Below, piece after piece: positions 1-36,401 of a DNA stretch of 36,401 nucleotides (its first letter is position 1; every line of letters begins with the position of its first letter). The notes beneath the pieces are model-generated. The model saw only the letters and a program-made list of their open reading frames with translations, searched no databases and was not told the origin of the DNA. The translations under genes were made by a program, and so were the position numbers. Location of the stretch: NCBI GenBank assembly GCA_031271265.1, contig JAISWB010000095.1:1-36401 (forward strand). The letters are read 5' to 3'. This DNA is from Desulfovibrio sp. (GTDB lineage Bacteria; Desulfobacterota; Desulfovibrionia; Desulfovibrionales; Desulfovibrionaceae).

Positions 1-154
1 GGGAAACGCTGATTAATGCAGGAAAGGCAAAAGACATCAAGATAGATTCTTCGCCTTCGCTTCGCTACGGCTCAGAATGACTACGTTTTTGTCATTCTGA
101 GCGTAGCGAAGAATCCATCTTTTTGCTTTTCAAAAAAATAAATCAGCGTTTCCC
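1..154. repeat. MITE-like palindromic element with terminal inverted repeats
   Basis: Positions 1-17 and 138-154 are inverted copies (GGGAAACGCTGATTAAT against GGGAAACGCTGATTTAT, 16 of 17 matching). The interior is also palindromic: 61-81 pairs with 91-110 with a single bulge, leaving a loop at 82-90. The whole element can fold into one long hairpin. No transposase is encoded, so it resembles a non-autonomous MITE. It coincides with the first base of the window, so the left flank and any target-site duplication cannot be seen; a contig break at a repeat is a plausible reason. The remaining 155-309 before the first gene holds no ORF I can support. It is probably the tail of an intergenic repeat plus the leader of the portal gene. 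Confidence 0.75.
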
Positions 155-309
155 TTGGGCTGATCGGACTACTCCGATTCCGGCATAGAAAGTCCGCAAG
201 CGTTTTCGCCCGCGGCTTCCTTGCCGATGTTCGGCCTTGCGCCTGCTCGGGGCGTCCTCCCCAAAAAATCGGATAACGTAAAATTCCATAAAAAAAGAGT
301 GTTGCCGCT

Positions 310-1953
310 ATGAACACTGTATCTGTGGATGTCGCGCATTACGTGCGGCGGCTGAGTGTCCTTGAGGGAGAGCGCAAGCGCGGCTGGGAGTCGCACTGGC
401 GGGCGTTGTCGCGGCATTTTCTGCCGCGCCGGGCGCGTTTTCTGGACAGCGGCGCGCGGACCAACGAAGGCGACGCGCGGAATTACCTTCAGGACGGGAT
501 CGGCATTATGGCGCTGCGTATTCTGGCGAACGGGATGCAGAGCGGTTTGACCTCGCCGGCGCGCCCGTGGTTCAGTTTGACGCTGCGTGATCAGGACCTG
601 GCGAAAACGGGTGAAGCAAAGCTGTGGCTGCACGACACGTATGGGAAGATGATGAGCGTCTTTGCGAAGAGCAATTTTTACGATCAGATTCATATCCTGT
701 ATTCGGAGTTGGCGTGTTTCGGGACGGCGGCGGTGATTATCGAGGAAGACGCGCGGACCCTGGTGCGGTTTCGGACGTTGACTGTGGGAGAATACAGTCT
801 TGACGCGGGCGCGGACGGGCGTGTCGACACGCTGTACCGGCGTATCCGGATGACGCCGCGCCAGGTGTTGCAGGCATGGCCGGAGAGTTGTCCGGACGTC
901 GTGCGGCACAAGGCGGAATCGGATGCGGCGGAATGGGTGACGTTGCTGCATGCCGTGGAACCGAACGGCGCGTTCCGGCGGGGGAGCATGCGGGGCATTG
1001 AGCGGCCCTGGCGGTCGGTGTACGTGATGTTGGAGGGCGCCGGCCGGGAAGTGCTGGAGGACGGCGGGTGTTATGAGTTTCCGGCGCTTTGTCCGCGCTG
1101 GATGGTGACGGCGTCGGACATTTACGGCGCGTCGCCCGCGATGGACGCCCTGGGCGATTGCCGGCAGCTTCAGAAGATCACGGAGGACGCGCGTCTGGCG
1201 TTGGAATTGGAGGTCCGGCCGCCGTTGCTGGTGTCGGCGCCGACGGACGCGCGCCTGAATATTTCGCCGGGCGCGGTGAATCGCGTGTATGCGGCGACGC
1301 AGGGCGGCGCGACGGTAACGCCGCTGTACCAGGCCAGAGCGAACCTGCAGGGGGCGGAACGGACGCGGGCCGAACTGCGGGAGCAGATTCAGCGCCATTT
1401 CCACAACGATTTGTTTTTGATGATCAGCGAGGCCGACAAGCGGATGACGGCCACGGAAGTGGCCGAGCGCAACGGCGAGAAGATGCTTATGCTCGGTCCG
1501 GTGCTGGACCGCCTGCGTTCGGAATTGTTTCAGCCGCTTATCGAGCGCGTGTACGGCATGATGGACAGGGCGGGGATGATTGCGCGTCCGCCGGACTACC
1601 TGGCCGGCAGGGATTTGAAGGTGGAGTTTATTTCCATCCTGGCACAGGCGCAGAAGCAGGCGGGCATAACGGCGATCAGCCGTCTGGCGGCCTTTGCCGC
1701 GCAGGTTATGCCCATGTACCCGGAAATTGTGGATAAAATCAATTTTGACGAAGCCCTGGACCTGTGGGCGGACATGGAAGGCGCGCCGCCCAGTCTGCTC
1801 CGCTCCGATGAGGAACTGGAGGCCCGGCGCGTTCTGCGGCGCGTCCGTCCGCAGGGGAATGATTCCCCCGCGGACCCTGCACCCGGAAACAAGGATTCCC
1901 CCGCGGACCCCGCACCCGGAAACAGGGCTTCCCCCGCGGCCCCCGCATCCTGA
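310..1953 (+). CDS. Phage portal (head-to-tail connector) protein
   Basis: A 547-residue portal protein of the T7-like/BPP-1-like podovirus type (head-to-tail connector family). It would form the dodecameric ring at the capsid vertex through which DNA is packaged and to which the tail attaches. The N-terminal half has the typical family pattern: an R/W-rich start (GWESHWRALSRHFLPRRARF), then DGIGIMALRILANGMQSGLT followed by SPARPWF. The length fits the family. The ATG at 310 has only a weak purine stretch upstream. The last 30 residues are low-complexity repeats (DSPADPAPGN) outside the conserved fold, encoded by a 33-bp tandem repeat. The stop codon lies inside that repeat, so the original protein was probably 18 residues longer. 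It opens the late structural operon; terminase genes are not in the window. Confidence 0.9.
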   Translation: MNTVSVDVAHYVRRLSVLEGERKRGWESHWRALSRHFLPRRARFLDSGARTNEGDARNYLQDGIGIMALRILANGMQSGLTSPARPWFSLTLRDQDLAKTGEAKLWLHDTYGKMMSVFAKSNFYDQIHILYSELACFGTAAVIIEEDARTLVRFRTLTVGEYSLDAGADGRVDTLYRRIRMTPRQVLQAWPESCPDVVRHKAESDAAEWVTLLHAVEPNGAFRRGSMRGIERPWRSVYVMLEGAGREVLEDGGCYEFPALCPRWMVTASDIYGASPAMDALGDCRQLQKITEDARLALELEVRPPLLVSAPTDARLNISPGAVNRVYAATQGGATVTPLYQARANLQGAERTRAELREQIQRHFHNDLFLMISEADKRMTATEVAERNGEKMLMLGPVLDRLRSELFQPLIERVYGMMDRAGMIARPPDYLAGRDLKVEFISILAQAQKQAGITAISRLAAFAAQVMPMYPEIVDKINFDEALDLWADMEGAPPSLLRSDEELEARRVLRRVRPQGNDSPADPAPGNKDSPADPAPGNRASPAAPAS

Positions 1954-1992
1954 AACAAGGCTTCCCCCGCGTACCCCGCACCCGGAAACAGG
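1861..1992 (+). repeat. 33-bp tandem repeat, four copies, spanning the portal stop codon
   Basis: Four head-to-tail 33-bp units (1861-1893, 1894-1926, 1927-1959, 1960-1992). The unit length is a multiple of three, so each coding unit adds 11 residues rich in Pro, Ala and Asp. In unit 3 the ACCCGGAAAC of the other units reads ATCCTGAAAC, which turns a glycine codon into the TGA at 1951-1953. Unit 4 is therefore untranslated. The portal frame stays open through unit 4 and would end at a second TGA at 2005-2007. Confidence 0.92.
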
Positions 1993-2094
1993 GAAGCGGA
2001 GTCTTGAGGCGGGTTTTCCTTCCCCTCTCTTTCTTCTCCTCCTCCCTGACAATCGCTGAAAGAAAATTATATTCCATGAAGCGCATTTTCTCGC

Positions 2095-2130
2095 TTGACT
2101 TTATTCCAAATTGAGATATAATTATCTCAA
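2095..2130 (+). promoter_or_regulatory. Sigma70-like promoter with overlapping dyad operator before the scaffold gene
   Basis: TTGACT at 2095-2100, a 16-bp spacer and a perfect TATAAT at 2117-2122 form a strong sigma70-type promoter in an otherwise GC-rich stretch. An inverted repeat with 8-bp perfect arms (TTGAGATA at 2111-2118, TATCTCAA at 2123-2130, 4-bp centre) covers the -10 box. A dimeric repressor bound there would block the promoter. It would drive scaffold, capsid and downstream genes independently of the portal gene. The regulator is not identified. Confidence 0.7.
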
Positions 2131-2266
2131 CAAAGCCCCGGTGACGGGCGGCCGGCCCGACTGCGGCGACAAGTGCTCACCGGCGGCATACCGGCCGCGC
2201 CGCGGCATGCCGCACCGACCCGGAACCCGGAATATGCCGGCACCGTAAACACAAGGAGGACTACCG

Positions 2267-2998
2267 ATGGCTGACGATCCGACCGCCGCCGCGAGCGGCG
2301 GCGAACTCGACAATACGCTTGCCGCGGGCGACGGGAATACCGCCTGCCGGGACGCGGATACCCTGCTCGGCGCATCCGCCGGCGGGAGCGGGAATAATGC
2401 CGCGACCGGCGCTGCTGCCGGGGGCCGGGACAACGCGGGCGTTCCCGCCGGTCAGGACGGCGCGGCCGCTCCCGCCGGCCGGGATGACGGCAAAGCCGGC
2501 GACAAGGCGACGGACGTTGATCCCGCCGACAGGGTGCCGGATACCCCCGAAGGTTATACGTTGACCTTTGCCGACGGCACGCGGGTCGACGCGGCCCTGC
2601 TCGACGGGTTCAAGTCCACGGCGCACGCCGCCGGCCTGACCCTAAGGCAGTCGCAGACCCTGGCCGCGCTTTATGAAAAACATGTCGCCGAAATGGACGA
2701 CGCCGCGCAACAGGCGCAACGTGAGGCGCTGGACAAGGCCCAGGGCGAATGGGAGGCGGAAATCAAAGGCGACAAGGATTTTGAAGAAAACTACGCGCAC
2801 GCCCGCCGCGCCCTGCGGCAATTCGGGTCGCCGGAGCTTACGACGGTCATGAACCAGACGCGCATCGGCTCCTTCCCGGCCTTTTTCACCTTTGTCGCAG
2901 CCGTGGGCAAAGCCCTGGCCGAACCGGCATTCAAAGGCGCATACGCCGGCTACCCCGGCAAATCCCTCGGCCGGATCCTCTATCCGGACATGCGATAA
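2267..2998 (+). CDS. Phage capsid scaffolding protein
   Basis: A 243-residue acidic protein between portal and major capsid genes, the usual place for the scaffold. Residues 1-85 are Gly/Ala/Asp-rich and probably disordered. Residues 90-243 are predicted mostly helical: an extended GYTLTFADGTRVD segment, then long charged helices (LYEKHVAEMDDAAQQAQREA), which suits a coiled scaffold that leaves the procapsid. Related BPP-1/epsilon15-like phages carry similar proteins, sometimes annotated as scaffold or head protease; no protease motif is recognised here. The start ATG has a strong Shine-Dalgarno (AAGGAGG at 2253-2259). It lies downstream of the promoter at 2095-2122 and 35 nt before the capsid gene. 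Confidence 0.75.
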   Translation: MADDPTAAASGGELDNTLAAGDGNTACRDADTLLGASAGGSGNNAATGAAAGGRDNAGVPAGQDGAAAPAGRDDGKAGDKATDVDPADRVPDTPEGYTLTFADGTRVDAALLDGFKSTAHAAGLTLRQSQTLAALYEKHVAEMDDAAQQAQREALDKAQGEWEAEIKGDKDFEENYAHARRALRQFGSPELTTVMNQTRIGSFPAFFTFVAAVGKALAEPAFKGAYAGYPGKSLGRILYPDMR

Positions 2999-3033
2999 CA
3001 TTCAGGAATTTTTACTGTAAAGGAGCAACGACC

Positions 3034-4002
3034 GTGGCCGTAACCGCCGAAGAACCCGCAAACCTCGCCGATATCGCCAAACGTCTGGACGCGAACGGCA
3101 AAATCGACGTGATCGTCGAGCAACTCGCCAAAACCAACGAAATCCTGGAAGACATGCTCTTTCAGGAAGCAAACCTGCCGACCGGGCACAAAACCACCAT
3201 ACGCTCGGACCTGCCCACGGCGACGTGGCGTCTGCTGAACTACGGCGTGAAACAGGGCAAAAGCAGAACGCAGCAAATCGTCAGCACCTGCGGCATGCTC
3301 GAAGCCTACGCCGAAGTGGACAAGGCGCTCGCCGATCTCAACGGCAACACAGGGGCCTTCCGCGTGTCGGAAGACCAGGCTTTCCTGCAGGCAATGAACA
3401 TCGCCATGGCCGATACCCTGTTTTACGGCGATGTCAACGTAACGCCGGAGCGCTTCCACGGCTTTGCCGCGCACCTTTCCACCGCGGCGCAGAAGAACGT
3501 GGTCAACGCGGGCGGAACGGCCGGCGGCAGCCTGACTTCCATCTACCTGTGCGCCTGGGGACCGCAAACCGTGTTCGGCATTTATCCCAAAGGCAGCAAA
3601 GCCGGCTTCCGGCACAACGATCTGGGCGAAGTGACGCTGTTCGACGCCGACGGCGGCAAATACCAGGGGTACCGCACCCACTACAAATGGGACCTCGGCC
3701 TCGTCGTGCGCGATTGGCGTTACCTCATCCGCATCGCCAACATAGACCTTGCGACCGTCACCGACGACAAATTGATTGAAATGCTGGTCACCGCTTCCGA
3801 GCTTCTGCCGGACCAGAAACTCGGACGCCCGGTCTTCTACATGAACCGGCAGACGCGCACCCGTCTGCGTCTGGCCCGCCTGAACAAAGGCAACGTCCAA
3901 CTCTCCTTCGACAACGTCGAAGGCAAAAAAGTCATGACCTTCGACGAAATCCCCGTGCGGCGCAGCGACGCCGTCGTCTGCACCGAAAAACGCGTCCAGT
4001 AA
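3034..4002 (+). CDS. Major capsid protein, BPP-1/epsilon15 type
   Basis: A 322-residue coat protein with an HK97-type fold expected from family. From memory of BPP-1 and epsilon15-like coat proteins it shares the block pattern LADIAKRLD, TNEILEDMLFQEANLPTGH, ATWRLLNYGV, CGMLEAYAEVDK, DLNGNTGAFR, ADTLFYG, IYPKGSKAG and DLGEVTLFDADGG. It forms the icosahedral shell together with the cement protein encoded next. The start is GTG at 3034 with AAAGGAGC eight bases upstream, and the protein begins MAVTAEEPANLADIAKRL, in line with relatives. The gene sits between scaffold and cement protein, in the order seen in that phage group. Confidence 0.9.
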   Translation: MAVTAEEPANLADIAKRLDANGKIDVIVEQLAKTNEILEDMLFQEANLPTGHKTTIRSDLPTATWRLLNYGVKQGKSRTQQIVSTCGMLEAYAEVDKALADLNGNTGAFRVSEDQAFLQAMNIAMADTLFYGDVNVTPERFHGFAAHLSTAAQKNVVNAGGTAGGSLTSIYLCAWGPQTVFGIYPKGSKAGFRHNDLGEVTLFDADGGKYQGYRTHYKWDLGLVVRDWRYLIRIANIDLATVTDDKLIEMLVTASELLPDQKLGRPVFYMNRQTRTRLRLARLNKGNVQLSFDNVEGKKVMTFDEIPVRRSDAVVCTEKRVQ

Positions 4003-4144
4003 CCCGCGCGACGGGGAACGCCCCGCGCAAGGCGTCAGACGCCCGCGCTACCGTCACTATAACCCACGCGACGGGGAACGCCTTGCGCAAGGCGTCAGAC
4101 GTCCGCGCTACCGTCACTATAACCCACGCAACAAGGAACACGCC
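4001..4144 (+). repeat. 60-bp tandem repeat (2.4 copies) between capsid and cement genes
   Basis: Units at 4001-4060 and 4061-4120 are nearly identical, and a partial third copy begins at 4121. The first starts inside the capsid stop codon. Each full unit contains a near-palindrome; in copy 2 it is perfect (ACGCCTTGCGCAAGGCGT, 4078-4095). In the partial third copy the GGGGAACG segment reads AAGGAACA and supplies the ribosome binding site of the cement gene. The region may act as a transcript hairpin tuning capsid:cement ratios, or be a neutral expansion. Confidence 0.88.
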
Positions 4145-4546
4145 GTGATACTCGACAACGAAACCATGTTCTCCAAAGCCCAGGGCCCGATTACCGCAAG
4201 CGTCGCGTCAACCGACGTCGTAGACCTCGGCGGCGGCGACGCGGGACCTTCGGAACGTCTCTCCCTCTTCGTGACCTGCAACCCTCCCTTCACCGGCGCG
4301 GGCACGCTCACCGTCGAACTGCAAACGGCCGATGCCGTCAGCGGCGGCGCCCTCACCTCCCCCGTCACCGCGGCGGCCTACGCCGTCGCCAACGCCGCCC
4401 TGCTCGCAGGCGGCAAGCTGCTCTCCGCCCGCCTGCCCCATCGCATGAAACGCTATGTCCGCCTCAACTACGTCCTGAGTACGAGCGCCACCCTGGCAGC
4501 CGGCAAACTCACCGCCGGTCTGGTCCTGGATATGTACGCCGTCTGA
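4145..4546 (+). CDS. Bbp16-family capsid cement (decoration) protein
   Basis: A 133-residue protein directly after the major capsid gene, the position of the Bbp16 cement protein in BPP-1. It begins MILDNETMFSKAQGPIT, carries a beta-rich pattern (SLFVTCNPPF, TLTVELQTAD, GKLLSARLP, YVRLNYVLST) and ends GLVLDMYAV, all typical of these small beta-sandwich proteins that sit on the shell and stabilise it. The GTG start at 4145 is preceded by CAAGGAACACGCC. Assignment rests on remembered family pattern and synteny rather than on any catalytic motif. Confidence 0.78.
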   Translation: MILDNETMFSKAQGPITASVASTDVVDLGGGDAGPSERLSLFVTCNPPFTGAGTLTVELQTADAVSGGALTSPVTAAAYAVANAALLAGGKLLSARLPHRMKRYVRLNYVLSTSATLAAGKLTAGLVLDMYAV

Positions 4547-4642
4547 CGGCGCGGGGCGGGAGGCATTCCGGGCGTTGCAATTTCAGCGGGGCGGCAGTGC
4601 CTGAAACCCGCACCATAGGCCGATGCGGAGAAAAATGAGGGT

Positions 4643-4696
4643 CAAGGGGCATCATGCCCCTTGCGGGAGCCGGCCTGAGCAGGTGCAAGGCCGGCT
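4643..4696 (+). other. Two consecutive stem-loops upstream of the tail tube gene
   Basis: CAAGGGGCAT (4643-4652) and ATGCCCCTTG (4654-4663) form a perfect 10-bp palindrome around one base. AGCCGGCCT (4668-4676) and AGGCCGGCT (4688-4696) form a second 9-bp stem with an 11-base loop. No T-run follows, so this is either a weak terminator/attenuator between the capsid and tail genes or an RNA processing site. The 4547-4749 gap has no supported gene. Confidence 0.55.
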
Positions 4697-4749
4697 GGGC
4701 AGCGCCCCGGCCGCCGGAGGCACATTCAACCAAGTCGCGGGATACAGTC

Positions 4750-5367
4750 ATGCAATCCACGGTACAGCTTTTCAACACGGCATTGGCGCGATTGGGAGGG
4801 GAGCAACTTCTTCCGTTGACGTCGCCGCAGGAGGACAATGCGCTTGGGGCGTTGTGCGGGAATGTGTTCCCGCATGTGCTTGACCGGGCGTTGCAGGCGC
4901 ATGCGTGGGGGTTCGCGCTGCGGACGGCGGTACTTGCGCCGGTAGCGGGAACGGTTTCGCCGGCCGGGGGGTTCGGGCGCCGGTACATGCTGCCTGCGGA
5001 CTGCGTGCGTCCGGTCGGGTTGGAGGCGGGAGGGCGCAGTCCGGCGTATGTGGTGCGGGGGAGCGCGGAGGGTGCGGTGTTGTTGTGTGACGAGAGTCCG
5101 GCTGTTTTGGCGTATGTGGCGCGGGAGCCGGACCCGAAGCGTTGGCCGGCGGGGTTTGCGGACGCGCTGGCGTGGGGTCTGGCGGCGGAGTTGGCGACGG
5201 CGCGGATCAACGACCCGCAGCGGCAGCAGTATTATGTGCGCATGTATCGGGAAGTTTTGGGGGAAGCGGCGGCGCAGGACATGCGGGAGAGCAACCCGCG
5301 TCCGGTGTTGTCGGCGTGGAATGCGGCGCGCTTCGGCGAATGCAGCGACGTCGGGGGTGAGCGGTGA
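4750..5367 (+). CDS. Tail tubular protein A-like (T7 gp11-type) protein
   Basis: A 205-residue head-tail adaptor of the T7 gp11 family, which forms a ring under the portal and links it to the nozzle. Family features: VQLFNTALARLGGEQLLPL near the start, then ALCGNVFPHVLDRALQAHAWGF, RYMLPADCVRP and the C-terminal WGLAAELATARINDP region. The ATG at 4750 was chosen because relatives begin just before VQLFNTALARLG. An upstream in-frame ATG at 4654 would add 32 residues coded by the stem-loop region. The Shine-Dalgarno is weak (GCGGGA). The stop overlaps the next start by four bases (GTGA), pointing to translational coupling. Confidence 0.82.
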   Translation: MQSTVQLFNTALARLGGEQLLPLTSPQEDNALGALCGNVFPHVLDRALQAHAWGFALRTAVLAPVAGTVSPAGGFGRRYMLPADCVRPVGLEAGGRSPAYVVRGSAEGAVLLCDESPAVLAYVAREPDPKRWPAGFADALAWGLAAELATARINDPQRQQYYVRMYREVLGEAAAQDMRESNPRPVLSAWNAARFGECSDVGGER

Positions 5368-7607
5368 CGGCCGGGCCGGGCGTCGTCCTGCAGGGGGCGT
5401 TCACGGCGGGCGAGCTTGCGCCGTCTCTGGCGGCGCGCGTGGACCTCGACAAGTACGCCAAGGGCTGCCGGACGCTGAAGAATTTCCTCGTGCAGGCGCA
5501 CGGCGGGGCGGTGAAACGTCCCGGCTTCGAACTGCTGGATATTCTGCCGGGACCGGCCGTCCTTGTGCCGTTCGTGTTCAGTCCGGACCAGGCCTACTGC
5601 CTTGTTTTCGGCGAAGCCCGGATGCGCGTCGCGGCGCATGACGGCTTCGTGCAGGCGGACGGCGCGCCCTACGGCATCGCAAGTCCCTATACCCTGGCGC
5701 AGGCGCGCGGGCTTTCCTGGGTGCAGAGCGCGGACGTGCTGTTTCTTGCCTGCCGCGATGTGATTCCGTACAAATTGCAGAGGTACGGGCATACCGACTG
5801 GCGATTCGCGGCCATGAATTTTACGGCGCCTGTCGAAGCTCCGCTCTGGGATTCCCGGACCGTCACGAACCATACTTACGCAAAGGCTTACGGCGCAGGG
5901 CAGGCGTATACGCATTACGCGCATACGGATCCTGAAACGGGACAAACGACGTCCGGATACGCGCCGATAAACGACGACCTGTACACGCGCGCGTCGACGG
6001 ATACCCATGTTCCGCATATTGCCTTTATAAACGGCGCGAAGAATTCGGACGGTTCGCCTTCTCCGGCGCAACTGACGACGCCCTATACCTATTATGTGAC
6101 GGCGGTAAGCGCGGAGGGCAAAGAAAGCGAAGTCTCCGAAGGCGCGGAAATCACCGGGCCGGCGTCGAACAACTGGCAGGGCGGCGATTATGTCGCCCTG
6201 TCCTGGCGGGCGGTGGCCGGAGCCGTGGAATACCGCGTGTACAAGGCGACGTTCGGGGGCAGGCCGTCCTTCATCGCGGCCGGGACAAACCTGACATACA
6301 ACGACAACAACGCGGCTCCGGCGATAAGCGAAGCCCCGCCGAAGTATGAGGACCCCTTTCCGGGCGGGGATTATCCCGGCACGGTCTCCATTTTCGAGCA
6401 GCGTCTCGTGTTCGCGTCCTCGCGCAACAGACCGCAGACCATCTGGATGAGCAAGAGCGGCGATTACGACAATTTTGCGAAATATGACCCGGTGGGCGCG
6501 GATTCTCCTCTGGAGTTGACCGTTGCCGGCTGTGAAGTGTCCGGCGTGGAATGGATGGCCTCGCTGCGTTCGTTGATACTCGGCGCCGCGGGCATGGAGT
6601 GGGAGGTTTCCGCGCGCGGCGGGGAGGCCTTTTCCGCGAAAAACGCGCGGGTTGCGCCGCAGAGTTACTGGGGCAGTTCGCTCAAGAGCGTGATTACCAT
6701 AGGCAACGTCATCCTGCATGTGAGCGGTTCGGGCAGGCAGGTGCGGAACCTGCAGTATGATTTTACGTCGGATTCTTACGGCGGCACGGATCTTTCCATA
6801 CTGGCCGCGCACCTGTTGGAGGACGGCGGGATAACGGGCTGGACCCACGGGAAGTATCCGGATTCCGTAGTCTGGGCCGTGCGCGACGACGGCGTGCTTT
6901 TGGGGTTGACGTTTCAGAACGAGCACCAGGTGTCGGCGTGGCACAGGCATGAGACGCGGGGGCGCTTTGAAGCGGTGTGCGCCGTGCCGCACGGCCGGGA
7001 ACACTCGTTGTTCGCCGTGGTGGAGCGCGAAGGGGCGTATTGCCTGGAACGCATGGCGGAACGCTTCAGGGCGTCGGAAGCGGCGCGGGCGGTGTTTTTG
7101 GACTGCGCGACGACCTACTCCGGGGAAGCGCGCCGGGAGCTTGCCGGCCTTGAGTACCTGGAGGGAAAGGAAGTCGGGATATACGCGGACGGGGCGGTGC
7201 AGACGCCGCGCACGGTGCGGGACGGGAAGATTACGCTGGACCGCCCGGCCGCGTCGGTGACCGTGGGGTTGGCGTATACGGCCGACCTGGAAACGATGCC
7301 CGTGGAGGTGGTCGGACAGGGCGGGGCGAGCGTCGCGTTGAAAAAGACCGTCAATGCGGCGGACATCCTGTTTCGGGACAGTATGGGCGTGAAAGTCGGG
7401 CCGTCGTTCGCTCCCGGCGCGTTGCAGGAGGTCTTCCGGCGCGGGACGGAGCCTTACGGAGCGCCGCCGGAGCCGTTTTCCGGCATAAAGAGCGTGGTGT
7501 TGCCCGCCTCGGCCGACAACGTCGCGACCGTATGCATCCGCTCGGATACGCCCACGCCGGTAACCGTCCTGGCCATTGTCGGCAGAGTACGGGTGAACGC
7601 GGGATGA
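5364..7607 (+). CDS. Tail nozzle protein, tail tubular protein B-like (T7 gp12-type)
   Basis: A 747-residue protein of the T7 gp12/tail-nozzle family, which forms the hexameric tube through which DNA leaves the virion. The N-terminus is characteristic: FTAGELAPSLAARVDLDKYAKGC, TLKNFLVQAHGGAVKRPGFE. Other typical segments are PGGDYPGTVSIFEQRLVFA and RPQTIWMSKSGDYDNF. A fibronectin-III-like insert lies at about residues 225-310 (YTYYVTAVSAEGKESE, VALSWRAVAGAVEYRVYK), common in this family and often linked to surface binding. Start GTG at 5364 overlaps the previous stop. It ends five bases before the converging hicA gene. Confidence 0.88.
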   Translation: MTAGPGVVLQGAFTAGELAPSLAARVDLDKYAKGCRTLKNFLVQAHGGAVKRPGFELLDILPGPAVLVPFVFSPDQAYCLVFGEARMRVAAHDGFVQADGAPYGIASPYTLAQARGLSWVQSADVLFLACRDVIPYKLQRYGHTDWRFAAMNFTAPVEAPLWDSRTVTNHTYAKAYGAGQAYTHYAHTDPETGQTTSGYAPINDDLYTRASTDTHVPHIAFINGAKNSDGSPSPAQLTTPYTYYVTAVSAEGKESEVSEGAEITGPASNNWQGGDYVALSWRAVAGAVEYRVYKATFGGRPSFIAAGTNLTYNDNNAAPAISEAPPKYEDPFPGGDYPGTVSIFEQRLVFASSRNRPQTIWMSKSGDYDNFAKYDPVGADSPLELTVAGCEVSGVEWMASLRSLILGAAGMEWEVSARGGEAFSAKNARVAPQSYWGSSLKSVITIGNVILHVSGSGRQVRNLQYDFTSDSYGGTDLSILAAHLLEDGGITGWTHGKYPDSVVWAVRDDGVLLGLTFQNEHQVSAWHRHETRGRFEAVCAVPHGREHSLFAVVEREGAYCLERMAERFRASEAARAVFLDCATTYSGEARRELAGLEYLEGKEVGIYADGAVQTPRTVRDGKITLDRPAASVTVGLAYTADLETMPVEVVGQGGASVALKKTVNAADILFRDSMGVKVGPSFAPGALQEVFRRGTEPYGAPPEPFSGIKSVVLPASADNVATVCIRSDTPTPVTVLAIVGRVRVNAG

Positions 7608-7612
7608 AAACG

Positions 7613-7843
7613 TCAACCTTTGTTCAGCAAACGGAAATATGCATCACGGGACAGACCGGCAGTGCGAAGCAGTCTTTGGATGATTGCAACATCAACTTCT
7701 TCATATTCAGGAATGATAACAGGTCGGAGAACGCCGGGCTTCTCATAAACCCTGTGGCTGGAAGCCTGACGAACAAACGAAAACCCTGCCGACAGGAAAA
7801 TCCGCTCCAAGGTTTTCCAATGCTGAGGCGTCAGGCGCTGCAT
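7613..7843 (-). CDS. hicA: HicA-family toxin (mRNA interferase)
   Basis: A 76-residue protein of the HicA/YcfA family, small double-stranded-RNA-binding-fold ribonucleases that cleave mRNA when not bound by HicB. Family pattern: LERIFLSAGFSFVRQASSHRVYEKPG, with the expected catalytic histidine at residue 30, followed by VIIPEYEEVDVAIIQRLLRTAGLS, the usual tail. It is second in a leftward hicB-hicA operon and its start overlaps the end of hicB by 13 bases. The pair sits against the transcription direction of the phage tail genes, so it is probably a cargo module aiding prophage maintenance or phage exclusion. Activity is not shown by sequence. Confidence 0.88.
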   Translation of the reverse strand: MQRLTPQHWKTLERIFLSAGFSFVRQASSHRVYEKPGVLRPVIIPEYEEVDVAIIQRLLRTAGLSRDAYFRLLNKG

Positions 7844-8133
7844 TGTTGCGCCGGTTCTGAAGAAGCGACGCCGGACGGCGGATACGCCCCTGCCGCTTCG
7901 GCAACGGCGCGTATCCGCGCTTTCGAGTATCCCGCCCGGCGCAGAACTTCTTCCAATGTGCCGCGTTGCAGGCAGGATTCGACAAACAGAGTGAGTGCTT
8001 CCCTGATGTTTTGCTCCGCGCGTTCAAAGGTTTCGCCCTGCGTGGCGAGGTCAAGGCCGGGGCAGGAAACTGTCCAGTGTTCAGCGGACGGTTTGAAATG
8101 TACTTCCACCGGTATCATGGATATCTGTCCCAT
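7831..8133 (-). CDS. hicB: HicB-family antitoxin
   Basis: A 100-residue antitoxin partner of the adjacent HicA. The N-terminal domain has the partial RNase-H-like HicB pattern (HWTVSCPGLDLATQGETFERAEQNIREALTLFVE). No ribbon-helix-helix or HTH domain is clear in the C-terminal part, which ends in an Ala/Ser-rich tail that overlaps the hicA start. ATG at 8133 is preceded by AAGGAG with a seven-base spacer. The order hicB then hicA is the reverse of E. coli hicAB but occurs in many such loci. It would neutralise HicA and probably autoregulate. Confidence 0.85.
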   Translation of the reverse strand: MGQISMIPVEVHFKPSAEHWTVSCPGLDLATQGETFERAEQNIREALTLFVESCLQRGTLEEVLRRAGYSKARIRAVAEAAGAYPPSGVASSEPAQQCSA

Positions 8134-8190
8134 AAACGCGCTCCTTGATCAAAGCGTAGCACAGGCACTCAGCAAGAACAAGATGCCGTC

Positions 8191-8655
8191 GTGAACAAAC
8201 CTCGTATCGAACAAGCCCGCCCGGAGCATATTCCGTCCGTCGCCGCGCGCATGCGCGAGGCGGACCGGCGCGAAGTGCTGGCCTACCGCCGGCATACGCC
8301 GGAAGAAGCCCTGCGCTTCAGCCTGTCCCGCTCTCTTTTCGCCCGCACCGTCGTCGTCGACGGCCGCCCCGTCCTTATGTACGGCGTCGGCGTGCCCACG
8401 CTGCTCGGTTCCACGGGCAGTCCCTGGCTTCTGGCGACGGATGCCGTTTATGAGGTGTTGTTCTCTTTTCTGAAATACAGCCGCCCGGTCGTCCGGCACA
8501 TGCAAAGCCTGTTTCCGCGTCTGGAAAATCACGTCCACGCGGACAACGCCCTGTCCATACGCTGGCTGCAATGGTGCGGGTTCAGCATTGACGATACGCC
8601 CGAACTGTTCAACGGCGAACCTTTTTACCTGTTTCGGAGGAATGCCGATGTGTGA
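8191..8655 (+). CDS. Phage gp13-like internal virion protein (GNAT-fold)
   Basis: A 154-residue protein resembling the phage T7 gp13 family, small acetyltransferase-fold proteins encoded just before the internal core proteins. Matching segments are IEQARPEHIPSVAARMREADRREVLA, VDGRPVLMYGVG, LGSTGSPWLLATDAV, NHVHADNALSIRWLQWCGF and EPFYLFRR. In T7 the protein helps assemble the internal core. Catalysis is doubtful. The GTG at 8191 is the only sensible start; Shine-Dalgarno is poor. Its last eight bases overlap the next gene, so the two are probably coupled. Confidence 0.78.
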   Translation: MNKPRIEQARPEHIPSVAARMREADRREVLAYRRHTPEEALRFSLSRSLFARTVVVDGRPVLMYGVGVPTLLGSTGSPWLLATDAVYEVLFSFLKYSRPVVRHMQSLFPRLENHVHADNALSIRWLQWCGFSIDDTPELFNGEPFYLFRRNADV

Positions 8656-9268
8656 ACCGTCGACCGTCGCCATGCTTGCAGTGACGGCCATATCCACGGC
8701 CGTATCCATGTACGGGCAAAAGGTCGCCGCCGACAAGCAGGAGTCCGCGCAAAAGGCGGCCGCGGCCTACAACGCGCAAATCGCGGAAAACGAGGCCGCG
8801 ACGCAGGAACAGCTTGCCCGCGCCGAAACGGCCGCGGGCATCGCGGAGCGGGAACGGCAACAGCGCGACGCCGCCCGCAAAATGTCCGACATGCGCGCGA
8901 ACATGGGCGCGTCCGGTTTTACCCTGGACTCCGGCGCCAATCTTTCCCTGTTGGCCGATGCCGCCGCCGAACATCAGCACGACTCCCAAAGCATTATGAA
9001 CGAGGCGGAGCAACGCGCCCGGCGGCACAAGACCGCGCAAACGAGCGCCCTGAACAGCCGCGACGCGGCGCTGTATCAAGGTGAACAGGCCGGGAACGAC
9101 GGCGGCGCGGCGGCGCTCGGCATGGCCGGCACCCTGCTCGGCGGCATAGCTTCCGGCATCGGGCAGTATGCCAGGGCAAGCGGGACGCGGGTCCCGGCAA
9201 CGGCGAGCGCGGCCGCGCTCCCCGGCGCTTTCAGAACGCCGTCCCTGAAATTTTCATGGAACCCCTGA
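8648..9268 (+). CDS. T7 gp14-like virion core (ejection) protein
   Basis: A 206-residue protein of the T7 gp14 internal-core family. It begins MCEPSTVAMLAVTAISTAV with a hydrophobic segment, followed by a long Ala/Gln/Glu-rich helix (about residues 25-110), as expected for a protein ejected to form a channel in the outer membrane. NMGASGFTLDSGANLSLLAD is a typical family segment. The ATG at 8648 was preferred over 8642 because GGAGG at 8636-8640 is then seven bases away. A 6-bp stem-loop follows at 9269-9287. The larger gp15 and gp16-type proteins that normally follow are not present here. Confidence 0.75.
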   Translation: MCEPSTVAMLAVTAISTAVSMYGQKVAADKQESAQKAAAAYNAQIAENEAATQEQLARAETAAGIAERERQQRDAARKMSDMRANMGASGFTLDSGANLSLLADAAAEHQHDSQSIMNEAEQRARRHKTAQTSALNSRDAALYQGEQAGNDGGAAALGMAGTLLGGIASGIGQYARASGTRVPATASAAALPGAFRTPSLKFSWNP

Positions 9269-9305
9269 GGCGGATTGTCCCTCCGCCCGGAACTGTACGG
9301 CGCGT

Positions 9306-10295
9306 TCACGCCGCCCGCTCACGTTTCTCCTTCCATGCCGCATAACGCTGGTAAGGAAGCAGCAACAGAAACAGCGGCACGGAATACATGGCCGCAACCA
9401 GCACTTCCGGCAACGCGAAAAGCTGCGCCGACAAAACAAGCATAAGACCGTTGTTGGCCGTGCCCATGCTCACAACGTAGGCCGTGCTCCGGGCCGCGCT
9501 CCTGCCCCGCCCCGCAAGCATGCCTGTGCCCAGGAATACGGCCGCCAACAAAAACGCCCCGCCCAACGCCTCCGCCACCATAAAAGGATTGGCCCGCAAC
9601 GGCTCGGAAAAACGCGAAAAAATCACGAACATGCTGCAGGCTATGGACGATACCGAAATCACGTAACGCCGGCGCAAAACCCCCGCCGCCAACCCCGGCG
9701 CTCCTCCCCACATCACCTTGGCAACGACGAACGGCACAAAAATATACAGCGCCAGCGCCAGCCCGGTCTTGAAAAACGCCGCCCACAACCCCGACCCGGC
9801 CTCCTGTCCGGCAACGTACAGGTAACTTACCACCAATATCGGCATGGTCAGCGGCAGAATCAGGCAACTCGCCACGACCCCGGCGATGATGAAAGTCACG
9901 TCCGCCCGCGCCAGCCTGCCGAAAAACGGCGCCGTCACCCCTATGGATACGCCCCCCATGAGTATGGCCCCCAAGGTATAACGGGGCAGCAACACCGCGA
10001 AAATGCCCCAGCAGACCAGAGGCGTCAGCAGCATCTTGATCCCCAGAAAACGGGGCAGACCGGCGATATCGGCCGCGCCGGCCGCCGCACCCGGCGCGGT
10101 CGTGTCCAGAAAACACAGCAGAAGCTGAATCATGAGCATCACCGTCAGCAGGTGACGCAACGGTTCGCCGAACTGCGGCAGGCAAACGCCCAAAAGCATC
10201 GCGCCGTACGAACATGCAAGGAAAATCAGGGTGTCTCTGTTCACGGCGCATCTATCCCACAGACGTTTCCCCGAAGTCAATCCGCCGTTCGACAT
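9306..10295 (-). CDS. Bile acid:sodium symporter (BASS) family permease
   Basis: A 329-residue integral membrane protein with about nine or ten hydrophobic segments. Recognisable BASS/SBF patterns are LGIKMLLTPLVCWG, GAILMGGVSIGVTAPFFGRLARAD, SMFVIFSRFSEPLRANP and VSMGTANNGLMLVLSAQLF. Family members move bile acids, pyruvate, pantothenate or other organic anions, usually with sodium; the substrate here cannot be told. The start may be ATG 10295 or GTG 10244, which would remove 17 hydrophilic residues. It is antisense to and embedded in the phage tail module, between the gp14-like and fibre genes, so it looks like inserted cargo. Confidence 0.75.
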   Translation of the reverse strand: MSNGGLTSGKRLWDRCAVNRDTLIFLACSYGAMLLGVCLPQFGEPLRHLLTVMLMIQLLLCFLDTTAPGAAAGAADIAGLPRFLGIKMLLTPLVCWGIFAVLLPRYTLGAILMGGVSIGVTAPFFGRLARADVTFIIAGVVASCLILPLTMPILVVSYLYVAGQEAGSGLWAAFFKTGLALALYIFVPFVVAKVMWGGAPGLAAGVLRRRYVISVSSIACSMFVIFSRFSEPLRANPFMVAEALGGAFLLAAVFLGTGMLAGRGRSAARSTAYVVSMGTANNGLMLVLSAQLFALPEVLVAAMYSVPLFLLLLPYQRYAAWKEKRERAA

Positions 10296-10330
10296 TGTCC
10301 CGTTTTCCGCAAACCATACAGGATGGAAAC

Positions 10331-11284
10331 ATGACCGTCGAAACCACCCTCACCAAAATCATCTACGCGGGCAACGGAGCCGCGACGGAGTTCCCCGTCC
10401 CGTTCCCCTTCAGCCTGCCGCAGGACATCCGCCTGACCTGCACCGCCGCCGACGGAACGGAATACGACCCCTCCGGCAACTACCGCATCGCCGTCACCGC
10501 GTCCGGAGACGCGGCCGTCGTCTTCCCCCTCGCCGGCTCACCTCTGCCGCCCGGCGCCCGGCTCACCGTCCACCGGCACACGCCCCCGGTGCAGATCGCC
10601 GGCCTGCGCGCCGGCGGCGCTTTCAATCCCGAAGTCCTTGAACACGACGTCTTCGACCGCCTCGTGATGATGATCCAGGAACTGCACGAAGCCGTCGGCC
10701 GCGCCGTGAAATTCCCCCTCACCCTTCCGGAAGCGGACGCCGACGGCCTGCTCCGCGCTCTGCTCGCCGACGTCGAAGAGGCGACCCGCACCGCCGAGGA
10801 CGCCCGCGCAACCGCCGCCCTGTGCCGCGCGTATCTCGACGCCCTCCCCGTTCCCGCCCCCGAAGACGCAGGCAAAGTCCTCGCCGTCGCCCTGGTAAAC
10901 GATGCTCCCGCCTTTACCCTGAGACCCGACGCCGCGACAGCCGCCTCCGGATTCGCACAGTACACCCTGCCCGTCATCAACCCCGGCGGCAACGTCGCCG
11001 TCACCCTCGCCGACCTCGGGCACCCGCCTCTCCCCGCCCCCGTCCACCCCGTCGTCAGCCTGCTCTCCTCCCAACCCTACATCTTCACCGTCACCCACCA
11101 AACCCCCCAGGGATTCACCCTGCAAATCTTTTTCCCCGACGGCACCCCCGGCGTCACCTTCGCCGCCTTCATCGAGTGCGGCACAACCGAATGCGGCCCG
11201 CAAACATCCTGCGGCGCCCCCGGCGCCGGCGCCGACGTCCGCCTGCTCATCAGCATCCCCCTGCCTTCTGAAGCGTTTCAATGA
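10331..11284 (+). CDS. Tail fibre/adaptor protein with T7-fibre-like N-terminus
   Basis: A 317-residue virion protein. Residues 1-110 follow the T7 gp17 N-terminal pattern that attaches a fibre to the tail: YAGNGAATEFPVPFPFSLPQDIRL, DPSGNYRIAV, LPPGARLTVHRHTPPVQ and NPEVLEHDVFDRLVMMIQELHEAV. Residues 130-175 form an Ala/Glu-rich helix likely to trimerise, and the rest is beta-rich. It is short for a fibre and lacks an obvious receptor-binding tip. It may be a stalk onto which the next gene product, the Mtd-like protein, assembles. ATG at 10331 follows GGATGGAAAC; the longer in-frame extension has no support. Confidence 0.78.
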   Translation: MTVETTLTKIIYAGNGAATEFPVPFPFSLPQDIRLTCTAADGTEYDPSGNYRIAVTASGDAAVVFPLAGSPLPPGARLTVHRHTPPVQIAGLRAGGAFNPEVLEHDVFDRLVMMIQELHEAVGRAVKFPLTLPEADADGLLRALLADVEEATRTAEDARATAALCRAYLDALPVPAPEDAGKVLAVALVNDAPAFTLRPDAATAASGFAQYTLPVINPGGNVAVTLADLGHPPLPAPVHPVVSLLSSQPYIFTVTHQTPQGFTLQIFFPDGTPGVTFAAFIECGTTECGPQTSCGAPGAGADVRLLISIPLPSEAFQ

Positions 11285-11296
11285 CGATTTTATACG

Positions 11297-11362
11297 CCTC
11301 CGGCGGCCGAGGCGGAGGGGGTCACCCCTTCCGGGGTTCGGGGCGGCGCGCCGATAATCTTC
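11297..11362. repeat. GC-rich intergenic hairpin repeat
   Basis: The gap between fibre and Mtd-like genes contains CCTCCGGCGGCCGAGGCGGAGG and a following CACCCCTTCCGGGGTTCGGGGCGG stretch that folds on itself. Related wording recurs at 13376-13415 and 19484-19550 (CTCCGGCGGCC, TTCGGGGCGGGG or its complement). This looks like a dispersed GC-rich intergenic repeat family of the host genome; no gene is coded. Confidence 0.5.
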
Positions 11363-11384
11363 AACCTTGCACAAGGAGTGCGAC

Positions 11385-12500
11385 ATGGCTGATTTTGCCG
11401 CTTTCTGGCGTGACAGTGAAGCCGGGGTACCCGGCACCTTTCTGACGGCCGTGAACCTTGGGAGGATGCATCCGTCCGTGAGCAGCGCGCATCCACGATA
11501 CCTGACGCCTGACCCCGGCAGCGCGCGCGGGCTTGTGTTCAGGGAAGGAACGTACCTTAAGCTGCGCGGGCCGGATGCGTTCGGCGCGGCGAGGCATTGT
11601 GTTTTCGGTGTAGAGGATGATTTTGCGGTTGCGGATGTCCGGCAACGCCTGGATACCGGTACGGAGTTGCTGCCCGGCCGCGATTATGCGGTTTACCTGC
11701 GGCTGTTGCCGCCGGATGCGGATTCTCCCGCATACAGGGCGGATATCGTCGTCAGCCTGGACCTGGACTGCCCGGCGGGGGCCAACCCCGGCACGGTGCG
11801 CAAGATCGGCGGGTTCCACACGCTCTGCGCCGATGCGGGAAGCATTTCGGGGCATCCGCTCTCCGGTCTGGGCGCGGGCGACATTCTTCCCGGTTCCCTG
11901 TGGGATCTGCTGCACCGCCCGCGCTGCGCGCCCGACGGCATGACGTTCGTGCCCGGTCTGCATCTCTGGGTCGACATCTACCTCCAGTCCGGGACCGGAA
12001 TCGGCACACGTTCCGTTTTCAACGCGATAATAACCGCCGGCCGCAGCTACATGGATCATGTGGATGATTTGGCGGCGGCGGGCAAGCGGTTGCTTTCGGA
12101 TGAGGAGTTCCAGGTCGCGGCCGCCGGTTCCAACGAGCAGGGGTGTTTGGACGCGCGTCCGGACACGACGGGCGGGCATACGGACGACAACGGCCGGCGG
12201 ATGCTTTCCGCGTACGGGCTGGAGGATTGCTGCGGGGCGCTGTGGCAGTGGCTGAGCGGGGGCGGTTGGCGGTTTACGGACACTTCCGACGCTTTCCACC
12301 CCATAGCGGTAAATCCTTCTACGGACTGGCCCGGCGGCAAAGGGCAGATATACCATTCCGACGGACGCTCCGGGCTGATAGGCGGCAGCATGTACGGCAA
12401 TCCGGCGGCGGCGTGCGGGTCGCGCGCCCGCAGCGCATCCGTGCCGCGCTCTGTCTGCGACAATAAAATAGCCTGCCGCGGCTGCGCCGTTCCGGCATAA
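11385..12500 (+). CDS. Mtd-like receptor-binding protein with DGR-type variable C-terminus
   Basis: A 371-residue protein resembling the major tropism determinant (Mtd) of phage BPP-1, which binds the host receptor at the fibre tip. The C-terminal C-type-lectin/formylglycine-enzyme-like fold is suggested by LHLWVDIYLQSGTG, KRLLSDEEFQVAAAGSNEQG, TGGHTDDNGRRMLSAYGLED and CCGALWQWLSGGGWRF. The last 40 residues (from IGGSMYGNP to GCAVPA) follow the GSRAR...I.CRGC layout of variable proteins of diversity-generating retroelements. ATG at 11385 has AAGGAG upstream; a start at 11367 would sit on that site. The gene lies between fibre and lysis genes. No DGR reverse transcriptase or Avd gene follows. 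Confidence 0.8.
   Translation: MADFAAFWRDSEAGVPGTFLTAVNLGRMHPSVSSAHPRYLTPDPGSARGLVFREGTYLKLRGPDAFGAARHCVFGVEDDFAVADVRQRLDTGTELLPGRDYAVYLRLLPPDADSPAYRADIVVSLDLDCPAGANPGTVRKIGGFHTLCADAGSISGHPLSGLGAGDILPGSLWDLLHRPRCAPDGMTFVPGLHLWVDIYLQSGTGIGTRSVFNAIITAGRSYMDHVDDLAAAGKRLLSDEEFQVAAAGSNEQGCLDARPDTTGGHTDDNGRRMLSAYGLEDCCGALWQWLSGGGWRFTDTSDAFHPIAVNPSTDWPGGKGQIYHSDGRSGLIGGSMYGNPAAACGSRARSASVPRSVCDNKIACRGCAVPA
12382..12490 (+). other. Candidate DGR variable region (VR)
   Basis: The 3' end of the Mtd-like gene. Many codons in the presumed variable positions end in C or T (AGC, TAC, GGC, AAT, TCC, GTC, TGC, GAC, GCC), as expected if AAC or AAT codons in an adenine-rich template had been mutated at their first two bases. 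Conserved blocks between them (GGGTCGCGCGCCCGC and TGCCGCGGCTGCGCC) would be the invariant GSRAR and GC-rich homing end. No template repeat with matching adenines was found on either strand of this window, so it would have to be elsewhere or lost. Confidence 0.6.
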
Positions 12501-12526
12501 AAGCCTCCAAACCATAAAGGAGCTTT
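12500..12526 (+). other. Stem-loop after the variable region, containing the lysozyme RBS
   Basis: AAAGCCTCC (12500-12508) pairs with GGAGCTTT (12519-12526), one base bulged. It lies just beyond the stop of the Mtd-like gene, the place where DGR variable regions often carry a hairpin/cruciform used in homing. It also includes the AAAGGAG that serves the lysozyme start, so it could equally hold back lysozyme translation. Confidence 0.45.
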
Positions 12527-12529
12527 CGC

Positions 12530-13069
12530 ATGGTGATGACGAAGAAAAAGACCGGCACGGCGGGCATCGGGCTTGCCGCGCTTGTGGGCGCGGGGGCCGC
12601 GGCGCTGCTGCGGGTCATGATTCCCCTCTACGAAGGCGAGGTTCTGCGCGGGTACGCGGACCCCGTGGGGATAGCCACCAAATGCTACGGAGACACGGAA
12701 AACGTCGAAATAGGCCGGATATACAGCCGCGAGGAATGTCTGCGTTCGCTGGAGAAACGCCTCGCGGACCACGCCGGGCCGGTCACGGCCTGCGTGCCCG
12801 AGCTGGCGGGGTATACGGACGGGGAAAAAGCCGCGGCCGTGAGCCTGGCCTACAACATCGGCGTCGACGCGTTTTGCCGCTCGACGGCGGCGCGCAAATT
12901 CCGGGCCGGGGACAGGCAGGGCGCCTGCGCGGCCTTCGGCATGTGGAACAAGGCGGGAGGCCGCGTCCTGCCGGGGCTCGTGCGGCGGCGCGCGGACGAA
13001 CGCCGCATCTGCGAAAGCGGTCTGGACGTTGACGCAAACCATGCCCTCAACATCAACCCGGGAGACTGA
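12530..13069 (+). CDS. Phage lysozyme (endolysin), GH24, P21-like
   Basis: A 179-residue muramidase of glycoside hydrolase family 24 that cuts peptidoglycan for lysis. The active-site pattern E-8-D-5-T is present as E35, D44 and T50 within YEGEVLRGYADPVGIATKCYGDT; the Cys-Tyr-Gly and later YNIGVDAFCRSTAARKF, ACAAFGMWNKAGG and GLVRRRADERRIC segments resemble the phage P21 enzyme. An N-terminal weakly hydrophobic Gly/Ala stretch (residues 10-28) fits a signal-anchor-release sequence, meaning export by Sec followed by release. RBS AAAGGAGC precedes ATG 12530. The holin-like gene starts two bases downstream. Confidence 0.9.
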   Translation: MVMTKKKTGTAGIGLAALVGAGAAALLRVMIPLYEGEVLRGYADPVGIATKCYGDTENVEIGRIYSREECLRSLEKRLADHAGPVTACVPELAGYTDGEKAAAVSLAYNIGVDAFCRSTAARKFRAGDRQGACAAFGMWNKAGGRVLPGLVRRRADERRICESGLDVDANHALNINPGD

Positions 13070-13071
13070 CC

Positions 13072-13368
13072 ATGCACTTTTTGCTGTCGCTGCCTCTTGT
13101 GCGGGACCTTGTCCGCCTGATAACGGACCGTTTCTCGACAACACGCGAAGACCCGCGAGACAAAATTCTGGAAATTGAACTGGAAACAGCCCGGCGCGCC
13201 GGGCACCGCCTTACCCCGCGCAAGGCCCTCGGGTATCTGGTCGTCTTCGGTCTGGCGCTGGAACTGGCGTGGCTTTGGGTCGCGCGCCTGGTTCCCGGTT
13301 CGGACGATTCACCGGATATTCTTCGGGAACTGCTGCGCCTGACCGCGACGCTCTTCGGCCTGGGATGA
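13072..13368 (+). CDS. Putative holin-like small membrane protein
   Basis: A 98-residue protein next to the lysozyme gene, two bases after its stop. Residues 50-72 (LGYLVVFGLALELAWLWVARLV) form one clear membrane segment; a shorter hydrophobic stretch closes the protein. The charged region at 20-48 probably lies in the cytoplasm. Place and size fit a holin or pinholin that triggers release of a signal-anchored lysozyme. I do not recognise a named holin family with certainty. It is the last rightward gene of the phage module seen here. Confidence 0.55.
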   Translation: MHFLLSLPLVRDLVRLITDRFSTTREDPRDKILEIELETARRAGHRLTPRKALGYLVVFGLALELAWLWVARLVPGSDDSPDILRELLRLTATLFGLG

Positions 13369-13441
13369 ATTTGAAGGGGCGGCGGCCCGGCGGAGTTCGG
13401 GGCGGGGTCCCTGATTATACAGAACGTCTTCAACAAAATTC

Positions 13442-13470
13442 GCCCCGGCAGGAGTATGCCCTGCCGGGGC
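13442..13470 (-). terminator. Stem-loop terminator, likely for mucR
   Basis: GCCCCGGCAGG (13442-13452) pairs perfectly with CCTGCCGGGGC (13460-13470) around a 7-base loop. Read leftward it is followed by a T-containing tract (GAATTTTGTT), so it fits an intrinsic terminator for the converging mucR gene. It may also slow transcription leaving the phage late operon. Confidence 0.7.
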
Positions 13471-13522
13471 ATTGTCGGTACGTTCGGATGGCGGGTACCG
13501 GCGTGTTGTGCGGGTGGAGAGC

Positions 13523-13930
13523 TTATGCTTCGGTTTTTTTGCCGGCTCTGCCGCGCCGTTCCCAGAGTTTCATTTCTTTCATTTTGTTGCGGCGGTCGCG
13601 CTGGAGGGCCTTTGCGGCCAAGGCCGCGCCTTTTTTGAGGCCCCATTTCTCCCTGTAGCTTTTGGCGTCCAGACCGTGCAGGGCCAGATGTTTTGCGGAA
13701 AGAATTTTGAACACCTTTCCGCATTCAAGGCATTGGACGCTGCGTTCCTTGATGCTTTTTTTCGCGTCGGGCGCGCCTTCCTGCACGGCTTCCGGCACGC
13801 TGCCGCCTGCCAGAGCCTTGAGGTCGAAGGCAAGTTTTTTGACCATAGACGTAATTTCGTCTTCCGTCATCGTCCTGACGGCGGCTTGGGCCTTAACGAT
13901 GTCCAATGCTTCCTTCAGAAAATCGTTCAT
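13523..13930 (-). CDS. MucR/Ros-family zinc-finger transcriptional regulator
   Basis: A 135-residue regulator of the MucR/Ros family. The C-terminal half holds the prokaryotic zinc-finger layout: VQCLECGKVFKILSAKHLALHGLDAKSYREKWGL (two Cys, two His), followed by a Lys/Arg-rich tail. The N-terminal part (about residues 1-45) is helical and probably mediates oligomerisation. Members bind AT-rich DNA and control surface polysaccharides, virulence or cell-cycle genes. The start at 13930 was chosen because GGGAGCG lies just upstream; the 21-residue longer form has no ribosome site. The A/T-rich tract at 14041-14110 is a likely autoregulatory target. Confidence 0.85.
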   Translation of the reverse strand: MNDFLKEALDIVKAQAAVRTMTEDEITSMVKKLAFDLKALAGGSVPEAVQEGAPDAKKSIKERSVQCLECGKVFKILSAKHLALHGLDAKSYREKWGLKKGAALAAKALQRDRRNKMKEMKLWERRGRAGKKTEA

Positions 13931-14040
13931 GTACGCTCCCTTTACAGTTGAAATTTTTGTTGACGCCGCCCTCAGGCTTTTCAGCAAGCCCACCGCTTGC
14001 CGTAAAGAAATGCAGGTGATGCGCCGGTGTGGTGCGCAAC

Positions 14041-14110
14041 AATAAAGAAATTTTTTCGCGTTGTGAAGATATTTTTTGCTTTTTTTGCTTTTTTTTATTT
14101 TTTTTATGGC
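14041..14110 (-). promoter_or_regulatory. AT-rich tract upstream of mucR
   Basis: About 70 bases of mainly T-runs on the plus strand (A-runs on the minus), in sharp contrast with the surrounding GC-rich DNA, 110-180 bp upstream of the mucR start. Such a tract is suited to binding by MucR-type or H-NS-like proteins and may hold the promoter. The stretch from 13931 to 14476 has no gene I can support: small ORFs in it are low-complexity or antisense. Confidence 0.45.
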
Positions 14111-14476
14111 TCAAGCGGCCTGCCGAACGCCCCTAAGCCGTTCCTCGCGTGCGGAACTCCGCGCGTTCCTTGAGCAAGGCGGCGCCTGACCGACGCGCTT
14201 TACAGAACACAACAGCGCTGCGGAAACACCCCGGTTCGAGGGTGTTGACCTGCGCACGCCTGTACTCTGAAACAGTCGTGGGACAGAGCTTATCCGAAAC
14301 AGAAACATCCTTTGGGCAATACTCTTACCGCGCCAAAGCGCAACCGCGCCACGCCGTTTTGCCTTGCCGGCTGCGGCGTGAACGCGGTTTACTTCAAAAC
14401 TGCATGGACGTTTGAGGGGTGGACGCGGACACCGTTCGACAACACCGCGCGAACGCGGTTCACTTCAGAGCTGCAC

Positions 14477-14646
14477 GGACGCAGTTCCGATCCGGAAGTC
14501 GTACAAGGGAGCGAACAGGCCGTACCTGCCGCGAGGGCCGGGCATGGACGCAGTTCCGATTTTGAAGTCGTACAAGGGAGCGAACAGGCCGCGCCTGCCG
14601 CGAGGGCCGGGCATGAACGCAGTTCCGATTTTGAAGTCGTACAAGG
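14477..14646 (+). repeat. 69-bp tandem repeat, about 2.5 copies
   Basis: Units at 14477-14545 and 14546-14614 and a partial third at 14615-14646. They differ by a few substitutions. Upstream, at 14381 and 14452, a related shorter motif (GAACGCGGTT.ACTTCA) also occurs twice, 71 bp apart. The period is a multiple of three, and the plus strand reads through as 23-residue repeats (AVPILKSYKGANRP core) within a 79-codon ORF starting at 14412. That ORF lacks a ribosome site, so coding is unproven. The repeat ends exactly at the stop of the leftward lipoprotein gene. Confidence 0.85.
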
Positions 14647-14647
14647 T

Positions 14648-15364
14648 CTAGCGGCCGCTGCTGCGGCGCTCTTCCCGGAACTGTCGCCCGTTGTCGGTCC
14701 CGCGTTGCCGTTCTTCGCTGCGCTGCCGTTCGTATTGCCCGCTTTGCCGCTGCTCTCGAGGCTGCCGCGCGGAGCCGCTCCGGGGCTGTTCGCGGTTCTG
14801 CCGTTCGTCGCGACCGGTCCGAGGTTCTTCGCGGCGCTGCTGTTCGCGTACGCGCGTCCGTTGTTCTCCGGGGGTTTGCCCGTTGCCGCCGCGACCTTCC
14901 CCGCCCCGCACTTTCATCTCATGCGCCCCGCGGTCCTGTCCGGGAGTTTCTTTCCGGCCGGGCTCATCGCGGAAGACCGGCTGTTTCTGTCCCGGCGCGC
15001 CGCTGCGGCGTTCCTGCGTCCCGCGTTGCTCATGCAGTTCGCGTTGCGTTTCCCTGCGCCGGCGCATTTCGTCGTTGATGCGCACATGTTCCCGGCGTTC
15101 CCATTCCCGGCGTTCCGCTTCCAGGCGCAGCCGTTCGCTCTGTGTGCGCGCGGCATGTTCGCGGGCCAGACGTTCCCGGCGCGAATGCTCGAACGCGTCT
15201 ATCTGCTGCCGATAATAGCTCCTGTCCGTTGCATCGTAATAGTAGTACGCGTCGTCGTCATAGGGAGCGTCCACAATGCAGCCGCCTGAAAAAAGGCAGG
15301 CCGCCGCCAGGGCGATGCCCGCCGCGGCCCGCGCCGTTGTCGATGCTTTTTCTGCTGCCTGCAT
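14648..15364 (-). CDS. Putative lipoprotein, Arg/Glu/Gln-rich
   Basis: A 238-residue protein with a lipoprotein signal peptide: hydrophobic ARAAAGIALAAACLF then SGGC, so the mature protein would begin at a lipidated Cys. After a Tyr/Asp-rich neck (DDDAYYYYDATDRSYYR) it is almost wholly charged and polar: a helical RLRLEAERREWERREH region, then a disordered RQEG-rich tail. No catalytic motif is seen. ATG 15364 was chosen because AAGGAGGG stands seven bases before it; the upstream ATG at 15382 would consume that site. It follows the membrane-protein gene by about 18 bases and is probably co-transcribed. A long plus-strand ORF over this gene is a codon-bias shadow. Confidence 0.65.
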   Translation of the reverse strand: MQAAEKASTTARAAAGIALAAACLFSGGCIVDAPYDDDAYYYYDATDRSYYRQQIDAFEHSRRERLAREHAARTQSERLRLEAERREWERREHVRINDEMRRRRETQRELHEQRGTQERRSGAPGQKQPVFRDEPGRKETPGQDRGAHEMKVRGGEGRGGNGQTPGEQRTRVREQQRREEPRTGRDERQNREQPRSGSARQPREQRQSGQYERQRSEERQRGTDNGRQFREERRSSGR

Positions 15365-15382
15365 GGAACATCCCTCCTTCAT

Positions 15383-16186
15383 TCAATGCAACGGCACGCG
15401 GTGCATTTCCAGGGCCGCGCCCAGTTCGGTTACGGCTTCTTTTTTGTCCCGCCTGTCCAGGTTGCGCAGGTTCCAGCGCAGCGCCCGCGTCCCGGCCTCC
15501 GTGCGCAGCAGGAAGGTAATCGCGTTCGTGTCTTCCAGGCGCGCTTCCTCGACGTCGTCATACGCCGCCGCCAGAAGGGGCGCGAAAAAGGCCGGGCTGA
15601 AGATGAAATATTCCTCGTGCAGGCTCAGGGCAGGCTGTTTACCCGCCCGGAGCATGCAGTAAACGCCGGCTGCCGTGAGCCCCGCGCCGACCAGCATAAA
15701 ATCCGGAGAGCGCAACAGCGCGTAACATGCGAAGGCCGCCAGGGCAAAGAGCGCGGTCAACGCGCGCGCCGTGGTCAGGTAGGCCGAACGGAAGGCGAAA
15801 AAAGGCCGCGTGCGGGCCGCTCGCGGCGGCGCCGTCCTGTAACCCGCGAATGTTGTCCTGCCGTGGGAGAGGGCGCAACCTATCAGGTAAGGCAGGCTGC
15901 CGGGCAGCATGAAAAAGGAGGCCAGAGCAGCCGGGATCAGGCCGTAGCCGCGCCCGGAGGCGATCAGGGCAAGGGCAAGGGCCTGAAGGATCAAAAGGCC
16001 GAAAAAGAGCGGACGCACGGCCAGCACGGCCTGGATGAAGTTTTCCGCCGTTGCCCGGTCGGACGCGGAAAGGGTGGAGAGGTCCAGGGCGTTGATGCCG
16101 GCGAACACCAGCCAACCCATGGCCAGGTTGAGAAGGAGTCCGCCCCAGGCCGCCGGATGTATATTACGCATGTCTGATGTGTACAC
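15383..16186 (-). CDS. Multi-pass membrane protein of unknown function
   Basis: A 267-residue protein with about six hydrophobic segments: WGGLLLNLAMGWLVFAGI, RPLFFGLLILQALALALIA, YGLIPAALASFFMLPGSLPYLIGCAL, then a basic loop, LTALFALAAFACYALL and LVGAGLTAAGVYCMLRA. The C-terminal 75 residues are soluble. I do not recognise the family. The start is GTG 16186 or ATG 16171; neither has a good ribosome site. Its stop directly precedes the lipoprotein gene, so the two probably form an operon and may work together in the envelope. Confidence 0.6.
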   Translation of the reverse strand: MYTSDMRNIHPAAWGGLLLNLAMGWLVFAGINALDLSTLSASDRATAENFIQAVLAVRPLFFGLLILQALALALIASGRGYGLIPAALASFFMLPGSLPYLIGCALSHGRTTFAGYRTAPPRAARTRPFFAFRSAYLTTARALTALFALAAFACYALLRSPDFMLVGAGLTAAGVYCMLRAGKQPALSLHEEYFIFSPAFFAPLLAAAYDDVEEARLEDTNAITFLLRTEAGTRALRWNLRNLDRRDKKEAVTELGAALEMHRVPLH

Positions 16187-16253
16187 AGGCGGGCGCGGGC
16201 CGTCAAGGAACCTTTCCGCGCGGTATGAGGACGACTCCTGTCGGGCGTACCTT

Positions 16254-16463
16254 AAAAGAACTCACAGGAAAAAAGAACTCACAGGAAGGCTTGCCCTTTC
16301 CGCAAGCTCCTTACATTGCTCCTTCGAAAAAAAGCAAGCTGCGCGCGGGCCGTGCTCAGGCAAGCACGGCGATTTCTTTTCCGGTGACGGAACCTAAACG
16401 TACTCCTACATGGGGAAGCTGGTACTCAGGCAAGCACGGCGATTTCTTTTCCGGTGACGGAAC
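16254..16463. repeat. Short repeats at the 3' end of the HTH regulator gene
   Basis: Two kinds of repeat. A 17-bp unit (AAAAGAACTCACAGGAA) is present twice in tandem at 16254-16287. A 39-bp sequence is present exactly at 16355-16393 and again at 16425-16463, 70 bp apart. The second copy is the final coding sequence of the regulator gene (SSVTGKEIAVLA and stop), so the gene end has been copied just downstream. No gene lies in 16187-16425. Confidence 0.85.
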
Positions 16464-17544
16464 TGTCGTATCCGGGGAGCGCGGCCAGTTCCCGGCGCAG
16501 CCTGCCGGAATGCATAAGGTCGAGCAGCGCGGCCGCGACCGGATGCTGCTCAAGGTCAAGAGGGATAATCACATCGCAACGGGTAACGGCCAGCGGTATG
16601 AAGTCCAGGCCGAAAGCGTCGGCCGCCGCGCGCGGGCCGAGCGCCGCGTCGGCCGCGCCGCAGGCCGTGCGGCAGGCGCCTTCGCCGTGCGAGCGGACTT
16701 CACGCGTATAGCCCTCGACCATGGACGCCGGTACGCCGCACGCGGCGAGATGCCTGTCCAGCAGGCGGCGCAGGGCCGCTCCCGATTCCCTGTTGACGAA
16801 ACGGACGCCGGGCCGGGCCAGGTCTCCAGGGGACCGTATCTCCAAGGGGTTGCCCTTTGCCGTCATCAGCCCTTCTTCAAGGTTTGCGAAGGCCGTAACC
16901 CGGCAGGGCAGGGCGGCCCCGCCCGTTGCCGCGCGCAGGGCTTCCACATTGGCTTCGCCCTCGCCCTCGCCGTCGTTGTGAAAATGGCTGGACGCCGCGT
17001 GGATGCAGCCTCCGGCCAGCAACTCCAGCGCGCGCCCGCTGGAGGCAAAGAGGCAGCGTACCCGCGCCGTAGGCAGAGCCCGGCGCAGGTGGTCGTCCAG
17101 CAGATCCAGGGCCGGGTCGCAGCCCGCCAGCAACAAGCTTTCTTCCAGGGCTTGCGGCGAGGCATGCAGCCGGGCGCGGTTCGGGCCGGACAACAGTCCG
17201 TCCGCGGCCCGCAAGGTGAAAGGCATCGAAGCGTGCAGGGCCAGCCCCACCAGCCTGTCCCGCACCTTGCCCACGGCAAGGCGGGTGCCCGCCGGCAGAC
17301 CCTCGTCCGGCAGGCTCAATTCCTGCTCGTTTTCCTCCCAAAGCATGAACAGATCCTCGACGGCGCAGTTGAAAACCTTGGCCAGCCGCAAAGCTGAAAG
17401 CGTATTGGGGAGGTATCTGCCTTTTTCAAGGTCGACGACAGCCTGCCGTTTTATGTGGATCCTGCGCGCAAGTTCCTCCTGCGACCAGCCGCGGCGCAGG
17501 CGGTAGACTTTCAGGTTGCAGCGGATTTCAGGCGGTTCGGGCAC
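16426..17544 (-). CDS. HTH (XRE-like) regulator with periplasmic-binding-protein-like domain, probable mod regulator
   Basis: A 372-residue regulator. Residues 8-62 are an XRE-type helix-turn-helix (KVYRLRRGWSQEELARRIHIKRQAVVDLEKG). Residues 95-355 resemble the PBP-like substrate-sensing domain found in molybdate-related regulators (VRCLFASSGRALELLAGGCIHAASSHF, NLEEGLMTAKGNPLEI, GVRFVNRESGAALRRLLDRHL). It is divergent from modABC, so it probably senses molybdate, tungstate or a cofactor signal and controls that operon; this is inference from position. The start is GTG at 17544, inside the first unit of a tandem repeat, with no clear ribosome site. The true start may differ. Confidence 0.75.
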   Translation of the reverse strand: MPEPPEIRCNLKVYRLRRGWSQEELARRIHIKRQAVVDLEKGRYLPNTLSALRLAKVFNCAVEDLFMLWEENEQELSLPDEGLPAGTRLAVGKVRDRLVGLALHASMPFTLRAADGLLSGPNRARLHASPQALEESLLLAGCDPALDLLDDHLRRALPTARVRCLFASSGRALELLAGGCIHAASSHFHNDGEGEGEANVEALRAATGGAALPCRVTAFANLEEGLMTAKGNPLEIRSPGDLARPGVRFVNRESGAALRRLLDRHLAACGVPASMVEGYTREVRSHGEGACRTACGAADAALGPRAAADAFGLDFIPLAVTRCDVIIPLDLEQHPVAAALLDLMHSGRLRRELAALPGYDSSVTGKEIAVLA

Positions 17545-17698
17545 GGCGGACTCCGGGGGGCAGTTTTCCGGTTACAGCGCGGATTTCGGGCGTTTCGGGC
17601 TCAGCGGACGCACGGGAGGACGGTTTTACGAGTACAGCGCGAATTTCAGGCGGTTCGGGCACGGCGGGCTCCCGGCGGGATGCTTTTCCGGCAAAGGG
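17521..17698. repeat. 58-60-bp tandem repeat at the regulator 5' end
   Basis: Three units begin at 17521, 17579 and 17639, sharing GCGGATTTCAGGCGGTTCGGGC and a later TTTTCCGG or TTTTACGAG element. The first overlaps the regulator start codon and its peptide PEPPEIR; the same peptide (PEPPEIRAV, PETPEIRAV) is encoded by units 2 and 3 in a minus-strand ORF out of frame with the regulator, because one unit is 58 rather than 60 bp. Confidence 0.8.
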
Positions 17699-17732
17699 TT
17701 CGCGGGAAATCATTTCCCCACTCGTTTGGTGC

Positions 17733-17792
17733 TTGACTTCCTGTAACGCCTGACGTAGCAAAACACAATGACGTTTTTAAACGTCATTGTGT
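17733..17792 (+). promoter_or_regulatory. modA promoter region with long palindromic operator
   Basis: A TTGACT at 17733-17738 offers a -35 box, with only weak -10 candidates near 17756. Downstream, ACACAATGACGTTT (17763-17776) and AAACGTCATTGTGT (17779-17792) are perfect 14-bp inverted arms around TT. The palindrome ends 38 bases before the modA start. It could be the operator for the divergent HTH regulator or another molybdate/tungstate sensor, or an RNA hairpin in the leader. Confidence 0.7.
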
Positions 17793-17830
17793 CATGGCCA
17801 CACAACATTCATCGGAAAAGGAGAGCAACT

Positions 17831-18643
17831 GTGAAACGCCTTCGCAACCTTTGCGCGCGGCTTTTGCCGGCCGCGTTTGTTTCGGCATGTCTGATCCTGT
17901 CCGCGGCCGGCATGGACAGGCCCGCGGCCGCGGCTGCCGCGGAACCGGAGATCGTGGTGTTCGCGGCCGCCTCCACCACCAACGCGATCAACGATATTGT
18001 CGCGCTTTACGCCGCAAAGGGGTTGGGCAGCGTCAAAACCTCGTTTGCGTCTTCCTCTACTTTGGCCAAACAGATCGAGCAGGGCGCGCCTGCCGACGTG
18101 TTCCTGTCCGCCAACACGGAATGGGCCGACTACCTGGAAAAGAAGAACCTTGCGGCAAAAGGCACGCGCAGCAACCTGCTGCGCAACCGCATCGCGCTGG
18201 TTGCGCCCAAGGACAGCCCCATCGGGAGCATTGAGATCAAGCAGGGCTTTTCGCTTCTGCCGGCTCTCGGCAAAGACGGCCGTCTGGCCGTGGGCGACCC
18301 CGCGCATGTCCCGGTGGGTATGTACGGCAAGGAGGCCCTGACGAAACTGGGCGCATGGGATGCAATCAAGGACCGCATTGCCCCGGCCAAGGATGTGCGC
18401 GCGGGCCTGGCTCTGGTGGAGCAGGGCGAAGCCCCGTTGGGACTGGTCTATGAAAGCGATGCCGTTGCTTCGGGCAAGGTGAAGGTCGTCGGGATTTTCC
18501 CGGCGGGCAGCCATACGGATGTCGTCTACCCGGTCCTCGCCGTTGCCGGGCAAAAGGTCGGCCCGGCCGGAAAGTTCATCGCTTTCCTGAAAACGCCGGA
18601 GGCACTGGCTGTCTTTAAGAAATACGGCTTTGCCGGGATCTGA
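17831..18643 (+). CDS. modA: Molybdate ABC transporter, substrate-binding protein ModA
   Basis: A 270-residue periplasmic protein that captures molybdate (or tungstate) and hands it to ModBC. A signal peptide (LLPAAFVSACLILSAAG... AAAAAEPE) ends near residue 37. Ligand-binding segments typical of ModA follow: VFAAASTTNAI, SFASSSTLAKQIEQGAPADVFLSAN, GDPAHVPVGMYGKEAL, LGLVYESDAV and PVLAVAG. GTG at 17831 has AAGGAGAG seven bases upstream; the longer ORF from 17768 would start within the palindrome. First gene of modABC. Confidence 0.93.
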   Translation: MKRLRNLCARLLPAAFVSACLILSAAGMDRPAAAAAAEPEIVVFAAASTTNAINDIVALYAAKGLGSVKTSFASSSTLAKQIEQGAPADVFLSANTEWADYLEKKNLAAKGTRSNLLRNRIALVAPKDSPIGSIEIKQGFSLLPALGKDGRLAVGDPAHVPVGMYGKEALTKLGAWDAIKDRIAPAKDVRAGLALVEQGEAPLGLVYESDAVASGKVKVVGIFPAGSHTDVVYPVLAVAGQKVGPAGKFIAFLKTPEALAVFKKYGFAGI

Positions 18644-18744
18644 GAAGAAGCGGGCATGGAAGGTCATCTCAACATCGGCCGGGCTCCGAATCAGCCGGGG
18701 CGGAATCATCCGGCTGACGGCGCCGGAAGCGGATTGAAACGCAC

Positions 18745-19443
18745 ATGGAATGGCTGCGGCTGACCCCGGTCGAGTGGGACGCCATGCGTCTGAGTTTACG
18801 CGTCGCCGTTTGGGCGGTGCTGCTCAGTCTGCCGGCGGGCATCGGCGCGGCCTGGGTTTTGTCGCGGCTGGATTTTCCGGGCCGGAGGCTGCTCGACGGG
18901 TTCATCCACCTGCCTTTGGTGTTGCCGCCCGTGGTCACCGGCTACCTGTTGCTGCTGACTTTCGGGCGCAACGGTTGGATAGGCGGTTTTCTGTATACGC
19001 ATTTTGAGTTCACGCTGGCCTTCAAGTGGACCGGCGCCGTTCTGGCGTCGGCCGTCATGGCCTTCCCGCTCATGGTCCGGGCCATCCGCCTTTCCATGGA
19101 CAATGTGGACAGGGGAGTTGAGGCGGCGGCCCGTACCCTGGGGGCAGGTCCGCTGCGCGTTTTCTTCACGGTTACCATGCCGCTTGCCCTGCCCGGCGTC
19201 ATAACCGGGTCGGTGCTGGCCTTTGCCCGCAGTCTGGGCGAGTTCGGGGCCACGATTATGTTCGTGTCCAACATACCGGGCCGGACGCAAACCCTGCCTC
19301 TGGCCCTGTATACGCTCACTCAGGTGCCGGGCGGCGAAAGCGGCGCCATGCGCCTGTGCGTCATTGCCGTGGTCATCGCCATGGCCGCCCTGGTGAGTTC
19401 CGAACTTCTGTCCAGGCGGCACACGGCCGTGTTGAACGCGTAG
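18745..19443 (+). CDS. modB: Molybdate ABC transporter, permease ModB
   Basis: A 232-residue inner-membrane permease with about five membrane segments. The EAA loop that contacts the ATPase is clear (EAARTLGAGPLRVFFTVTMPLALPGVITG), and SLGEFGATIMFVSNIPGRTQTLPLALY is characteristic of ModB. ATG 18745 is the first codon of the conserved start (EWLRLTPVEWDAMRLSLRVA); the ribosome site is weak. The 101-base gap from modA has no gene. Confidence 0.93.
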   Translation: MEWLRLTPVEWDAMRLSLRVAVWAVLLSLPAGIGAAWVLSRLDFPGRRLLDGFIHLPLVLPPVVTGYLLLLTFGRNGWIGGFLYTHFEFTLAFKWTGAVLASAVMAFPLMVRAIRLSMDNVDRGVEAAARTLGAGPLRVFFTVTMPLALPGVITGSVLAFARSLGEFGATIMFVSNIPGRTQTLPLALYTLTQVPGGESGAMRLCVIAVVIAMAALVSSELLSRRHTAVLNA

Positions 19444-19483
19444 GCTCGGCACGGAGGCGCGGCAGCGGGCAATGTTTTTTCAG

Positions 19484-19550
19484 ACTCCGGCGGCCGGGGC
19501 TTCGCCCCGAACCCCGCCGGGGGAAATGATTTCCCCCGGACCCCCGCAAT
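19484..19550. repeat. GC-rich tandem hairpins between modB and modC
   Basis: GGGGC-TTC-GCCCC at 19496-19508 is followed by a perfect 10-bp stem CCGGGGGAAA / TTTCCCCCGG at 19517-19539 with loop TGA. A similar GGGAAAT.ATTTCCC motif occurs at 17704-17718. This looks like a copy of the dispersed intergenic repeat also seen near 11297 and 13376. It may reduce read-through from modB to modC. Confidence 0.65.
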
Positions 19551-19658
19551 GGAGGTCAATGCAAAAAATGTAAATGTTACAAGGCGGTAAGCGTGTCATG
19601 GAAGCGCGGGCCGGGCGTTGAGGCGCGCCCGCGGAAGCTGAACAGTCGGAGGTTTGCC

Positions 19659-20342
19659 GTGGAGGTGCGGGTCAGTCGCAGGCAGGGGCAGTTCCTTGTC
19701 GATGTCGACTTTGCGGGGGCGTCGTCCGGGGTGACGGCGTTGTACGGTCCATCCGGGGCGGGTAAAAGTTCGGTAATCGGCATGATTGCCGGACTGGCGC
19801 GTCCGGATTCCGGCCTGGTCGTCGTCGGCGGCAGGGTGCTGTTTGACTCCGCGCGCGGCATCGACCTGCCGCCGGAAAAGCGGCGCCTGGGTTGCGTGTT
19901 TCAGGACGGGCGGTTGTTCCCGCACCTCAGCGTGCGCTCGAACCTGTATTACGGCATGAAGCTGGTCGCCCCGGCGGAGCGCAGGATCCCCCCGGAGCAG
20001 GTCATAGCCCTGCTCGGCATTGAGCATCTGCTGGACCGCAGTCCCAAAAATCTGTCCGGAGGCGAGAAGCAGCGCGTGGCCGTAGGCCGTGCTCTGCTCA
20101 TCAGCCCGGCGGCGCTGTTGATGGACGAGCCGTTGGCTTCGCTGGACCCGGCCCGCAAGGACGAACTTATCCCCTACATTGCCCGCATCGGCCGGGAATT
20201 TGCCATGCCCGTCCTCTATGTCAGCCATTCGTTGACGGAAATCCGCCGTCTGACGGACACCGTCGTCTTTTTGCGCAACGGCAGGGTCGAGCGGTCCGGG
20301 CACCCGGCGCCGTTGCTCCGCCCGTTGCTTTCTGTTTCCTGA
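19659..20342 (+). CDS. modC: Molybdate ABC transporter, ATP-binding protein ModC (short form)
   Basis: A 227-residue ATPase. Walker A is GPSGAGKS at residues 30-37, the signature is LSGGEKQRVAVGRAL, Walker B is ALLMDEPLASLD and the switch His is in YVSHSLTEI. GTG at 19659 was chosen because GGAGG at 19648-19652 stands six bases away and the resulting N-terminus matches ModC; an upstream GTG at 19593 would add 22 residues. The protein stops after the ATPase domain. E. coli ModC is about 350 residues because of a C-terminal molybdate-binding (TOBE/MOP) domain, which is missing here. Confidence 0.88.
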   Translation: MEVRVSRRQGQFLVDVDFAGASSGVTALYGPSGAGKSSVIGMIAGLARPDSGLVVVGGRVLFDSARGIDLPPEKRRLGCVFQDGRLFPHLSVRSNLYYGMKLVAPAERRIPPEQVIALLGIEHLLDRSPKNLSGGEKQRVAVGRALLISPAALLMDEPLASLDPARKDELIPYIARIGREFAMPVLYVSHSLTEIRRLTDTVVFLRNGRVERSGHPAPLLRPLLSVS

Positions 20343-20615
20343 CATACTCCGGTTCCCGGTTTTTCTCCGTTGCCGTTTTTCGCAAGGAAGGCCGGTCCCG
20401 GCGCAAAGCGGCGCGCCTTCCCTTTGCCTGCGCGCAAAAGCGGGCCGGCCGAAACACGGGGAGCGGCGCGCCGCGCCATGATGTCCGGCGGCACGAAAAT
20501 TGAATTTAATGCGGGAAAGGTCCGCAGGGGAGAAAATTTTTCCGGCCCGGCAAACGCGCGCATTGCGGACTTGAAGTTTTCAATCCGCATCCGGCTTCGC
20601 CTGAAGGATTTTCTG

Positions 20616-21644
20616 ATGAAAATTTTGAACCTGGACGGCATGAACCTCGTGTCCGCCTTCAGATCTCTGGGACATGTCGTGATCAGCGCCGGGTACCTGA
20701 AGGGCTGTGATATACACATAGACAGGCCGTACAACGCGCTCTCGGTATACGACCGGGTGTGTTCCGTCGGTTTTGTGCCCGATTTCGCTTTTTTGTGCGA
20801 TTCCGGCAACCTGCCCTATTTCCATAATCTTGAGGAACTGCCCTGTGCCTCGGCGTTCTATTCCATAGACACCTGGTGCAACCACTGGCATCTGCCGTTT
20901 GCCAACGCCTTCGACATCGTGTTCGCGGCTCAGAAAGGGTATGCGGAAGCCGTTGCCGAATGCGGGGTTCCCGTGTTGCGGCTGCCGCTTTTCGCGCCTT
21001 CTTCCGTTATCCCGCACGTGGATGTACCGCGCGACGTGCCGGTGTCGTTTGTCGGTACCGTAAGACATAAAAACAACCCGGACAGAGAGCCTTTCTTGAA
21101 AAAATTTAAGGAAATACACCCTCTTGTCATATATTCGGGGCCCTATGCAGAACTTTACGCCCGCTCGCGCGTGGTGTTGAACCAGTCGGCCAGTTCGGAG
21201 GTCAACTTCCGTTGTTTCGAGGCCATGGCCTGCGGGGCGGGGTTGCTGACCGAGCGGGGGTGCATGGGCATGGAGGATTTGTTCGTGGAAGGCGAAACCA
21301 TACTGCCCGGCTATATCCGCAACGACCGGCACGGCGCGGCGGCGGCGGCGGCCCGCGCCCTGGCCGATCCGGCCATGCTTGCCCGCGTGGCCCGGGCCGG
21401 GCAGGCGCTGGTTATGGAGCGCCACCTGGACCGGCACAGGGCGGCGAGCATAACAGCGGCAGCGGCCTCATGCCTGGAAGGAAACCTGCCGGCAAAGCGC
21501 CTGAACGAACTCCCCCGGCGCAAGCACCTGATCAGCACGGCCTATGCCATGATCGGCATGGATATCACAGATGTCGCCCTGCGGGAGCATGCGCGGTTTT
21601 TTCTCGACCTGTCGGCGCTGTACTACGCGGCGCGCGCAGCGTAG
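20616..21644 (+). CDS. CgeB-like glycosyltransferase
   Basis: A 342-residue protein of the CgeB-type family (GT-B fold, Glyco_trans_1_2). The N-terminal domain has DFAFLCDSGNLPYFHNLEELPCASAFYSIDTW; the C-terminal donor-binding domain has VSFVGTVRHKNNPDREPFLKKF, YARSRVVLNQSASSEVNFRCFEAMACGAGLLTE and a trailing LVMERHLDRHRAASI helix. In other bacteria such proteins glycosylate surface or flagellar components. ATG 20616 follows AAGGA; the longer ORF from 20370 has no domain support. It stands alone downstream of modC; the 20343-20615 gap has no gene. Confidence 0.75.
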   Translation: MKILNLDGMNLVSAFRSLGHVVISAGYLKGCDIHIDRPYNALSVYDRVCSVGFVPDFAFLCDSGNLPYFHNLEELPCASAFYSIDTWCNHWHLPFANAFDIVFAAQKGYAEAVAECGVPVLRLPLFAPSSVIPHVDVPRDVPVSFVGTVRHKNNPDREPFLKKFKEIHPLVIYSGPYAELYARSRVVLNQSASSEVNFRCFEAMACGAGLLTERGCMGMEDLFVEGETILPGYIRNDRHGAAAAAARALADPAMLARVARAGQALVMERHLDRHRAASITAAAASCLEGNLPAKRLNELPRRKHLISTAYAMIGMDITDVALREHARFFLDLSALYYAARAA

Positions 21645-21792
21645 CGCCGGAGGCGCTGTTCCCCGGTCGGCTGCACTAAAATACCGTAGCCGTATATCGT
21701 TATACGAAATTGATATTTCACACTTTCTTTCAGCAATCTTATAAAATTTCCGGGGGCTGTTTATCCGCATCGACGGCAAAGGCGGTCGGCGT

Positions 21793-24090
21793 ATGCATCT
21801 GAAAAAAACACCACCGGGCAAAGATCGCGTCCATGCGCACGCGGGCGAAGGAAACTTGAGTCCGCCGTACCGTCCTTCAGAGACGCCGGCAGCGCCGAAG
21901 ACCCGCGGCAGAAGCCGGGCGCGGAGGACAGCGTTTTTTTTCATCGTCGTAATTCTGCTGCCCCTCCTGTACGGGGCGGCTGTTGTACAAGGCGCCGCTC
22001 CGATTCTGACGGAGGCCGAAAAGGAATTCATCCGTAAACACCCCGTTATCCGCGTGGGCATCAACCCGAACTTCGCTCCCTTTGAATTTTTGGACAACTG
22101 GCGGAATTACGCCGGCATCGCGCCGGACTATCTGGCCTTGATCAGCGAAAAAACCGGCCTCCGTTTCGCGCCTGCCGTGGAGGTTCCCTATACCGAAACG
22201 CAGGAAAAAGTCCGGGCCGGTGAGCTGGATCTGCTGCCCGCCCTGGACTGGACCGCGGAATGGGAAAAAGAATTCCTGCTGACGCAACGTTATTATGAAT
22301 ACAAGCCGGCTCTGGTGGTGCGGGAAGACAGCCCCTTCAAAAGCGTCGAAGAATTTCGCGGACGCCCTCTTGCGGTGCAGAAGAACACCGCCAACGTGCA
22401 ATTCGCTTTTTCCACCCTTCAGGCCGGCCTCAGTCTGTACGCATCGGAAGAGGACGCCCTCCTGGCGGTCACGGACGGCAGGGAAACGGCCATGCTCGGC
22501 TATCTGCCTGCCGTTTTGCACGCGATCCGTAAACTCGGCCTGCCCAACCTGAACTATATCACCTTCGCCTCGGGCAACAGCAACGGTTTGTGCATGGGCG
22601 TGCGGACCGACCTCCCGGAACTGCGCGACATTCTGAACAAGGCGCTCGCGGCGGTCACGCCGTCCGAAAAGGCCGCGATACACAGTCGCTGGATCCATGT
22701 AAGCGGTATCGGCGACGCCGGCGAAAAACGGCGGATTCGTTACCTGGCGGGCGCGTCCGCGGCCCTCCTCCTTGCCATGGCGGCATTTATCGTACTGAAA
22801 ATATACAGCCACAGAAAAAGAATCGCCCTGCACCGGCAGAATGAGTGCATACTGCAGAGTATGGTCCGGCAACGCACCGAAGATCTGCAAAACCAGACCC
22901 GGCTGGCCGTGGAAGCCTCCCATGCCAAAAGCGCCTTTCTGGCCACGATGAGCCACGAGATACGCTCGCCCATGAATGTCGTCGTCGGCCTCGCTGAAGT
23001 GCTGCTGCGGCGCGAGTTGCCCCCGGACGTCGCAAAGGAGGTCCGGTACATCAGGCAGGCCGGCGTCAGCCTGCTTTCCATTATCAACGATATTCTGGAT
23101 TTCTCGAAAATTGAAGCGGGCAAGATAACCATCACCGATGAAGAGTACGCGTTCCGTGACCTGATCCGCGACGTTGAAGACATCATCCGCTTCAGGATCT
23201 CCGACAAGCCCGTCGACTTCATCGTGCGCATCGACGCGTGGTTGCCCGACAGGCTGCGCGGCGACATGAACCGCGTCAGGCAGGTCCTGCTGAACCTCCT
23301 CGGCAACGCCGTCAAGTATACCCGCCTGGGCTCCGTCACCTTGACGGTTATCGGTGCAATGACGGCGAACGACAAGGTCCGGCTTTTTTTCGAGGTGGCC
23401 GATACGGGGATCGGGATCAGGCGGGAAGACATGGACGCGCTGTTCAACAGCTTCGGGCGGGTTGATGTCCAAAGCCATCCGGAAATTGAAGGAACAGGTC
23501 TCGGGTTGACCATAGCCCGCAGCCTGTGCAGGGCCATGGACGGTGATGTCACGGCGACGAGCGAGTACGGAAAAGGTTCGGTCTTCACGGCTGCGCTGCT
23601 CCAGCGCGTGGTCGAACGGCGGCTGCAAAGCGTCTCCGTCGCGCAGGAGAAGACGCGAACGGTCACGTTCACCGCGCCCGAGGCCGAGGTGCTGATTGTC
23701 GACGATTTGCCGGGAAACCTGCTGGTGGCGGAGGGACTTCTGGCCCCCTACCGGATGCGCCTCTTCACCTGCGCGAACGGGCGCGAGGCCGTCGATCTGG
23801 TGACGGAGCGACCTTTTGATCTCGTGCTGATGGACCACATGATGCCGGTGATGGGCGGCGTGGAGGCGATGCTCGCCATCAGGGCACTGAACGAAGCGCG
23901 CTGCCGGACCATGCCCGTTGTCGCCCTGACGGCCGATGCCGTGTCCGGAATGCGGGAGATGTTCCTGGAGAACGGATTCAATGATTTTCTTTCCAAACCC
24001 GTAGATGTGGACCGACTGGACACTGTGTTGAGGCAGTGGATTCCCGCCTGCAAGCGTATCAGCGTGCCGGAGGACGGCTCCGGGCTTTGA
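21793..24090 (+). CDS. Hybrid sensor histidine kinase with amino-acid-binding-type sensor domain
   Basis: A 765-residue membrane kinase of the EvgS/BvgS style. Membrane segments lie at about 47-66 and 317-339. Between them is a periplasmic solute-binding (SBP_bac_3) domain: VIRVGINPNFAPFEFLDN, ISEKTGLRF, RAGELDLLPALDWT, LAVQKNTANVQFAF. After it come a HisKA domain with phospho-acceptor His388 (ATMSHEIRSPMN), an ATPase with LLNLLGNAVKYT, DTGIGIRREDM and GTGLGLTIARSL, and a receiver domain with DD near 636, phospho-acceptor Asp681 (LVLMDHMMPVMGG) and Lys735. No output domain or response regulator gene is adjacent. It may sense the substrate handled by the downstream genes. Its last 30 codons are duplicated at 32088-32180. 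Confidence 0.9.
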   Translation: MHLKKTPPGKDRVHAHAGEGNLSPPYRPSETPAAPKTRGRSRARRTAFFFIVVILLPLLYGAAVVQGAAPILTEAEKEFIRKHPVIRVGINPNFAPFEFLDNWRNYAGIAPDYLALISEKTGLRFAPAVEVPYTETQEKVRAGELDLLPALDWTAEWEKEFLLTQRYYEYKPALVVREDSPFKSVEEFRGRPLAVQKNTANVQFAFSTLQAGLSLYASEEDALLAVTDGRETAMLGYLPAVLHAIRKLGLPNLNYITFASGNSNGLCMGVRTDLPELRDILNKALAAVTPSEKAAIHSRWIHVSGIGDAGEKRRIRYLAGASAALLLAMAAFIVLKIYSHRKRIALHRQNECILQSMVRQRTEDLQNQTRLAVEASHAKSAFLATMSHEIRSPMNVVVGLAEVLLRRELPPDVAKEVRYIRQAGVSLLSIINDILDFSKIEAGKITITDEEYAFRDLIRDVEDIIRFRISDKPVDFIVRIDAWLPDRLRGDMNRVRQVLLNLLGNAVKYTRLGSVTLTVIGAMTANDKVRLFFEVADTGIGIRREDMDALFNSFGRVDVQSHPEIEGTGLGLTIARSLCRAMDGDVTATSEYGKGSVFTAALLQRVVERRLQSVSVAQEKTRTVTFTAPEAEVLIVDDLPGNLLVAEGLLAPYRMRLFTCANGREAVDLVTERPFDLVLMDHMMPVMGGVEAMLAIRALNEARCRTMPVVALTADAVSGMREMFLENGFNDFLSKPVDVDRLDTVLRQWIPACKRISVPEDGSGL

Positions 24091-24352
24091 GCGCGGCGGC
24101 GCAAGGAAGGCGGCGGCGAGCGGCGTCAACCTGCGGCATGCCATGACAAAATGGCAAGACTGCATCTGAACAGGATTCGCAGACAGTTTCAAAATTTGTT
24201 TTTTAAACACTTCAAACTGTAAATGTTGCTGTCCTGAAGCACTATTGGAAATTGGGATGTATAGTAAGTTTCAACTCCAAAAAATGTAAAAAGGGGTTCA
24301 GGTTTACGCATCGGTAGAGCAGCGCAGTTACGCGCAGCCAAACACACAGGAG
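23997..24352 (+). repeat. Direct repeat R1 (left, internally deleted copy)
   Basis: Two parts match the right copy without gaps: 23997-24127 equals about 32087-32217 (kinase 3' end and following spacer) and 24125-24352 equals 33045-33272 (end of flavin reductase and leader). About 830 bases present in the right copy, including nearly all of the flavin reductase gene, are missing at the join. The two parts share GTC at the join, a short microhomology. Differences between copies are scattered single substitutions. Confidence 0.93.
24125..24169 (+). pseudogene. Remnant of flavin reductase gene 3' end
   Basis: Fifteen codons including the stop read VNLRHAMTKWQDCI, matching the last residues of the intact flavin reductase at 33045-33089 (VNLRHAMTKWQGCI). 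The rest of the gene is absent in this repeat copy. It has no start and no function is expected. Confidence 0.88.
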
Positions 24353-24486
24353 CGCTTGGCTGTACTGCGCCGGCTCTTGCCCCGCGCCGGTGACAAGCGC
24401 ACTTCCGCTATCTGTTCCACGCGGATCATCTCCTTCAGCCCTCCCCAGGCGTCTTCGCCCAGCCAGAGCTTACCGGAGCGGCTCAT
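24328..24486 (-). pseudogene. 5' part of a split small ORF, cut at the R1 boundary
   Basis: A minus-strand ORF beginning MSRSGKLWLGEDAW that has 44 codons of unique sequence and then runs into repeat R1 at 24352, where it ends after a few unrelated codons. Joining 24353 to 32086 instead keeps the frame and adds a C-terminus (ADCFDPVAALWPALVGK, stop at 32032), giving 62 codons. I do not recognise the protein; it is basic in its middle. Whether the intact form was ever a gene is inference. Confidence 0.45.
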
Positions 24487-24643
24487 TTTTCCGTGTCTAT
24501 CCGGCCCTTTTTTACATGCCTCTCAACACTTGACGGGAGGTTACCTTGCGGACTAAGAAAATAAGCCGCCGAATCGCGGGCTTGGTGAAGGGATCACCAA
24601 TCCTCGCAGACGCAGTATTTTTCAGCCAACCAAGGAGTTTTTT

Positions 24644-25699
24644 GTGAAACGCCTCATCCACCTCACCCTTGCGGTTATGTTTGCCTCGGCGCTGACGGTC
24701 GGAACTCCATATTTTGCCGCCGCGCAAGAAAAAAAAGCGTTCGATGGCGTGACCTTACGCATCAACGGTTATGGAGGCGACTACAGCCGTATTCTGCAAG
24801 AATATGTCGCCAAGCCGCTGTTCGAAAAAACCGGGCTGAAAGTCGAATACCAGAACAGCACCGTGGCCGCGGCGGTCGCCAAAGTCATAGCCTCCAGGGA
24901 CAACCCGCCCTTTGACATCATTATGGTAGACAGTCCCAATGTGCCCGAGCTTACCAAGTCCGGCCTCATTGAAGAAGTCACCCGGGACGAGGTGCCCAAC
25001 ATCAGCAAGCTGCTGCCCGGTGTTCGTGAGTTCGGCAATTACGGTGTACCCTTCCTGACCAACGCCACGGTTGTTCTTTACAACTCAAAACAAATCAAGG
25101 AACCCATCAAGTCCTATGCGGATCTGGCCAGAGCCGATCTCAAAGATCGCGTGGGTCTGCTCAGCCCCGACAACACCTGCGGTTTGCTGGCAATGATAGC
25201 TCTGGCAGAGGCGAACGGCGGCAGCCCCGACAATATGGAGCCCGCCTTTAAGGCTCTGGCAGGGATGAAAAAGAACATTGCCTCAGTGACCTCAGCCACG
25301 GTCAACCTGATGCAGATGTATGAACAGGAGGAAGTCTGGGCCGGCATCATGTGGGACGGCCGGGTGTACTCCATGCGCAGCAAGGGGCACCCCATAGAAA
25401 CAGTTGCCCCTGAGGAAGGCGTATACGCATTATTCAACTACTTGGCGCCGGTCAAAGGTACAAAAAACAGAAAAGCGGTCCTGGCCTATATCAACCAGGC
25501 CCTCTCCGATGAAGCGGTCGGCGCTTTGGTGAACTTCTTCCGCTACGCCCCCTGTACCGACATCAAGCTGTCCGACGAAGTGGCCAAGGACGTGGTCGTC
25601 TACGGCAAAAACCAGGCCAAGCGCAAGTCGGTGGACTGGGAAAAGGTTTCCGGGATCCGCGGTCAGATCATAGAAGAATTCAATAAGGCCATGCGTTAG
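24644..25699 (+). CDS. ABC transporter substrate-binding protein, polyamine type (PotD-like)
   Basis: A 351-residue periplasmic binding protein of the spermidine/putrescine-type (SBP_bac_8) family. The signal peptide is MKRLIHLTLAVMFASALTV...AAAQ, cut near residue 27. Typical segments are LRINGYGGDYSRILQEYVAKPLFEKTG, KVIASRDNPPFDIIMVDS, YGVPFLTNATVVLYNS and VWAGIMWDGRVYSM. The polyamine-binding acidic residues of PotD are not obvious, so the ligand may be another amine, amino-acid derivative or organic acid. GTG 24644 follows AAGGAG. It is separated by 474 bases from the permease genes. A 7-bp stem-loop (24582-24600) and a possible TTGACG -35 box (24530) lie upstream. Confidence 0.85.
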   Translation: MKRLIHLTLAVMFASALTVGTPYFAAAQEKKAFDGVTLRINGYGGDYSRILQEYVAKPLFEKTGLKVEYQNSTVAAAVAKVIASRDNPPFDIIMVDSPNVPELTKSGLIEEVTRDEVPNISKLLPGVREFGNYGVPFLTNATVVLYNSKQIKEPIKSYADLARADLKDRVGLLSPDNTCGLLAMIALAEANGGSPDNMEPAFKALAGMKKNIASVTSATVNLMQMYEQEEVWAGIMWDGRVYSMRSKGHPIETVAPEEGVYALFNYLAPVKGTKNRKAVLAYINQALSDEAVGALVNFFRYAPCTDIKLSDEVAKDVVVYGKNQAKRKSVDWEKVSGIRGQIIEEFNKAMR

Positions 25700-26173
25700 G
25701 CTCTGTTTTTGACTATGTAAGGCGGAGCGCCGCCCACCCGGGCTCCTCTCAACGGGGACTCGTGCCTGATGTATTCTCCTTCGCACTGCTCAGGAAAACG
25801 GCCCTTCGCCTTTGTAACATGAAAACATTGTCGGGCAACCCTTTCATGCGAAGGATCGGTTCCGGCACATTGTGCCCCGGCGGTACGTTTAAAGGGACAA
25901 TGCGCAAGGCCGCTCATGCGGCCGCGTCGGCCGCAAACGTCCCCAACGTAAAATCCCGCGTATTTCGTCCGCTCCGTCCGCTGAATGTGTTTACCTTGTA
26001 AAAGGGGTTATTACGCGACGAAATCGATATCGTGAGGAACCCAACGCGCGCAGAACTAAAGGCTCAACCGGTGCCCGAATGCTCCGCCTTCTCCTCTTCT
26101 TGTAAATCATAACCCCCGCCGACTCGGGAAGCGGAAAATTTTTTTGTCAGCTTCGGTGATAACAGGAGAATCC
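25700..26173. other. Long intergenic stretch inside the ABC transporter locus
   Basis: 474 bases between the binding-protein gene and the first permease gene. I find no supported gene: ORFs here are short and lack ribosome sites. It may separate the highly expressed binding protein from the permease genes through RNA processing or a second promoter. Past 26130 there is an AT-rich run (GAAAATTTTTTTGTC) before the permease ribosome site. No clear terminator hairpin with a T-run was identified. Confidence 0.4.
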
Positions 26174-27049
26174 ATGGCCGGTTCAAGGACAAAACTTGCC
26201 CTACTGCTCGCTCCGCCGCTGCTGCTTCTCGTTACCTTTATGCTTCTGCCCCTGCTGGGCCTTTTCCGCTCCAGTTTTTTTGTGGGAAGCGGGCCGATCG
26301 CTTCCGGCTTCTCTTTTGAACAATATGCCAAGTTCCTGCTGGACGAGTATTATCTGGGCGTGCTGGCGGAAACAATCGGCATAGGCCTGTCTTCCGCTGT
26401 CTTGAGCGTGCTGATCGGCTATCCCGTAGGTTACTCTCTGGCGCGTCTACCTGCGGAAAAGCGTCGCCGGCGGCTGATTTTGGTTATCCTGCCCATGACT
26501 CTCAGCCTTGTGGTAGTCGTGTTCGGCTGGCTGGTTGCGCTCGGCCGCAACGGCCTGCTCAACTCCATTCTCATGGGACTCGGCGTGATCGACTCGCCTG
26601 GGCGCTTTCTCTTCAACCGCGCCGCTGTACTCCTTGTCTTGGTGCAACAATATCTGCCCTTCATGATTCTTTCAGTGATGAGCGGGGTCGCCCAGATCGA
26701 TCCGGTACTCGAACAGGCCGCCGCCAATCTGCGGGCCGACCGTTTCACCACCTTCAGACGAGTTATCCTGCCGCTGTCTATCCCCGGCATCCTGTCCGGT
26801 TTCACTCTGGTCTTTATTCTCTCTGTGTCCGCCTTCATCACCCCTAAACTCATCGGCGGCTCGCGCGTGCAGATGATCGGCAGTCTGATTTATGAGCAGG
26901 TACTGACGGTGCTGAACTGGCCCTTTTCGGCTGCCATGTCCTTTGTATTGCTCACTCTGACGCTCGGACTGACGGCTCTCGCCAATACTCTGCTGGCCGT
27001 GCGTTTCACCGCAGACCAAGGAAAAAAGCATGCAAGCCGGCGCGCGTGA
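26174..27049 (+). CDS. ABC transporter permease, PotB-like
   Basis: A 291-residue inner-membrane permease with six predicted segments beginning ALLLAPPLLLLVTFMLLPLLGLF. The EAA-type loop that docks the ATPase is QAAANLRADRFTTFRRVILPLSIPGILSG. It matches the PotB/PotH class, which pairs with a PotC-type partner. ATG 26174 with GGAGAAT upstream is preferred to the TTG at 26144. Overlaps the next gene by 20 bases, so translation is coupled. Confidence 0.88.
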   Translation: MAGSRTKLALLLAPPLLLLVTFMLLPLLGLFRSSFFVGSGPIASGFSFEQYAKFLLDEYYLGVLAETIGIGLSSAVLSVLIGYPVGYSLARLPAEKRRRRLILVILPMTLSLVVVVFGWLVALGRNGLLNSILMGLGVIDSPGRFLFNRAAVLLVLVQQYLPFMILSVMSGVAQIDPVLEQAAANLRADRFTTFRRVILPLSIPGILSGFTLVFILSVSAFITPKLIGGSRVQMIGSLIYEQVLTVLNWPFSAAMSFVLLTLTLGLTALANTLLAVRFTADQGKKHASRRA

Positions 27050-27830
27050 CAAGGCAATGGCTGTCACGGGCCTGATCCTTCGGGCATCCGTCTATATTAC
27101 TCTGGCTCTGCCCGCGGTAATCGTCGTCATCTCGTCGTTTACCGCCGGGGAAAGCCTGCGTTTTCCCCCGGAGGGTTTTTCCTTGAAATGGTATAAGGCG
27201 GCCGTAAACAGCGAGCCCTTCATGACATCCCTGTGGGTCAGTGTAAGGCTGGCCTGCATATCGACAGTGCTCTCGTTGCTGATAGGCTTGCCCGCCGCCT
27301 TTGCCCTGGACAGGTATGCCTTCAGAGGCAAAGAACTGTTCAGGACGCTCGCGCTGTCGCCGTTGGTGGTGCCCATGGTGGTGCTGGGCCTGGGCCTTTT
27401 GCAGTTTATGGCCTGGCTCGGCTGGAACCAGACCTTCTGGAGCCTGTTGACGGGCCATGTCCTGATCACCCTGCCCTATGTGGTCAGGACGCTGACGGCA
27501 GGGTTCTTCATGTTTGACAAAAGACTGGAACAGGCGGCCATGAACCTGCGAGCAACGCCCTGGACGGTGCTGCGGCGCATTACCCTGCCGCTGCTGGCGC
27601 CTTCGGTGATCTCGGCCGGCGTATTCGCCTTTGTGGCTTCTTTCGGAAATATAACCATATCCGTTTTTCTCGGCTTCGGCGGTGAGACCACTCTGCCCGT
27701 TCAGATATTCACCTACGTCGAGCACAGTTACGACCCCATTCTGGCTGCGGTATCCACTCTTGTCATTGTGGTTACTCTGACGGTCATCGCCATAGTCGAA
27801 AAATTTTCCGGAATGGATAACATCGTATGA
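27030..27830 (+). CDS. ABC transporter permease, PotC-like
   Basis: A 266-residue permease, second of the pair. It has the PotC-class start (SVYITLALPAVIVVISSFTAGESLRFPPEGFSLKWY) and the docking loop EQAAMNLRATPWTVLRRITLPLLAPSVISAG. It would form the membrane channel with the preceding permease. Starts at ATG 27030 after AAGGAAAAAAGC and overlaps the following ATPase gene by four bases (ATGA). Confidence 0.88.
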   Translation: MQAGARDKAMAVTGLILRASVYITLALPAVIVVISSFTAGESLRFPPEGFSLKWYKAAVNSEPFMTSLWVSVRLACISTVLSLLIGLPAAFALDRYAFRGKELFRTLALSPLVVPMVVLGLGLLQFMAWLGWNQTFWSLLTGHVLITLPYVVRTLTAGFFMFDKRLEQAAMNLRATPWTVLRRITLPLLAPSVISAGVFAFVASFGNITISVFLGFGGETTLPVQIFTYVEHSYDPILAAVSTLVIVVTLTVIAIVEKFSGMDNIV

Positions 27831-28933
27831 ACAAAACTCCCGGAACCCCAGCGGCTCAAAGCCTGCAGAGTGCGCAGGCAGGCGCGGATTCAGCCGAAAT
27901 TGTAGTCTTCCTTGCGGACTTGAGAAAAAGTTACGGCAACTTCGATGCCGTGAAAGATTTTACCCTGAATATCCACAAAGGCGAGTTGGTGTGTCTTCTG
28001 GGGCCTTCCGGCTGCGGCAAGACCACCACCCTGCGCATGATCGCGGGTTTTATCGAGCCGACATCGGGCAGGATAGAAATATCCGGCCAAGACGTCTCCT
28101 TGCTGCCGCCGTATAAGCGGGACACGGGCATGGTGTTCCAGAGCTATGCCCTGTTTCCGCATATGTCGGTGGAGGCCAATGTGGCCTTCGGCTTGGAAAA
28201 TTTAGGCATCGCGCCCGATAAAAGAAAAAACCGCGTTCTTGAAATGCTGCAGTTGGTGGAGCTTGAACATCTGGCCGGGAGATATCCCAAAGAACTTTCC
28301 GGCGGACAACAACAGCGCGTCGCTTTGGCGCGGGCCCTGGCCCTGCACCCGGCCGTGCTGCTGCTGGACGAGCCTTTTTCCAACCTGGACGCCCAGTTGC
28401 GCATCCGGTTGCGTGAAGAGTTGCGCAAACTGATCGGACGGGTCAACATCACCACCATCTTTGTAACCCACGATCAGGAAGAAGCACTCATGCTCTCGGA
28501 CCGCATTGTGGTCATGCGAAACGGCGGCATAGAGCAAATCGGCACGCCGGAGGACATTTACGAAAACCCCGGTACCCGTTTCGTGGCTGAATTTATCGGC
28601 AACTGCTCTCTTTTACAGGGAATGGTGAAGGACGGCGTCTTCACCTCCGAAACCGGCCTGAGCATCCCCGCGCCCGGCAGAAAAGACGGCAACTGCTTAC
28701 TGGTGCTGCGTCCGGAATACATCAGACCGGCGTCCGGGAAGGCATTGGGGCAACGCTATGCGGGCCTTGTGGAGTCTTCAGACTATTACGGCTCATTGAC
28801 AAGGATCATGCTCTCCGTGGGACGCGACTCCTTTTTGCTCGAAGCCCACTTTCCGCCGGGCACGCGGCCACGCAAAGGCGACAGGTTGGAACTCGAAATC
28901 GACCCCCATGGCGTGCGCTTTGTAGAAGCGTAG
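27827..28933 (+). CDS. ABC transporter ATP-binding protein, PotA-like
   Basis: A 368-residue ATPase. Walker A is GPSGCGKT at residues 59-66; the Q-loop is in MVFQSYALFPHMSV; the signature is ELSGGQQQRVALARAL; Walker B is AVLLLDEPFSNLD; the switch His is in FVTHDQEEAL. The C-terminal quarter is a TOBE_2 domain (LVLRPEYIRPASG, GLVESSDYYGSLTRIMLSV) that regulates uptake in this class. The first 25 residues form an Ala/Gln-rich extension before the conserved start. Last gene of the transporter operon proper; the M20 gene follows after about 150 bases. Confidence 0.9.
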   Translation: MNKTPGTPAAQSLQSAQAGADSAEIVVFLADLRKSYGNFDAVKDFTLNIHKGELVCLLGPSGCGKTTTLRMIAGFIEPTSGRIEISGQDVSLLPPYKRDTGMVFQSYALFPHMSVEANVAFGLENLGIAPDKRKNRVLEMLQLVELEHLAGRYPKELSGGQQQRVALARALALHPAVLLLDEPFSNLDAQLRIRLREELRKLIGRVNITTIFVTHDQEEALMLSDRIVVMRNGGIEQIGTPEDIYENPGTRFVAEFIGNCSLLQGMVKDGVFTSETGLSIPAPGRKDGNCLLVLRPEYIRPASGKALGQRYAGLVESSDYYGSLTRIMLSVGRDSFLLEAHFPPGTRPRKGDRLELEIDPHGVRFVEA

Positions 28934-29084
28934 CAACACGTTTGTTTTGAATGAGTTGAGTTTCGAGGGGCGCTCCACCTTGAACATCACGTCAAAATAG
29001 TTGAAGTACGTTGACATCCGGCAGGGTGCGGGGCAGCGCTCCGCATACAAAGACAATTCGCAAACTATCCCAACAGGAGTCCAT

Positions 29085-30317
29085 ATGCGCGAGCAGATTC
29101 TCGCCTGGATAGAACAGGATCGGGACGAAATCATCAGATTTATTCAAGAATTTGTAAGGGCGGCCTCGCCCAACCCGCCGGGCGACACGCTCAAGGCCAT
29201 GCGGCATGTGCGATCCTTTCTGGACCGCCGCGGCATCGCCTACGACATACGCTCCAAGGTGGACAACATGCCCAATCTGGTGGCCACGGCAGACTTCAGC
29301 TCGGGTGATCGGCATCTGGTACTCAACGGTCATCTTGACGTTTTCCCTGTGGAGAACCCCTCCCAGTGGACGCATGGCCCGTGGGATGCGGTCATTCATG
29401 AAGAAACACTGTACGGACGGGGCGTTGCGGACATGAAAGTCGGCTCAACTGCCTCACTTTTTACTTACATGTATCTGCAACGTCTGAAAGAGAAACTCAA
29501 GGGGCGGCTGACCCTGACTCTGGTGTCTGATGAGGAAACCTTCGGCCCCAACGGGGCCAACTACCTGTTTTCCGAATTCGCGGACGAAATCACCGGAACT
29601 GCCTGCCTGAGCGGAGAGCCCAGCAGCCCGCATACCGTGCGTTTTGGAGAAAAAGGAGCGGTGTGGCTGCGTTTTGTCATTACCACGCCGGGCGGACACG
29701 GAGCTTACGCCCATTTGAGCCCCAACGCCATCGACTTGGCCTACGAGCTGATCCGTGACCTGCGTAGTTTCATTTCCTTTTCATACGGCATGCCGCAAGC
29801 GGTTGTCGACGCTTTGGAAGCATCCAAAGCTGCCTTTGAAAAGGCTAACGGGGCAGGCGCGTCCACACTGGCCGGCTCCATCGTCATGAACGTCGGCACT
29901 ATGAAAGCCGGTCCGAAAGTGAACATGATCGCCTCACGCTGCGAATTCGAAGTGGATTTCCGCCTACCCGTGGGCGTCCGCAAAGCGGACCTGATGCGCC
30001 ACGTTGAACATCTCCAGTCCAAGCACTCCTTCTCTTATGAAATCATGATGGTCAATGAATCGAACTGGTGTGATCCGGAAGCCGATATCGCGCAAGTCGT
30101 GCGTGAGGCGGCAAGGACCGTGACCGGCATCAACCCGGCCGATGTGCTCGGCATGGGCAATACCGACACCAGACTCTGGCGCTACAGGAAAGTCCCGGCC
30201 GTGATCTACGGCCCCACACCGCGCGGCATGGGCGGCGCCGATGAAAATGTGCCCCTTGAAGAAGCTCTGAATGTGCTGCGCGTACACGCTCTGTCCGCCT
30301 GCGCGTATCTGAGTTGA
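29085..30317 (+). CDS. M20-family metallohydrolase (ArgE/DapE-like)
   Basis: A 410-residue zinc-dependent amidohydrolase of the M20/ArgE/DapE group, which removes acyl or carbamoyl groups or cleaves dipeptides. Metal and catalytic residues: His83 and Asp85 (NGHLDVFPV), Asp116 (YGRGVADMKVG), Glu150-Glu151 (SDEETFGPNGA) and Glu178 (LSGEP). A dimerisation lid domain lies at about 185-300. The usual last metal His near the C-terminus is replaced by MGGADENV, a variant I have seen in some M20 relatives. ATG 29085 with CAGGAG upstream replaces the longer ORF from 29001. It follows the importer, so it probably acts in the cytoplasm on the imported compound. Confidence 0.85.
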   Translation: MREQILAWIEQDRDEIIRFIQEFVRAASPNPPGDTLKAMRHVRSFLDRRGIAYDIRSKVDNMPNLVATADFSSGDRHLVLNGHLDVFPVENPSQWTHGPWDAVIHEETLYGRGVADMKVGSTASLFTYMYLQRLKEKLKGRLTLTLVSDEETFGPNGANYLFSEFADEITGTACLSGEPSSPHTVRFGEKGAVWLRFVITTPGGHGAYAHLSPNAIDLAYELIRDLRSFISFSYGMPQAVVDALEASKAAFEKANGAGASTLAGSIVMNVGTMKAGPKVNMIASRCEFEVDFRLPVGVRKADLMRHVEHLQSKHSFSYEIMMVNESNWCDPEADIAQVVREAARTVTGINPADVLGMGNTDTRLWRYRKVPAVIYGPTPRGMGGADENVPLEEALNVLRVHALSACAYLS

Positions 30318-30322
30318 TGTTT

Positions 30323-30386
30323 CAATCCACATCCGACTCAGTCCGCCGGATGAATTCGCTTCGGCGGATTGGAATCGCGTGGATTG
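30323..30386 (+). other. Nested stem-loop between M20 and amidase genes
   Basis: CAATCCAC (30323-30330) pairs with GTGGATTG (30379-30386), and inside it TCCGCCG (30342-30348) pairs with CGGCGGA (30362-30368). There is no T-run, so this may be an RNA stability or attenuation element rather than a terminator. The 30318-30492 gap has no gene. Confidence 0.5.
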
Positions 30387-30492
30387 TCCTTTCCGCGAAA
30401 GGATTGGTTACCGGAAAGTAATACCCGCCTTTGCCGGTCTCAAGAGGAAATCTCTTTGAAGCGGGAAGTTTCAAACCGTAAAGGAACTTTTG

Positions 30493-31881
30493 ATGATCAA
30501 GACTGAATCACTTGAAAGTAGCTGGAGCATCAGAGGACTTGGCCAGGCCTTGGAACAAAAGCGCATTTCCAGCCTTGAGGCCACGCGCTGCTTTCTGGAT
30601 CGGATTGCCGGGAGCGCGCATCTAAACGCTTTTATCACCGTACTGGAAGAACAGGCTCTGGAGAGCGCCGGGGCATCGGACGCGCGCAGGGCCAAAAACG
30701 AATCAATCGGCCCCCTGGACGGCATCCCTCTGGCGGTCAAGGACCTGTTCGGCATTAGAGGCGTGCCGACCACTATGGGCTGCACATACTATGAGTCCGA
30801 CATTGCCGAGCGGGACGCCTTTGTCATTTCGCTGCTGCGCCGCGCCGGAGCGGTTATCATAGGTAAGACAAACACTTCACAGTTCGCCATGGGGCCGACC
30901 GGGGAACTCTCCAGCTACGGTCCCTGCCGAAACCCACAAAATACTGCGCTTGTCGCAGGCGGTTCGTCTTCCGGAAGCGCGGCCGCGGTCGCCGCGGACC
31001 TCTGCTGTGCGGCCCTCGGCACCGACACCGGCGGATCCATCAGGTTGCCGGCTGCTTTATGCGGTCTGGTGGGTCTGAAGCCGACCATGTCCCTGATCAG
31101 CACGCGCGGCGTCGCACCACTGTCCGTATCCCTCGACACTGTGGGCCCCTTGACCCGTAACATCTGGGATAACGCCGTCCTTCTGAACCACTTGACGGTC
31201 TACGACGCCTTGGACTGGCGCAACGCTCCGTTGCAGGCTCAGGACTATACTGCCCGTCTTGAGGACGGCATCGCCGACGGCAAAATCACTCTTGCCGTCA
31301 ACGCCTTCGAGGATATTGACGACACGTTGTCCTCGGCGCTGGATCATGCTTTGGCTACGTTAAAAAAAACCGCCGGCCTGTGCAGGGAAGCAGTTCTTCC
31401 CGACCTTGGCGAATTCCAGGCCGCACACCGGAAATTGCTGGTCATGGGAGGACACCAAGCCCAATTACGGCTTATTCAGGCCGACGCGCCCGATATTCTG
31501 CCCGATGTGCTTGCCCGGCTGAAAACCGGAGCAGGCTTGAGTTCGGACGTCTACATAGCCTGCGAAAGGCTGAAAGAACAATTTATCGACCTGTTTGACA
31601 CCGCCTTCGGCGATGCCGAAGTGTTGATTACACCTGTTTCGCCCCTGCCGCCGGTTCCCGTCGGGACAAAGGATATCCTGCTTAACGGTCGTTCCGTTCC
31701 GGTGACGCCGACATATCTGCGCCTGACCTGGATGGCCAATCTCAGCGGCTTTCCGTCTCTTTCCCTTCCCGTGGGGATCAGCAGAACCGGCCTGCCCGTC
31801 GGTTTGATGATGACCGCGAAACCCTATGACGAAGCCAACCTGTACCGCTACGCGCGAGCGCTGGAGCGCGAATTATCCTGA
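30493..31881 (+). CDS. Amidase signature family hydrolase
   Basis: A 462-residue amidase. The Ser-cis-Ser-Lys triad is visible: Lys83 (GIPLAVKDLFGI), Ser158 (AGGSSSGSAAAVAADL) and nucleophile Ser182 (GTDTGGSIRLPA). The remaining parts (GLKPTMSLISTRGVAPLSVSLDTVGPLTR; a C-terminal FPSLSLPVGISRTGLPVGLMM) match bacterial amidases related to GatA but without being linked to gatB/gatC. It cleaves a carboxamide to acid and ammonia; the substrate is unknown. ATG 30493 with AAAGGAAC upstream was chosen over the TTG at 30490. It completes the block between the two direct repeats. Confidence 0.88.
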   Translation: MIKTESLESSWSIRGLGQALEQKRISSLEATRCFLDRIAGSAHLNAFITVLEEQALESAGASDARRAKNESIGPLDGIPLAVKDLFGIRGVPTTMGCTYYESDIAERDAFVISLLRRAGAVIIGKTNTSQFAMGPTGELSSYGPCRNPQNTALVAGGSSSGSAAAVAADLCCAALGTDTGGSIRLPAALCGLVGLKPTMSLISTRGVAPLSVSLDTVGPLTRNIWDNAVLLNHLTVYDALDWRNAPLQAQDYTARLEDGIADGKITLAVNAFEDIDDTLSSALDHALATLKKTAGLCREAVLPDLGEFQAAHRKLLVMGGHQAQLRLIQADAPDILPDVLARLKTGAGLSSDVYIACERLKEQFIDLFDTAFGDAEVLITPVSPLPPVPVGTKDILLNGRSVPVTPTYLRLTWMANLSGFPSLSLPVGISRTGLPVGLMMTAKPYDEANLYRYARALERELS

Positions 31882-31924
31882 TAACAGTCTGGAGCTCCGC
31901 GCAGAATCCGATGCGGGAGAGTGT

Positions 31925-32035
31925 TTACTCAAATATAGAGAAAGCAGTTTGTCGAAGTGAAAAAAAGTCCGTAGTGGTGACTGCATGCCGAATTCGCAGC
32001 GACAGATCAACCATATCCTTGCTTTCTTCCGTCAT
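31925..32035 (-). CDS. Small ORF, translationally coupled to a truncated upstream ORF
   Basis: A 36-codon minus-strand ORF, MTEESKDMVDLSLRIRHAV onward. Its ATG overlaps the stop of a truncated ORF (ATGA, 32032-32035), the arrangement of coupled genes. It is too short to place in a family and could be a chance ORF. It belongs to the same end of the block as the split ORF. Confidence 0.3.
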   Translation of the reverse strand: MTEESKDMVDLSLRIRHAVTTTDFFSLRQTAFSIFE

Positions 32036-32086
32036 TTTCCCACCAGGGCGGGCCACAGAGCCGCCACCGGATCAAAGCAGTCCGCT
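32032..32086 (-). pseudogene. 3' part of the split small ORF, cut at the R2 boundary
   Basis: Minus-strand codons ADCFDPVAALWPALVGK and a stop at 32032-32034, without a start of their own: upstream the sequence enters repeat R2 at 32087. When the two ends of the unique block are joined (24353 to 32086) this continues the ORF beginning at 24486 in frame through a CGA codon spanning the join. Both halves end exactly at the repeat boundaries. Confidence 0.45.
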
Positions 32087-32087
32087 A

Positions 32088-32180
32088 CCCGTAGATGTGG
32101 TCCGACTGGACACTGTGTTGAGGCAATGGATTCCCGCCTGCAAGCGTATCGGCGTGCCGGAGGACGGCTCCGGGCTTTGA
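32088..32180 (+). pseudogene. Duplicated 3' end of the hybrid kinase gene
   Basis: Codes for PVDVVRLDTVLRQWIPACK...PEDGSGL and a stop; the kinase ends PVDVDRLDTVLRQWIPACK...PEDGSGL. Only the last 30 codons are present, lacking the receiver core and start. The upstream in-frame extension to 31911 is unrelated sequence. No function is expected, but the copy shows that the flavin reductase originally lay behind the kinase. Confidence 0.88.
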
Positions 32181-32519
32181 GCGCGGCGGCGCAAGGAAGG
32201 CGGCGGGGCGCGGCGTCCGGGGGACATGCGCAAGGACAATGCGGGGCAGGCCCTGCCGCAACTGCGGCTTGACCGGAAAACTTTTTCTCAGTACCTGTAC
32301 ATAGAAGAGGAAAAAGGATATGTTTCCCCCTAACCTGCCGTAAGAAGTTGAAGCCCGCCTTGACGCCCCGGCAACGGCCGCCGTCCGCACCGGGAGCCGC
32401 CACGCCTGAAGGGATGATCGGCAAGGCGACGCCGGACGTGCGGATGCGCCGTATGACGCGTCGGTCAAACCTGGAGCGCTTCAACTGCAATGCGCCGGCG
32501 GGTGCGCAAGGGGGTGCCC

Positions 32520-33089
32520 GTGACCGCGCAAAAAACGCCGCACCAGGTCGAATTTCCTCTGAATCGCGCCTTTACCTTCGTCGAATCCGGTCCGGTTCTG
32601 CTGATTTCCACGCATCACAAGGGCAAGAACAACCTGATGACCGTCAGTTGCCATGCCTCAATGGGCTTTGAGCCGACGCTCGGCATCTGTCTCGGTCCCT
32701 GGAATTTCAGTTACACAGCGCTCACGGAAAGCGGCACGTGCGTCGTCGCCGTTCCTTCGGCCGCGATTATGGAACAGGTCGTGGATATAGGGAACTGCTC
32801 CGGGGAAACGCTGGACAAGTTCGCGCACTTCGGATTGACCCCGCAACGGTCACGGGAGGTCGATGCGCCGCTGGTTGCGGAATGCCTCTACAATCTTGAA
32901 TGCCGGGTGGAAAACCGGGCGCTTGCAGAGGACTACAACTTTTTCGTCTTGCGCGGCGTGCGCGCATGGCACAATCCCGCGCCTGAGGATGCGCGGACCT
33001 TTCACGCCGTCGGGGACGGCACGTTCATTATTGACGGCGAGGTCGTCAACCTGCGTCACGCCATGACAAAATGGCAAGGCTGTATCTGA
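32520..33089 (+). CDS. Flavin reductase family protein
   Basis: A 189-residue protein of the flavin-reductase-like FMN-binding split-barrel family. Recognisable segments are PVLLISTHHKGKNNLMTVSCHASMGFEPTLGICLG, FSYTALTESGTCVVAVPSAAIMEQV, LDKFAHFGLTP and a late LRGVRAWHNP. Members reduce FMN/FAD with NAD(P)H for a partner monooxygenase, or are stand-alone flavoproteins; no monooxygenase gene is nearby. GTG 32520 with AAGGGGG upstream gives a normal start; the ORF from 32490 has no ribosome site. It is followed by the leader of the cyclase operon. Confidence 0.82.
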   Translation: MTAQKTPHQVEFPLNRAFTFVESGPVLLISTHHKGKNNLMTVSCHASMGFEPTLGICLGPWNFSYTALTESGTCVVAVPSAAIMEQVVDIGNCSGETLDKFAHFGLTPQRSREVDAPLVAECLYNLECRVENRALAEDYNFFVLRGVRAWHNPAPEDARTFHAVGDGTFIIDGEVVNLRHAMTKWQGCI

Positions 33090-33279
33090 ACAAGATTCGC
33101 AGGCAGTTTCAAAAATTGTTTTTTCAACACTTCAAACTGTAAATGTTGCTGTCCTGAAGCACTATTGGAAGTTGGAATATACAGTAAGTTTCAACTCCAA
33201 AAAACGTAAAAAGGAGTTCAGGTTTACGCAGCGGTAGAGCAGCGCAATTACGCGCAACCAAACACACAGGAGTTAACCT
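33090..33279 (+). promoter_or_regulatory. Leader of the cyclase operon, duplicated at 24170-24352
   Basis: About 190 bases with lower GC than the surroundings, containing several AT-rich segments (AAAATTGTTTTTTCAAC, AATATACAG) and ending in the CAGGAG ribosome site of the first cyclase gene. The same leader occurs ahead of the ABC importer locus, so both operons may share one control signal. I could not fix -35/-10 boxes or an operator with confidence. Confidence 0.45.
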
Positions 33280-34140
33280 ATGGCCATGGAACCTTACGGA
33301 AAGTTGCCGTTGCCCAAAATGACGCCGTCACTTATCGCCCTTATGAAAACAGGGCGCGTCTATGATCTGGGTACGGTACGCAGCAACGACATGCCTCTCT
33401 GGTCCGGGCATCCGCCGTTTCGCGTTCTACCTTATAAGTGGCACGGCGAAACGGAGGATGTAACGCCTCCCGGTACGCTGTTGAACGATTTGATAATGAC
33501 CACAACACACGCCGGCACACACATGGATGCATTGAACCATATAGGCGAAATCCGCGACGGCAAGATATTCCTCGGTGAAAATACGCCGGCGGACGAAACA
33601 CGGGAATGGTGGGGCTGTAATTGGATGGACGCCTCCAAGTTTCATCCGATTATCCTGCGCGCTGTTGTCCTGGATATGCTGAAGTACAAAGGCGGTGTGG
33701 ACACAGGCAGTGAAATAACCCTGCCCCGCAAGTACGAAATTACTCCGGAAGATATCAAGGGCTGTATGCTCAAACATAATATCGAGGTGCGCCCTGATGA
33801 GCCGGCCGCCTTCCTGATACGAACCGGCATGATCAAGTATTTCAAGAAAGGAGCCGAAAATTACGGTGGAGACGCCGCCGGTCCCGGCGTGCCCGCTGAA
33901 GAATACATGGTCTCGATCGGCGGCAGAGTAACCGGCTCCGACACCGTTTCTTACGAAAAAATGCTCGACGGCCCCCATACAGTGCATCGCTGGATGATGC
34001 AGCACGGCATAATAATGAACGAAGTTCTGGATCTTGAAGAACTTTGCGCGGACGGAGTTACCGAGGGCGTATATATCGCCTGTCCGCTTAAACTGAAGGG
34101 CGCCAGTGCATCGCTGATTGACCCGATCGTTATCTGTTGA
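33280..34140 (+). CDS. Cyclase/kynurenine-formamidase family hydrolase (first of pair)
   Basis: A 286-residue metal-dependent hydrolase of the cyclase family (pfam04199), which includes kynurenine formamidase KynB and isatin hydrolase. The metal-binding HxGTHxDxxxH motif is complete: His77, His81, Asp83 and His87 (THAGTHMDALNHIG). FLIRTGMI, the late HRWMMQHGIIMNEVLDLEEL and the C-terminal PLKLKGASASLIDPIVI are usual. It would hydrolyse an amide, lactam or formamide bond in the cytoplasm. ATG 33280 or 33286, with CAGGAG upstream. Followed at 90 bases by a paralogue. Confidence 0.85.
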   Translation: MAMEPYGKLPLPKMTPSLIALMKTGRVYDLGTVRSNDMPLWSGHPPFRVLPYKWHGETEDVTPPGTLLNDLIMTTTHAGTHMDALNHIGEIRDGKIFLGENTPADETREWWGCNWMDASKFHPIILRAVVLDMLKYKGGVDTGSEITLPRKYEITPEDIKGCMLKHNIEVRPDEPAAFLIRTGMIKYFKKGAENYGGDAAGPGVPAEEYMVSIGGRVTGSDTVSYEKMLDGPHTVHRWMMQHGIIMNEVLDLEELCADGVTEGVYIACPLKLKGASASLIDPIVIC

Positions 34141-34230
34141 TCCGGAAGCACATGCAGTCGACGCAAAGCGTCTGCTTCCCGTCAATTATGATTTCAGCAC
34201 AGTTTAACAGACCAACCAGGGAGAACGCAG

Positions 34231-35217
34231 ATGTCCACGAAAAAAATACTTGGGCCTGAATGGATGGAGAAAGAGCACAGCAACTGGGGCCGCTGGGGTA
34301 AAGACGACCAGGTCGGCATGCTTAACGAGGTTACACCCGAACTGATCGGCAAGGCATTTTCCTTCATCAAAAAAAACAAAGTGTATGACCTTGAAGCGCC
34401 TCGTTTTAAGGGCATGGATGTCTGGCCCGGCCATTCAGGCTGGGATATTCTGCCCTATGCTTCCCCCCACGGCAGGCAAAACATGATCAAAAGCGATTAT
34501 GCCCCGGCCTACAACTGGTACGGCAAAGGAGGTTGGCTGGATCGCGAAGGCAATAACAAGTACAATACCGGGCTGAACAGCGAAACAATCATCGGTCCCC
34601 TGCATGTGGGTACGCATATAGATTCCTTTTCGCATATCACCGGCGGTGAGGATAACCACTGGTACAACGGATACAACTGTGCCGAGCACTGGGGTGACTA
34701 CGGGCCGCTGAAGGCGGATGCATCCAATATCCCTCCCATCATCCTGCCCGGCGTGCTTCTGGATTTTCCCGGATGGGCAGGCGTCGAACACCTGGAACCG
34801 CATCGGCCCATTACTCCCGATGATGTGGATGCCTGCTGCAGGTGGGCGAATGTCGGTATTGAACGCGGCGACTGCGTTCTGATGCGTACCGGTATGGTCT
34901 GGCCCGCCATGAACCAGTGTCCGAACTGCGGGCCTACTTTGGAAACCGTGGCCTATCTCGTGGAAGAAAAAGGCGCTTTCCTGCTCGGCGACGACCAGAC
35001 CGCTTTTGAAAACTTCACGCCTGAAGGCTCCAGTTTTCCCGGCCACGCCCACCCTTGCCATCACTATCTGCTTGTACAGCAGGGCGTGCATATCATGGAA
35101 ATGGTCATGACCAACGAGCTGGCCCGCGATAAATGCAGCCGCTTTTGTTTCATCACTCTGCCGACCCGCATCAGGGGCGCCACCGGCATGATGATCCGCC
35201 CGGTGGCCATAGTCTGA
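34231..35217 (+). CDS. Cyclase/kynurenine-formamidase family hydrolase (second of pair)
   Basis: A 328-residue member of the same family with the longer N-terminal region of the subgroup that starts WMEKEHSNWGRWGKDDQVGMLNEVTPE. The metal motif is His125, His129, Asp131 and His135 (HVGTHIDSFSHI). DCVLMRTGMVW, HHYLLVQQGVHIMEM and the ending LPTRIRGATGMMIRPVAIV are family-typical. Tandem paralogues of different subgroup suggest either two successive hydrolyses or two related substrates. ATG 34231 with GGGAG upstream. Twenty-three bases before the DUF1097 gene. Confidence 0.87.
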   Translation: MSTKKILGPEWMEKEHSNWGRWGKDDQVGMLNEVTPELIGKAFSFIKKNKVYDLEAPRFKGMDVWPGHSGWDILPYASPHGRQNMIKSDYAPAYNWYGKGGWLDREGNNKYNTGLNSETIIGPLHVGTHIDSFSHITGGEDNHWYNGYNCAEHWGDYGPLKADASNIPPIILPGVLLDFPGWAGVEHLEPHRPITPDDVDACCRWANVGIERGDCVLMRTGMVWPAMNQCPNCGPTLETVAYLVEEKGAFLLGDDQTAFENFTPEGSSFPGHAHPCHHYLLVQQGVHIMEMVMTNELARDKCSRFCFITLPTRIRGATGMMIRPVAIV

Positions 35218-35240
35218 CACTTATTTGACCGGGAGGAACC

Positions 35241-35762
35241 ATGTCAATACGCTATTTGGTAAATTGGGCTGTCTGGATAGGCGTTCTGAGCGGCATCTAT
35301 GTATTCCTGTATCTGCAGACGCCTCTTGCCGGCTACGGCATAATTTGGATGACCTTCGTGGCCTTGCCGATTTATTTCACAGGAGGTGCAAAACCGGCAG
35401 ATTACGTAAGCTATGTGCTCAGCATGCTCGTAGGTGTTGTATGGGGACTCATCTACCTGTTCTGCATTGGAAAACTCGTGGGGATGGGAATGCCCGGAGA
35501 TATCGCCACCGCGCTTGTCGTGGGCGTCGTGTGCTCCGTCCAGTGTGCAGTGCATTTCATACCTCCCCTGGCAAATACGCCGCTGAAGGGAGTTCCCATA
35601 ATGTTCGGCGCGATAGCAATGTGCTTTTCCCAAGGTGGGGAAAAGGTAGTTCCCGTTGCCCTGACCCTTTTCGGCGGTCTCACCCTGGCGCTTGTCTGCG
35701 GACTGGGGACGCGTTTTCTCACCGAGGACGGTCGCTGGACATTTGGAAATCGCATAAGATAG
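35241..35762 (+). CDS. DUF1097 family membrane protein
   Basis: A 173-residue inner-membrane protein with five or six hydrophobic segments (WAVWIGVLSGIYVFLYL, YGIIWMTFVALPIYFTGG, YVLSMLVGVVWGLIYLF and others), resembling the DUF1097 family (E. coli YcdZ). Its role is not known; a transport or accessory role for the cyclase pathway is possible from operon position only. ATG 35241 has GGGAGG upstream. Confidence 0.72.
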   Translation: MSIRYLVNWAVWIGVLSGIYVFLYLQTPLAGYGIIWMTFVALPIYFTGGAKPADYVSYVLSMLVGVVWGLIYLFCIGKLVGMGMPGDIATALVVGVVCSVQCAVHFIPPLANTPLKGVPIMFGAIAMCFSQGGEKVVPVALTLFGGLTLALVCGLGTRFLTEDGRWTFGNRIR

Positions 35763-35770
35763 CTTCACAG

Positions 35771-35800
35771 GGGCTGCCCCGTCCGCTTCAGGGGCAGCCC
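35771..35800 (+). terminator. Stem-loop after the cyclase operon
   Basis: GGGCTGCCCC (35771-35780) and GGGGCAGCCC (35791-35800) form a perfect 10-bp stem with a 10-base loop, starting nine bases after the DUF1097 stop. No T-run follows, so termination may need Rho or be incomplete. Confidence 0.55.
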
Positions 35801-35859
35801 GCAACAGCGCGGACGTGAAAAGGACGCCCGAAACGCGCCAATGACCTGGAGGACGAACC

Positions 35860-36165
35860 ATGAACGACAGAACGCATGACGACGTAATGTCCGAAGTCTT
35901 CAGCAACGATCCGGCCTATATGCTTGAATTGTTGAACAGCGTTCTTGAGGACGGCGATACCGGGGAACTGCTGATCGCTCTCCGCCAGATGAGCAAGGCG
36001 TTCGGAGGTGTTCGCAGTGTGGCGAAACAGGCCGGCCTGAACCCTAATCAGCTTTACCGATCTCTGTCCGCCGAAGGCAACCCGGAACTCAAGAGCCTTG
36101 CCGCGGTCCTGCGAAGTATGGGCTTGCGGCCGGCCGTCCAGCCCATTTCAGCACAGCCGGCCTGA
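35860..36165 (+). CDS. Antitoxin-like HTH protein (HigA/addiction-module antidote type), orphan
   Basis: A 101-residue DNA-binding protein resembling the addiction-module antidote family that normally follows a RelE/HigB-type toxin gene. The segment GELLIALRQMSKAFGGVRSVAKQAGLNPNQLYRSLSAEGNPELKSLAAVLRSMGLR is the family helix-turn-helix. The usual upstream toxin is not present: the preceding gene is DUF1097. It may be a solitary regulator of the cyclase operon or a toxin-less remnant. ATG 35860, GGAGG upstream. Confidence 0.78.
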   Translation: MNDRTHDDVMSEVFSNDPAYMLELLNSVLEDGDTGELLIALRQMSKAFGGVRSVAKQAGLNPNQLYRSLSAEGNPELKSLAAVLRSMGLRPAVQPISAQPA

Positions 36166-36401
36166 ACAGGAGAGAGCCTTCCCGCCGCATCCAACCCGTG
36201 CCCTTTTTCTCGTCAATCGGGTCGCGGCAGGGACTGCCCTGTCGGCAACTCCCCGCACAGATCCCTGTGAGCGGATTTCCCGCACAAGGCTCCTCTTTAT
36301 GGATGCTTGGCGCAAAAACATTTGGGAGTGGGGACCTATGTATAGACAAATATATAATAACTATATGAAATATTAAGATTTTTTGATGCAGATTCGGAAT
36401 G
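36166..36401. other. Intergenic end of the window
   Basis: No supported gene. A GC-rich segment with a short inverted repeat (GCAGGGACTGCCCTG, near 36226) is followed from about 36330 by a sharply AT-rich run (TATAGACAAATATATAATAAC) that could be a promoter for a gene beyond the right edge. Confidence 0.35.

Follow-up and report, generated by a model that had tools for sequence, protein, structure and literature searches.

A prophage Mtd homologue in Desulfovibrio that has very probably lost its diversity-generating retroelement

Introduction

In phage BPP-1, the gene for the tropism protein Mtd is followed by avd, the template repeat (TR) and the reverse transcriptase (RT) gene brt of a diversity-generating retroelement (DGR), a gene order that we confirmed in the BPP-1 record. 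A prophage in a Desulfovibrio draft genome encodes a protein that resembles Mtd and ends in a segment resembling a DGR variable region (VR), and the next gene encodes a lysozyme. Is this protein still diversified and, if so, by what? A sequence-only reading of the locus offered two answers: the VR is diversified in trans by a DGR elsewhere in the genome, or it is a frozen relic. Both have precedents. Schillinger et al. described DGRs with inactivated RTs as well as stable VR-less paralogues beside diversified ones (PMC3521204), and Paul et al. discussed RT-less VRs, including in Nanoarchaeota, as fossils or remote targets (PMC4372165). DGRs are also known from D. piger prophages, where the targets have FGE-sulfatase domains (PMC12724379). 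Here, we report evidence that the Mtd homologue has very probably lost its DGR.

Results

The DNA analysed here (the window; 36,401 nucleotides) is an entire contig, C63, from a draft genome of 2.55 Mb in 116 contigs, which is 95.4% complete. The nearest named relatives of this genome are Desulfovibrio metagenome assemblies, which, from their isolate names, we take to originate from termite guts. The contig starts within a prophage, the structural end of which occupies the first ~14 kb with genes for a head-tail adaptor, a protease, the major head protein, tail and internal virion proteins, a tail fibre, Mtd and an endolysin; beyond ~14 kb follows host DNA, which encodes a sensor kinase as well as transporters. 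The remaining half of the phage lies outside this contig. Matches of the head protein include phages such as phiV10 as well as Bordetella phages, in agreement with the earlier suggestion that the head genes are BPP-1-like. The product of the gene upstream of mtd is, in its N-terminal part, homologous over ~150 aa to the tail-fibre proteins of a prophage on contig C29 of the same genome (45%) and of BPP-1 (28%). On the other side, only 29 bases separate mtd from the endolysin gene (Table 1), as the sequence-only reading had it.

Table 1. Features of the mtd locus in the window and of the RT-linked small protein in other loci
Feature	Position	Strand	Description
Tail-fibre gene upstream of mtd	10214..11284	+	PHROG 1640 tail, E 6e-20
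mtd homologue, 371 aa	11385..12500	+	Putative tail-tip receptor-binding protein
Mtd second domain, residues 86-174	11640..11906	+	PF21916, 43.1 bits (cut-off 24.6)
Segment homologous to the VRs of both paralogues	12366..12491	+	No template match; conserved in orthologues
Spacer 3' of mtd	12501..12529	+	Site of TR and RT in DGR-bearing relatives
Endolysin (lysozyme-type) gene, directly 3' of mtd	12530..13069	+	PHROG 7 endolysin, E 7e-47
RT-linked small protein	L002:2443-2760; L001:2411-2707; L057:7789-8082; L113:7192-7476		Also in ~22 other DGR loci

The assignment to the Mtd family is supported. The 371-aa protein matches the Pfam domain mtd_2nd (PF21916; E 5.9e-11) and the tail protein family PHROG 11262 (E 2e-48). 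A PDB search with the single sequence found no Mtd, whereas a profile of its family retrieved six solved Mtd sequences, with E-values from 8e-38 (1yu4) to 1e-35, and no further sequence with E <0.1. In addition, an AlphaFold model of the protein (pLDDT 80.5, with residues 1-21 and 295-325 poorly predicted) matches solved Mtd over its full length (Foldseek E 1.6e-19, TM 0.62), and the top Foldseek matches are five Mtd variants (E 1.6e-19 to 5.7e-18, 378-382 columns). By model and Foldseek match, the protein has the Mtd fold with a C-terminal C-type lectin domain; moreover, the gene adjoins a phage tail-fibre gene, as expected for this family. We conclude that the window protein is homologous to Mtd, the tropism protein of BPP-1, over its full length; on the basis of this homology, it probably binds a host receptor. 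Its C-terminal GSRAR...CRGC motif, already noticed as VR-like in the sequence, aligns with the GSRAR...RGCAR of two bona fide DGR VRs found elsewhere in this genome, and the VR homology is therefore real.

By contrast with BPP-1, we matched no RT, template repeat or accessory gene in the window, and the spacer between mtd and the endolysin gene contains neither a repeat or G+C-rich hairpin nor an RT or accessory gene. The earlier claim that 36 kb hold neither RT nor TR is thus correct for the window, but it covers only part of the phage because the prophage is cut off by the contig start and gives way to host genes after ~14 kb. Beside the orthologues of window mtd, no RT was found either, and neither the window nor the orthologues gave a match at a meaningful E-value to BPP-1 Avd or any match to the profile of a small RT-linked protein described below. 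A hairpin/cruciform just after the VR, which is a DGR feature (PMC3240598), is present in BPP-1 and in both DGRs of the source genome but not in the window or the orthologues, but the scan detects it in only 6 of 27 DGR-bearing loci and it is therefore not diagnostic.

These two resident DGRs were identified in an RVT_1 search of the source genome, which returned two RTs, on contigs C29 and C3, each standing after a paralogue of window Mtd (50% and 47% identity, respectively) and a 126-bp repeat. Both RTs have the DGR-type motif IGNYTSQ, all VR/TR mismatches (14/14 and 11/11) are at template adenines, and the VR/TR pairs share exact words of 29-31 bp. The genome-wide search for a DGR RT that the sequence-only reading had proposed thus did uncover RTs, but each comes with a target and a template of its own. 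Because the C29 prophage and the window prophage have tail, virion, fibre and Mtd genes in common, we regard the former as a sibling phage that has kept its DGR. In other words, the C29 and C3 cassettes resemble the window locus in their paralogous target protein and, for C29, in the related prophage around it, but they differ from it in having a TR, an RT, an RT-linked C-terminal domain and VRs that deviate from the TR at adenines only. The C29 RT frame is broken between the RT and the C-terminal domain (L001:2282-2349, G000:C29) by either a frameshift or an assembly error, while the C3 RT is continuous.

In nearly all Mtd-type DGRs examined, except BPP-1, a protein of ~95 aa is encoded immediately after the RT or is part of the RT as a C-terminal fusion, as in the C3 RT (490 aa). 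Decayed cassettes excepted, it is not found in RT-less loci. Searches of Pfam, PHROG and NCBIfam gave no confident match, and its AlphaFold model (pLDDT 89) has an OB-fold-like look with weak structural matches. Because the loci with this small protein show no match to BPP-1 Avd, it may take the place of Avd.

To which history does the missing DGR point? In a comparison of 94 homologues, the C29 and C3 Mtds form the sister group of the window clade. In a tree calculated without the VR, this relationship to the two DGR-bearing paralogues has support of 99/95 and is nested among DGR-bearing lineages, and loss is therefore the simplest history, with the provisos that rooting was by midpoint only and that label counts cannot prove loss over gain. 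In the converse history, the window Mtd lineage never had a DGR and the C29 and C3 lineage gained one. The change counts on the tree are compatible with both directions, and DGR cassettes are known to move between phages (PMC3521204). We nevertheless consider a gain improbable because the window clade and its sister lie amid DGR-bearing lineages, loss can be seen under way in RT-deleted cassettes, and the window C-terminus retains the VR-type scaffold GSRAR...RGCA.

Among the relatives, RT loss is apparently in progress. Viral contig L047 is 98-99.9% identical to the DGR-bearing viral contig L051 and, at L047:6300-6570, lacks ~1.36 kb in a single deletion that takes in the end of the TR, the RT and the start of the accessory gene, representing an RT-loss allele or a misassembly. 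In L016 (6949-7452) and L017 (6765-7218), VR and TR are adenine-compatible and an accessory remnant is kept, while the RT between TR and remnant is gone. A candidate RT stub in L016 and L047 was rejected because it is the RT-linked small protein. In Marinomonas phage P12026, an Avd-like fragment (L115:5654-5815; 35% over 54 aa, E 8e-7) stands right after an RT-less mtd and is likely a DGR relic in an isolated phage. Because three of these four cases are metagenome contigs, misassembly is possible for any single one. A large radiation of Mtd homologues was also observed in Bartonella genomes (L074-L104), some with several copies per genome; no RT or VR/TR pair was found beside these homologues, and a DGR RT search of ten Bartonella genomes, run without a positive control, was empty. 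RTs in G130, G131 and G124 (QGGPLSP) and in G125 (IQGCCLSP) were set aside because they are without the DGR-type SQ motif.

The sequence-only reading had proposed a comparison of related strains, in which an active VR should concentrate variation at the C-terminus. Including the window protein, four orthologues are known, and the other three, from related Desulfovibrio genomes that are 67-86% complete, are 84, 82 and 89% identical to it; the order fibre-mtd-endolysin is the same in L072, the one orthologue sampled on both sides. Divergence among the orthologues is even along the gene rather than confined to the C-terminus: in the six orthologue pairs, the VR/body pN ratio is 0.73-1.14, and pS is well above pN in both parts. 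By contrast, close pairs of DGR-bearing loci have VR/body pN ratios of 14-41 (p <1e-9). Distant DGR-bearing pairs (C29/C3 and L034/L055) have little or no VR excess, and only close DGR-bearing pairs are informative because the body of distant pairs has diverged too; the orthologue pairs are at an intermediate distance. At the positions of the mutable asparagines of the templates, the residues S, S, V and D, K, I are invariant across the four orthologues; at one neighbouring position, both N and D occur, and the NPA loop of three codons in the VR differs. Thus, in the window clade the VR is not hypervariable relative to the gene body, and purifying selection acts on the VR-homologous segment in the same way as on the rest of the gene.

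Finally, we searched for a template. In an adenine-tolerant search, in which adenine was accepted in place of any base and up to three additional mismatches were tolerated, the own genome (95.4% complete) yielded only the window itself, and the three orthologue genomes yielded no template; the adenine-specific template predicted for an active VR was therefore not found. As a positive control, the same scoring recovers both resident TRs at 126/126. Matches in a blastn search of the window VR against the own genome were at chance level (≤33 bits). In codon-guided alignments with the two resident TRs (an unguided nucleotide alignment to the C29 TR gave 12 bases only), the window VR is identical at 59/123 and 67/123 positions with 52 and 43 non-adenine mismatches, respectively, and because of these mismatches neither TR can be its template. 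The longest exact word shared with either TR is ≤10 bp.

Given an incomplete assembly, window mtd might be diversified by a third DGR, located in the ~5% of the genome that is missing or in the unsampled half of the phage. We judge this very unlikely: there is no template in any of four genomes; RVT_1 has no match in G127, which carries the 82% orthologue; and an active DGR would be incompatible with the conservation of the VR seen between four species-level genomes. Diversification in trans by the C29 or C3 DGR, suggested by two intact-looking DGRs in the same genome with targets 47-50% identical to window Mtd and by remote VRs in other genomes (PMC3521204), is hardly credible with a VR that is not hypervariable in orthologues and that has none of the long shared words and adenine-only differences of the real pairs.

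Discussion

Based on these data, we suggest that the window protein is an Mtd-family tail-tip receptor-binding protein that has, with high probability, lost its DGR. In this model, an ancestral Mtd had a DGR, of which the RT, the TR and the RT-linked accessory gene would have been lost. After this loss, the C-type lectin domain would still bind one fixed host receptor on behalf of the prophage. The C29 and C3 DGRs would serve their own Mtd paralogues and are not expected to rewrite window mtd because it no longer resembles either template. Of the two answers proposed from the sequence, the frozen relic is the one supported, with no template in the four genomes searched, no RT beside the gene and a VR as conserved as the body. 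The window VR has been under ordinary selection for long, with no TR left.

Window Mtd and BPP-1 Mtd are alike in their full-length fold, in following a tail-fibre gene and in having the VR at the C-terminus; however, the window is without avd, TR and RT, the endolysin gene comes next, and the VR is conserved instead of diversified. For the RT-less Mtds of Synechococcus phage S-CBS3, Marinomonas phage P12026 and Bartonella prophages, likewise, no adjoining RT or VR/TR pair was found, but these are far relatives of window Mtd, P12026 has an Avd fragment, and the Bartonella Mtds form a separate large radiation. The cases described previously (PMC3521204, PMC4372165) share with the window a DGR target without an active RT, either beside diversified paralogues or as a fossil. 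In those fossils, however, a VR/TR pair or A-directed changes can still be recognized, whereas the window has no TR. RT-less Mtds and DGR fossils are therefore already known, and what is added here is a within-genome comparison and a test of selection.

More broadly, loss of the DGR followed by fixation of the binding surface could be a recurring step in Mtd-type adhesins, such that one genome can pair a fixed adhesin with diversifying sisters, and the Bartonella radiation, S-CBS3, P12026 and the window clade would represent separate fixations; we see the chances of this generalization as evenly balanced. The relatives of window Mtd add cases in which RT loss is apparently caught mid-process and a small RT-linked protein that possibly replaces Avd. 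With one frozen tropism protein and two diversifying ones, a single genome makes it possible to study the fate of a DGR target after loss of its mutator. For the window protein, this fate is purifying selection rather than decay.
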